The notes below the pieces were generated by a model that saw only the letters and a list, made by a program, of their open reading frames with translations, was not told the origin of the DNA and made no database searches. Of a DNA stretch of 43,198 bases, positions 1 through 43,198 are shown one piece after another. Location of the stretch: NCBI GenBank assembly GCA_024276305.1, contig JAJRXK010000064.1:1-43198 (forward strand). The letters run 5' to 3'. Both the position numbers and the translations under genes were made by a program. Within the stretch, counting starts at the first letter, position 1. The number at the start of each line of letters is the position of its first letter. This DNA is from Candidatus Krumholzibacteriota bacterium. Lineage in GTDB: Bacteria > Krumholzibacteriota > Krumholzibacteriia > JAJRXK01.

Positions 1-2
1 CC

Positions 3-479
3 TATGTGGTGAATCGGCGATCGGGCGCGGATTTGCCCCAGCCCAATTGGTTCACGGTGAACAGGAAGTCCTATCCCAGTACTCCCAACTTGTTCATCAA
101 CAGTGGCGAGAACATTCGCGTCCGCCTCGTCAATGCGGGAACCGAGGAGCACTATCTTCACCTGCATGGCCACGACTTCTGGTTGGTGTGCAACGATGGC
201 ATCCCGATTTCGCAACCTCAACAGATGAACACCCTGCGACTGAGTCCGGGGAAGACCCTCGACATCGTGATCGAGGGCACGAACCGGGGGCTCTGGACCT
301 TTCACGACCACGACACTCGCAGGGTGACCAACAACGGACTTTACCCCGGAGGGAATCTTCTCGTGCTGGCCTACGAAGATCTCCCCGAGCGGGAGCGCAT
401 GGTGGGGGGCGAGGGTCAGATGGCCATGGGAGAGGCCGGGGGGATGAATCTGCTTCCGAAAGTAGCCCTCGATGAGTGA
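3..479 (+). CDS. Multicopper oxidase-type cupredoxin domain protein, C-terminal fragment
   Basis: The reading frame is open at the left edge, so this is only the last ~158 codons. The visible part is one cupredoxin domain of the multicopper oxidase family. It contains HYLHLHGHDF (the HxxHxH copper motif) and, about 65 residues on, WTFHDHD. In a typical C-terminal domain the second motif is HCHxxxH, with Cys as a type-1 copper ligand; here the Cys position is Asp, so this domain should keep type-2/3 histidines but lack a standard type-1 site. The family oxidises metals or phenols, usually in the periplasm or outside the cell. The tail after the domain is Gly/Met-rich. The stop overlaps the next gene's ATG (ATGAGTGA), so the two are translationally coupled. 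Substrate cannot be told from this fragment. Confidence 0.85.
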   Translation, partial: YVVNRRSGADLPQPNWFTVNRKSYPSTPNLFINSGENIRVRLVNAGTEEHYLHLHGHDFWLVCNDGIPISQPQQMNTLRLSPGKTLDIVIEGTNRGLWTFHDHDTRRVTNNGLYPGGNLLVLAYEDLPERERMVGGEGQMAMGEAGGMNLLPKVALDE

Positions 480-1686
480 CCGACTGCGTTGCGGCCCCAG
501 GAATATCGTCGGCATCGTGGGCTGCGCGGGGGTCCTTCTCTGTGTGGCCTCGATGGCGGGGGCTCAGGTCACTCCGGAATTCTCGGTAGCCACGCGGGGA
601 GTCTTCTCCGCGAGTTATGAAGACCGGGGGGCTGCCGACCACTCCGCGGTGAGCGACTTCTCCGACACCGCGCTTCTTCTGGGCCTCCAGCAAAAGCTCT
701 ACAGCAGTTGGCGCAGTCGATTCGTGGTGGGAATGCAATTCCCCGATGCCGATTCCGAGTTGGGTCAGATCTTCTACCATCAGGTCTTCGTCCAGGTGGA
801 GGACCTCCGGAACGTCCTCAAATTCGGTCGGTCTCGCCTTCGCGGTTCCTTGGTGGAGTTTCCGACGCTGAGAGATGACGACGCTCTGGCATTCACGGAG
901 GTTCTCAACCCCTTCGCCACCGGCAGGAATACCGAGGACAGTCAGTTCGGGAATGTTCTCGAGTACAGTCGGATTCTGGCCCAGCGAGTCTGGGTCACCG
1001 CTCACGGGGAACACTATGCGGAGTCGGCCTTCGTGGATCCCGCCACCCAGGAGGAGTTCCGCCTGAACTCCATCGGGGGGAGCGTCGAGTACCGCGTTCC
1101 CGAAACCCAACTCTGGAACCGCAACGTGGTTCAACGATTGGGTCTGAGCGTGAACACCCTGTTCCTGGACCAGGAACACCTCGGTCCCGGTCGTGAAGAA
1201 TCCGTGACCAGCGCCATCGCCGGGTTCGTACTCAACTTGCATCCGGATCCGGTGAACCTGGTGGACCTGCGACTCCAGAGTGTCTACAACACCGGCCTCG
1301 GCGGCATGAAGACCCTCACCGAGGCGGTGGATCTGGCCCGGGCGCGTTCGACCTCGGTCTTCCTTTCCCTTCGCTATCTGAAGCGGACCCTCGAGCGCCC
1401 CGCCTATCAGGTCGCGGTGGCGGGCGGATTCAAGAACTATCCGGATCTCAGCGTGGACAGCTCCCAGTGGCAAGTGCTCGGCAACGTCGCATGGCGAATC
1501 GGAGAGGGATTCGACCTCGTGGGCCAGGCTCTGTACGAGGAGCGCAAGGGAGATGTCGCGAAGCTTCTCGGCGACCAGGAATTCCAACTCCAAGTGGGAT
1601 TCGTCTACGGCTTCCAGCGGGTGTTCAACTCCCAATTCAGCGATCGGGAGTCCCTGCTGAACCTCGAACACGGCTACATTCCCTAG
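472..1686 (+). CDS. Predicted outer-membrane beta-barrel protein, function unknown
   Basis: A 404-residue protein with an N-terminal signal peptide (hydrophobic stretch at about residues 13-28 ending in SMAGAQ). The rest has alternating polar/hydrophobic strands, many aromatic residues and regularly spaced short turns, as in porin-like barrels. No family motif is recognised. Its ATG lies inside the stop region of the multicopper oxidase gene, so the two products are probably made together. An outer-membrane barrel paired with a multicopper oxidase could form a unit for metal oxidation, copper tolerance or outward electron transfer; that is inference from position only. It does not obviously match CopB/PcoB, the usual partner of copper-resistance oxidases, because it lacks their Met/His-rich N-terminus. 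Confidence 0.75.
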   Translation: MSDRLRCGPRNIVGIVGCAGVLLCVASMAGAQVTPEFSVATRGVFSASYEDRGAADHSAVSDFSDTALLLGLQQKLYSSWRSRFVVGMQFPDADSELGQIFYHQVFVQVEDLRNVLKFGRSRLRGSLVEFPTLRDDDALAFTEVLNPFATGRNTEDSQFGNVLEYSRILAQRVWVTAHGEHYAESAFVDPATQEEFRLNSIGGSVEYRVPETQLWNRNVVQRLGLSVNTLFLDQEHLGPGREESVTSAIAGFVLNLHPDPVNLVDLRLQSVYNTGLGGMKTLTEAVDLARARSTSVFLSLRYLKRTLERPAYQVAVAGGFKNYPDLSVDSSQWQVLGNVAWRIGEGFDLVGQALYEERKGDVAKLLGDQEFQLQVGFVYGFQRVFNSQFSDRESLLNLEHGYIP

Positions 1687-1728
1687 GCCTGGGCCCGAGT
1701 GACCACGTCGCCGGAGGGCGTCGGCTCC

Positions 1729-2487
1729 CTATTGGACGCCCTTGCGCTCCACGTCGGTGACCGTACGGTCGTAGATGTCCCAGGATCGGGCCGAATCGCC
1801 CTGGGCCTTCCACCGCTCGCCCCACACCTTGCGGAACCATTCGTCCGTCTCCGCCCACTGCTCCCGGGCTCGGGTCAGATCGCGGTTGTCCACCAGCAGG
1901 CCCGCTGGCCACCGCCCGGGGGACATTTCGCGAAAGAGGATGCTGCGCGCGAGTTGGAGACTGTCCGGAGGAGCGACTCCCATCTCGAACTCTTCGAATC
2001 GGCGGGCCAACCCGTGGGCCTGCGTGGGGTCGAAGGTCCATTCCTCGCGGTCGTCCTCGGCCGGGGACTCGTCCTCCGGCTCTGGGGTGACCACCGGAGG
2101 ACGGGGAATCTCGATGCGGATTCGGTCGAAGTCCGGTGGAGTGAGGGGGGGCACCCGTCCGGCGGGAAGAAGTTGAAGGAATTTCGGGGGTGGGGCATCC
2201 TGGGTGAGAGTCTCGCTTCCACCTCGGAAACCATCGATTCCGAAGGCCCACCGGATCCAAGTCGCAGGTACCAGAGCCAATCCGACGACGACGAGGAAGG
2301 CGGAGAGGGTCAGAGCCCAGCCTCGATGAGTGGCGAGACTCACTCTCGGATCCCGGAAGGGTCGGGATGAGTGGAGGCGACGGCGCTGAGCGTCCGTCGT
2401 GCTGACAGGCTTCTGCGATGGGCCTATCAATCTTGTGCTCCCGCCTTGACCACCCTGGGGGGCGTTTTTAGTCTCGATACTGAGCAT
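1729..2487 (-). CDS. Single-pass membrane protein with Pro/Glu-rich linker, unknown function
   Basis: A 252-residue protein not recognised as a known family. About 55 basic/polar N-terminal residues precede one transmembrane segment (around residues 57-80). A Pro-rich and then acidic linker follows (about 95-150), then a charged C-terminal domain rich in Trp, Arg and Glu. The architecture (basic cytoplasmic side, one helix, stiff Pro-rich periplasmic linker) resembles TonB-like or envelope-spanning anchors, but no TonB C-terminal signature is visible. It converges with the beta-barrel gene (42 bp between stops) and diverges from hemE. The opposite strand also has an open frame here; the minus frame is preferred because only it gives a coherent transmembrane segment and linker. 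The start could also be internal, closer to the membrane segment. Confidence 0.55.
   Translation of the reverse strand: MLSIETKNAPQGGQGGSTRLIGPSQKPVSTTDAQRRRLHSSRPFRDPRVSLATHRGWALTLSAFLVVVGLALVPATWIRWAFGIDGFRGGSETLTQDAPPPKFLQLLPAGRVPPLTPPDFDRIRIEIPRPPVVTPEPEDESPAEDDREEWTFDPTQAHGLARRFEEFEMGVAPPDSLQLARSILFREMSPGRWPAGLLVDNRDLTRAREQWAETDEWFRKVWGERWKAQGDSARSWDIYDRTVTDVERKGVQ
2446..2474 (+). promoter_or_regulatory. hemE: Possible sigma-70 promoter for the heme operon
   Basis: TTGACC at 2446-2451 is followed after 17 nt by TAGTCT at 2469-2474, about 85 bp before the hemE start and inside the 5' end of the divergent gene. The -35 is good (5/6) but the -10 is weak (3/6). This is a position-and-match guess only. 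Confidence 0.25.
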
Positions 2488-2558
2488 CTGCCGAAGGTCT
2501 TTCTCGGCGACGCCCTCTCACGGCCTTCGGGTCGTCCCTCCACTCCCCGGGTTCTACC

Positions 2559-3614
2559 ATGAGCAGCTCCAAGGATTCCCTCTTCCTGCGAACCTGTCGA
2601 CTCGAAGAAACTCCCCGTCCGCCGGTTTGGATGATGCGGCAGGCGGGACGCTACTTGCCCGAGTACCGAGCGGTTCGCGAGAAGGCTACCTTTCTGGACC
2701 TATGTTACGACTCCGAGCTCGCGGCCGAGGTTACATTACAGCCAATTCGTCGTTACGACTTCGACGCCGCGATCATTTTCAGTGACATTCTGGTCCCCCT
2801 CATTCCGATGGGGGCCGATTTCGGTTTCAAGGGGGGACCTCCCAAGCTCTCCGAGCCCTTCGACACTCCCCAGTCCCTGGCGCGGCTCAAGAGGGTGGAT
2901 TCGCAGAAGGACATTCCCTGGATTCTCGAGAGCTTGAGTCGGGTTCGGGAGGCACTCGACCCTTCGAAAGCGCTCTTGGGCTTCGCGGGAGCTCCCTTCA
3001 CTCTCTTCTGCTACTTGGTGGAAGGAGAGGGAACGAAGCTCTTCCCCAAGGCCAAGAAGCTGATGTGGACCCAACCGAAGTTGGCTCACGAGATTCTCTC
3101 TCTGATGGCCGATCAGATCGGCGAGTATTTCTGCGCTCAAGTTCGGGCCGGTGCCGATGCCGTGCAGCTCTTCGATACCTGGGGAGGGCTGCTTCATCCC
3201 GACGACTTCGAAGAGTTCGCGCTCCCCTATGCCCAGCGGATTTTCGACAAGGTTCGCGAAACGGGAGCGCCCACGGTGTACTATGTCAACGGCAACCCCG
3301 CGCATCTTCCTCTGCAATTGCAATCCGGCTGTGACGTGGTGGGCTTGGACTGGCGGGTTCGCCTCGGAGAGGCGGCAGAGCAGGTGCCGGAGAGTGTGGG
3401 GATTCAGGGGAATCTGGATCCTCTCCTCTTGCTCACCGACCCCCAGACCGTTCGCGTCCGAACCCAGGCCATGCTCGAGTCCGTCGCCGGCCGCCGCGGG
3501 TACATCTGCAATCTGGGGCATGGGGTGACGCCTCCCACGCCGCTCGAGAACGTCCAGGCCTTCGTCGACACGGTCAAGGATTTCGAAGCCGTCTCCAACC
3601 GGGACTCATCATGA
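2559..3614 (+). CDS. hemE: Uroporphyrinogen decarboxylase
   Basis: A 351-residue protein of the usual family length. It decarboxylates the four acetate side chains of uroporphyrinogen III to give coproporphyrinogen III, in the cytoplasm. The N-terminal signature RPPVWMMRQAGRYLPEY (residues about 20-36) holds the substrate-binding arginines. The middle segment DAAIIFSDILVPLIPMG and the later QLFDTWGG and CDVVGLDWR stretches are also typical. It is the first gene of a tight heme operon: its TGA overlaps the ATG of hemN (ATGA). No strong Shine-Dalgarno sequence precedes the ATG at 2559; the start is chosen because the conserved N-terminus begins only ~15 residues later. Confidence 0.97.
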   Translation: MSSSKDSLFLRTCRLEETPRPPVWMMRQAGRYLPEYRAVREKATFLDLCYDSELAAEVTLQPIRRYDFDAAIIFSDILVPLIPMGADFGFKGGPPKLSEPFDTPQSLARLKRVDSQKDIPWILESLSRVREALDPSKALLGFAGAPFTLFCYLVEGEGTKLFPKAKKLMWTQPKLAHEILSLMADQIGEYFCAQVRAGADAVQLFDTWGGLLHPDDFEEFALPYAQRIFDKVRETGAPTVYYVNGNPAHLPLQLQSGCDVVGLDWRVRLGEAAEQVPESVGIQGNLDPLLLLTDPQTVRVRTQAMLESVAGRRGYICNLGHGVTPPTPLENVQAFVDTVKDFEAVSNRDSS

Positions 3615-5020
3615 GCGACAACTCCGAACTGCTCACCCCCGAGCTGAAGAGGCTCTTGGACAAGTACGATCGGCCCGGTCCTCGTTACACGAGCTACCCC
3701 ACCGCGCCGGCCTGGGAGGATATCCCCGCTGCCGATCTGGAATCGGCGCTCGACCGCTACGTGTCCGCCGACGACGCGGGCCAAGCTCCTCCTCTGTCGC
3801 TCTATGTGCACATTCCCTTCTGTGAGGAGCGCTGTCTGTTCTGCGGGTGCAACGTGGTGATTTCCCCCGAGGACAAGGTGAGTGAGCCCTATCTCGATGT
3901 TCTTCACCGAGAGATCGAGATGATCGCGGAGCGCTTGGGCTCGCGACGAAGAGTCAGCCAACTGCACCTCGGCGGAGGCACTCCGACCTATCTGCGGCCC
4001 GAGCAGCTCCAGCAACTCACGCGGTGGATGCAGGAGGCCTTCGTCTTCGAGGAGGATGCCGAGATCTCGATCGAGGTCGACCCCGTGGTGACTCGGCCGG
4101 AACACGTGCATGCGCTGCGCGAAGTCGGTTACAACCGCATTTCCATGGGAGTCCAGGACCTCGATCCGAAGGTTCAGGAGAGCATCCATCGGGTGCAGCC
4201 CGAGGCACTGACGGACAAGTTCTATCGGCTCTGCCGGGAATTGGGATTCGATTCGGTGAACATGGATCTGATCTACGGTCTTCCCTATCAGAAGGTGGGC
4301 CAGTTCGCGCGCACGGTGGAGCGGCTCGTGGAGTGGGGTCCCGATCGGGTCGCAGTGTTCAACTACGCTCACGTACCGTGGATCAAGCCGCACCAGAAGC
4401 AATTGCCAGCGGAGGAATTGCCCACTCCGGACATGAAGCTGGCGATGATCCTCGAGACCGGACGCATCTTCGGCGAGGGCGGATACGATGCCATCGGCCT
4501 CGATCATTTCGCCAAACCCGACGATGAACTCGCAGTCGCCCGGCGAAACGAGATCCTGCGGCGGAACTTCATGGGCTACACCACCCAGCCCAGCACCGAG
4601 AGCATTGCCTTCGGAGTCACTGCGATCAGCGAGATCATGGGTATCTATGCGCAGAACATCACCCGGCTGTCGAAGTATCAGCGTACAGTCCTGGCCGACC
4701 ATCTGCCCGTCCACAAGGGCCTGCGCATGAGCGGCGACGACCTCCTGCGCAATGAGGTCATCATGGATCTCATGTGCAATCTGGTCATCGACAAGGGTCG
4801 GATCGAGGCGCGTTTCGGCATCGATTTCGATCGGGTCTTCGAGGATGCTCTGATCGGCCTGCGCGAAATGCAGGAGGACGGCCTGGTGGAACTCAGCCCG
4901 CAGGAGATCCGGATGGTGGGACATGGCCCCATCCTGGTGCGCAATGCGGCGATGCTCTTCGATGCCTATTTGCCCAAGGGCGACGAAGGCAGCGAGAATC
5001 TCTTCTCCCGGACGGTGTGA
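3611..5020 (+). CDS. hemN: Oxygen-independent coproporphyrinogen III oxidase (radical SAM)
   Basis: A 469-residue radical SAM enzyme that converts coproporphyrinogen III to protoporphyrinogen IX without oxygen, using two S-adenosylmethionine molecules. The Fe-S motif is CEERCLFCGC (Cys71, Cys75, Cys78 and the extra Cys80 typical of true HemN rather than HemW). The N-terminal RPGPRYTSYPTAP segment is the HemN trip-wire region. LGGGTPTYL supplies the SAM-binding glycines, and the C-terminal HemN domain is complete. These features argue against the heme chaperone HemW. The start overlaps hemE by 4 nt and the end overlaps hemG/Y by 4 nt, so expression is coupled along the pathway order. Confidence 0.96.
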   Translation: MSDNSELLTPELKRLLDKYDRPGPRYTSYPTAPAWEDIPAADLESALDRYVSADDAGQAPPLSLYVHIPFCEERCLFCGCNVVISPEDKVSEPYLDVLHREIEMIAERLGSRRRVSQLHLGGGTPTYLRPEQLQQLTRWMQEAFVFEEDAEISIEVDPVVTRPEHVHALREVGYNRISMGVQDLDPKVQESIHRVQPEALTDKFYRLCRELGFDSVNMDLIYGLPYQKVGQFARTVERLVEWGPDRVAVFNYAHVPWIKPHQKQLPAEELPTPDMKLAMILETGRIFGEGGYDAIGLDHFAKPDDELAVARRNEILRRNFMGYTTQPSTESIAFGVTAISEIMGIYAQNITRLSKYQRTVLADHLPVHKGLRMSGDDLLRNEVIMDLMCNLVIDKGRIEARFGIDFDRVFEDALIGLREMQEDGLVELSPQEIRMVGHGPILVRNAAMLFDAYLPKGDEGSENLFSRTV

Positions 5021-6516
5021 GCGTGGCGACGCGAGTGGTCGTGATCGGTGGCGGGGTCGCCGGATTGGCGGCTGCCTATCGGGTGCGGGGCGAAGCCGAA
5101 CGGCGCTCGGTGGACATCGACCTGTCCTTGTTCGAGGCGGGCCCTCGGGTCGGCGGCAAGATCCGCAGCTATCGAGACGGTGATTGGCTCTGCGAGGCGG
5201 GGCCCAACGGGTTCTTGGACAACGAGGCCGCGACCATGCGCCTCGTCGACGATCTGGGCCTCCGCGAACGCCTGCTCCGCAGCAGCGATGCGTCCCGTCG
5301 ACGCTTCCTGCTGCGCCAGGGATCCCTCGTCGAAATGCACATGAATCCGGTGAAGTTTCTGAAGTCCCCGCTGCTCTCCACACGCGCCAAGCTCAGAATG
5401 GGGATGGAGTACTTCAAGCCGGCTCGGCGGGACTCGACCGACGAGTCCGTGGGCGATTTCGGTCGGCGCAGACTCGGGCGAGAGTTCACCGAGGTCATGC
5501 TCGACAGCATGGTCAGCGGGATCTACGCCGGCGATGTCGATCGGCTCAGCGTGGGCGCGGCATTCCCGAAGATCGTGGAGTTGGAACAGACCTACGGCGG
5601 CCTGTTCAAGGGAATGCTGGCCCGCCAGAAAGAACGACGGCAACGGCTGCGAGCCGCCAAGCGCGAGGCGGCGGACCGGCGGGCGCAGGAGGAGGGAGCG
5701 CAGGACCGTCCGGTTCAGGCCGGACCTTCAGGGGTTCTCCATTCCTTCGACGAGGGGATGCAAGTTCCCATCGACGCTTTGGCCGCGGCGGTCGGAGACC
5801 ACTGCCTTCGGACCGAGTGCGGAGTGGCCAGAATCGCTCGGGACTCCCATCTCGAAATCCACCTGACCTCGGGCGAGACCGTCGCTGCCGATGTCGTCAT
5901 CGTCGCGCTCCCCTCCCTCGCTGCGGCCGAGGTCCTGCACGAATTGGTTCCCGAGGCCACCGGGGCCCTGCGGGGAATCGAGCTCGCGGGAGTCCACGTG
6001 GTGTGTCTCGGCTACGCCGCAGACGCCGTCGGTGCGGACACGGATGCCTTTGGAGTGCTCATTCCGCGGCGGGAGGGAGTCCGTACTCTCGGGAGCATCT
6101 TCAGTTCGTCGACCTTCACCGGGCGGGCCCCCGCCGGGCACCTACTTCTCACGAACATGGTCGGCGGGCGTCACGATCCCGCCGCCAATGATCTCAGCGA
6201 CGAGGAACTCGTGGCCCAAGTGCGTGACGATTTGGGCCGCGCTCTCCGCCTCCAAGGCGATCCGGCCTATGCCCGGGTCTTTCGGTGGGCTCGAGGAATC
6301 CCGCAGTACGAGTTGGGCCATCTCGACCGGGTCGCACGGGCGGAGGGTGCGGTGTCGCAGGTGCCGGGCTTGTATCTCGCGGGCAACAGCGTGACCGGAG
6401 TGAGTTTCAATCAATGTATTCTGGCGGCGGAGAATTTGGCGCAGAGGGTCTTCGACGACCTGCCGCATGAGCCATCGGCGAAGGAACTCAGCCGATCCGG
6501 GGAGGAGCGGGTATGA
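5017..6516 (+). CDS. hemY: Protoporphyrinogen oxidase, flavin-dependent (HemY/HemG type)
   Basis: A 499-residue FAD enzyme of the HemY family that oxidises protoporphyrinogen IX to protoporphyrin IX. The dinucleotide-binding motif VVVIGGGVAGLAAAYR lies right at the N-terminus, and the C-terminus has the flavin-closing LYLAGNSVTGVSFNQC segment. The GTG start at 5017 overlaps the hemN stop (GTGA); a second GTG at 5023 is possible. Residues about 195-240 form a charged Arg/Glu/Lys-rich insertion after GGLFKGML. HemY homologues in Gram-positives act on coproporphyrinogen, but the preceding hemN makes the protoporphyrin route more likely. The enzyme normally uses oxygen as acceptor, although some members may use other acceptors. 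Confidence 0.92.
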   Translation: MSVATRVVVIGGGVAGLAAAYRVRGEAERRSVDIDLSLFEAGPRVGGKIRSYRDGDWLCEAGPNGFLDNEAATMRLVDDLGLRERLLRSSDASRRRFLLRQGSLVEMHMNPVKFLKSPLLSTRAKLRMGMEYFKPARRDSTDESVGDFGRRRLGREFTEVMLDSMVSGIYAGDVDRLSVGAAFPKIVELEQTYGGLFKGMLARQKERRQRLRAAKREAADRRAQEEGAQDRPVQAGPSGVLHSFDEGMQVPIDALAAAVGDHCLRTECGVARIARDSHLEIHLTSGETVAADVVIVALPSLAAAEVLHELVPEATGALRGIELAGVHVVCLGYAADAVGADTDAFGVLIPRREGVRTLGSIFSSSTFTGRAPAGHLLLTNMVGGRHDPAANDLSDEELVAQVRDDLGRALRLQGDPAYARVFRWARGIPQYELGHLDRVARAEGAVSQVPGLYLAGNSVTGVSFNQCILAAENLAQRVFDDLPHEPSAKELSRSGEERV

Positions 6517-7460
6517 ACGGGGAAGCGAGTCTCTTGAAACTGGGTACGCGGGGAAGTCCCTTGGCGATGTGGCAAGCCCGCTGGGCGAAGGCCGCTCTCG
6601 AGTCGGCACACCGAGGCCTGAAGGTCGAGATCGTGGAAGTGGACAGCGCGGGAGACGTCGATCTGAAGACCCCTCTGGTGCAGATGGGTGCGGTGGGAAT
6701 CTTCACCAAGACTCTCGAGCACGAGCTCCTCGAGGGCCGCATCGATCTGGCGGTCCACAGCCTGAAGGACGTGCCCGCACAGCTCGCCGAGGGGACGGAG
6801 ATTGTCGCGGTGAGCGAACGAGAGGATCCCCGGGATGTGATTTTTCTGCGCGAGGGCAGTTCCTACGAGGATCTGCCGGTCGGCGCGAAGGTCGCCACCG
6901 GGAGTCTGCGTCGCCGGGCCCAGTTGCGGGCATTGCGTCCAGACCTCGAGATGGTTGCCCTGCGTGGAAACCTGAACACCCGCTGGCGCAAGTTCGAGGA
7001 GGGACAGTTCGATGCCATGATCCTGGCCGCGGCGGGAGTGATCCGCTTGGGCTGGGCCGATCGCATTTCCCAGTACATTCCCCTGGAGGTCCTGTTGCCG
7101 GCGGTCGGACAGGGAATCGTCGGGATCCAGACCCTGCAGGAGAGTGATGCGGCGGAGATCGTGGGTGTGATCGATCACGCCGAGACCCACGCTCGGGCTC
7201 GGGCCGAACGTTCGTTGCTGGCCAGAGTTGCGGGGGGGTGTGTCGTTCCTCTGGCGGGATTCGCCGAGCTCGTGGGGGACAAGTTGCGATTGCGCGCCCG
7301 CTTGGGCAGCCCGGAGGGCGGGGATCTGCTCGTGGCCGAAGCCGCAGGACCGGTGGCCGATGCGATGGCCATTGGGGAGCGCGTGGGCGCGGAACTCCTG
7401 GACCTCGGCGGAGGCGAGATCGTTGCCGCCGCGAAGGCATTGGCTCGACGGTCGACCTGA
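6513..7460 (+). CDS. hemC: Porphobilinogen deaminase (hydroxymethylbilane synthase)
   Basis: A 315-residue cytoplasmic enzyme that joins four porphobilinogen molecules into hydroxymethylbilane. The N-terminus has KLGTRGSPLAMWQA, the middle has SLKDVP and ATGSLRRRAQL, and the dipyrromethane cofactor attachment cysteine is Cys243 in GGCVVPLAG. All are diagnostic. Its ATG overlaps the hemY stop by 4 nt. It is the last gene of the operon although it acts before hemE in the pathway. hemA, hemB, hemD and ferrochelatase are not in the window; hemL is at 15.7 kb. It converges with the LuxR-type regulator, with 30 bp between stops and no strong terminator hairpin visible. Confidence 0.97.
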   Translation: MNGEASLLKLGTRGSPLAMWQARWAKAALESAHRGLKVEIVEVDSAGDVDLKTPLVQMGAVGIFTKTLEHELLEGRIDLAVHSLKDVPAQLAEGTEIVAVSEREDPRDVIFLREGSSYEDLPVGAKVATGSLRRRAQLRALRPDLEMVALRGNLNTRWRKFEEGQFDAMILAAAGVIRLGWADRISQYIPLEVLLPAVGQGIVGIQTLQESDAAEIVGVIDHAETHARARAERSLLARVAGGCVVPLAGFAELVGDKLRLRARLGSPEGGDLLVAEAAGPVADAMAIGERVGAELLDLGGGEIVAAAKALARRST

Positions 7461-7490
7461 AGAGCCGCCACCTCGAGGCCGGGAGTCGGA

Positions 7491-8156
7491 TCAATCTTCC
7501 TTGGGGGTCCTTGACAGCAGGTAAAGAGCGACCGCTTCCAGGGTCGAGTGCACGCCCATCTTGCCCAGGATGTGCTGCACGTGGTTGCGCACCGTGTAGT
7601 AACTGATGTTCAGATCCTCCGCGATCTCGTAGAGATTCTGGTCCGCCACCAGACACTCCAGGACTTCCGTCTCTCTCTTGCTGAGGCGGGCGTCCTCGAG
7701 GCTGAACTCGCGATCGACATTCACCGGAGTCCGCGTGGCGACCCGGTCGAGGAACGACGTCAGAACGTGGGTGCGGTCGGCCAAGAAGGCGCAGTGCACG
7801 GTGTAGGCTCCTCGGTCGGTGGTCTCGTAGGGGATCACCAGCAACTGGAGCCAGTGGCCGTTGGCGTCGTCTTCTCCGATCCGCACGGTGTAGGGCTCGA
7901 TGGTCTCTCCCTGACGAATGCGAGCCCGGATCGAGCAGTGCTCGGCGCAGAGAGGCTCTCCATCCGTTCCCAGTCCGGCGACAATTTCATGACAGGGTGC
8001 CTGGAGGCATTCGTCGAGCTTCTTGGAAAACAGATCCGCGAATTTTTCATTGGCGTGGATGATGGATCCTTCAGGATCCGTCACCCAGGTGGCAACTCCA
8101 AGCGCATGGACCCAGGGGGGGATCTTGCTGGATGAAGTTGTCTGGTTCTCCAACAT
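7491..8156 (-). CDS. PAS-domain LuxR-family transcriptional regulator with four-Cys PAS
   Basis: A 221-residue regulator. Residues about 12-130 form a PAS domain (WVTDPEGSIIHANEKFADLF) that carries four cysteines in two pairs (Cys50, Cys55, Cys70, Cys74), a pattern that could bind a metal or Fe-S cluster or act as a redox switch. The C-terminus (about 155-218) is a GerE/LuxR helix-turn-helix: LSKRETEVLECLVADQNLYEIAEDLNI falls into the family's typical recognition layout. No receiver domain or autoinducer domain is present. It starts 21 bp after the tryptophanase stop on the same strand, so it is probably the last gene of the acyl-CoA synthetase-tryptophanase unit and may regulate it. The signal sensed is unknown. 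Confidence 0.88.
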   Translation of the reverse strand: MLENQTTSSSKIPPWVHALGVATWVTDPEGSIIHANEKFADLFSKKLDECLQAPCHEIVAGLGTDGEPLCAEHCSIRARIRQGETIEPYTVRIGEDDANGHWLQLLVIPYETTDRGAYTVHCAFLADRTHVLTSFLDRVATRTPVNVDREFSLEDARLSKRETEVLECLVADQNLYEIAEDLNISYYTVRNHVQHILGKMGVHSTLEAVALYLLSRTPKED

Positions 8157-8177
8157 GAGAAACCTCGGATGGTTCGG

Positions 8178-9584
8178 TTAGGTGCTCTGACTCGATCGGG
8201 CAGAAGCCATGGGGACCATTTCGAACTTCGCAGTGAAGTGTCGCAGGAAGGGAGCCTGCTCGATGATCTGGTACCCGTGAATTTCCTCTCGTCGCTGGTG
8301 CACACGAAGAATCGCCTCGACGACGTAGTCGATGTGACTCTGGGTGTAGACCCGACGCGGAATCGCCAGGCGGACGAGTTCCATGGGAGCCAAGGTCTCG
8401 GTCCCGGTCTCGGGGTCGATCTTTCCGAACATCACCGAGCCGATCTCGACCGCACGGATCCCCGCCTCCAGGAACAACTCGACGACCAGAGCCTGGCCCG
8501 GGTACTGCTCGGGGGGAATGTGCGGGAGCATGGACTTGGCATCGATGTAGATCGCATGGCCTCCCGGCGGTTCCACGATGGGCACTCCGGCCAGAGAGAT
8601 CTTTTCTCCCAGGTAGCGGGTGGAGGCGATGCGGTAGCGCAGATAGTCCTCGTCGAGGACTTCTCCCAATCCGATGGCGATCGCCTCGAGGTCTCTCCCG
8701 GCGAGTCCTCCGTAGGTGGGGAAGCCCTCGGTCAGAATGAGCAGATCCTGCTCCTGGCGGGCGAGGATCGGATCGTTCGTGCAGAGGAACCCGCCGATAT
8801 TGGCCAGGCCATCCTTCTTGGCAGACATGGTGCAGCCATCGGCGTAGGAGAACATCTCTCGGCAGATGTCGAGGATGCTGGCGTCGGCGTAGCCCTCCTC
8901 GCGGTTCTTGATGAACCATGCGTTCTCCGCGAATCGGCAGGCATCGATGTAGAAGGGGATCCCGTATTCCGAGGCCAACTCGTGGACTTCGCGAAGGTTC
9001 CGCATGGATACCGGCTGGCCCCCGCCGGAATTGTTGGTGATGGTGATCATGATCAGCGGGATCCGCGCCGGGCTCTCCTCTTCGATCAGAACTCGCAGCG
9101 CATCGAGGTCGATATTTCCCTTGAAGGGATGGTAATTCGATGGAATGCGGGCTTCGGGAATGACCAAGTCCACGGCTCGGGCTCCGGTGAACTCGATGTT
9201 GGCGCGAGTGGTGTCGAAGTGCGTGTTGTTCGGCACGACGTGGTCTTCTCGGCACATGGTCGAGAACAGGATGCGTTCGGCCGCGCGGCCCTGGTGGGTG
9301 GGGATCACGTGCTCGAAGCCGAAAATGTGGCGGACTTGATCTCGAAAGCGATAGAAACTGTCGCTGCAGGCGTAGGACTCATCGCCTCGCATCACGCCCG
9401 CCCACTGATTGGCGCTCATGGCGGAAGTTCCGCTGTCGGTCAGGAGATCGATGAGGACGTCGTGGGCGCGAACCTGGAAGATGTTGAAGTGGGCTTCGCG
9501 CAGGATCCGTTCGCGCTCGGTCCGGGTGGTCATGTGGATGGGCTCGACAGACTTCACCTTGAAAGGTTCGATGATCGTCTTCAT
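8178..9584 (-). CDS. tnaA: Tryptophanase (tryptophan indole-lyase)
   Basis: A PLP-dependent beta-eliminating lyase that splits tryptophan to indole, pyruvate and ammonia. With the start at 9584 (protein begins MKTIIEPFKVKS) the numbering matches the family: the PLP lysine is Lys257 in SAKKD, and THQGR and AGGQPVS-like segments are present (here GGGQPVS). Three positions separate it from tyrosine phenol-lyase. The lyase's Thr124 is Asp here (FDTT), its active-site Arg381 is Ile (AVEIG), and its Phe448 is His (LRHFTAK). All three are the tryptophanase residues. The frame stays open to 9725 with ATGs at 9644 and 9674, but the family N-terminus supports 9584. That leaves a ~150 bp leader after the acyl-CoA synthetase gene, in which no tnaC-like leader peptide is seen. 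Confidence 0.92.
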   Translation of the reverse strand: MKTIIEPFKVKSVEPIHMTTRTERERILREAHFNIFQVRAHDVLIDLLTDSGTSAMSANQWAGVMRGDESYACSDSFYRFRDQVRHIFGFEHVIPTHQGRAAERILFSTMCREDHVVPNNTHFDTTRANIEFTGARAVDLVIPEARIPSNYHPFKGNIDLDALRVLIEEESPARIPLIMITITNNSGGGQPVSMRNLREVHELASEYGIPFYIDACRFAENAWFIKNREEGYADASILDICREMFSYADGCTMSAKKDGLANIGGFLCTNDPILARQEQDLLILTEGFPTYGGLAGRDLEAIAIGLGEVLDEDYLRYRIASTRYLGEKISLAGVPIVEPPGGHAIYIDAKSMLPHIPPEQYPGQALVVELFLEAGIRAVEIGSVMFGKIDPETGTETLAPMELVRLAIPRRVYTQSHIDYVVEAILRVHQRREEIHGYQIIEQAPFLRHFTAKFEMVPMASARSSQST

Positions 9585-9732
9585 CCGTCGGCTCTTTTCG
9601 ATGGAGACCAGTTCCGGTGCAAGGGGCATGTGCACTTGATTCATAGGAAAGCCCGGGGGCGGAAGCCTTTCCATATTGAAACTGAGATATGGGGCGCAAA
9701 GGGCAGATCCGGCCCAGGATATCACATAATCA

Positions 9733-12003
9733 CTAGCGCTCTCGCAGCAACATCGAGAGGGCTCGGCTGGCTCGATCGATCTTTCGGTAGACGGGCACTC
9801 CCGCCTTCTCCAGCACCAGCACCGCGGGGTCGTAGAGGCGTCCGGAGTCGATGGCGACCACCAGGGGTTTGGGGCAATTCCGGAAGACCCGGATGAGCTC
9901 GGTGGGGAGCGATTTCATGGCGAAGGCGTTTTCGCGGTGTTCTCCACTCAGATCGGGGGTGAGGACATTCAAGGCTGGGGTCACCGGGACGGCCGAAACC
10001 ACCAGGGCGTCGACTTCGGGGGCGGCGACCATGATCTCGACCGATCGGATGAAAGCATCGGTCCGAGTCATGGGAGTGCAGTCGATGGGATTGGGGCAGT
10101 GCGCGATTTCGGGAAGGATGCTTTCGAGGTCGGAGAGGGTGGTCGCGGAGAATTCCGCGAGCTCGAGGGAGTAGAGATGATCGCTGATGGCCCCGGCCTC
10201 GAAGCCCGCGTTGGTGATCACGCCCACCCGCCGACCCGTCTGCACCTTGGTGCGGAGCATGGTCTGGATCTTGGTCACGTCCTCGAACATGTTCAGGGTT
10301 TGGCAGACCGTGGCCCCGGCGTCGGAGAGGAGCGAGCGGACGACCTCGTAGTCGCCGGCGATGGAGGCGGTGTGGCTCGCGGCGGCCTTGGCTCCGGTGG
10401 CGGTCTGTCCCGCCTTGTACACGCAGACCGACTTGCCGTCGGAGGTGGCGCGGCGGACGAGGTCGAGGAATCGCTCGCCCTCCCCCGGCTGGAATCCTTC
10501 GATGTAGAAGGCGAAGCCGTGCACGTCGGGTTCGTGTTCGAGGTAGTACTCGAAGAAGTCGCTGGCGGTGAGGTCCATTTCGTTGCCATAACTGATGGAC
10601 GCCCTCGGAAAGACGATTCCGTCGAGGTTGCTGGTGAAGGTCACCAAGTAGGCGCCGGATTGGCTGATGACCACCAGGTCGTCGCCCGGGGCGCGGTGAA
10701 AGGGGAGCTTGTACTGCGGCAGGAAGAAGGTGTTGTACTCCCCCTTGCTGACGATCCCCAGGCAATTCCCGCCCACCAGAACCGGACCCTGGTCCTCCCT
10801 CGATCGGGAGTCGTCGAGGGCTCGATGGATGGCTTCTGCTCGGTCTTGCTGGCCACTCTCGGCGAAGCCGCCCGGGATGAGAATCATCGAAGTGGCCCGG
10901 TCGGCGGCCAACAGATCCCGGATGGTGTCCAGCGCGGCGGCGGCGGGGATGGCCAGGATGGCCAGGTCGACTTTCTCCGGCAGGTCTGCACTCCGCGCGA
11001 CGCAGCGCACTCCCTCGATGCGTTCGGCCGTGGGATGGACCACGTAGAGTCGTCCGTAGTCGAGGCCCTCGGATCGTTTGAGGTTCGAGAGGATGATCCG
11101 GCCCGCATTCTGGCTGCTCGTGGAGACCCCATATACGGCGGCGCTACGAGGATGGAGAAGGGGGCCGATCTTGGAGATGGGCCGCGGTGGACGTCGGTCG
11201 GCCCGGGGCGAAGCGAGACGGATGACCGCATCGAGAGCCAGGAGCCGACCTCCGGTCAACACCACCGGATTGACTTCGATCTCGTCGAAGAGCGGTTGGC
11301 CGGAGGCATCCTCGAGATCCGCAAGCCAGGCGAGTCCTTCGAGGGCCTGGCCCAGGCTCTGGGCATCGGCCGGAGGTTGACGGTGCAGGCGCGACGGTTG
11401 GAGCAGGAGTCGACCGAAGGGGGAGTCGGCGATGCGCGGGACACTGGTCTGGGGATCCCATTCCCGGGCAGAGAAGAGCGAGTGGGCTTTGCCGTCGGTG
11501 GCTTCCCCGTACCACTCCGTGAGCAGGCCGCCCGGACCGATCATGAGAACGGGGCCGAAGGCGGGATCCCGGCGGACGCTCAGCAGGATCTCCGCCCCCG
11601 GAACATTCGCGGCAATGTCGATTCGTTCGACGATCAATGCCCCGACGATCTTCGCGTCGGGGAGGGCTTGCCGCACGGCCTCATGGGTGGCATCCACGCT
11701 TCGCCGCAGCTCCTCCGCGTCACCGGTGCAGAAGCGGAGTCCGCCGATATCGCTCTTGTGAAGAATGTCCGGCGAGACCACCTTCACCACGCAGGACTCG
11801 CATTCCTCCAGGGAGCTCAGATCCAGTTCGGAGTTGCCGACGGGGAGGAAGACATGTCGAGGCGCATCGATGCCCGCCGCGCGGAGCACCGAATAGCCTT
11901 CGTGTTCGAGAAGGGTGCTACGCCCTTCATCGAGGGCCGATTGGACAATGGACGCGATTCTCGCGGTTTGGTCGGATTCCTTGGAGATCTCGTGGGTCTT
12001 CAT
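9733..12003 (-). CDS. ADP-forming acyl-CoA synthetase, ATP-grasp-first domain order
   Basis: A 756-residue single-chain NDP-forming acyl-CoA synthetase. It would convert acyl-CoA + ADP + phosphate to acid + CoA + ATP, giving substrate-level phosphorylation in fermentation. Residues about 20-265 are an ATP-grasp (beta-type) domain (VVKVVSPDILHKSDIGG, EIEVNPVV). Residues about 280-420 are a CoA-binding Rossmann domain. Residues about 440-750 are the ligase-CoA domain, with SQSGAY and the phospho-histidine His544 in ASHTASIAG. In many fused homologues the CoA-binding part comes first, so the order here is permuted. It leads the minus-strand unit with tryptophanase and lies divergent from the 2-oxoacid:ferredoxin oxidoreductase operon that would supply its substrate. 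Preferred acyl group is not readable. Confidence 0.9.
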   Translation of the reverse strand: MKTHEISKESDQTARIASIVQSALDEGRSTLLEHEGYSVLRAAGIDAPRHVFLPVGNSELDLSSLEECESCVVKVVSPDILHKSDIGGLRFCTGDAEELRRSVDATHEAVRQALPDAKIVGALIVERIDIAANVPGAEILLSVRRDPAFGPVLMIGPGGLLTEWYGEATDGKAHSLFSAREWDPQTSVPRIADSPFGRLLLQPSRLHRQPPADAQSLGQALEGLAWLADLEDASGQPLFDEIEVNPVVLTGGRLLALDAVIRLASPRADRRPPRPISKIGPLLHPRSAAVYGVSTSSQNAGRIILSNLKRSEGLDYGRLYVVHPTAERIEGVRCVARSADLPEKVDLAILAIPAAAALDTIRDLLAADRATSMILIPGGFAESGQQDRAEAIHRALDDSRSREDQGPVLVGGNCLGIVSKGEYNTFFLPQYKLPFHRAPGDDLVVISQSGAYLVTFTSNLDGIVFPRASISYGNEMDLTASDFFEYYLEHEPDVHGFAFYIEGFQPGEGERFLDLVRRATSDGKSVCVYKAGQTATGAKAAASHTASIAGDYEVVRSLLSDAGATVCQTLNMFEDVTKIQTMLRTKVQTGRRVGVITNAGFEAGAISDHLYSLELAEFSATTLSDLESILPEIAHCPNPIDCTPMTRTDAFIRSVEIMVAAPEVDALVVSAVPVTPALNVLTPDLSGEHRENAFAMKSLPTELIRVFRNCPKPLVVAIDSGRLYDPAVLVLEKAGVPVYRKIDRASRALSMLLRER

Positions 12004-12019
12004 CGATTTTGCCGCTTTC

Positions 12020-12060
12020 GTGATCCATCACAGATGTGCAATAGCGTCGCCATTCGACGC
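12020..12060. promoter_or_regulatory. Two inverted repeats in the divergent intergenic region
   Basis: Between the acyl-CoA synthetase (minus) and the small 12129 gene (plus) lie GTGAT-CC-ATCAC (12020-12031) and GCGTCG-N5-CGACGC (12044-12060). Either could be an operator shared by the divergent genes. The first resembles CRP/FNR half-sites but has the wrong spacing for either. Confidence 0.35.
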
Positions 12061-12128
12061 CACACTATCCTCCCCATGAGCCGATCGCACCAGGCGAATC
12101 GGCAACCGCGATTCGGGGAGAAGGCTTC

Positions 12129-12392
12129 ATGTCCAAGTTGAAGAGCATCTTGGTCACCGATCGAGAGAAGAAGATCCTCGATGGACTTCGCGAACTCCCC
12201 GCGGGTGATCTTCAACGCACCGCAGAGGCATTTCTCCTCGAGTTGAGTGATCGACTCGCCAATCCTCGCTGCGCTCAGGTCCAGGCCGACGGGATCCCCT
12301 GTGACGAGGCCGCGTCGGACTGTGAGGAGTGTCTCGCGCTGAAGCAACTCGTTCAGAACCTGCGCGGAATGTTGCACGAAGTGACCACCTGA
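12129..12392 (+). CDS. Small hypothetical protein with Cys-rich C-terminal half
   Basis: An 87-residue protein of unknown family. A good Shine-Dalgarno (GGGGAGAAGG) sits just before the ATG at 12129. The first half is a charged helix (SILVTDREKKILDGLREL). The second half has four cysteines (NPRCAQ, IPCDEA, SDCEECLAL) that could bind zinc or an Fe-S cluster, and the end is again helical. It may be a small metal-binding or regulatory protein. It lies between the two halves of the fermentation island, divergent from the acyl-CoA synthetase gene and 311 bp before the ferredoxin oxidoreductase operon, so a role in that island is possible but not shown. Confidence 0.65.
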   Translation: MSKLKSILVTDREKKILDGLRELPAGDLQRTAEAFLLELSDRLANPRCAQVQADGIPCDEAASDCEECLALKQLVQNLRGMLHEVTT

Positions 12393-12460
12393 GATCCTCC
12401 GCCCCCCCCCGCTTCGAACTCTCCTTGTCCGGGAATCGCCGGGATCTCGGCGGGGAGACA

Positions 12461-12486
12461 GGATCCCGGGGCTTGCCCCGGGATCC
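12461..12486 (+). terminator. Perfect 12-bp stem hairpin
   Basis: Arms GGATCCCGGGGC and GCCCCGGGATCC are separated by only TT. It lies 68 bp after the small 12129 gene. There is no T-run, so if it terminates it does so through stem strength alone; it could also be a protein-binding palindrome. Confidence 0.45.
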
Positions 12487-12500
12487 GCCCTCGGCTTGGA

Positions 12501-12520
12501 GCTCTCTCAGCTTAGAGAGC
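12501..12520 (+). terminator. Second hairpin, 7-bp stem
   Basis: GCTCTCT and AGAGAGC flank the loop CAGCTT, followed by CTGTTTC. It stands 14 bp after the first hairpin, so the pair may act together as the end of the upstream transcript. Confidence 0.4.
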
Positions 12521-12646
12521 CTGTTTCGCGGGGGCCAGTGTGACGGTGTGAGGTGGTGGGAGGGAAGGCTCCGACGAAGCTAAGTCACTGCCGACTCATC
12601 GATTAGATGGGATCACAGCTTTACCACCGGCGAGGAAGGCCTCGTG

Positions 12647-12680
12647 TTGACAACCTGAACCCGTGGAATTGCCCAATTCC
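12647..12680 (+). promoter_or_regulatory. Promoter/operator candidate for the oxidoreductase operon
   Basis: A consensus -35 box TTGACA (12647-12652) is followed by the inverted repeat GGAATTG-CC-CAATTCC (12665-12680). The repeat covers the place where a -10 box would fall. The ferredoxin ATG is 24 bp further on. A repressor bound there would block the promoter. No good -10 hexamer is visible at 17 nt spacing. Confidence 0.4.
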
Positions 12681-12703
12681 CTCTCTCTTGCGAGGAGTTC
12701 TTG

Positions 12704-12940
12704 ATGAGCAGCACCGAATCGAAGGCAGACCGGGGCACGGTCGCCATAGAGGCGGACCTGTGCAAGGGTTGTGGACTCTGCATTGCCATGTGCCCGCAGG
12801 GCCTTCTCTCTCGCGCCGACGAACTGAATCGCCGTGGCTACCGCTTTGCCGAATACCTAGGTGCAGGCTGCACCGCCTGCGGAATCTGCTTCCACGCCTG
12901 CCCCGAACCGGGCGGCATCACCGTCACTCGCTTTCGCTGA
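12704..12940 (+). CDS. 2-oxoacid:ferredoxin oxidoreductase, ferredoxin-type delta subunit
   Basis: A 78-residue protein with two [4Fe-4S] motifs: [11 protein letters not shown] (Cys20/23/26/30) and [11 protein letters not shown] (Cys56/59/62/66), the second followed by Pro. It would carry electrons from the catalytic subunits to free ferredoxin. A GAGGAG ribosome-binding site lies 6 nt before the ATG at 12704; the TTG directly before it is not needed. It is the first gene of the operon, 9 bp before the alpha subunit, an order common for KorDAB/VorDAB-type complexes. Confidence 0.92.
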
Positions 12941-12949
12941 GGGGATGCC

Positions 12950-14167
12950 ATGAACTCGAAGACTCAGAACCACGATGCTCCCCGATCTCGTCGAGGATTC
13001 CGTTCCGCGGTGCCCGACTGGAACGACAGCGCGCCTCTCGATCTGACCGGCCGCAAGGAAGCCAAGCAGGAGCCCCGCACCGGCGCTCCGGTATTCATGA
13101 AGGGAAACGAAGCGATCGTACACGGAGCGCTGCTGGCCGGATCGCGGTGCTTCTTCGGCTATCCCATCACCCCCGCCAGTGAGATTGCTCATACTGCGGC
13201 GGCTCTCTACCCCGAGGTGGGGGGAGTGTTCCTGCAAGCCGAGAGCGAAGTGGCGGCGATCAACATGGTCTACGGCGCGGCTTCGACCGGTATCCGAACC
13301 ATGACCGCCAGCAGTAGCCCTGGAATCAGTCTGAAGCAAGAGGGCATCAGCTATTGCGCGGGCAGCGAACTCCCTTGCGTCATCGTGGATGTGATGCGGG
13401 GCGGACCGGGCTTGGGCAACATCGCTCCCGAGCAGGGGGACTACTTCCAGATGGTCAAGGGTGGGGGCCACGGCTGCTATCGGATGCCGATTCTGGCTCC
13501 GAACTCGGCGCAAGAGATGTGCGATTTCACCATCCGCGCCTTCGATCTGGCCGAAGAGTACCGGACTCCGGCGGTGATCCTGGCGGATGGCCTCGTGGGC
13601 CAGATGAAAGAGCCGGTCTACCTGCCCGAGCCGCGCCCCGACATTCCCCAGAACCTGGAGTGGAGCGTTCAGGGCACCGCGGAGACCCGAGAGAATCTCA
13701 TCTGTTCGATCTACTTGGTTCCCGACGATCTCGAGGCTCATATCGAGCACCTGCACGAGAAGTACGACCGCATCACTGCCCGCGAGACCACGTGGGAGGA
13801 ATATCGCACCGAAGACGCGGATCTCGTCCTGGTGGGCTATGGAATCGTCTCGCGGATTCTGCGGGGAGTCGTCGACGCCGGCCGCCGCAAGGGCCTCAAG
13901 CTCGGGCTCGTTCGTCCCATCACCCTCTGGCCCTTCCCCACCGCAGCCTTGCGCAATGCCTGCTCGGGGGCCAAGGCCTGCATGGTGGTCGAACTGAGCA
14001 CCGGGCAGATGGTCGAAGACGTACGACTTGCGCTCGAAGGCATGGTGCCGGTGTGGTTCCTCGGCCGTGCGGGAGGGAATCTGCCGTCGGTGGAGGATGT
14101 TCTCGAGGAAGTCGAGTCGCGGTGGAGCGAGATAGGGAGCGGAGTCGCCGAGGAGGTGGCGCGATGA
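12950..14167 (+). CDS. 2-oxoacid:ferredoxin oxidoreductase alpha subunit (VorB/KorA-type)
   Basis: A 405-residue subunit of the thiamine-diphosphate enzymes that oxidise 2-oxoacids to acyl-CoA and CO2 with ferredoxin as acceptor. After a ~45-residue polar N-terminal extension the family core begins at [16 protein letters not shown]. It contains [25 protein letters not shown] and [11 protein letters not shown], all strongly conserved in this family, and ends with the C-terminal transketolase-like domain. The sequence resembles the group annotated as 3-methyl-2-oxobutanoate (VorB) or 2-oxoglutarate (KorA) enzymes; I cannot assign the substrate. The stop overlaps the next ATG (ATGA). A start at the internal ATG (codon 50) is possible but a GAGGGG site supports 12950. 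Confidence 0.9.
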
Positions 14168-15627
14168 CCATGAAGTCCATTCACAAGCCCGACAGCTTCT
14201 ACGGGAAGTTCGAGCGCAAGGGCGGCTCGGAACCCGAAGCCACGCATTACTGTCCCGGTTGCGGACACGGGGTCATCCACAAGCTCCTCGCCGAATGCAT
14301 CGACGAACTCGGAATCCGGGATCGGACGATCCTCATCAGTCCCGTCGGATGTTCGGTCTTCGCCTACTACTACTTCGATACCGGGAATGTGCAGGTCGCG
14401 CACGGCCGAGCCCCGGCTGTCGCCACCGGAATCAAACGGGCCCGGCCGGACAGCATCGTGATCAGCTACCAGGGCGACGGCGACCTGGCCGCCATCGGAG
14501 GCAACAACATCCTGCAGGCGGCCAATCGTGGCGAGAACATGACGGTGCTCTTCGTGAACAACGCGATCTACGGGATGACCGGAGGACAGCTTGCGCCAAC
14601 CTCCTTGATCGGGATGCAGACGGCCACGACTCCCAAGGGCCGTGAGTACCAGGACTACGGCGCTCCGATGAAGGTGTCGGAAATGATGGCGGTTCTCGAT
14701 GGCGTCTCCTACGCCGCGCGTCACAGTGTTTCGAGTGCGAAGAACATCATGAAGACCAAGAAGGCCATCAAGAAGGCCTTGCAGTATCAAATGGACGGCA
14801 AGGGCTTCTCGCTGGTGGAGATCCTGAGTCAGTGCCCGACCGGTTGGAAGATGGATCCCGTCGATTCCATTCACTGGATCGACGACACCATGGAGCAGGT
14901 CTTCCCCACCAGCACCTACAAGGATGAGCCCCACGACCGGGGCGAATGCCCGCAGCCGGCGCACTACGATCCCGAGTTGGTGGATCGAGTGGTGCGACAG
15001 GGTGCTCTGGGAGACGAAGTCGTGCGCGAGCACGACTCCATTCCCTGGGCGGCGGCCTTCCCCGGCACGGAGGTCGAGGCTCTGCAGATCAAAGCGGCCG
15101 GCTTCGGCGGTCAGGGAATCCTGGCTCTGGGAGAAATCCTGGCCAAGGGGGCCATCCGCGAGGGTTTGCAGACGACTTGGTTGCCGAGCTACGGACCCGA
15201 GATGCGCGGGGGAACCGCGAATTGTTCGGTGGTTCTCTCCCTCGAGGAGATCGGCAACCCCACCGTGAATCGCTCCCATGTGCTCATCGCCATGAACCGG
15301 CCTTCGCTCGAGAAGTTCGAGGCCGAGTGCGAGCCGGGCTCGATCATCCTCTACGACGACAGCCTCATCGATGTGGCTCCGACCCGGACCGACCTCACCG
15401 TCTACGCAGTGCCGGCCACCAGGATTGCCGACGGACTCGGCTCGGGGCGATCGGCCAATGTGGTCATGGTGGGGGCCTTCATGGCCGCCCTCGGATTTCC
15501 CGAGCGCGAGAGCTTTGCGTCGATCGTGGGCAAGCTCGGCCGCAGCGAAGAAGTCCGCGAGCTGAATCTCAAGGCTCTCGACGCCGGATTCGATGCGGTG
15601 AAGACGGTTGCCGACGCCACTGCCTGA
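14164..15627 (+). CDS. 2-oxoacid:ferredoxin oxidoreductase, fused beta and gamma subunits
   Basis: A 487-residue protein joining two subunits that are often separate. Residues about 1-290 are the thiamine-diphosphate-binding beta subunit: YCPGCGHG near the start, then [13 protein letters not shown] and [11 protein letters not shown], which bind the pyrophosphate and Mg. Residues about 305-487 are the gamma subunit, beginning [16 protein letters not shown] and containing [13 protein letters not shown] ~15-residue linker connects them with no stop or frameshift. The start overlaps the alpha gene by 4 nt. Together with the ferredoxin and alpha genes this completes a delta-alpha-(beta-gamma) enzyme. 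The linked tryptophanase and ADP-forming synthetase suggest it works on 2-oxoacids from amino-acid breakdown (inference). Confidence 0.92.
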
Positions 15628-15657
15628 GTGGCAGAGGCACCGTGGCACGCCTTTTTT
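15616..15657 (+). terminator. Terminator-like hairpin and T-run after the oxidoreductase operon
   Basis: GCCACT-N5-AGTGGC (15616-15632) spans the stop codon. A weaker AGGC/GCCT pairing (15635-15652) runs directly into six Ts (15652-15657). The T-run next to a weak stem is the better terminator candidate. Confidence 0.45.
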
Positions 15658-15675
15658 GTTCGACGACGGAGCAAT

Positions 15676-15701
15676 GGGCTCTTCCCCGCGGCGAAGAGCC
15701 C
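15676..15701. other. 9-bp hairpin before hemL
   Basis: GGGCTCTTC (15676-15684) and GAAGAGCCC (15693-15701) flank an 8-nt loop, 35 bp before the hemL ATG. It could be part of the terminator above, or a leader structure affecting hemL. There is no T-run. Confidence 0.4.
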
Positions 15702-15736
15702 CGTTCGCCTGCTGGCCGCAACCCTGAGGACCGATC

Positions 15737-17044
15737 ATGGACCAGACCAAGAGTCGTGACCTTCTCGACCGCGCACGTCAGACCATTCCAGGCGGAGTGA
15801 ACAGCCCGGTGCGGGCCTTCACCTCGGTGGAGAGCGCTCCCCCGTTCATCGTGCGGGGAGACGGGGCCTATCTCGAAGATGCCGATGGTCATCGCTACAT
15901 CGACTATGTCGGGAGTTGGGGGCCGTTGATTCTGGGCCACGCGCATCCCCGAGTGCTCGCAGCGATCACCGAAGCCGCTGGGCGCGGCACGAGTTTCGGC
16001 GCTCCGACCGAAGGCGAAGTGGCCTTGGCCGAGAAGGTCTGCGAGGTCTTTCCCTCGGTGGAAATGGTGCGTCTGGTGAACAGCGGAACCGAGGCCACCA
16101 TGAGCGCGGTGCGGGTGGCTCGGGGGGTGACCGGACGCGACAAGTTCGTGAAGTTCGTGGGCTGCTACCACGGACATGGAGATGGCTTTCTCATCGAAGC
16201 GGGGAGTGGGCTGGCGACCCACGGTGTTCCCAGCAGTCCGGGGGTGCCCGCGAGCACTGCGGCCGATACCCTGACTGCTCCCTACAACGACCTCCAAGCC
16301 ACACGAGCCCTCTTCGACCAGAACCCCGAGGGCATCGCGGCGGTGATCGTCGAGCCGGTGGCGGGGAACATGGGTTGTGTGCCGCCACGCGAGGGATATC
16401 TCGAGGGGCTGCGCGCCCTCTGCACCGAAAGGGGTGCGGTCCTGATCTTCGACGAGGTCATGAGCGGCTTTCGCTGTGGCCCCCAGAGCGCCCAGGGGCG
16501 CTTTGGAGTGACTCCCGACCTGACCACCTTCGGCAAGGTGATCGGTGGTGGATTGCCGGTGGGAGCCTACGGGGGCAAGGCCGAGTTCATGAGTCAGGTG
16601 AGCCCGGCCGGACCCATCTACCAGGCGGGCACCTTGAGCGGCAATCCGATCGCGGTGGCGGCGGGCCTGGCGGTGCTCGAAGAACTCTATTCCGATCCCT
16701 CCAACTTCGATCGTCTCGAGACCGGCATGGACGAGTTGGCCACGGGCCTCGAGGCCGCGGCCGCGGCGGCCGGGGTGGCCTACCACGTCCAGCGCGTGGG
16801 GAGCATGGGTTGCGGCTACTTCTCCGAGGAGTGGGTCTACGACTTCGACGATGCCCGCCGCTGCGACGCCGATGCCTTCCACACCTTCCACACCGCGATG
16901 CTCGAACGCGGGGTGTACTTGGCTCCCTCCCCCTTCGAGGCCTTCTTCCTCAGTCTGGCCCATGGTCCCGAGGAGATCTCCCACACCCTCACTGCCGCCA
17001 AGGAGGCCTTTGCCGCGGTGGCGGCCAAGACCGCGACTCGGTGA
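15737..17044 (+). CDS. hemL: Glutamate-1-semialdehyde 2,1-aminomutase
   Basis: A 435-residue PLP enzyme that makes 5-aminolevulinate from glutamate-1-semialdehyde, so this organism uses the C5 route to heme. Signatures: IPGGVNSPVRAF at the N-terminus, VNSGTEATMSAVRVARG (phosphate binding), DEVMSGFR (PLP aspartate) and Lys267 in TFGKVIGGGLPVGAYGG (Schiff-base lysine). Full family length. A TGAGGA site precedes the ATG. It is separated from the main heme operon by 8 kb of fermentation genes, and is followed on the same strand by ubiX and ubiA after a 144 bp gap. Confidence 0.97.
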   Translation: MDQTKSRDLLDRARQTIPGGVNSPVRAFTSVESAPPFIVRGDGAYLEDADGHRYIDYVGSWGPLILGHAHPRVLAAITEAAGRGTSFGAPTEGEVALAEKVCEVFPSVEMVRLVNSGTEATMSAVRVARGVTGRDKFVKFVGCYHGHGDGFLIEAGSGLATHGVPSSPGVPASTAADTLTAPYNDLQATRALFDQNPEGIAAVIVEPVAGNMGCVPPREGYLEGLRALCTERGAVLIFDEVMSGFRCGPQSAQGRFGVTPDLTTFGKVIGGGLPVGAYGGKAEFMSQVSPAGPIYQAGTLSGNPIAVAAGLAVLEELYSDPSNFDRLETGMDELATGLEAAAAAAGVAYHVQRVGSMGCGYFSEEWVYDFDDARRCDADAFHTFHTAMLERGVYLAPSPFEAFFLSLAHGPEEISHTLTAAKEAFAAVAAKTATR

Positions 17045-17124
17045 GCTGAGTCGTCCGCGGGAACCGCGGGTTCCGCTTCCGACGAGGTCGTGAGCGGTGG
17101 AGTGCGAACCGGAGGAATCCGGTC

Positions 17125-17130
17125 TATACT
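17125..17130 (+). promoter_or_regulatory. ubiX: Possible -10 box upstream of ubiX
   Basis: TATACT lies 58 bp before the ubiX ATG. The hexamer 17 nt upstream (GTGCGA) is a poor -35 (3/6), so this is only a weak promoter candidate that would let ubiX-ubiA be transcribed apart from hemL. Confidence 0.3.
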
Positions 17131-17188
17131 GGCGCTCTCGACCTGCGGACGGGCCCGATTCGAGGGTCGGCAGTCGAGAGGAGACCCC

Positions 17189-17788
17189 ATGCCCCTCGAA
17201 ACCCCCCGGCCGGCTCCCCTGGTCCTCGGCGTGACCGGCGCGAGCGGCACTCGCTATGCGACGCGCCTCTTGGAGCTTCTGCTCGATGCGGGCCGAGAAG
17301 TGCATGTGGTCTGCAGTTCCAATGCCGATGATGTCGCGCGTCTGGAAATCGGAGGTCCTCTCTCCGATCTGTTGCGGGTTCTGGAGTCGAAGCATGGCGA
17401 TCGTCTCCGCCTCTTCGCGCGCAATGACTTCATGAGTCCGGTCGCCAGTGGGAGCGCGCGCTCCGCGGGGATGGTGATCTGCCCGTGCAGCATGGGGACT
17501 CTCGGAAGGATCGCGTCGGGCGCGAGCGACGACCTCCTCAGTCGCGCGGCCGACGTCATGCTCAAGGAGCGTCGGCCTCTGGTGCTGGTTCCGAGGGAGA
17601 TCCCCTACAACGCGGTGCACCTCGAGAACATGCTGCGACTGACCCAGGCGGGAGCGGTGGTCATGGCGGCATCGCCCGGCTTCTATCATCAGCCGAAGTC
17701 GGTGGATGACCTCGTGGACTTCGTCGTCCAGCGCATTTGCGACCAGATCGGCGTTGATGTCGAGATCAGCCAGCGTTGGGGCGAATGA
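17189..17788 (+). CDS. ubiX: UbiX-type flavin prenyltransferase
   Basis: A 199-residue protein, the family's usual size. UbiX prenylates FMN to make the cofactor used by UbiD-type decarboxylases. The N-terminal LVLGVTGASGTRYATRLLELL loop binds the flavin phosphate. SMGTLGRIASGASDDLLSRAADVMLKERRPLVLVPRE and the PYNAVHLENM stretch are the conserved core. The start is the ATG at 17189, with GAGAGGAG just before it; the frame is open further upstream but without family sequence. It is followed at once by ubiA. Because mqnA and mqnC occur 9 kb away, the pair more likely acts in late futalosine-route menaquinone synthesis than in ubiquinone synthesis (inference). No ubiD is in the window. Confidence 0.93.
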   Translation: MPLETPRPAPLVLGVTGASGTRYATRLLELLLDAGREVHVVCSSNADDVARLEIGGPLSDLLRVLESKHGDRLRLFARNDFMSPVASGSARSAGMVICPCSMGTLGRIASGASDDLLSRAADVMLKERRPLVLVPREIPYNAVHLENMLRLTQAGAVVMAASPGFYHQPKSVDDLVDFVVQRICDQIGVDVEISQRWGE

Positions 17789-17789
17789 A

Positions 17790-18647
17790 GTGAGCCATTC
17801 CCTCGCCCTGACTCTTCGGATGATCAAATGGGAGCACACGATCTTTGCTCTCCCCTTCGCGGTGCTGTCCTTGCTCGTGGCCAGCGATGGGCGGCCGGGT
17901 TGGGCGGTACTCTTCTGGGTGCTGGTGGCGATGATCGGTGCGCGGTCGACCGCGATGGCCTTCAATCGACTGGTCGACGCGAACTTCGACGGGCGCAACC
18001 CACGAACCGCCGACCGCGAGATCCCTTCGGGGAAGTTGGCCCGGGGTCCGGTGATCGCCTTCACCGTCGCGACGGCGCTCCTGCTGGTCCTCGCATCATG
18101 GCGTCTCAACCCTCTCTGTCTGACTCTCTCTCCGGTCGCTTTGGCGGTCGTCTATTTCTATTCGTGGACCAAGCGTTTCACCGCCCTGAGCCAGCTCTTC
18201 CTGGGCCTGGGTCTGGGCATCGCACCGGTGGGCGCCTGGCTCGCCTCTACCGGAAGCTTCGGGGTCTTCCCGTTGTTGCTCGGGGGCGCGGTGTTGTGCT
18301 GGGTCGCAGGATTCGACACCCTCTATGCCTGTCAGGACATCGATTTCGATCGTGAGGCGGGGCTCCACTCCCTGCCCGCGTGGTTGGGGTCGGACCGGGC
18401 GCGGTGGGTCTCACGTGGGTTGCACCTGAGCGCGGTGGGGCTGTGGATCGCCGCCGGCCGATTCGCGCCGTCCTTGGGGGGGCTCTACTTCGTGGCCGTC
18501 GGTCTCGTCGCGGGCCTGTTGACCTACGAGCAGTGGCTCGTCCGAGGAGGGGACCTGCGCCGCATCGATCGAGCATTCTTCGAAGTGAACAGTTGGGTGG
18601 GCGTCGTCCTCCTCGCGGTGTCGACCGCGGATCTCTACCTCTTCTGA
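17790..18647 (+). CDS. ubiA: UbiA-family prenyltransferase
   Basis: A 285-residue polytopic membrane protein that attaches a polyprenyl chain to an aromatic acid in quinone synthesis. It has both Asp-rich motifs of the family: NRLVDANFDGRNPRTADREIPSG in the first cytoplasmic loop and ACQDIDFDREAGLHSLP in the second, separated by hydrophobic helices. The GTG start at 17790 lies 1 nt after the ubiX stop; an AATGAAG stretch precedes it. Given the futalosine genes nearby, it may be the MqnP-type enzyme acting on 1,4-dihydroxy-6-naphthoate or its precursor; 4-hydroxybenzoate is the alternative substrate. Good confidence in family, moderate in substrate. Confidence 0.92.
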   Translation: MSHSLALTLRMIKWEHTIFALPFAVLSLLVASDGRPGWAVLFWVLVAMIGARSTAMAFNRLVDANFDGRNPRTADREIPSGKLARGPVIAFTVATALLLVLASWRLNPLCLTLSPVALAVVYFYSWTKRFTALSQLFLGLGLGIAPVGAWLASTGSFGVFPLLLGGAVLCWVAGFDTLYACQDIDFDREAGLHSLPAWLGSDRARWVSRGLHLSAVGLWIAAGRFAPSLGGLYFVAVGLVAGLLTYEQWLVRGGDLRRIDRAFFEVNSWVGVVLLAVSTADLYLF

Positions 18648-18720
18648 CCCGCTACCGCACCCATATCTGGCGATTCCCAGGGGATTTGGCCAATCGCGAC
18701 CCGGCTGGGGCATTCTTGTG

Positions 18721-18726
18721 TATAGT
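18721..18726 (+). promoter_or_regulatory. Possible -10 box for the MopE-like gene
   Basis: TATAGT, about 110 bp before the ATG, in a locally AT-richer spot (CATTCTTGTG precedes it). No convincing -35 at 17 nt. The 187 bp gap after ubiA shows no other structure. Confidence 0.3.
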
Positions 18727-18834
18727 CGAGGCGCCCAAGGATCTGGTTCCCAACCCAGCTCTCGCGCCTCGCCACCGCGGATTCGATTCGCGGTTCGTCG
18801 AGAGCTGCCCTTACCCCGATCATTGGAGTAGATG

Positions 18835-19305
18835 ATGTTTCAGAGGATAGCCCTTCTCTCGCCGCTGCTGGCTCTCGCATTCCTGTTGTACAGCCCGTCG
18901 GCCCAAGCCCAATGCACCCAACTCGATCAAGACGGAGATGGTTTCCTTTCGATCGCCTGTGGGGGTGCGGATTGCGACGATCTCGATGCGTTGATCAACC
19001 CGATCGCCACAGAAGTCGTCGCCGATGGCATCGACAGCAACTGTGATGGCCTCGAGCTCTGCTACGCGGACCTCGATGCCGATGGCTGGGGCGATTCCAA
19101 CAACCTGGTGCTGAGTTCGAACCTGAGTTGCGCGGGCCCCGGAATCGCCGCGGTCGGCGGTGATTGCGACGACACCTCGCAGAACACTCACCCGGGCGCG
19201 GTCGACATCCCCAACAATGGCATCGACGAGGACTGCAATGGCTACGACGAGACGGCGGTCCCGACCTCGAACGGAAACTGGGGAATGCTGAAGCGCCGAT
19301 ACTAG
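18835..19305 (+). CDS. Small secreted MopE-like putative metal-binding protein
   Basis: A 156-residue protein with a signal peptide (hydrophobic to about residue 20, cleavage near SAQAQ). It carries two copies of the Asp/Asn/Cys-rich motif typical of the MopE-type putative metal-binding repeat. The first runs from GADCDDLDALINP to DSNCDG and the second from GGDCDDTSQNTHPGA to DEDCNG. A DQDGDG calcium-loop-like stretch precedes the first. Such repeats occur in many secreted proteins of delta-proteobacteria and FCB-type bacteria; copper binding is shown only for MopE itself, whose site includes a modified Trp not evident here. The ATG at 18835 is preferred over 18832 by spacing from GGAG. It converges with the giant repeat protein. 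Function unknown. Confidence 0.8.
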   Translation: MFQRIALLSPLLALAFLLYSPSAQAQCTQLDQDGDGFLSIACGGADCDDLDALINPIATEVVADGIDSNCDGLELCYADLDADGWGDSNNLVLSSNLSCAGPGIAAVGGDCDDTSQNTHPGAVDIPNNGIDEDCNGYDETAVPTSNGNWGMLKRRY

Positions 19306-19333
19306 AAAGCAGCTTCGAGCTCCCGCTGAACGA

Positions 19334-19367
19334 GAATGCCCCGGTCGACGATGTCGCCGGGGCATTC
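19334..19367. terminator. Strong bidirectional hairpin between convergent genes
   Basis: Arms GAATGCCCCGG (19334-19344) and CCGGGGCATTC (19357-19367) form an 11-bp stem. Inside it CGAC-GAT-GTCG extends the pairing by 4 bp past a single bulged T. It lies midway between the MopE-like gene and the convergent giant gene, so it can serve both transcripts. No T-run on either side. Confidence 0.65.
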
Positions 19368-19429
19368 GAGGGTTCTCCGTCCGCGACCACCGAGGTCATC
19401 TCGGCGAGGACGGTTGCGGCGCGCGGGCC

Positions 19430-22400
19430 TCAGCGCACCAGAGCCATCTTCACCATGGCCGAGCGTCCCTCCGAGACCAGCCGGGCGAAGTAGACTCCCG
19501 AGGACACGTCCTGGCCCAGGTCATCCTTCCCATTCCAGAGAGCGTCGTGGGAGCCGGCGCGGAGTTCCTCTCTCCGCAGCAGGTGTCGCACCACTCGGCC
19601 GGCAGCATTGTACACGGTGAGATCGACGCGGCCCGGGGTCTCCAGGCCGAAGCGAAGGATGGTGCGAGGGTTGAAGGGATTGGGGACCGCGCCGACCAGG
19701 GCGAAGCGGGCCGCCGACGGTAGGGGATCGGCCGCCACGATGGTGCAGCCCGTGCCGAAGGCTCCCATGGTCGAGCCGCAAGCATTGTGAATGTCCAGAG
19801 CGGGCGAGGCGGCGTCGAGAGTGTAATTCCCCTGGGCCACATCGCAGTAGTAGGGATCGGCATTCAGGTTGTCGCGCAGAGGATCGGTATCCTGGCCCGC
19901 GATGCAGCCGACGTAGTCTCCCCCCGCGTTGTTCCAGATGTCACTGCAAGTGATGTCGACGGTCTCGACTTCAGGGTCGGTGCTGCAATAGACCGCGGGC
20001 CCACCGGTCCCGTTGGTGAGGAGCGATTGACTCAAAGTGAGCGAGGCTCCCTGCATCAGATAGAAGTGTGACGAGGTGGGGCTTCCACCTCCATCGAAGG
20101 TGCTTCGACTGACGGTGGCGGAAGCGGTTGCTCCGGTGATCACGATCCCGCCCGAATAGGAATTGGCGGTATTGTTCGCGAAGAGGCAGGAATCGACGGT
20201 CGCGGTGGCATTGACGAAGTAGAGCCCCCCCCCGTAGACCGCGTGGTTCTGGAGGAATTGGCATCCGACGAAGACCGGGGCGCCGCCGAGGGTGCACGCT
20301 CCCCCGACATTGCCCACGGCCGTGTTGTTCGAGAAGGTGCAGCGGAGGAACTGCGGGGAGGGGGACCCAGAGCTGTGGACGGCTCCGCTGTTGACCCCTC
20401 CCTGATTCGATTCGAAGCGGCAGCCGTCGAAGATGGGAGCCACGGCGTCTCCGAGCAATACCGAGCCCCCGTATCCGGAGTAGCCGCCACGGAAGGTGAT
20501 GTTCTCGAAGCGCAGAGCATTTCCTTCGCCGTTCTGGATGGTGAGATGCCGGTGGTTGACCGAGGCGCTGCCTTGGGCATCGACGATACACGCCGCCGCG
20601 TTTCCGCTCTGCGAGCGCAGCGTGAACATCTTGCCCCCCGGGTTCAGACTTCGGTTTCCGTCTCCGGTGAAGGTTCCATCGGCCAGCTCGATGATTCCGC
20701 CGTCGGCGATGGTGGAGAATGCAGTGGCGATATTCACCACGTCCCCGCTTCCGTCCGCCTTGACGAGCAAGTAGGCGGGAGGGGCAAAGCAATTCACCGG
20801 ATAACGTCCGATGTCCGTAGCGCAGGCGTTGTTGGCCGCCGCGCAGGGCGAAGTGTCCAACAAGGTCAGGTCACCCACTCCCGGCGCGCAGTACTGGGGG
20901 TCGGCGCTGATGTTGTTGCGCAGGGGATCGGTGTCCTGCCCAGCCGCGCATCCGGTGTAGTCCCCCCCTGCGTTGTTCCACAAATCGCTGCAATTGATGT
21001 CCAGGGTCTCCACCGGAGTATCCGAACTGCACACGGTCGCAGGACCACCAAGTCCGTTGGTGACCAGAGTGTTGGTCAGAGTGACCGCCGCTCCTTGCAG
21101 GAGGTAGAGCTGCGAAGCCGCGGGGCCCGAATTCGCATCGAAGGTGCTCGAGCTGATCGAAGTCGACGCGCCGGAGATTTGGACGGCCCCCGCGTGGTAG
21201 GTGGAGGTATTCGCGGTGAAGGTGCACGAGTCGACGGTGGCGGTGGCGTCCACCAAGTAGAGAGCGCCGCCTCCATAAGCGGACTGGTTGGAGTCGAAGA
21301 CGCAATCGCGAAAGACCGGGCTTCCCGGCATGGTGCAGGCCCCGCCGGCGTTGGTGACCGCAGTGTTCCCGATGAACGAGCAGCCCAGGAATTGGGGAGA
21401 CGGTGATCCGAGACCGTTCACCGCTCCACTATTGATTCCGGCTTGGTTCGATACGAAACGACAACCCACGAAGACCGGAGCCACGCCGTTCTTCAACAGG
21501 ACCGATCCTCCGTAACCGTAGTAGCCTCCCTGGAAGGTGATGTTCTCGATCCGCAGCGCGTTGCCCTCACCATTCTGAAGGGTCAGATGGCGCCGTTGGG
21601 CCGAAGAAGAAGCCTGTGCATCGAGGATACACGCCGAGGCGTTGCCGCTCTGCGATCGCAGAGTGAAGACCTTGCCGCCAGGATCGAGGGAGTAGTTCCC
21701 GGCCCCGGTGAAGGTGCCGTCGGCGAGTTCGATGAGCCCCCCGGGGGCGATCGCCGAGAAGGCCGCGGCAATGGTGGTCACGTCGCCGTTGCCGTCCGCT
21801 CTCACCAGAATGTACTGGAGGAGGTCGGAGTAGAGGGTCGAGGTGAAGGTGTTGTTGGTCTCGTCGGTCTCGATGGCGGCGTCGGTGATGTCGAGGTCGA
21901 TCTGCAGGTTGTGCGCGCCACCGCTGAGGGCGGGGAGTGCGCAGGGCACCACCGTCGAGGCGCCCGCCGAGAGATAGGGGACGCTCACGCTGTCGCAGAC
22001 CACCGATCCGTCGACACTCACTCGCAACCTAGAGGTGGGGCAAGAGGCGAGTCCCTGGTTGCGGACCACCACGTCGAGGGTGTTGGGCTGATTGACGATC
22101 ACCGTGTCCGGAGAGGTCGAGGTGACCAGGAGATCGGGGCGATCCACGGTGCCCGCGGGGCGCAGCATGGTCAGGCTTCGAGTCCAGCCACCGCTGGTCC
22201 GCCACGGGGACCAGGGTTGGAGCGGGTTGCGGGTGATCACGCGGGTCTGCCAGTGGTAAGGAGTGAGAGGAGAAAGACCCGATGGACTGACGGCGAAGTT
22301 CGCCGACGCGCTCCGAGTCCAGGAGCCCACGGTCGTCACCGCGGCCAAATCGAGGTTGGAAGTGGTGGTGGTCAGGCGATACTGCAGACGGTGGTCCACC

Positions 22401-25177
22401 CGGCCCGCGCTGTTCTGGCTCGTCAGGCGGAGGGTCAGCGAACCGGTGCTGCGGAAGAGGCGAGATGCCGCCAACGATCCATTGGACTGAGTGGCGACCA
22501 TGGGACGCGGGGCATTGTTGCGTTCGGCGCTGTTTCCGCGGTAGAGATAGGCCGTGCCCAAGGTGCCGAAGAAGGCGGACTGATAGGCATCGGGGGCCCC
22601 GACCACGAGTTCCGCGAAACCGTCTCCGTCGATGTCCCCGGCCGCTCCCACGAAACGCCCGAACTCCACCCCCGAGACCGGAGGCGTCAGGGTCAACGAG
22701 GGTTGGGTCTGCAGCCCCGAGAAGGGGATGCCGGAGAAGATCTCGACGACTTCCGCCAGTCCGGAGATCGCGATCTCGGCCGCGCCGTCCCCGTCGAGGT
22801 CTCCCAGGCCGGTCAGGCTTCGACCGTATTGTTCGTTGGGAAGAGTCTGCCCGTCTCGCCACCAAGAGGCGGTCGAGCTGACTCCGCTCGTGCTTCCGGG
22901 ATAGAGATACACTCGTCCGTAAGGAGTGCCGGTTCCTGAGGAGTATCCGGGGGCGGCGATGAGCAGGTCTTCGCGCCCGTCCTGATCCACATCTCCCGCA
23001 CTGGCCACCGTCAATCCGACCATTTCGAAGGATGCATTGCCTCGGAACGAGGCATCGGGTTGGGATCCGAAACCGTTGACGCTCCCGAGGAAGACCCCGA
23101 CGGCCCCTTCGAAGAAGTTCGAGATTCCCGCCTTGGGAGCTCCCACGGCCAGATCGCTGCGACCGTCGCCGTTGAAGTCGCCCAGGGCCAGGTCGTAGCC
23201 GGTCAGCGCCCAGCTGGCCTGAAGGTCACCTCGCAACTGCCAGGCGGGGGATGTCGAGAGGCCTCCTGCGCCTCCCAGATAGAGCTGCGCTCTCCCCGCG
23301 TCGGTTGCGCTGGGGCCATCCCAGTTGGGCGATCCCACGACGAGGTCCGCATAGCCGTCTCCGTCGACATCGCCCACTCCGGTGATCGAGAACCCGAAGT
23401 TCTCGCCGGCTTGGTCTCCGCTCAGGATCCAAGTCGGAGTGGTGGAGGGAAGGGGGGAGGCACCACGATAGATGCGGACCTCGCCGTGACCGGCGGCTCC
23501 CACTGCGGCCACCGCGATCTCGGGCAGACCGTCTCCATCGACGTCGCCCAGAATGGAGACCCTGGAGCCCACGCTGTCGGCGACCGTCGAGCCGTAGACC
23601 GCCCAGGACGGAGAGCTGGCGAGTCCCGTGGACGAGCCCAGAAAGAGGTTCGCCCGCCCCTTGCCCGAAAAGTTGCCGGGCGCGCCCACCAGCAGGTCGT
23701 CGTAACCGTCGCCGTTGATGTCGCCTCCATGGCGACTCAGGCCGGCGCCCTGCCGAGCGTTGTCGCTCGCGCCGCCGTTGATGACCCATTGGGAAGCGGC
23801 ATTGGGCAGATCACCGTGGCCGGAGAAGATTCCGAGAGTGCTCGGATCCACGGGCATCATCCAGTCCATGTAGCCGTCGCCGTCGACGTCGCCGGCTCCG
23901 GCCGGATGGAAGGAGGTCCAGTTGGTGGGGAGCAAGGCTTGGGTGCCTTCCACCCAGTAGGTGGGGGTGGCCAGAGGACCCGAATCGCCTCCGAGGTAGA
24001 TGTGGACGAAGTCGGGGATCGTGTCCTGGATCGGGTTGAGATAGTTGTAAGGGTGGTCCTTCGCGCTGGCGACGAGCAGGTCCGCGTAGCCGTCGCCGTT
24101 GACATCGCCGATCTCGGCCACCGAGTTGCCGATGTTGTCCCAGAGCTCGCCGATTTTCGCCCAGGTCTCGGTGGGTCCGGTGGGGCTTCCGGAATAGAGG
24201 GCGACTCGGCCGTGAGTCCAGACCTTGTTGTACTGGGTGTTCAGCACCGACCAATGAGGAGCTCCGATGAGCAGATCTGCGTAGCCGTCGCCATCGACAT
24301 CCCCGACGCCGGCAAGGGCCCATCCGAAGTCGGTCGAAGTCGCCTGCCCATCGGAGGGACCGTTCAGAAACCAAGAAGGAGTGGTGAGGGGACCGGTCGC
24401 TCGGCCGCGATAGATCAACACTCCGCCTTCGGGGTAGTTCACGGAATTCTGGGATTCATTCCGTGCAATGTCGTCGTAGCCGTCGCCGTCGATGTCTCCC
24501 GCCCCCACGAGCGGGGAGGTGAAGTGGTGATCGACCTGCCACAGTTGGTTTCCGATCCCCGAGCTGCTCCCGGCGAAGAGGAATCCCTGGTCGACGGTGC
24601 TCACCGGATCACTGACGCTGAGAATGTCGGCGTAACCGTCACCGTTGATGTCCCCCGCTCGGGAGACCTGAAAGCCGAGCCGACTTCCCGGGCCGGCCCC
24701 GAGGACCGTTTGGGCCGGGGTGGTTGCGATTCCGCCGGACGATCCTGGGTAGAAGTAGAGGGCCCCGCGATCATCCGTGGAGGCGTAGCCGGGGGCGTCG
24801 GCCGAGGGGGCGCCGATCACCAGATCATCGAATCCGTCGCCATTGATGTCTCCGCACACTCCGATATTCCGGCCTCCCGCATTCACCGACCCATCGCCGC
24901 TGACCACCGGGAGGATCTCGACGAAGGTCCCGGTCTGGAGCCCGGTTCGGCTTCCGTAGTAGATGTACTGGCTGGTGGTTCCCGGCACGATCACGTCGGT
25001 ATAGCCGTCTCCGTTGAGGTCACCGGCCCCCTGCGGGGTGTGCGATAAGAGCAAATAGCTGCCGCCATCGGAGAGGCTTTGGTCCGGCGATACCGCCCCG
25101 CTGGCCCAGAGCTTCGGGGGCGAGAGGGTGAGGATCGCGGTGCAGAGCACTAGGGAGAGGAATCTTCCCGACTTCAT
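19430..25177 (-). CDS. Giant secreted FG-GAP/VCBS-CARDB-beta-helix protein with FlgD/T9SS-like C-terminus
   Basis: A 1,915-residue secreted protein. The ATG at 25177 has GGAGG 6 nt upstream and starts a signal peptide (MKSGRFLSLVLCTAILTLS, ending near WASG). The frame stays open far upstream but without coherent protein. From the N-terminus: 14 FG-GAP/VCBS-type calcium-loop repeats of the type GDVDGDGYADLLIGAP (about residues 45-870), which could build two seven-bladed propellers. Next is a fibronectin-like section, then a CARDB-like domain (PDLLVTSTSPDTVIVNQPNTL onward). Two tandem right-handed beta-helix units of ~340 residues follow, each opening with a VRADGNGDV/VKADGSGDV strand and rich in short GG-S-V turns. 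The last ~90 residues are a FlgD/T9SS-like module (VPNPFNPRTILRFGL, then VYNAAGRVVRHLL). Likely a surface or extracellular adhesin or scaffold; no enzyme motif is seen. Confidence 0.9.
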   Translation of the reverse strand: MKSGRFLSLVLCTAILTLSPPKLWASGAVSPDQSLSDGGSYLLLSHTPQGAGDLNGDGYTDVIVPGTTSQYIYYGSRTGLQTGTFVEILPVVSGDGSVNAGGRNIGVCGDINGDGFDDLVIGAPSADAPGYASTDDRGALYFYPGSSGGIATTPAQTVLGAGPGSRLGFQVSRAGDINGDGYADILSVSDPVSTVDQGFLFAGSSSGIGNQLWQVDHHFTSPLVGAGDIDGDGYDDIARNESQNSVNYPEGGVLIYRGRATGPLTTPSWFLNGPSDGQATSTDFGWALAGVGDVDGDGYADLLIGAPHWSVLNTQYNKVWTHGRVALYSGSPTGPTETWAKIGELWDNIGNSVAEIGDVNGDGYADLLVASAKDHPYNYLNPIQDTIPDFVHIYLGGDSGPLATPTYWVEGTQALLPTNWTSFHPAGAGDVDGDGYMDWMMPVDPSTLGIFSGHGDLPNAASQWVINGGASDNARQGAGLSRHGGDINGDGYDDLLVGAPGNFSGKGRANLFLGSSTGLASSPSWAVYGSTVADSVGSRVSILGDVDGDGLPEIAVAAVGAAGHGEVRIYRGASPLPSTTPTWILSGDQAGENFGFSITGVGDVDGDGYADLVVGSPNWDGPSATDAGRAQLYLGGAGGLSTSPAWQLRGDLQASWALTGYDLALGDFNGDGRSDLAVGAPKAGISNFFEGAVGVFLGSVNGFGSQPDASFRGNASFEMVGLTVASAGDVDQDGREDLLIAAPGYSSGTGTPYGRVYLYPGSTSGVSSTASWWRDGQTLPNEQYGRSLTGLGDLDGDGAAEIAISGLAEVVEIFSGIPFSGLQTQPSLTLTPPVSGVEFGRFVGAAGDIDGDGFAELVVGAPDAYQSAFFGTLGTAYLYRGNSAERNNAPRPMVATQSNGSLAASRLFRSTGSLTLRLTSQNSAGRVDHRLQYRLTTTTSNLDLAAVTTVGSWTRSASANFAVSPSGLSPLTPYHWQTRVITRNPLQPWSPWRTSGGWTRSLTMLRPAGTVDRPDLLVTSTSPDTVIVNQPNTLDVVVRNQGLASCPTSRLRVSVDGSVVCDSVSVPYLSAGASTVVPCALPALSGGAHNLQIDLDITDAAIETDETNNTFTSTLYSDLLQYILVRADGNGDVTTIAAAFSAIAPGGLIELADGTFTGAGNYSLDPGGKVFTLRSQSGNASACILDAQASSSAQRRHLTLQNGEGNALRIENITFQGGYYGYGGSVLLKNGVAPVFVGCRFVSNQAGINSGAVNGLGSPSPQFLGCSFIGNTAVTNAGGACTMPGSPVFRDCVFDSNQSAYGGGALYLVDATATVDSCTFTANTSTYHAGAVQISGASTSISSSTFDANSGPAASQLYLLQGAAVTLTNTLVTNGLGGPATVCSSDTPVETLDINCSDLWNNAGGDYTGCAAGQDTDPLRNNISADPQYCAPGVGDLTLLDTSPCAAANNACATDIGRYPVNCFAPPAYLLVKADGSGDVVNIATAFSTIADGGIIELADGTFTGDGNRSLNPGGKMFTLRSQSGNAAACIVDAQGSASVNHRHLTIQNGEGNALRFENITFRGGYSGYGGSVLLGDAVAPIFDGCRFESNQGGVNSGAVHSSGSPSPQFLRCTFSNNTAVGNVGGACTLGGAPVFVGCQFLQNHAVYGGGLYFVNATATVDSCLFANNTANSYSGGIVITGATASATVSRSTFDGGGSPTSSHFYLMQGASLTLSQSLLTNGTGGPAVYCSTDPEVETVDITCSDIWNNAGGDYVGCIAGQDTDPLRDNLNADPYYCDVAQGNYTLDAASPALDIHNACGSTMGAFGTGCTIVAADPLPSAARFALVGAVPNPFNPRTILRFGLETPGRVDLTVYNAAGRVVRHLLRREELRAGSHDALWNGKDDLGQDVSSGVYFARLVSEGRSAMVKMALVR
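19756..20773 (-). repeat. Beta-helix unit 2 of a ~1 kb internal tandem duplication
   Basis: This is the C-terminal copy inside the giant gene, starting at a Tyr codon before LLVKADGSGDV. It matches unit 1 in order throughout (e.g. IELADGTFTG, FTLRSQSGNA, IQNGEGNALR, CSDIWNNAGGDYVGC, AGQDTDPLRDN). Boundaries are approximate. Confidence 0.8.
20774..21814 (-). repeat. Beta-helix unit 1 of a ~1 kb internal tandem duplication
   Basis: This is the N-terminal copy, directly abutting unit 2. It has the same segments (IELADGTFTG, FTLRSQSGNA, LQNGEGNALR, CSDLWNNAGGDYTGC, AGQDTDPLRNN). Similarity is obvious at both protein and DNA level, so the duplication is fairly recent or kept alike by gene conversion. 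Confidence 0.8.
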
Positions 25178-25282
25178 GGAGGGCCTCCGACGGCATGGAT
25201 CAAGGGTGAGTGGTCGACAAGAGGGACACCGCGGCGCGGAGGGAATCACAGCCCCCGGTCCAGCGGGCGCTACCGGGGGGAA

Positions 25283-26410
25283 ATGGGCCACGGGGGGGCT
25301 GGCGGCCGTCCGGGGCTGGACGCCAACGGCGATCCTGAATACCTTGGCCCGGGACCGAAGCCCGCCTCCCGACTCGATTTCTTCTGCGGAGTTCCCTTGT
25401 CTGCCACCGATGACCGCCGCGAATTGCGTGATCTTCTCTCCCAACGCAGCCCTCACGGGATCGTCCATGCCGCGCACGAGGTGCGCCGCCGGATTCACGG
25501 ATCGCGGACGACCTTCGTCGCGAATGCTCACCTCGATTGCAGCCCTGCAGGCCTGCCCTGGTGTCCGCTCACGGGAGAGATGGCCCCCGATGGAGGTTTC
25601 GCCAGGAGGGCCGCAGACCTCCCCGAGGTGGCCACCCAGACCCTGGTCCTCTTCGGAAGCTCGCCGACATCGGCCGACCTCGAGGCGGGATGGGCCGAGA
25701 CCACTTCGGCCGACCCCTCGACCGATCCTCCCACGACCCTTCAATTGGGATGCGCCACCGACTGGGCCCGGATCTATTCCGGCGACGACCGGGGTCGCCG
25801 ACTCGAGGAGTGGCGGCGGCGAGGACTCTCGGTGATCTCCGACGGCGTGCGCCCGGGACTTCACCCCGCCTTCGGCGAGGAATCCGCGAGCGAGTGGAGC
25901 GCATTCTGGCAGGCTGCGGCCGCAGCGGGGATTCGGGGACAGGCGACGGTGCTCTACGGTCCGGGCCACGACCTCGATGCGGTCTTCGCGCAGATCGATG
26001 CCATCGACCGACTTCAGTCTGCAGTGGGTGTCTTCGATGGGGTGAGCCCGGTGGTCTACCTCGACTCGGCCTTCGGTGGACCAGAGGATGCGCTCAGCAC
26101 TCAATCCACCCAGGACCTGCGGGTTCTGGCCGCTTGCCGTCTCGCGCTCCCCACCATCTCGCATCTGCGACTGCTCTACGATCGAGGCGATCTCAAGAGC
26201 GCCCACACCGCATTGCTCTGCGGAGTCGATGACCTCGAGGGTCATCTGTTCCTGGGAGCCCGGGATCGGAAGGCAGAAGTCGAGTCCGAGGATCTGAGTC
26301 TCGCCGAGATGTCCCGCTGGCTCGAGGAGGTCGGCTTCGAGGCCCGCCTTCGCAACGGCCTCTATCAATCCCGCCCTGTACCGATGCAGTCATCGGCCGA
26401 ATCGTCCTGA
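25283..26410 (+). CDS. Degenerate MqnE/MqnC-like protein lacking radical SAM motifs
   Basis: A ~375-residue homologue of the menaquinone radical SAM enzymes MqnE/MqnC that appears catalytically disabled. The N-terminal HAAHEVRRRIHGSRTTFVANAHL matches the strand before the Fe-S motif, but CxxxCxxC is absent: only Cys86 and Cys94 (CSPAGLPWC) remain. The SAM-binding PGGGAE motif is replaced by ISDGVRPGLHP. The C-terminal half aligns well with the neighbouring MqnC: GIRGQATVLYGPG versus GMRTTATMMFGHI, QDLRVLAACRLALPTI versus EYLRVLAICRLALNNI, and CGVDDLEG versus WGANDLGS. It ends 10 bp before mqnA in the same direction. The start is uncertain: ATG 25283 is used because similarity begins near residue 30; TTG 25397 has a better ribosome site but would cut similarity. 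It may be a partner or regulator of the pathway, or a decaying mqnE. Confidence 0.75.
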   Translation: MGHGGAGGRPGLDANGDPEYLGPGPKPASRLDFFCGVPLSATDDRRELRDLLSQRSPHGIVHAAHEVRRRIHGSRTTFVANAHLDCSPAGLPWCPLTGEMAPDGGFARRAADLPEVATQTLVLFGSSPTSADLEAGWAETTSADPSTDPPTTLQLGCATDWARIYSGDDRGRRLEEWRRRGLSVISDGVRPGLHPAFGEESASEWSAFWQAAAAAGIRGQATVLYGPGHDLDAVFAQIDAIDRLQSAVGVFDGVSPVVYLDSAFGGPEDALSTQSTQDLRVLAACRLALPTISHLRLLYDRGDLKSAHTALLCGVDDLEGHLFLGARDRKAEVESEDLSLAEMSRWLEEVGFEARLRNGLYQSRPVPMQSSAESS

Positions 26411-26420
26411 TGGGATGCAC

Positions 26421-27245
26421 ATGAGCGATTTTCAACGCAACCTCCGCATTGGCGCGGTGAGCTTCCTGAACACGGTGCCGTTGATCGAGGGGTTGGAGGA
26501 TCGGCCGGGCATCGATCTGCAGCGCGATCTTCCCTCGCGTCTGGCGGATCTGCTCTTCGAAGGTCGCATCGACGTGGGACTGATTCCGGTGGTCGAGTAT
26601 CTCCGGGGCGTGGGCACTGAACTCGTGGCCGGAGTGTGCATTGCATCACGGGGCCCGGTCCGCACGGTGAAGGTCTTCAGTCAGATCCCGCTTCCCGAGG
26701 CCACCAGCATCGCGGTGGATCGCGGATCCCGAAGCAGCGTGGCCCTGCTCCGAGTTCTCCTGGCGGAGCTCTACGATCGCCAGCCGGACCTGCACGTGGT
26801 GGAGCCGCGGCCGGAGCTCCTCTTCCACCAGCATCCGACCGCCTTGGTCATCGGCGACCGGGCCGAGCGGATCGCCTCGGAGGGACTGCATGTCTACGAC
26901 CTGGGTCAGATGTGGTACGAACTGACCGGCTTGCCCTTCGTCTTCGCGGCCTGGGCCCTGGGACCGCATCTGGCCCCGGCGGCGGAATTCGACGATCGAC
27001 GCCGGGCCCTGGTGCGGGAATTGGGGGCCGCGCGCGACCGCGGCTTGGCGCGTTTGGGAGAGCTCGCCCAGCGGGAGGCCGACTCTCGGGGAGCCGACGC
27101 CGCCGACATTCTGGATTACTGGACCCAGAGCATCCACTACCGCCTGGGGGAGGAGGAACTCCGCGGCCTGCGTCGATTCGCCGAGCTGGCGGCCCGTCAC
27201 GACCTCGTACCCCGGTGCCGAGAAGTGGCTCTGGCCCAGAGTTGA
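26421..27245 (+). CDS. mqnA: Chorismate dehydratase (futalosine menaquinone pathway)
   Basis: A 274-residue protein that dehydrates chorismate to 3-enolpyruvylbenzoate, the entry step of the futalosine route. It has the periplasmic-binding-protein-like fold of the family: RIGAVSFLNTVPLIEGL at the N-terminus, PSRLADLLFEGRIDVGLIPVVEY, then SIAVDRGSRSS and ALVIGDRA. The LPFVFAAWAL strand near residue 170 is also conserved. ATG 26421 is used; an in-frame ATG at 26415 is possible. It lies between the degenerate MqnE-like gene (10 bp) and mqnC (45 bp), in one operon. Confidence 0.95.
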   Translation: MSDFQRNLRIGAVSFLNTVPLIEGLEDRPGIDLQRDLPSRLADLLFEGRIDVGLIPVVEYLRGVGTELVAGVCIASRGPVRTVKVFSQIPLPEATSIAVDRGSRSSVALLRVLLAELYDRQPDLHVVEPRPELLFHQHPTALVIGDRAERIASEGLHVYDLGQMWYELTGLPFVFAAWALGPHLAPAAEFDDRRRALVRELGAARDRGLARLGELAQREADSRGADAADILDYWTQSIHYRLGEEELRGLRRFAELAARHDLVPRCREVALAQS

Positions 27246-27290
27246 GTCCCCGGATGGCCGCCGCCGCCGGAATCTTCTAGGATGATCGAC

Positions 27291-28418
27291 ATGACCCACC
27301 CGACCTACAGCCCGGACCCGGCCATCGACGAGATCCTTCTGCGAGCGGTGGACGGTGAAGCCCTCACCGGGGGCGAGATCCTCACCCTCATGGACGAGGG
27401 GGAGGTGCATGCGCTGGGCCGAGCGGCCCACGACCTGCGTCTGCGCCAATGCGATCCGCAGCGGGTGACCTTCGTGGTCGACCGCAACATCAACTACAGC
27501 AATGTCTGCTACGCCGACTGCACCTTCTGTGCATTCTACCGCCACAAGGATGCCGATGGTGCCTATGTCCTCAGTTATGAGCAGATCTACGAGAAGATCG
27601 AGGAGCTGCTGGAGATCGGCGGCACTCAAGTGCTGCTGCAGGGCGGCCACCATCCCAACTTGAAGCTCGATTGGTACCAGGGACTGCTCCGCGGCATCAA
27701 GGAACGCTATCCCGTACACATTCACGGCTTCAGCCCGAGCGAGGTGCTCAACTTCTCGAAGGTGTTCAAGATGAGCACGCGCGAAGTGATCGCAGAGCTG
27801 CAGGCTGCGGGTCTCGACAGCATTCCCGGAGGGGGGGCCGAGATCCTCGTGGACCGTGTCCGGACTTCGTTGGCGCGGTCGAAGGTCGATGCCGCCGGCT
27901 GGCTGGGCATCATGGAGGAGGCCCACAGCCTGGGGATGCGCACCACCGCGACCATGATGTTCGGGCACATCGAAACCATTCCGGAGCGGGTCGAACACCT
28001 CCTGCGGGTGCGCGAGAGCCAGGCGCGGACCGGAGGCTATACGGCCTTCATCCCCTGGACCTTCCAGCCCGGATTCACTCCCATGGCCGAATCCCACCCC
28101 GACCAACTCGCGCAGGTGCCGACCTCGACCCACAAGGGCTCGATCGAGTACCTCCGGGTGTTGGCGATCTGCCGGCTCGCCCTCAACAACATTGCGAACT
28201 TCCAGAGTTCGTGGGTCACCCAGGGCCAGAAGATCGGCCAGCTCTCCCTCTTCTGGGGGGCCAACGATCTGGGTTCGGTGATGATGGAGGAGAATGTCGT
28301 CTCTCAGGCGGGAGTGAGTTTCCGTCTCTCCTTGGCCCAGATGACCGCCCTGGTCCAAGACGCCGGCTTCGAAGCGGCCCAGCGGGACAATTTCTACAAC
28401 ATCTTGAGGGCCGCCTGA
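27291..28418 (+). CDS. mqnC: Cyclic dehypoxanthinyl futalosine synthase (radical SAM)
   Basis: A 375-residue radical SAM enzyme that cyclises dehypoxanthinyl futalosine in menaquinone synthesis. The Fe-S motif is CYADCTFCAF (Cys73/77/80 counted from 27291), preceded by FVVDRNINYSNV. It also has GGTQVLLQGGHHP, GFSPSE, DSIPGGGAEILVDRVR and MMFGHIET, a full set of catalytic motifs. The HHPNLKLDWY stretch and the Ile/Asn-rich C-terminus favour MqnC over MqnE. ATG 27291 has AGGA 8 nt upstream; ATG 27282 is in frame but its site is too close. It is the intact counterpart against which the degenerate neighbour two genes upstream can be read. mqnB and mqnD are not in the window. Confidence 0.95.
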   Translation: MTHPTYSPDPAIDEILLRAVDGEALTGGEILTLMDEGEVHALGRAAHDLRLRQCDPQRVTFVVDRNINYSNVCYADCTFCAFYRHKDADGAYVLSYEQIYEKIEELLEIGGTQVLLQGGHHPNLKLDWYQGLLRGIKERYPVHIHGFSPSEVLNFSKVFKMSTREVIAELQAAGLDSIPGGGAEILVDRVRTSLARSKVDAAGWLGIMEEAHSLGMRTTATMMFGHIETIPERVEHLLRVRESQARTGGYTAFIPWTFQPGFTPMAESHPDQLAQVPTSTHKGSIEYLRVLAICRLALNNIANFQSSWVTQGQKIGQLSLFWGANDLGSVMMEENVVSQAGVSFRLSLAQMTALVQDAGFEAAQRDNFYNILRAA

Positions 28419-28759
28419 GTCCGGCTCTTCTCGCACCCGGCACTTCTGGCACGGAACCTGTAAGTCTTTTCCTACGTTGGGAATCGCGCTTGGGAACCTC
28501 TTTCTGATCCAATCTCGACAAGGCTCCGCAAGTGCTTCTAACACAACAGGTTAGGAGGTCCCGGATGGGAGTCTCAGGGCTCGTTGAAGGGCCTCCCAGC
28601 CTGATGCCGTCTCCCAGAGGAGACAACGCTCCGTCCCGAAGAGCAACGTTCCCTCCCCGGGAAGGTTGATCTGCCTCGGCTCCGGCCCGCTTCGAGAGGC
28701 GGTCCCGAGCCCTCCCGCCTGCGCAGCGGGTGCAAACAGGGCGTCGAGATGAACGGATG

Positions 28760-28789
28760 GATGAAGAAGCTCAGGCATGCTTCTTCGTC
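28760..28789 (+). other. 11-bp stem hairpin in the kinase leader
   Basis: GATGAAGAAGC (28760-28770) pairs with GCTTCTTCGTC (28779-28789) across an 8-nt loop, with one G-U pair. It is placed 13 bp before the second hairpin. Confidence 0.45.
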
Positions 28790-28802
28790 GAGTTGAGAGA
28801 GG

Positions 28803-28832
28803 GCAATGGCGGGCTTCCGGGCCCGCCATTGC
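28803..28832 (+). terminator. 12-bp stem hairpin, terminator or attenuator
   Basis: GCAATGGCGGGC (28803-28814) and GCCCGCCATTGC (28821-28832) flank TTCCGG and are followed by TGTTTGG. It may end the mqn transcript or attenuate read-through into the kinase gene. Confidence 0.5.
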
Positions 28833-28941
28833 TGTTTGGGCCGCCTCCGCCAGACTGGTCCGCTTCGTGCAGCAGAGGAAAGCCGGCGCCCGCCGCGCTC
28901 GGTCGTGTGATGCTCGCCCAATCCCGAAGGCAGCTTTCGCC

Positions 28942-31617
28942 ATGCCCACCTCTCCCCAGCGGATTCCGACCGTAGGCCGCCTACGTAGCCTTCGATTCCA
29001 GCTTCTGGCCGCGATCGTCACCTGCGGCCTCATCTTCCTGGCGGGGACGGCGACCGTGCTCTGGACCGAGGGGCGAAGCCTCCTCTCGGCCGAATTGAGG
29101 TCGAAGAGCGCGCGCTACAACGAAGAGCTGGGTCTGCGCATGGTGGGGGAGCTGGGCCAGCAGATCGCAGCCACCCACGCCCTCGCCCGGTCCTTGGCCG
29201 ACTTGGCGAAAGCCCTTCCCCACGACGAAATCCTCTACCGCGAATTGATTCCTCAGGTCATGAACTTCGAGCATTCCGAGGAGTTGGTGGCCGGAGGCGG
29301 GATTTGGCCCGAGCCCTACTACTTCGACAGCGGTGCCGAGCGCCGCAGCTTCTTCTGGGGCCGCGATGGGCGGGGAGAACTCCGATACTACGATGACTAC
29401 AACGACCCCGAGACCGCGGGATACCACCACGAAGAGTGGTATGTGCCGGCGCGCTACGTGGGGCCGGGAGACGCGTTCTGGTCGAAGTCCTACACCGATC
29501 CCTATTCCTACGAGCCGATGGTCACCTGTTCGGTGCCCATCTATTCGGGCGGCAGCTTCGCCGGGGTGTCGACCATCGATCTCAAGCTCAACGGACTGCG
29601 GGCATTCTTTGCCCGACTCGCAGAATCCTCGGGGGGCTATGCCTTCGCCGTCGATCGCAACAACAAGTTCCTGTCCTTTCCCGATGCCGACCTGGCCCGG
29701 GAGTCGGTCACCGATGATGAGGGGCACCGCATCGACGACTACCTCGATGTGAGCGCGCTGGCGCAGAAAGTCCCGAGCTTCCAAGCTCTGGCCCAGGCTC
29801 TGGAAGAATGCAATGAACAGCTGCTGCGCCAGTCGCTGCTTCAGGACAGCCGAGTCCACTCTCGTGCCGAGGCGCTGGCCGCGAGCAGTTATCAGATCTC
29901 GCCCGCGGAGGCCCGGATCCTGGCGGCGACGCTGGGAGAACCTCTGCGCGACCGGCAGTTGGAGGATCTGCGGCTGGCGACCCTGAATCTCGAGGACGAC
30001 GTGATTCTGAACCAACCGGTGACCGTCCAGGTCTTCCACGTGCCCGAGACCTACTGGAAGATCGTCACCGTCATGCCCATCGCGAGCGCGTCGGTGGCGG
30101 CCCTGCAGATCACCGGGGGGGTGGCCCGCTGGATTCTGCTGTCGGTGATCGTGGCCGGGATCTTCGCCTACTTGCTGGCTCGCCGCCGCATTCTGCGTCC
30201 GGTCGAGGAGATGACCACCGTCTTGCGCGAGGCCTTCGAATCGAGCGAAGAACTCTCGGTGCAGCGCCTTCCCGAGGACGACGGCAGTGAGCTCTCCCTC
30301 TTGGCCCATTGGTTCAACCGGCAGTCCGAGCGACTGGTGAGCGCGCTGGAAGACCTCTCTCGGAGTCGAGACGAACTCGAGGAACGGGTGCACGAGCGGA
30401 CCCAGGAAATCGAAGAGGCGCGGCGTCGATTGCAGTCTCACAACGATGAGCTCGAGGATGCTCGTCGTCGGGCCGAGGCTGCGAGCCAGGCGAAGGGATC
30501 CTTCCTCGCGAACATGAGTCACGAGATTCGCACTCCCCTCAATGGGATTCTGGGCATCGCAGAGTTCATGTGCGAGTCTGACCTCGACGACGAGCAGAAG
30601 GAGAATCTGGAGATCATTCTCGATGCGGGCCAGAACTTGTTGACCATCATCAACGATGTCCTCGACCTCTCGAAGATCGAGGCGGGCAAGCTCGAAGTCC
30701 ATCCCATGCCGACCAATGTTGTGGATCTCGTCGATGACTGTCTGCATCTGCTGCGGGCTCATGCGCAGTCGAAGGGTCTGCATCTGGGACGTGAGATCCG
30801 AGGCGAGGTGCCTCCCCTCTTGGTTCTCGATCCCGACCGGACTCGTCAGGTTCTGATGAATCTCGTGGGCAATGGGATCAAGTTCACCGACGAGGGCAGT
30901 GTCATGATCCGCGTCGAGTTCCACTCTCGGGACGGCCGCGATGGGGTGGTGGTGGCCACGGTCACCGATACCGGCCGGGGGATTCCCGAAGATGCCGTGG
31001 AGAAGGTCTTCGAAGAGTTCGTGCAGGCCGACAACTCGAACACGCGCGAATTCGGGGGCACCGGCCTTGGACTGAGCCTCAGCCGCCGGTTGGTTCGACT
31101 CATGGGAGGGGAACTCACCATCGATGCCAACTACCGCGAAGGATGCCGGGTGCGATTCACTCTTCCCGCCACCGTGGTGCAGAGTTCGGATGCGGCCGCC
31201 ACCGAGGCTGCCCTGCCCGCGGAGGCGGACTATCACGGGGTGGCCCTGGTGGTCGAGGACAATGTCGCGAATCAGAATGTCATGAAACGCTGGCTCACCC
31301 ACCTCGGATTGGCGGTGCAGATTGCGGAGAACGGGCGGCAGGCCCTCGAGCTCATGGAGCAATCGCACTACGACATCGTCTTCATGGATCTGCAGATGCC
31401 CGAGATGGATGGCCTGGAGACGACTCGGAGGATCCGGGCCCTCGACGGACCCAAATCCGACACCCCGGTGGTGGCGGTCACCGCACGGGCTCTCGACCGG
31501 GATCGGCGCCACTGCCTGGCCTCGGGGATGAATGCCTATCTCGCCAAGCCGGTGACCAAGCAGGACCTCATCGAGATCCTCGACACCCACCTCGAGGAAG
31601 TCACCGTCCGGACCTGA
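28942..31617 (+). CDS. Hybrid sensor histidine kinase with dCache-type sensor domain
   Basis: An 891-residue membrane sensor. A first transmembrane helix (about 15-38) is followed by a ~330-residue extracytoplasmic Cache-type domain ([24 protein letters not shown], then [17 protein letters not shown], the classic PDC strand pattern). The second helix is at about 395-415, then a HAMP-like linker and coiled coil. The HisKA box is [11 protein letters not shown] with phosphorylated His527, followed by an HATPase domain ([27 protein letters not shown]). The C-terminus is a receiver domain with Asp816 in [11 protein letters not shown]. The receiver suggests onward phosphotransfer to an Hpt protein not in the window. 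Ligand unknown; Cache domains often bind amino acids or carboxylates. ATG 28942 is chosen because the first helix starts soon after; the frame is open upstream through the hairpins. Confidence 0.93.
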
Positions 31618-31680
31618 GCCGGATTCCTCTCGAGGGTGGGAAGGCGAGCGGGACTGTTCTATTCTGAGAAAGACGAATTG

Positions 31681-31697
31681 CCCGCTGCGGGAGCGGG
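31681..31697 (+). other. Short hairpin before the subtilase gene
   Basis: CCCGCT-GCGGG-AGCGGG, 31 bp before the ATG and just after an AT-richer stretch (TTCTATTCTGAG). It may end the kinase transcript or lie in the subtilase leader. Confidence 0.3.
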
Positions 31698-31727
31698 ACC
31701 CCTCTCACCTTCGAATGCGAGTGGATC

Positions 31728-34706
31728 ATGCATCGCGGATCGTTGCGAACTCTTTTGACTCTGTGCCTCTTGCTGCTTTCCCTGCCGAGCCTCGCCGCCG
31801 AACAGGCGTGGACCTTCGTGCCCATCGAGGACATCGGCGGGCGCACCTTCTTGGCCGACCATCCCGACTACGACGGACGCGGAGTGATCGTCGCGGTCCT
31901 CGACACCGGCGTGGACATGACCGTTCCCGGCCTGCTGCAAACCACCCTCGGCGGGGTCAAGGTCATCGATGTCCGGGACTTCACCGGAGAGGGCGAGATC
32001 GACCTCGAAGAAGCGGAGTTCGAGGAATCCGACGGAATTCGCTACCTGCGCATCGATGACGATCTGAGGGTGGAGGGCTTCGAGTCCCTCGCGGTCGGGC
32101 CGGCGGACGAGGACTTGGTCTGGACCGGGGTTCTCGAGGAGAGCCGCTTTCTCAACAGCGGCGGGCTGCAGGATGTCGACAGCGATGGCAAGGAGGATGG
32201 CCGTTGGGCCATCGTGGTCTACGCCGCCGATCGGGCCGAGGTCGAGGCCCAGCTGGGGGTGGGACGGGGCGTCGAGCTGCGTCGTGGCTGGTCGGAGAAG
32301 GCCCGTGAGGAAGAAGACCGCATCGCGAGGTCCGAGCATGTGTGGATGTGCGTGATCGACCTCGACGCCGACGGACACCTCGAGGACGAGGAGATCCGAC
32401 GCGACTACGCCACCAACTTCGACTCCTTCACCCTCCAGAAACAATCCCGGAAGGAGTCCCGTTCCTGGCTCGGGATCGGACTCGATCTGCAGGGAGAGGA
32501 CGAGCCCGCGCTTCTGCTCCACTTCGACGATGGTGGACACGGAAGCCATGTCAGCGGTATCGCCGCCGGCAACGACATCCACGGCCAGGAGGGCCTCGAT
32601 GGGGTCGCGCCTGGAGCCTGGGTGATCAGTTGCAAGTTGGGCGACAACACTCTCTCGGGAGGAAGCACCCGTACCGAGTCGATGAAGAAGTCCTACGAGT
32701 ATGTGGGGGAGCTCTCCGATCGCTACGGAGTTCCCATCGTGGTCAACATGAGTTTCGGAATCGGGAGCGAGATCGAAGGCGACGCGGCCATGGAATCTTG
32801 GCTCGAGGACTTTCTCGACGACCATCCCACCGTGATCATCTGCCAGAGCGCGGGCAACAGCGGTCCCGGGCTCAGCACCGTGGGCACTCCTTCGGCCGCC
32901 GATGGGGTCATCGCCACCGGAGCTCTGCTCACCAAGGAAGTGGCACGGGACCTCTACGGTGCGGCGCATCGTCGGGATCACCTCTTCGGGTTTTCGAGCC
33001 GGGGCGGCGAAGTGGCCAAGCCCGACATCGTCACTCCCGGAGTGGCGAGCAGCACCATTCCCCTATGGGGACACTTCGACCGCTACAACGGCACGAGCAT
33101 GGCGTCGCCCCACACCGCCGGAGCCGTGGCCTGCATTCTGAGCGCATTGCACCAACAGGATCTGTCGTGGAACTTCGGAACCATCCTGCGCTCACTGCAG
33201 GCCACCGCGCGGTCCCTGCCCGGATACACGCGCATCGAGGCGGGCACCGGAGTCCTCGATCTGCCCAAGGCCTACGAGGCCGCGGTCGCCTACGCCCGGG
33301 CGGGAGAGGCCGAGACCCTGACCATCTACCGAGTGCGCACCGATGCTCCGGGCCAACCCGATGGTGAGGCGCCGGCCGCATATTGGCGAGCGGGTGGATA
33401 CTTTCCCGCTTCGCCTCGGACCCAGTCCTTCACCATCACCCCGCGCTTTCCCAAGGGAGCCACCGCGGACGCCCGCAATCAGTTCTATCGCGCCTATGAG
33501 CTCCGGAGCGACGTGGACTGGATCCGCATCGATCGCAAGAGCACCTACATCAACGGAGACAGCTCCCGCTCGGTCCGGCTGAAATACGACGGGTCCAAAC
33601 TCACCGAGCCCGGCCTGCACGTGGGGACGGTGGTCGCGACCGCCAAGGGAAGTGGTCGGCGCGGGGCTGCGGCCCGAGAATTCGAATTGGTGACGACCAT
33701 CGTGGTGCCCGAGAGAATCGGTGCGGACGAGTCCTACTCTCGGACCTGGCGCGGATTGCAACTCGATCCCGGTGCCGTCTCCCGGCACTTCGTGCGCATT
33801 CCGCCCGCCGCGAGCAGCATGGAAGTCGTCTGTTCCATTCCCGAGGGCAAGAAGGGATCGGTGCGGACCATCCTCCACGATCCGGCCGGCCGTCGCTTCC
33901 TGCGGGGATCCTTCGCGGAGAGCGAGGACACTCGGGAGCGCCGCTTCGTGGTCCGGGGAGAAGATCTTCTGCCCGGGGTGTGGGAAGTGGACCAACGGGC
34001 TGCGATGACCTTCGATGCATCGTCGACTTATGATCTGCAGATTCGCTTCGCTGGGTTGACCGCGACTCCGGAGGAGATTTCGGAGCTGAACTTCGATCGT
34101 CCCGGTGAGAATCCCCAGACCGAAGTCGAGGTCACCAATCGCTTCGAGGAGCCCTTCCGGGGAAGCGGTCATGCGGTGATCGATCACTGGCGGAGGGAGC
34201 GAGAGCTGTCGGTGGAGGGATCGGTCTTCACCTACGACTTCGAGGTGAATGAGGCGGTGTCCGCGGTGGATTTCGAGATTTCCGTCGATCCCGAGACCTA
34301 CAATCTGTTCACCGACTGCGCGATCAACATCCGCGACAGCGCGGGGGTCTACGTGGCCCAGACCGGTCTGGGCCAGCGCTCGGAGCATGTCCGACTCGGC
34401 GGGGCGACCCCGGGGAGCTACACCCTGGAAGTCTCCGCCGCCTTCGCCCGGGAGGAGGATGCCGAATCCTGGGACCTCGACCTCACCGAGCGCTTCGAAT
34501 TGGCTCAGACCGTCGGCTTCGAGGTGACCCACGACGGGTCGGCGGAGCTGGTGGCCTATCCGGATCAGCCCCTCACTCTGGAATTGACCGCCGAGGCTTC
34601 TCCGAGAACCGCTCCGGAAGGCTTCGTCAACGCGGGTCAGCTCGAGTTGAGGGATGAGGAAGACGGCAACTTGGAACTCGTGGTTCCGGTACGTCTGGAG
34701 AATTGA
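31728..34706 (+). CDS. Secreted S8 subtilase, tripeptidyl-peptidase-II-like
   Basis: A 992-residue serine protease with a signal peptide (hydrophobic LLTLCLLLLSLPSLA, cleavage near residue 23). The catalytic triad is Asp59 (AVLDTGVD), His271 (GGHGSHVSG) and Ser457 (NGTSMASPHTAG). The oxyanion Asn lies in QSAGNSGPG. The ~210-residue insertion between Asp and His and the 186-residue spacing to Ser are the layout of tripeptidyl-peptidase II (Asp44/His264/Ser449 in the human enzyme), not of ordinary subtilisins. The C-terminal ~500 residues contain beta-sandwich regions, as in that family. Eukaryotic TPP II is cytosolic; a signal peptide makes this one periplasmic or secreted. It may feed peptides to the amino-acid fermentation genes in the window (inference). 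A hairpin follows the stop. Confidence 0.9.
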   Translation: MHRGSLRTLLTLCLLLLSLPSLAAEQAWTFVPIEDIGGRTFLADHPDYDGRGVIVAVLDTGVDMTVPGLLQTTLGGVKVIDVRDFTGEGEIDLEEAEFEESDGIRYLRIDDDLRVEGFESLAVGPADEDLVWTGVLEESRFLNSGGLQDVDSDGKEDGRWAIVVYAADRAEVEAQLGVGRGVELRRGWSEKAREEEDRIARSEHVWMCVIDLDADGHLEDEEIRRDYATNFDSFTLQKQSRKESRSWLGIGLDLQGEDEPALLLHFDDGGHGSHVSGIAAGNDIHGQEGLDGVAPGAWVISCKLGDNTLSGGSTRTESMKKSYEYVGELSDRYGVPIVVNMSFGIGSEIEGDAAMESWLEDFLDDHPTVIICQSAGNSGPGLSTVGTPSAADGVIATGALLTKEVARDLYGAAHRRDHLFGFSSRGGEVAKPDIVTPGVASSTIPLWGHFDRYNGTSMASPHTAGAVACILSALHQQDLSWNFGTILRSLQATARSLPGYTRIEAGTGVLDLPKAYEAAVAYARAGEAETLTIYRVRTDAPGQPDGEAPAAYWRAGGYFPASPRTQSFTITPRFPKGATADARNQFYRAYELRSDVDWIRIDRKSTYINGDSSRSVRLKYDGSKLTEPGLHVGTVVATAKGSGRRGAAAREFELVTTIVVPERIGADESYSRTWRGLQLDPGAVSRHFVRIPPAASSMEVVCSIPEGKKGSVRTILHDPAGRRFLRGSFAESEDTRERRFVVRGEDLLPGVWEVDQRAAMTFDASSTYDLQIRFAGLTATPEEISELNFDRPGENPQTEVEVTNRFEEPFRGSGHAVIDHWRRERELSVEGSVFTYDFEVNEAVSAVDFEISVDPETYNLFTDCAINIRDSAGVYVAQTGLGQRSEHVRLGGATPGSYTLEVSAAFAREEDAESWDLDLTERFELAQTVGFEVTHDGSAELVAYPDQPLTLELTAEASPRTAPEGFVNAGQLELRDEEDGNLELVVPVRLEN

Positions 34707-34707
34707 G

Positions 34708-34734
34708 GGCCGAGCGGCTAGGCTCAGCTCGGCC
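34708..34734 (+). terminator. Hairpin directly after the subtilase stop
   Basis: GGCCGAGC (34708-34715) and GCTCGGCC (34727-34734) form an 8-bp GC-rich stem with an 11-nt loop, starting 2 nt after the stop codon. No T-run. It probably ends the transcript or limits read-through to the next gene. Confidence 0.5.
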
Positions 34735-34767
34735 GCATTGGGTCAAGGTTTCGAGAGAGGTGAAGCG

Positions 34768-35577
34768 ATGAACGGTGGCGGAAAGATCGCAGGTCCCGCA
34801 CTCATCCTCGTGGGGCTGCTCATGCTCCTCGGGCAGATGGGAATGCCGGCTTTCGGAGTGCTCTGGCCCCTCATCCTCCTCGCCATTGGGGTGGGGATGC
34901 TCCTGCGCTACCGCCAGGGAGGAGAGGACTCCGGTCTGGTCTTCAGTGGGGTTCTCCTCGTCGTGGCCACCATTCTCTTCTTGGGTGCGAAGTGGGGAGA
35001 GCTGTCCCTGGCCCGCCACTGGCCGGCCTTCCTGGTGGGGGTGGGCATTTCCTTTCTGGCCATGGCTCAGGTCGATTCCAAGCGGCGCGACGCCATGGTG
35101 CCCGGCTGGATCTGCCTGGGACTGGCCGCGGTCTTCTACTTCTTCACCCTGGGACTCTTCCTCGGTCTGCTGAAATTCGTGGTCGGAATCGTGGGAACCT
35201 TGCTGAAGGTGATCATCCCGCTGGTGCTCATGGGATTTGGAGGATGGTTGATCTTCCACGATCGGCAGGACCAGGAGTCCGGCGGCAGTCGCGACTTTCC
35301 GGAGAAGGTCTCGCCCGAAGCCCCTGCCGAAGCCCCCGCCGAAGCGGCCGAGGCGCCGGCCGCCGATCCTGGGGTCGAGGAGATGGCGGACCCGCCGCCC
35401 GAGGCGGATGTCGAGGAAGAACCGGCCGCCGAACCTGCGGTGGAGCCCGAAGTCCAGTCCGCCGTGATTCCGGAGACCGAGGACTTCGAGACCGCCGAGG
35501 ATGCCGACTTCGAGCCCATCGACCCCGAAGACGACTCCGAGGACCACCTCGAGGAGGACGAGCGCCCTCCGGTCTGA
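34768..35577 (+). CDS. LiaF/LiaI-like membrane protein with long acidic tail
   Basis: A 269-residue protein. The first ~165 residues hold several short hydrophobic helices (PALILVGLLMLLGQMG, WPLILLAIGVGMLL and others), with the Gly-rich pattern of the LiaI/LiaF-type small membrane domain. The last ~100 residues are an Ala/Pro/Glu-rich acidic tail (many PAEA and EAE units, ending EDDSEDHLEEDERPPV) that should be disordered and cytoplasmic. GAGAGAGG lies 7 nt before the ATG at 34768. LiaF-like proteins can inhibit envelope-stress regulators, but no partner regulator is adjacent. Function uncertain. Confidence 0.7.
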   Translation: MNGGGKIAGPALILVGLLMLLGQMGMPAFGVLWPLILLAIGVGMLLRYRQGGEDSGLVFSGVLLVVATILFLGAKWGELSLARHWPAFLVGVGISFLAMAQVDSKRRDAMVPGWICLGLAAVFYFFTLGLFLGLLKFVVGIVGTLLKVIIPLVLMGFGGWLIFHDRQDQESGGSRDFPEKVSPEAPAEAPAEAAEAPAADPGVEEMADPPPEADVEEEPAAEPAVEPEVQSAVIPETEDFETAEDADFEPIDPEDDSEDHLEEDERPPV

Positions 35578-35668
35578 GGCCGCTCCGCCGGGCTCAAGGT
35601 CTTCGCGAGAGAGGCCGATAGTTCAGGGAGAACCCTGCGCGCATCGTGCCCCGCTCCGAAGGCCGCTC

Positions 35669-37138
35669 ATGCATTCTTCCGATGTACTCGCACAGATCGA
35701 AGAGATGGGGGAGCTCCCGATCCTCCCCCAGACCCTCCTGCAGATCCAGAAGGTTGCGACCGACGATCGGTCCAGTGCCGAGGACTTGGCCGAGGTCATC
35801 CTCAAGGATCAGGCTCTGACCGTGCGGATCCTGCGCATCGTCAACAGCGCCCTCTATCAGCGGTCCGGCCAGGGCCGGGTGGCGACGGTCCACAAGGCGG
35901 TCATCACCATCGGTTTCGAGACCGTGAGAAAGCTCGCCCTGGGTCTGTCGGTCTTCGACATGATGAGCAAGCTCTCCCGTTCTCCCCACCTCCTCGATGT
36001 GGCCCAGCATTCCCTGGTCGCGGCGGCCTTCGGTCAGATGTTGGCCGAGGCCAGTGGACGCGTTCCTCCCGAAGAGGCCTTCGTCACCGCCTTGGTCCAT
36101 GACATCGGCAAGGCGGTCCTCGTGGAATGCTCTCCTTCGGATTACGACCGGGTGGTGGCCGACGTTCGCGACGGACGCGACACCATCGACGCCGAGCGAG
36201 AGTACTTCGGGATGTCTCATGACCGGGCCGGTCGCCGCCTGGCCGCGCGGTGGAGACTTCCGCGCCCCATCCAGACCGTGATCGGCGACCACCACGATTT
36301 CGAAGCGCTTCATCCTCCGGCGCATATGGATCCCGCCCTGGGGATCATTGTCTACGCCGACGCCATGAGCCGCTTCCGGTGCGCTCCCGAAACCCAGGTG
36401 CAGGAATTGAAGATCCTGCACAAGGCGGCCTTCGCTCTGGGGATTCCGGTGAGCCGCATGGAAGAGTTGCACGCCAAGATCAACGCCGAGATCGAGCACT
36501 TGGCGCGGACCGTCGATCTCTCGGTGGGCGACCTGCACGACTACGGTGCGGTGGTGAATGTCGAAGGAAGTGCCAGCGTGGCGCCGCCGTTGAGCGCCGA
36601 GGAGATCGCCGAGCGCACTGCGGCTCAACTGCGACTCTATCGCAACGTGGGTCGGGGCTTGGCCGAGGGCGAGGATCGGGAGGCGCTTCTGCAGAGCATC
36701 GTCGACGCAGTGGTCGGGATCCTCGGCTTTCGTCGTTGCATCCTCTTCCGCGTCGATCGTGACCGGCAGATGCTCGTGCCCTGGATGTGGTCGGGTGCAG
36801 ATGCCGAGACCGTGGCCCCGAGACTGGAGCTTCCGCTGGAGCGGGAGTCCGGGGCGGTGGCCCTCTGTGCTCTCCAACGCCGACCCTACCACGTGCCCAT
36901 GGCCGAGAGCGAGGCCTATGCGGGGACGGTGGGGGCCGAATTGTTGGCCGCCACCGCGACCACCGGCTTCAGTTGCGCACCGGTGGTCGCCCATTGTGGG
37001 GTGAGTGGGGTGCTCTTCGCCGATCACGGAGCCGGGGGACAGGATGTCGCCGCGGAGCTGGCCACCGAGCTCGCGGGTCTGGCGACCCAGGCCGGCCTGG
37101 TGACCCAGTGCATGGATCCCGAGCCGACGGCGCGGTGA
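35669..37138 (+). CDS. HDOD-GAF signalling protein
   Basis: A 489-residue cytoplasmic protein. Residues about 10-215 are an HDOD domain (LPILPQTLLQIQKVATD, LKDQALTVRILRIVNSALY), retaining HDIGK (LVHDIGKAVL) and a later DHHDF. This is unusual because many HDOD domains have lost the HD metal ligands. A linker (about 255-330) leads to a GAF domain (about 345-480, with ILGFRRCILFRVDRD and GVLFADHG) that binds small ligands in other proteins. GAAGG precedes the ATG. HDOD proteins act in second-messenger and chemotaxis or motility signalling, mostly as non-enzymatic modules. The stop is 4 bp from the stop of the convergent sulfatase-family gene. Confidence 0.85.
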   Translation: MHSSDVLAQIEEMGELPILPQTLLQIQKVATDDRSSAEDLAEVILKDQALTVRILRIVNSALYQRSGQGRVATVHKAVITIGFETVRKLALGLSVFDMMSKLSRSPHLLDVAQHSLVAAAFGQMLAEASGRVPPEEAFVTALVHDIGKAVLVECSPSDYDRVVADVRDGRDTIDAEREYFGMSHDRAGRRLAARWRLPRPIQTVIGDHHDFEALHPPAHMDPALGIIVYADAMSRFRCAPETQVQELKILHKAAFALGIPVSRMEELHAKINAEIEHLARTVDLSVGDLHDYGAVVNVEGSASVAPPLSAEEIAERTAAQLRLYRNVGRGLAEGEDREALLQSIVDAVVGILGFRRCILFRVDRDRQMLVPWMWSGADAETVAPRLELPLERESGAVALCALQRRPYHVPMAESEAYAGTVGAELLAATATTGFSCAPVVAHCGVSGVLFADHGAGGQDVAAELATELAGLATQAGLVTQCMDPEPTAR

Positions 37139-37142
37139 CTTC

Positions 37143-39050
37143 CTACATGTAGCCCAGAGCCTTCAAGCGCTCGATGTCCTCGGGGGAGAGCTCGGCCTGG
37201 GCGGATCGGTCGAAGGGCGAGGGCTGGGCCAGAAAATCGCGGAGCTTCCTCCACTCCCTGCGCCACTCGCCACTCTTCGTTCTCCGCAGGTCGTGTTGGG
37301 CCGAGGGATCCTCTCCGAGGTCGAAGTAGTCCTGTTGGTTCCAGTCCTGGAATACCGCCAGAGTGGTGGCGGTACGACGGGCGTAGATCGGAAGGCTGCA
37401 ACGGATGAAGATCTCCGACCGGGATTGCATCGGATGATCGTAGATCTCGAAGAAGGCGGCGGGCATCGACACCGAATCGGGCAGCCCGAGGCCCAGGCTT
37501 CGGAGCAGCAGGGGATAGACATCGGACATCGACCGAAGCTCGCCCCGACCGCTGCGGACTTCGGGAGGCACGAGCTCCGCCGGACTCAGGATGAAGGGCA
37601 CGTGGAGCATCTCGTCGAAGGGGGTCTGGTTGTGTCCGAAGCGTCCGTGCTCGCCGAAGGCCTCTCCGTGGTCGGAGAGGATCACGAAGAGAGTGGGCCG
37701 ACGACCTGCCTGCGCATTCCAGGCTTGGAGGGCGCGTTGGACCAGAGCGTCGGCGCGGTGGAGGGAGCCGTCGTAGAGCGAGACGAGACGGTCGTAGTCC
37801 GGTCCCTGGGCCGGCCTCGCTCCTCGGTCGAAGGCGGAGAGGTCGGGCGAGATCCCGGTGATCGGTCCTTCGTAGTCCGCGGGGCCGAAGAGGTCGTGAT
37901 CCGGGCCGGGAAAGTAGGGAACGTGCGGCGGCAACAGGTGCAGATAGAAGAAGGTCGGCCGCTTGGGATCGAGTCCCTGCTTCAGCCGTTGGTCGAAGAG
38001 TTCCACCGGGGCTTCGGGCCACCACCCCAGGGGCTGAGCCTCACGCTGGGGAGAGTCCACCGTCCAGGCCTCCAGGAATTCGTCGAAGCCCTGGGCGCTT
38101 CCCGCGTTGCGCCCGACATGGGCGTTGTCACTGATCGCCAGCGTCTGGTAGCCCGCGGAGCGGAAGGCCTCGGCCAGAGTGAAGGCCTCTTCGGGGAGGG
38201 CGTCGTCGCCACTCCAAACCCCGTGGTCACGCCAGCTCCTCCCCGAGAAGAGGGTGGCCACGGAATTGCGCGTATAGGGAGCCTCCGCGAAGAGCCGGTC
38301 GAAGCGCACGCCCCGCCGCGCCAAGGCGTCGATGTGGGGAGTGGTGGGGCGGTCGTATCCATAACCGGAGAAGTGATCGACCCGGGCCGAGTCGATGAGG
38401 ATCATCAGGACGTTGGGCAGTTCGCTCACCGGTCGGGAGAGCGCATGGTCGGATCGCTTGCGACTCGGCGTGGGAAGGGGTTTCGGTGTGGTCAGCGCCC
38501 GCCAGGTCTCGAGCTCGCCCGAATCGAGGTCGGCGCGGAGTTGAAGGGATTGGACGAAGACGCCTCTCGGTTCCTCGAATCCATCTTCGGGGCGGAGGTA
38601 GTCGCTCACTGCGAGGTCGAGGGTTCCGGTGCCGGGGTGGAAGAGTTCCTCGGGAATGTCGACCCGGAGGGTGTCGGTCTCCCATCCTCCGCTCAATTCC
38701 ACGACCATCAGCACTTGCTGATTCCACGAGAGGGTCAGCCGTTGGTGACGCTCTGCGAGTCGCGGATGCGTCGCCAGTCGGAGTCGGAGCTGGGCTCTGC
38801 GTCCGAGGCAATCGAAGTAGACCCGCGCCGGTGCATCCGTGGTCCAGATCCCATGGGGTTCGGGGTGCCGCCAACCCTCCGCGAATTCGTGCAGTCCCCG
38901 AGGATGGATCCACCCGTCGCCGTAGACCGGGTCCTCCTGGGCATAGGCCACATCGAAGTCGGCCAAGAGCACCCTCTGGGGTGGGTCTTCGCAGGAGACG
39001 AGCAGGGCGAGGATCGCCAGCACGAAGAGGATTGAGCTTGGTGAGCGCAT
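37143..39050 (-). CDS. Sulfatase-superfamily lipoprotein without formylglycine cysteine
   Basis: A 635-residue predicted lipoprotein (lipobox LLVSC, Cys about residue 20). Residues about 30-200 form an unrecognised beta-rich domain. From about 210 the alkaline-phosphatase/sulfatase fold begins: VLMILIDSARVDHFSGYGYDRPTTPHIDALARRG, then later LSDHGEAFGEHGRFGHN for metal binding. It ends in ERLKALGYM, a common tail of this family. The usual CxPxR or SxPxR maturation motif should lie in APYTRNSVATLFSG. There is no Cys; Thr may be the nucleophile, as in phosphoethanolamine-transferase-like members. So it may be a phospho-group transferase or hydrolase rather than a sulfatase. It diverges from the next lipoprotein gene. 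Confidence 0.85.
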   Translation of the reverse strand: MRSPSSILFVLAILALLVSCEDPPQRVLLADFDVAYAQEDPVYGDGWIHPRGLHEFAEGWRHPEPHGIWTTDAPARVYFDCLGRRAQLRLRLATHPRLAERHQRLTLSWNQQVLMVVELSGGWETDTLRVDIPEELFHPGTGTLDLAVSDYLRPEDGFEEPRGVFVQSLQLRADLDSGELETWRALTTPKPLPTPSRKRSDHALSRPVSELPNVLMILIDSARVDHFSGYGYDRPTTPHIDALARRGVRFDRLFAEAPYTRNSVATLFSGRSWRDHGVWSGDDALPEEAFTLAEAFRSAGYQTLAISDNAHVGRNAGSAQGFDEFLEAWTVDSPQREAQPLGWWPEAPVELFDQRLKQGLDPKRPTFFYLHLLPPHVPYFPGPDHDLFGPADYEGPITGISPDLSAFDRGARPAQGPDYDRLVSLYDGSLHRADALVQRALQAWNAQAGRRPTLFVILSDHGEAFGEHGRFGHNQTPFDEMLHVPFILSPAELVPPEVRSGRGELRSMSDVYPLLLRSLGLGLPDSVSMPAAFFEIYDHPMQSRSEIFIRCSLPIYARRTATTLAVFQDWNQQDYFDLGEDPSAQHDLRRTKSGEWRREWRKLRDFLAQPSPFDRSAQAELSPEDIERLKALGYM

Positions 39051-39143
39051 GGAGCCATCATCGAACGAGGGGGAGAGAAAAGCAACCGGCAGAGCTCAGG
39101 ACTGGCGCCACGTTGCCGCCTCGGCGATCATGGAAGAATGAAG

Positions 39144-39929
39144 ATGCACCGGGCCCTTTCCTTGCTGTTGTCTCTGCTTCCGCTGGTCGGATGCGTGGAT
39201 GCTTCCGTGGTCGTCCAATTGAATCCCGACGCGTCGGGGAGCTTCGATCTCGACATCGGATACGACCAGCGCTCCTGGCCCGCATTCTTCGGAGATCCCT
39301 TCCGCGGGTGGCTTCGCAAGTCCCAACTCCAGGGATTCACCGACCCCGGTCTGGGACCCTGGGCCGAACCCCGGATCGTGGAAGTCGATGGCTTCCGGCG
39401 CTTTCGGACCGAAGTCTTCTTCGACGACCTCGATCGAGTGCAGATTCTGGGTTGGGATGATGGCCGGCCCTTCGAAGCTCTCGGATTTCGCTACGACCGG
39501 GAGCAGCATGTCGTCCGCATGCGCCTGGGAATCATGGAGCAGTTGAGCCGACCCCTGCCTCTGCCTTCGCCCAAGCAGGCGGGGATGGAGGTGAGCATCT
39601 CCGATGCTCTGATGGCCGCGATTCGTCAGGAGATCCGCCCGGTCATCGAGGGAGCACGGTTGCGCTTGGCCGCCAGGTTGCCCGGGGAAGTGGAGCGCGC
39701 CGATGGCTTCGATGCCTGGCAGGACCGCGAGGCCTGGGTCGAGGCCGATGCCGACCGCATTGCCGCCGCGCTGCGGGATCGGGCCGCTCTTCTCTTCAAC
39801 CCGTCCACCCTCGGCGACGGAAATCTGGTGCTGCAGTGGAATGCTGCTCCGCCATCCGAGGAGGAGGGGCGGAGGTATCGAGAACGGCGGGCCGCGGCCC
39901 AGGCCTGGTGGGATACGCCGCCTCGTTGA
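39144..39929 (+). CDS. Predicted lipoprotein, unknown function
   Basis: A 261-residue protein with a lipoprotein signal peptide (MHRALSLLLSLLPLVGC, lipid-linked Cys at about 17). The mature part starts with a beta-rich stretch (ASVVVQLNPDASGSFDLDIGYD), followed by mixed alpha/beta sequence and an Arg/Glu-rich helical end. No family is recognised with confidence. The ATG at 39144 has GGAAG at a suitable distance; the ATG two codons upstream (39138) is too close to it. It lies divergent from the sulfatase-family lipoprotein gene and converges with the DUF819 gene, 6 bp between stops. Confidence 0.75.
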   Translation: MHRALSLLLSLLPLVGCVDASVVVQLNPDASGSFDLDIGYDQRSWPAFFGDPFRGWLRKSQLQGFTDPGLGPWAEPRIVEVDGFRRFRTEVFFDDLDRVQILGWDDGRPFEALGFRYDREQHVVRMRLGIMEQLSRPLPLPSPKQAGMEVSISDALMAAIRQEIRPVIEGARLRLAARLPGEVERADGFDAWQDREAWVEADADRIAAALRDRAALLFNPSTLGDGNLVLQWNAAPPSEEEGRRYRERRAAAQAWWDTPPR

Positions 39930-39935
39930 GCCCGC

Positions 39936-41183
39936 TCAGGTGGCCACCGCCCGCATGAGCATTCCGCAGAACCAGGCCGCATAGGTGCCCAGGGCGTAGC
40001 CCACCACCGCCAGCAGCACTCCCACCGGAGCGAGGGCCGGGTGGAAGGCCGAGGCCACGATGGGTGCGCTCGCCGCGCCGCCGACATTGGCCTGACTGCC
40101 CACCGCCAGGAAGAAGACCGGGGCCCGGATGATCTTGGCCACCACGATGAGGAGGATCGCGTGGAAGCTGATCCAGACCAGTCCCACCGCGAAGAGTCCC
40201 GTGTTCTGGAAGATCGCCATCAGGTTCATCTTCATCCCGATCGTCGCGACCAGCACGTAGAGCATGGCCGATCCCAAGCGGGATGCCCCCACCCCTTCCA
40301 GCGCGCGGCTCTGAGGGTGGAAGGAGAGGACCACCCCCACCGTCGTGGCGATCACGATCAGCCAGAAGAAGTGACTGGTCAGGCTGAAGCGTGAGAGAAA
40401 GGGATGATTCTCGGCCAGGTAGGGCGCAATGCCGTCGGCCGCGAAGTGGGCGATCGCAGTGACTCCGAAGCCCACCCCCAGGATCGTCATCGTGTCGGTG
40501 AGATTAGGGATGCGCGAATGTTGAGCCTGGTATTCCTCGACCCGCTGCCGGAGGCGAGTGATCGCCGAGTTGTCCGCTCCCAGCTTGGCGTCGAAGCTGT
40601 CGCTGCGTCCCGCCGCGTAGAGCAGGAAGGCCATCCAGATGTTCGCCACGATCACGTCCACCGCGACCAGAGCCGAAAAGATGTCATCGGGGACCTCGAA
40701 GACTTCCTTCATCGCCGCCTGATTCGCTCCCCCGCCGATCCAACTCCCGGCGATGGTGGTCATGCCCCGCCACACTTCGTCGTGGCCCATGCCCACCGTC
40801 TCCGGGCTGACCAGCGAGATCAGCCAGATCGCCAGAGGTCCGCCCAGGACGATGCCCGTCGTTCCGGTCAGGAACATGATCAGGGCCTTCGGCCCCAGTC
40901 GCAGAACCGAGGGCAGGTCGATGCTGATGGTCAGCAGCACCAGGCTCGTCGGCAGCAGGTAGCGCGATGCGACGAAGTAGAGCTTCGAGCTTTCGCCCGA
41001 GATCACTCCCGCCGTGCTCAAGAGCGACGGCAGGAAGTAGCAGAGCAGGAGCGACGGCACGACCGCATAGAATCGCTTCCACCGGGGATCGTCGCTGTGG
41101 GCAGTGCGAAAGACAGCGGTCAGGATCACCAGGAGGATGCCCAAGACGACGGCATCGTTGGTGATCATCGGGCTCGAGTCCAT
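39936..41183 (-). CDS. DUF819-family polytopic membrane protein
   Basis: A 415-residue membrane protein of the DUF819 (YjcL-like) family, with about ten hydrophobic segments, likely a transporter. Conserved stretches include AGSWIGGGANQAAMKEVF and VGSQANVGGAASAPIVASAFHP; these Gly/Asn-rich repeats resemble the discontinuous helices of secondary transporters. The substrate is not known, though homologues are suspected to carry organic anions or sodium-coupled solutes. The start at 41183 is chosen because GGAG lies just upstream and the first helix follows; the frame runs on to 41327 without hydrophobic or family sequence. Confidence 0.88.
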   Translation of the reverse strand: MDSSPMITNDAVVLGILLVILTAVFRTAHSDDPRWKRFYAVVPSLLLCYFLPSLLSTAGVISGESSKLYFVASRYLLPTSLVLLTISIDLPSVLRLGPKALIMFLTGTTGIVLGGPLAIWLISLVSPETVGMGHDEVWRGMTTIAGSWIGGGANQAAMKEVFEVPDDIFSALVAVDVIVANIWMAFLLYAAGRSDSFDAKLGADNSAITRLRQRVEEYQAQHSRIPNLTDTMTILGVGFGVTAIAHFAADGIAPYLAENHPFLSRFSLTSHFFWLIVIATTVGVVLSFHPQSRALEGVGASRLGSAMLYVLVATIGMKMNLMAIFQNTGLFAVGLVWISFHAILLIVVAKIIRAPVFFLAVGSQANVGGAASAPIVASAFHPALAPVGVLLAVVGYALGTYAAWFCGMLMRAVAT

Positions 41184-41341
41184 GCGGGCTCCGGGCTCGG
41201 GAGGATCGGATGCCGCGGCGAGGGCCCTGCGGCGAAGAATGACGCAGAGCATGCCAAGATCTGGGGTGGATGGCAACCTGTGGTGTTGGCGGGAGAGCCC
41301 GGACGGGTTCTGCGGCGCAGTTTGCAACCAGAAGCAGGCTG

Positions 41342-41436
41342 AAATCGGTTGCGCCCCGCCGATGGCGGGGCGCAGAGCCTTCGAACAAAAGTTCTTGGCG
41401 TGGAAAGCTGCCTCGAACTCTGGTCGGTTACACTAG
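41342..41436 (-). ncRNA. Candidate tracrRNA divergent from cas9
   Basis: On the minus strand a ~95 nt RNA would end in a 10-bp GC stem, GCGCCCCGCC-ATC-GGCGGGGCGC (41373-41351), followed by AACCGATTT. Before it, CAGAG/CTCTG close a domain holding a small GAAC-TTTT-GTTC hairpin and GGC/GCC pairing, followed by AAGGC. The position (beside cas9), size and terminal GC hairpin fit type II-C tracrRNAs. The anti-repeat cannot be tested because the CRISPR array is not in the window. Confidence 0.4.
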
Positions 41437-41442
41437 GCCTAC

Positions 41443-41471
41443 ATTTTCTGTAGAACTTCGACGCGGGTCAA
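41443..41471 (-). promoter_or_regulatory. Promoter candidate for the minus-strand small RNA
   Basis: On the minus strand TTGACC (41471-41466) is followed after 17 nt by GAAAAT (41448-41443). The -35 matches 5/6 and the -10 matches 4/6. Transcription would start near 41436-41434, just upstream of the structured region. Confidence 0.35.
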
Positions 41472-41515
41472 GCGATAATTTCTTCACTCACAGGCTCCCA
41501 CTACAACTGTGCGTG

Positions 41516-41523
41516 AAGGAGGG
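41516..41523 (+). promoter_or_regulatory. cas9: Shine-Dalgarno sequence that fixes the cas9 start
   Basis: AAGGAGGG ends 4 nt before the GTG at 41528. An in-frame GTG at 41513 lies upstream of this site, so it would waste it; 41528 is preferred. Confidence 0.75.
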
Positions 41524-41527
41524 CGGT

Positions 41528-43198
41528 GTGCGTGGAACCACTCTAGGGCTCGATCTCGGGCCCTCTTCGGTTGGTTGGGCTCTGATCGATGCCGAGTTCG
41601 ACGAGAAGGGTCGACAGGTCAGCGAATACGGGATTCGAGCCATGGGGGTGCGAATCTTCGAGCCGGGCGTACTTCAAGACAAGGGGGGACAGTCTTCCCG
41701 GAATGCGAATCGACGCCAGGCTCGGTCGGCAAGGCGAGCGCATCAACGTCGCCGCCGACGGAAAGAGCGGCTTCGCAGAGCTTTGAGGGGGGCAGGGCTA
41801 TTGCCCTCAGATCCAGAAGCGTATCGCACGCTCCTCGATCAAGATCCTTATGAGATTCGCGCCCGAGCACTGGACACCCCAGTCAATCCGCATGAATTCG
41901 GTCGAGCCATGCTCCATTTGTGCCAGCGGCGCGGCTTCAAATCAAATCGAAAGTCCGCGAGGGACAAAGAGCACGGCAAGCTTCTAGAGGCCATCGGGCA
42001 ACTTCAACAAGAGATCGATGCTTCAGAGGCGCGCACTCTCGGCGAGTTTCTCCACCGATACATGCGATCTCATCAACAGGACCTTCTCTGTGGTCGAGCC
42101 CGAGTGCGGAAGCGCCACACCTCCCGCAGCATGTACGAGAAGGAGTTTGAAGAACTGTGGAATGCGCAGTCTCGGCACATCGATGTCTTGTCTGACCAGA
42201 ATCTTCGTGAGCAGGTTTGGGGAGCGATCTTCGATCAGCGGTCCTTCGAGGTCACTCCTGAGAGGAAAGAAAAGGTTCTGGCCTATGCTGAAGCCGCAGT
42301 TCGCAAGCGAGGTCGGGGTGATGGGCGTGGAGCGAAGCGGGCCAATCTTTGGCGCGCACCCGATATCGCCAAGTGTGCCCTCGAGCCCACCGAGCCGCGA
42401 TGTCCTCGCACTGATTGGGTTGCCCAGCGCTTCCGGATTCTGAAAGAGGTCAACAATCTAGAGATCATTGAGGAAGACGGAACCCGACGCCCTCTTCAAG
42501 AGCACGAACGATCGAGAATCATCGAGGAGCTCAGCTTGAATCGGGAGCAGAAGTTCGACCAGCTTCGTCGCAAGCTTGGCCTCGGGGATCGTTCTCGCTT
42601 CAATCTTGAAGCGGGCGGGCGACCCAAACTCCAAGGAAATACGGTGGAGGCGGCGATCGCCGGGGCCTTTGGCAAGGCTCGGTGGAAGCGATGGGAGGAG
42701 GAGGACAAGCAGAGGGTGCGCCGACTCGTTCTTGAAGAGATGGACGAGTTCGTCCTCGTGGAGAAGCTCGTCGAAGAGGAGGGATTAGCCGAGGAAAAGG
42801 CCAAGAAGCTCGCTGCTCTCGAGCCGGGAGGCGGAGTGGTGCACTACTCCAAGAAGGCCATGCTCGATCTCATTCCCTATCTGGAAGAAGGACTAGACGA
42901 GTATGCGGCACGGCATGCCGCAGGCTACGGTGATCCCATTGGCGAGGCTCAGGTTGAGAAGTTGCCTCCCACGCCGGACCTTCCGAATCCCTCCGTGCGC
43001 CGAGCCCTCGTGGAGACTCGAAAGGTTGTCAACGCAATTTTGCGGGAGCATGGGCTTCCAACTCGAATCGTCGTCGAGTTGGCCAGAGATATGACCATGG
43101 GAAACAAGAAGCGACTTGAGCACCTGCAGCGCACTCGGGAGCAAGAGGCCCGCCGCGAAGAGGCTCGAAAGTGGTTGTCTCGAGAATTCGGGACGGAC
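41528..43198 (+). CDS. cas9: Type II CRISPR effector Cas9, 5' part (likely II-C), cut by window edge
   Basis: The first 557 codons of an open frame running off the right edge, starting at GTG 41528. RuvC-I is LGLDLGPSSVGWALI with catalytic Asp9. The arginine-rich bridge helix follows at about residues 57-90 (NANRRQARSARRAHQRRRRR). The REC lobe contains CQRRGFKSNRK and, later, FRILKEVNNLEI and VVHYSKKAMLDLIPYLEEG, all typical of compact Cas9s. RuvC-II is IVVELARDM with Glu517. RuvC-II is reached by residue ~517, which suits a ~1,000-1,100-residue II-C protein, not the larger II-A type. HNH, RuvC-III and the PAM-interacting domain lie outside. Codon use is less GC-skewed (many AAT, CTT, GTT) than in neighbouring genes, suggesting horizontal acquisition. 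cas1, cas2 and the array would be downstream. Confidence 0.93.
   Translation, partial: MRGTTLGLDLGPSSVGWALIDAEFDEKGRQVSEYGIRAMGVRIFEPGVLQDKGGQSSRNANRRQARSARRAHQRRRRRKERLRRALRGAGLLPSDPEAYRTLLDQDPYEIRARALDTPVNPHEFGRAMLHLCQRRGFKSNRKSARDKEHGKLLEAIGQLQQEIDASEARTLGEFLHRYMRSHQQDLLCGRARVRKRHTSRSMYEKEFEELWNAQSRHIDVLSDQNLREQVWGAIFDQRSFEVTPERKEKVLAYAEAAVRKRGRGDGRGAKRANLWRAPDIAKCALEPTEPRCPRTDWVAQRFRILKEVNNLEIIEEDGTRRPLQEHERSRIIEELSLNREQKFDQLRRKLGLGDRSRFNLEAGGRPKLQGNTVEAAIAGAFGKARWKRWEEEDKQRVRRLVLEEMDEFVLVEKLVEEEGLAEEKAKKLAALEPGGGVVHYSKKAMLDLIPYLEEGLDEYAARHAAGYGDPIGEAQVEKLPPTPDLPNPSVRRALVETRKVVNAILREHGLPTRIVVELARDMTMGNKKRLEHLQRTREQEARREEARKWLSREFGTD

Follow-up and report, generated by a model that had tools for sequence, protein, structure and literature searches.

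A gene located between the menaquinone genes mqnP and mqnA in one family of Krumholzibacteriota encodes a predicted barrel of MqnE/MqnC ancestry that has lost the radical SAM motifs and is nevertheless retained by selection. This cluster-less gene, here named PSE, is linked to menaquinone genes, and its stop codon overlaps the start of mqnA in two genomes. We give a probability of about 0.55 to the reading that PSE, stripped of its cluster and of its SAM site, serves the futalosine pathway of menaquinone synthesis as a dedicated carrier or activator, or as a new non-radical enzyme. The more specific proposal, that PSE is a non-radical barrel put to a new use, binding a ligand or partner of the pathway and assisting its MqnA end by a mechanism that we infer, stands at roughly even odds.

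The gene is located in the window, i.e., the whole stretch of DNA analyzed (43,198 nucleotides, contig JAJRXK010000064.1), which belongs to a Candidatus Krumholzibacteriota genome of 3.5 Mb that is 97.9% complete (G000). The genes that matter for its context are as follows.

17802 to 18644, forward strand: mqnP, UbiA-like menaquinone prenyltransferase, found directly upstream of PSE in three sister genomes
19430 to 25177, reverse strand: FG-GAP-repeat secreted protein with a probable ATG at 25177 and a signal peptide, between mqnP and PSE and divergent from PSE
25397 to 26410, forward strand: PSE, 337 amino acids from a probable TTG start, with a longer frame from 25283
26415 to 27245, forward strand: mqnA, chorismate dehydratase (PF02621, 172.9 bits), 4 bp past the PSE stop
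27282 to 28418, forward strand: mqnC, with intact CYADCTFC and PGGGAE (TIGR03699, 472 bits, above the cut-off)

The frame from 25283 to 26410 on the forward strand is open and encodes 375 amino acids in its long form, the length of about 375 codons given in the initial annotation. The start, however, is probably the TTG at 25397, which is preceded by GCGGAG. Since the orthologues begin near the equivalent of this TTG, and the approximately 38 residues that precede it are unconserved, the product is probably 337 amino acids long. The spacing to mqnA, previously given as 10 bp, is 4 bp (PSE stop at 26408 to 26410, mqnA ATG at 26415), and mqnC (27282) is the second gene downstream.

PSE has the same orientation as mqnP and mqnA. 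The order mqnP-PSE-mqnA is found in two of the sister genomes (G001 and G002), where the mqnA start overlaps the PSE stop (GTGA and ATGA), and the FG-GAP-repeat gene separates mqnP from PSE in G000 only. The linkage to mqnA is not universal, given that in G003 mqnP and PSE are together and mqnA-mqnC is on another contig; as for mqnC, it is found 24 kb away in G002 and on a separate contig in G001. The three outgroup genomes G004, G008, and G006 lack PSE at this site, and mqnP directly adjoins mqnA there (at a distance of 206 bp in G008). This adjacency makes an insertion of PSE between the two genes in the family ancestor the probable history, loss in the outgroups being the alternative. Beside mqnP, the window also encodes a small secreted protein with calcium-binding-like repeats (DQDGDG and DLDADGWGD) at 18832 to 19305 on the forward strand.

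Each of the four genomes in the family (f1, with three genera) encodes a PSE at more than 500 bits, always with an intact frame and without the motifs; the orthologues are 41 to 50% identical to the protein of the window. The search of the other 76 Krumholzibacteriota genomes returned no PSE, the matches there being of the MqnE/MqnC type and not exceeding 70 bits. A search of the GTDB 220 contigs gave two loci only, those of G003 and G002, and the search of viral contigs gave no match. Pairwise identity between the orthologues is 47 to 60% in the C-terminal half and 23 to 39% in the N-terminal half, and 71 columns are invariant. The NG86 dN/dS values for PSE range from 0.28 to 0.62, which are rough values because dS (0.9 to 2.4) is near saturation; pN stays below pS for each of the pairs, and all frames are intact. 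The corresponding values are 0.17 to 0.40 for mqnC and 0.30 to 0.72 for mqnA, with PSE within the mqnA range, although some 5′ read-through is included in the mqnA rows. By its intact frame, by the selection acting on it, and by the loss of catalytic residues in every orthologue, PSE appears as a conserved pseudoenzyme at the sequence level. The earlier suggestion of a pseudoenzyme kept by selection fits these values and the operon context, and none of the signs that would have spoken for a plain pseudogene (a frameshift or assembly error, a lack of conservation, or a dN/dS near 1) was found.

Phylogenetic analysis recovered PSE as a single clade (100/100) whose very long stem lies between MqnE and MqnC, with G003 branching first, then G002, and then G000 with G001. 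A recent duplication of the family's own MqnC was rejected by the AU test (p = 0.0009), and one of the family's own MqnE was weakly rejected (p = 0.025), the branches being very long. These tests therefore indicate that PSE diverged long ago as a third branch beside MqnE and MqnC and is not a recently dead copy; the exact point of attachment is unsafe because the stem is long.

Among the profiles of the NCBIfam collection, PSE matches MqnC (E value of 2.8e-16), MqnE (6e-16), and CofH (5e-14), the best stretch being within residues 184 to 362 of the 375-residue frame; the MqnC and MqnE scores are far short of the family cut-offs. Among the Pfam profiles, CofH_C (PF19288) matches residues 275 to 368 of the long frame weakly, at 17.7 bits against a gathering score of 27, and the Radical_SAM profile PF04055 has no match in PSE at E values up to 1. 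A profile built from the four orthologues and compared with the sequences in the PDB found one clear relative, the MqnE 6xi9 (E value of 8e-12). The AlphaFold model obtained from the four orthologues alone is a TIM barrel (pTM 0.76, pLDDT 72), for which the best PDB match is the MqnE 6xig (E value of 6.5e-16, TM score of 0.62 to 0.71 normalized by query length), followed by PylB, HydE, and BioB. Addition of MqnE and MqnC rows raised the pTM to 0.84 with the same leading match (E value of 2e-17); this second model is partly circular, whereas the orthologue-only model is not. PSE is thus predicted to have the TIM-barrel fold of the MqnE/HydE/BioB type, with MqnE as the closest solved relative, and the sequence comparisons point to common descent with the MqnE/MqnC family. 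The alignment with MqnC, first described as covering most of the length, is strong only in the C-terminal half, and it is mainly the predicted fold that makes the N-terminal half recognizable.

With MqnE (aminofutalosine synthase, TIGR03700) PSE shares the predicted fold (TM score of 0.62 to 0.75), the C-terminal region, the framework residues R248, G276, D279, and R319, and the menaquinone gene context, but it lacks CxxxCxxC, PGGGAE, and the GHxE after β5, and scores 58 bits against a cut-off of 434. With MqnC (cyclic dehypoxanthinyl futalosine synthase, TIGR03699) it shares the fold, the C-terminal region, and the LRVLAxCRLAL stretch; the same motifs are lost, the score is 59 bits against 428, and a grouping with the family's own MqnC is rejected by the tree.

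Three regions of PSE are of note.

25532 to 25576, forward strand: LDCSPAGLPWCPLTG, residues 46 to 60 of the 337-residue protein, the former CxxxCxxC loop region as placed by alignments
25832 to 25864, forward strand: VISDGVRPGLH, residues 146 to 156, end of β4, formerly the SAM-binding PGGGAE
26177 to 26206, forward strand: Y-x-R-x-DLK-x-AH, residues 261 to 270, end of β7 and the next helix, invariant in the four orthologues

The alignments of the four orthologues bear out the reported loss of CxxxCxxC and replacement of PGGGAE. The CxxxCxxC motif of the radical SAM superfamily (PF04055) is missing from all four proteins, with a cysteine mostly at only one of the three cluster positions. The two cysteines reported to remain, Cys86 and Cys94 of the long frame, are present in the window, and Cys94 aligns with the second cluster cysteine. 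Neither looks functionally fixed, because Cys86 is unconserved and Cys94 is an asparagine in one of the four orthologues. The SAM-binding GG after β2 is replaced by FG, VP, PP, or AP, and PGGGAE at the end of β4 by VISDGVRP, in which SDG and P, together with the H that follows, are invariant across the four proteins.

Loss and retention were scored on the columns that are identical in ten MqnE/MqnC rows. Besides the motifs, PSE has lost the Glu of β3, the Glu after β5, and other such columns, and it has retained A26, G143, W167, G178, G188, Q207, R248, L273, G276, D279, and R319. Residues common to PSE and MqnE/MqnC are found at 13 of 71 positions on the noncatalytic face of the barrel versus 4 of 109 on the catalytic face (Fisher p = 0.0015). 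The PSE-specific invariants, on the other hand, are more common on the catalytic face (16 of 109 versus 3 of 71, p = 0.027; p = 0.16 from residue 136 on). These are coarse tests and the distribution is suggestive only, because it comes from four sequences and from faces assigned by hand on the predicted secondary structure. The residues of β1 to β3 are mostly unfixed among the four orthologues.

An intact MqnE is encoded elsewhere in G000, on another contig than PSE (G000:C103, 483 bits, above the cut-off), and PSE is thus not a decayed sole MqnE. Moreover, MqnE, MqnC, and PSE are present together in all four genomes of the family, which is a poor fit for the idea of an MqnE that was replaced by a copy elsewhere. 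G000 also has MqnA, MqnP, and a second PF02621 gene, taken as the candidate MqnD. For MqnB (futalosine hydrolase), TIGR03664 was below the cut-off or absent in all ten Krumholzibacteriota genomes, including those without PSE, and PNP-type proteins (PF01048; e.g., G000:C24:26488-27228) turned up in each of the eight genomes examined, with or without PSE. These nucleosidases may carry out the futalosine step. Since they are present and the lack of an MqnB above the cut-off extends to genomes without PSE, it is not specific to the family, and PSE as the missing MqnB was ruled out. The analysis found no pathway step whose absence is peculiar to this family (mqnA, mqnD, mqnP, mqnE, and mqnC are all present). 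Given that these enzymes were found and that the PNP-type nucleosidases occur with or without PSE, no step emerged that PSE would obviously fill.

In the scenario that we favor, PSE goes back to an ancient third lineage of the MqnE/MqnC (CofH-like) barrel that lost its [4Fe-4S] cluster and its SAM site and came to sit between mqnP and mqnA in the family ancestor, and it would keep the barrel as a ligand- or partner-binding body. The remodelled mouth (SDG-P-H at β4, G-D after β6, and Y-R-DLK-AH at β7) may hold a compound or partner of the futalosine pathway, and PSE would then be a noncatalytic accessory, either a prozyme or a carrier, at the end of menaquinone synthesis that runs from MqnA to MqnE/MqnC. 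It could, for example, take 3-[(1-carboxyvinyl)oxy]benzoate over from MqnA and deliver it to MqnE, or it could tune MqnA. Pseudoenzyme paralogues can assist an active relative (prozymes). In this putative functional analogy, PSE is likewise a motif-less paralogue kept by selection beside the pathway genes of its relatives.

An accessory role (carrier, activator, or subunit) is ranked above a new enzyme because each known step that was checked has a candidate enzyme, and because the residues of β1 to β3 are mostly unfixed. An enzyme in which the polar-rebuilt mouth performs an acid-base step on a compound of the futalosine pathway, or on an unrelated one, is nonetheless the strongest of the alternatives, unlikely as it is. 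TIM barrels switch chemistry readily, and many of the PSE-specific invariants are polar and near strand ends, with D47, D149, H156, D231, R263, D265, K267, H270, and R289 as candidates. The newly fixed polar residues at β4 and β7 are what keeps this reading open. Counting against it, no gap confined to this family was found in the pathway, and the PNP-like nucleosidases that may perform the futalosine step also occur in the outgroups.

More doubtful is a PSE that acts as a heteromeric subunit (prozyme), stabilizing or activating MqnE or MqnC without a metabolite of its own. The descent of PSE as a paralogue of both would suit this role, as would the retention of structural-face residues common with them, which is expected for a kept interface; the gene, however, is linked to mqnA and mqnP and not to mqnE, which is on another contig, nor consistently to mqnC, given its location in G001 and G002. 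A function outside menaquinone synthesis, with the operon position a matter of history, would agree with G003, where PSE stays with mqnP and mqnA is elsewhere, but it is very improbable since in none of the four genomes, across the three genera, is PSE without an mqn gene beside it, and in two of them it overlaps mqnA. A pseudogene, or an assembly error that masks a normal MqnE, for which the low identity of the N-terminal half could be cited, is already refuted by conservation: four separate assemblies have the same intact frame and the same motif loss, which rules out a frameshift hiding a normal motif, 71 columns are invariant, dN/dS is below 1, and an intact MqnE is encoded elsewhere.

Since PSE is kept under selection in all four genomes, it would seem to be a helper protein or a converted enzyme and not a dead gene. 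Radical SAM homologues that have degenerated but are retained by selection seem to have been described rarely: no case was found in the open-access literature by title and abstract, a scope that leaves most subscription journals outside, and at the same level no PSE-like protein was found described in the futalosine pathway. A family-wide case between mqnP and mqnA would show that this pathway can use a protein beyond the listed enzymes, and PSE itself would illustrate from nature how a radical SAM barrel can survive without radical chemistry.

Other variations of the pathway were observed in families f2 and f4. In family f2, G004 and G008 (the latter one contig of 3.84 Mb) have mqnP-mqnA, a second PF02621 gene (MqnD), and mqnC. 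No separate MqnE was found in either genome, the sole CofH-family match in each being the MqnC-like one, and in these genomes aminofutalosine may have another source, or a single protein may carry out both steps. In G010, which is marked as 5% contaminated, only one PF02621 gene was found. This genome also encodes an MqnC-like protein (L042:8928-10043, G010:C253) with an intact CIIGCRFC and with SVEGVE in place of PGGGAE, beside a divergent MqnE-like gene. The MqnE-like proteins of family f4 (G006:C131, G010:C253, G014:C9, and G017:C284; L036, L042, L039, and L049) have CX5CX2C (e.g., CVYAKSCQFC) in place of CX3CX2C in all four genomes, with PGGGA kept.
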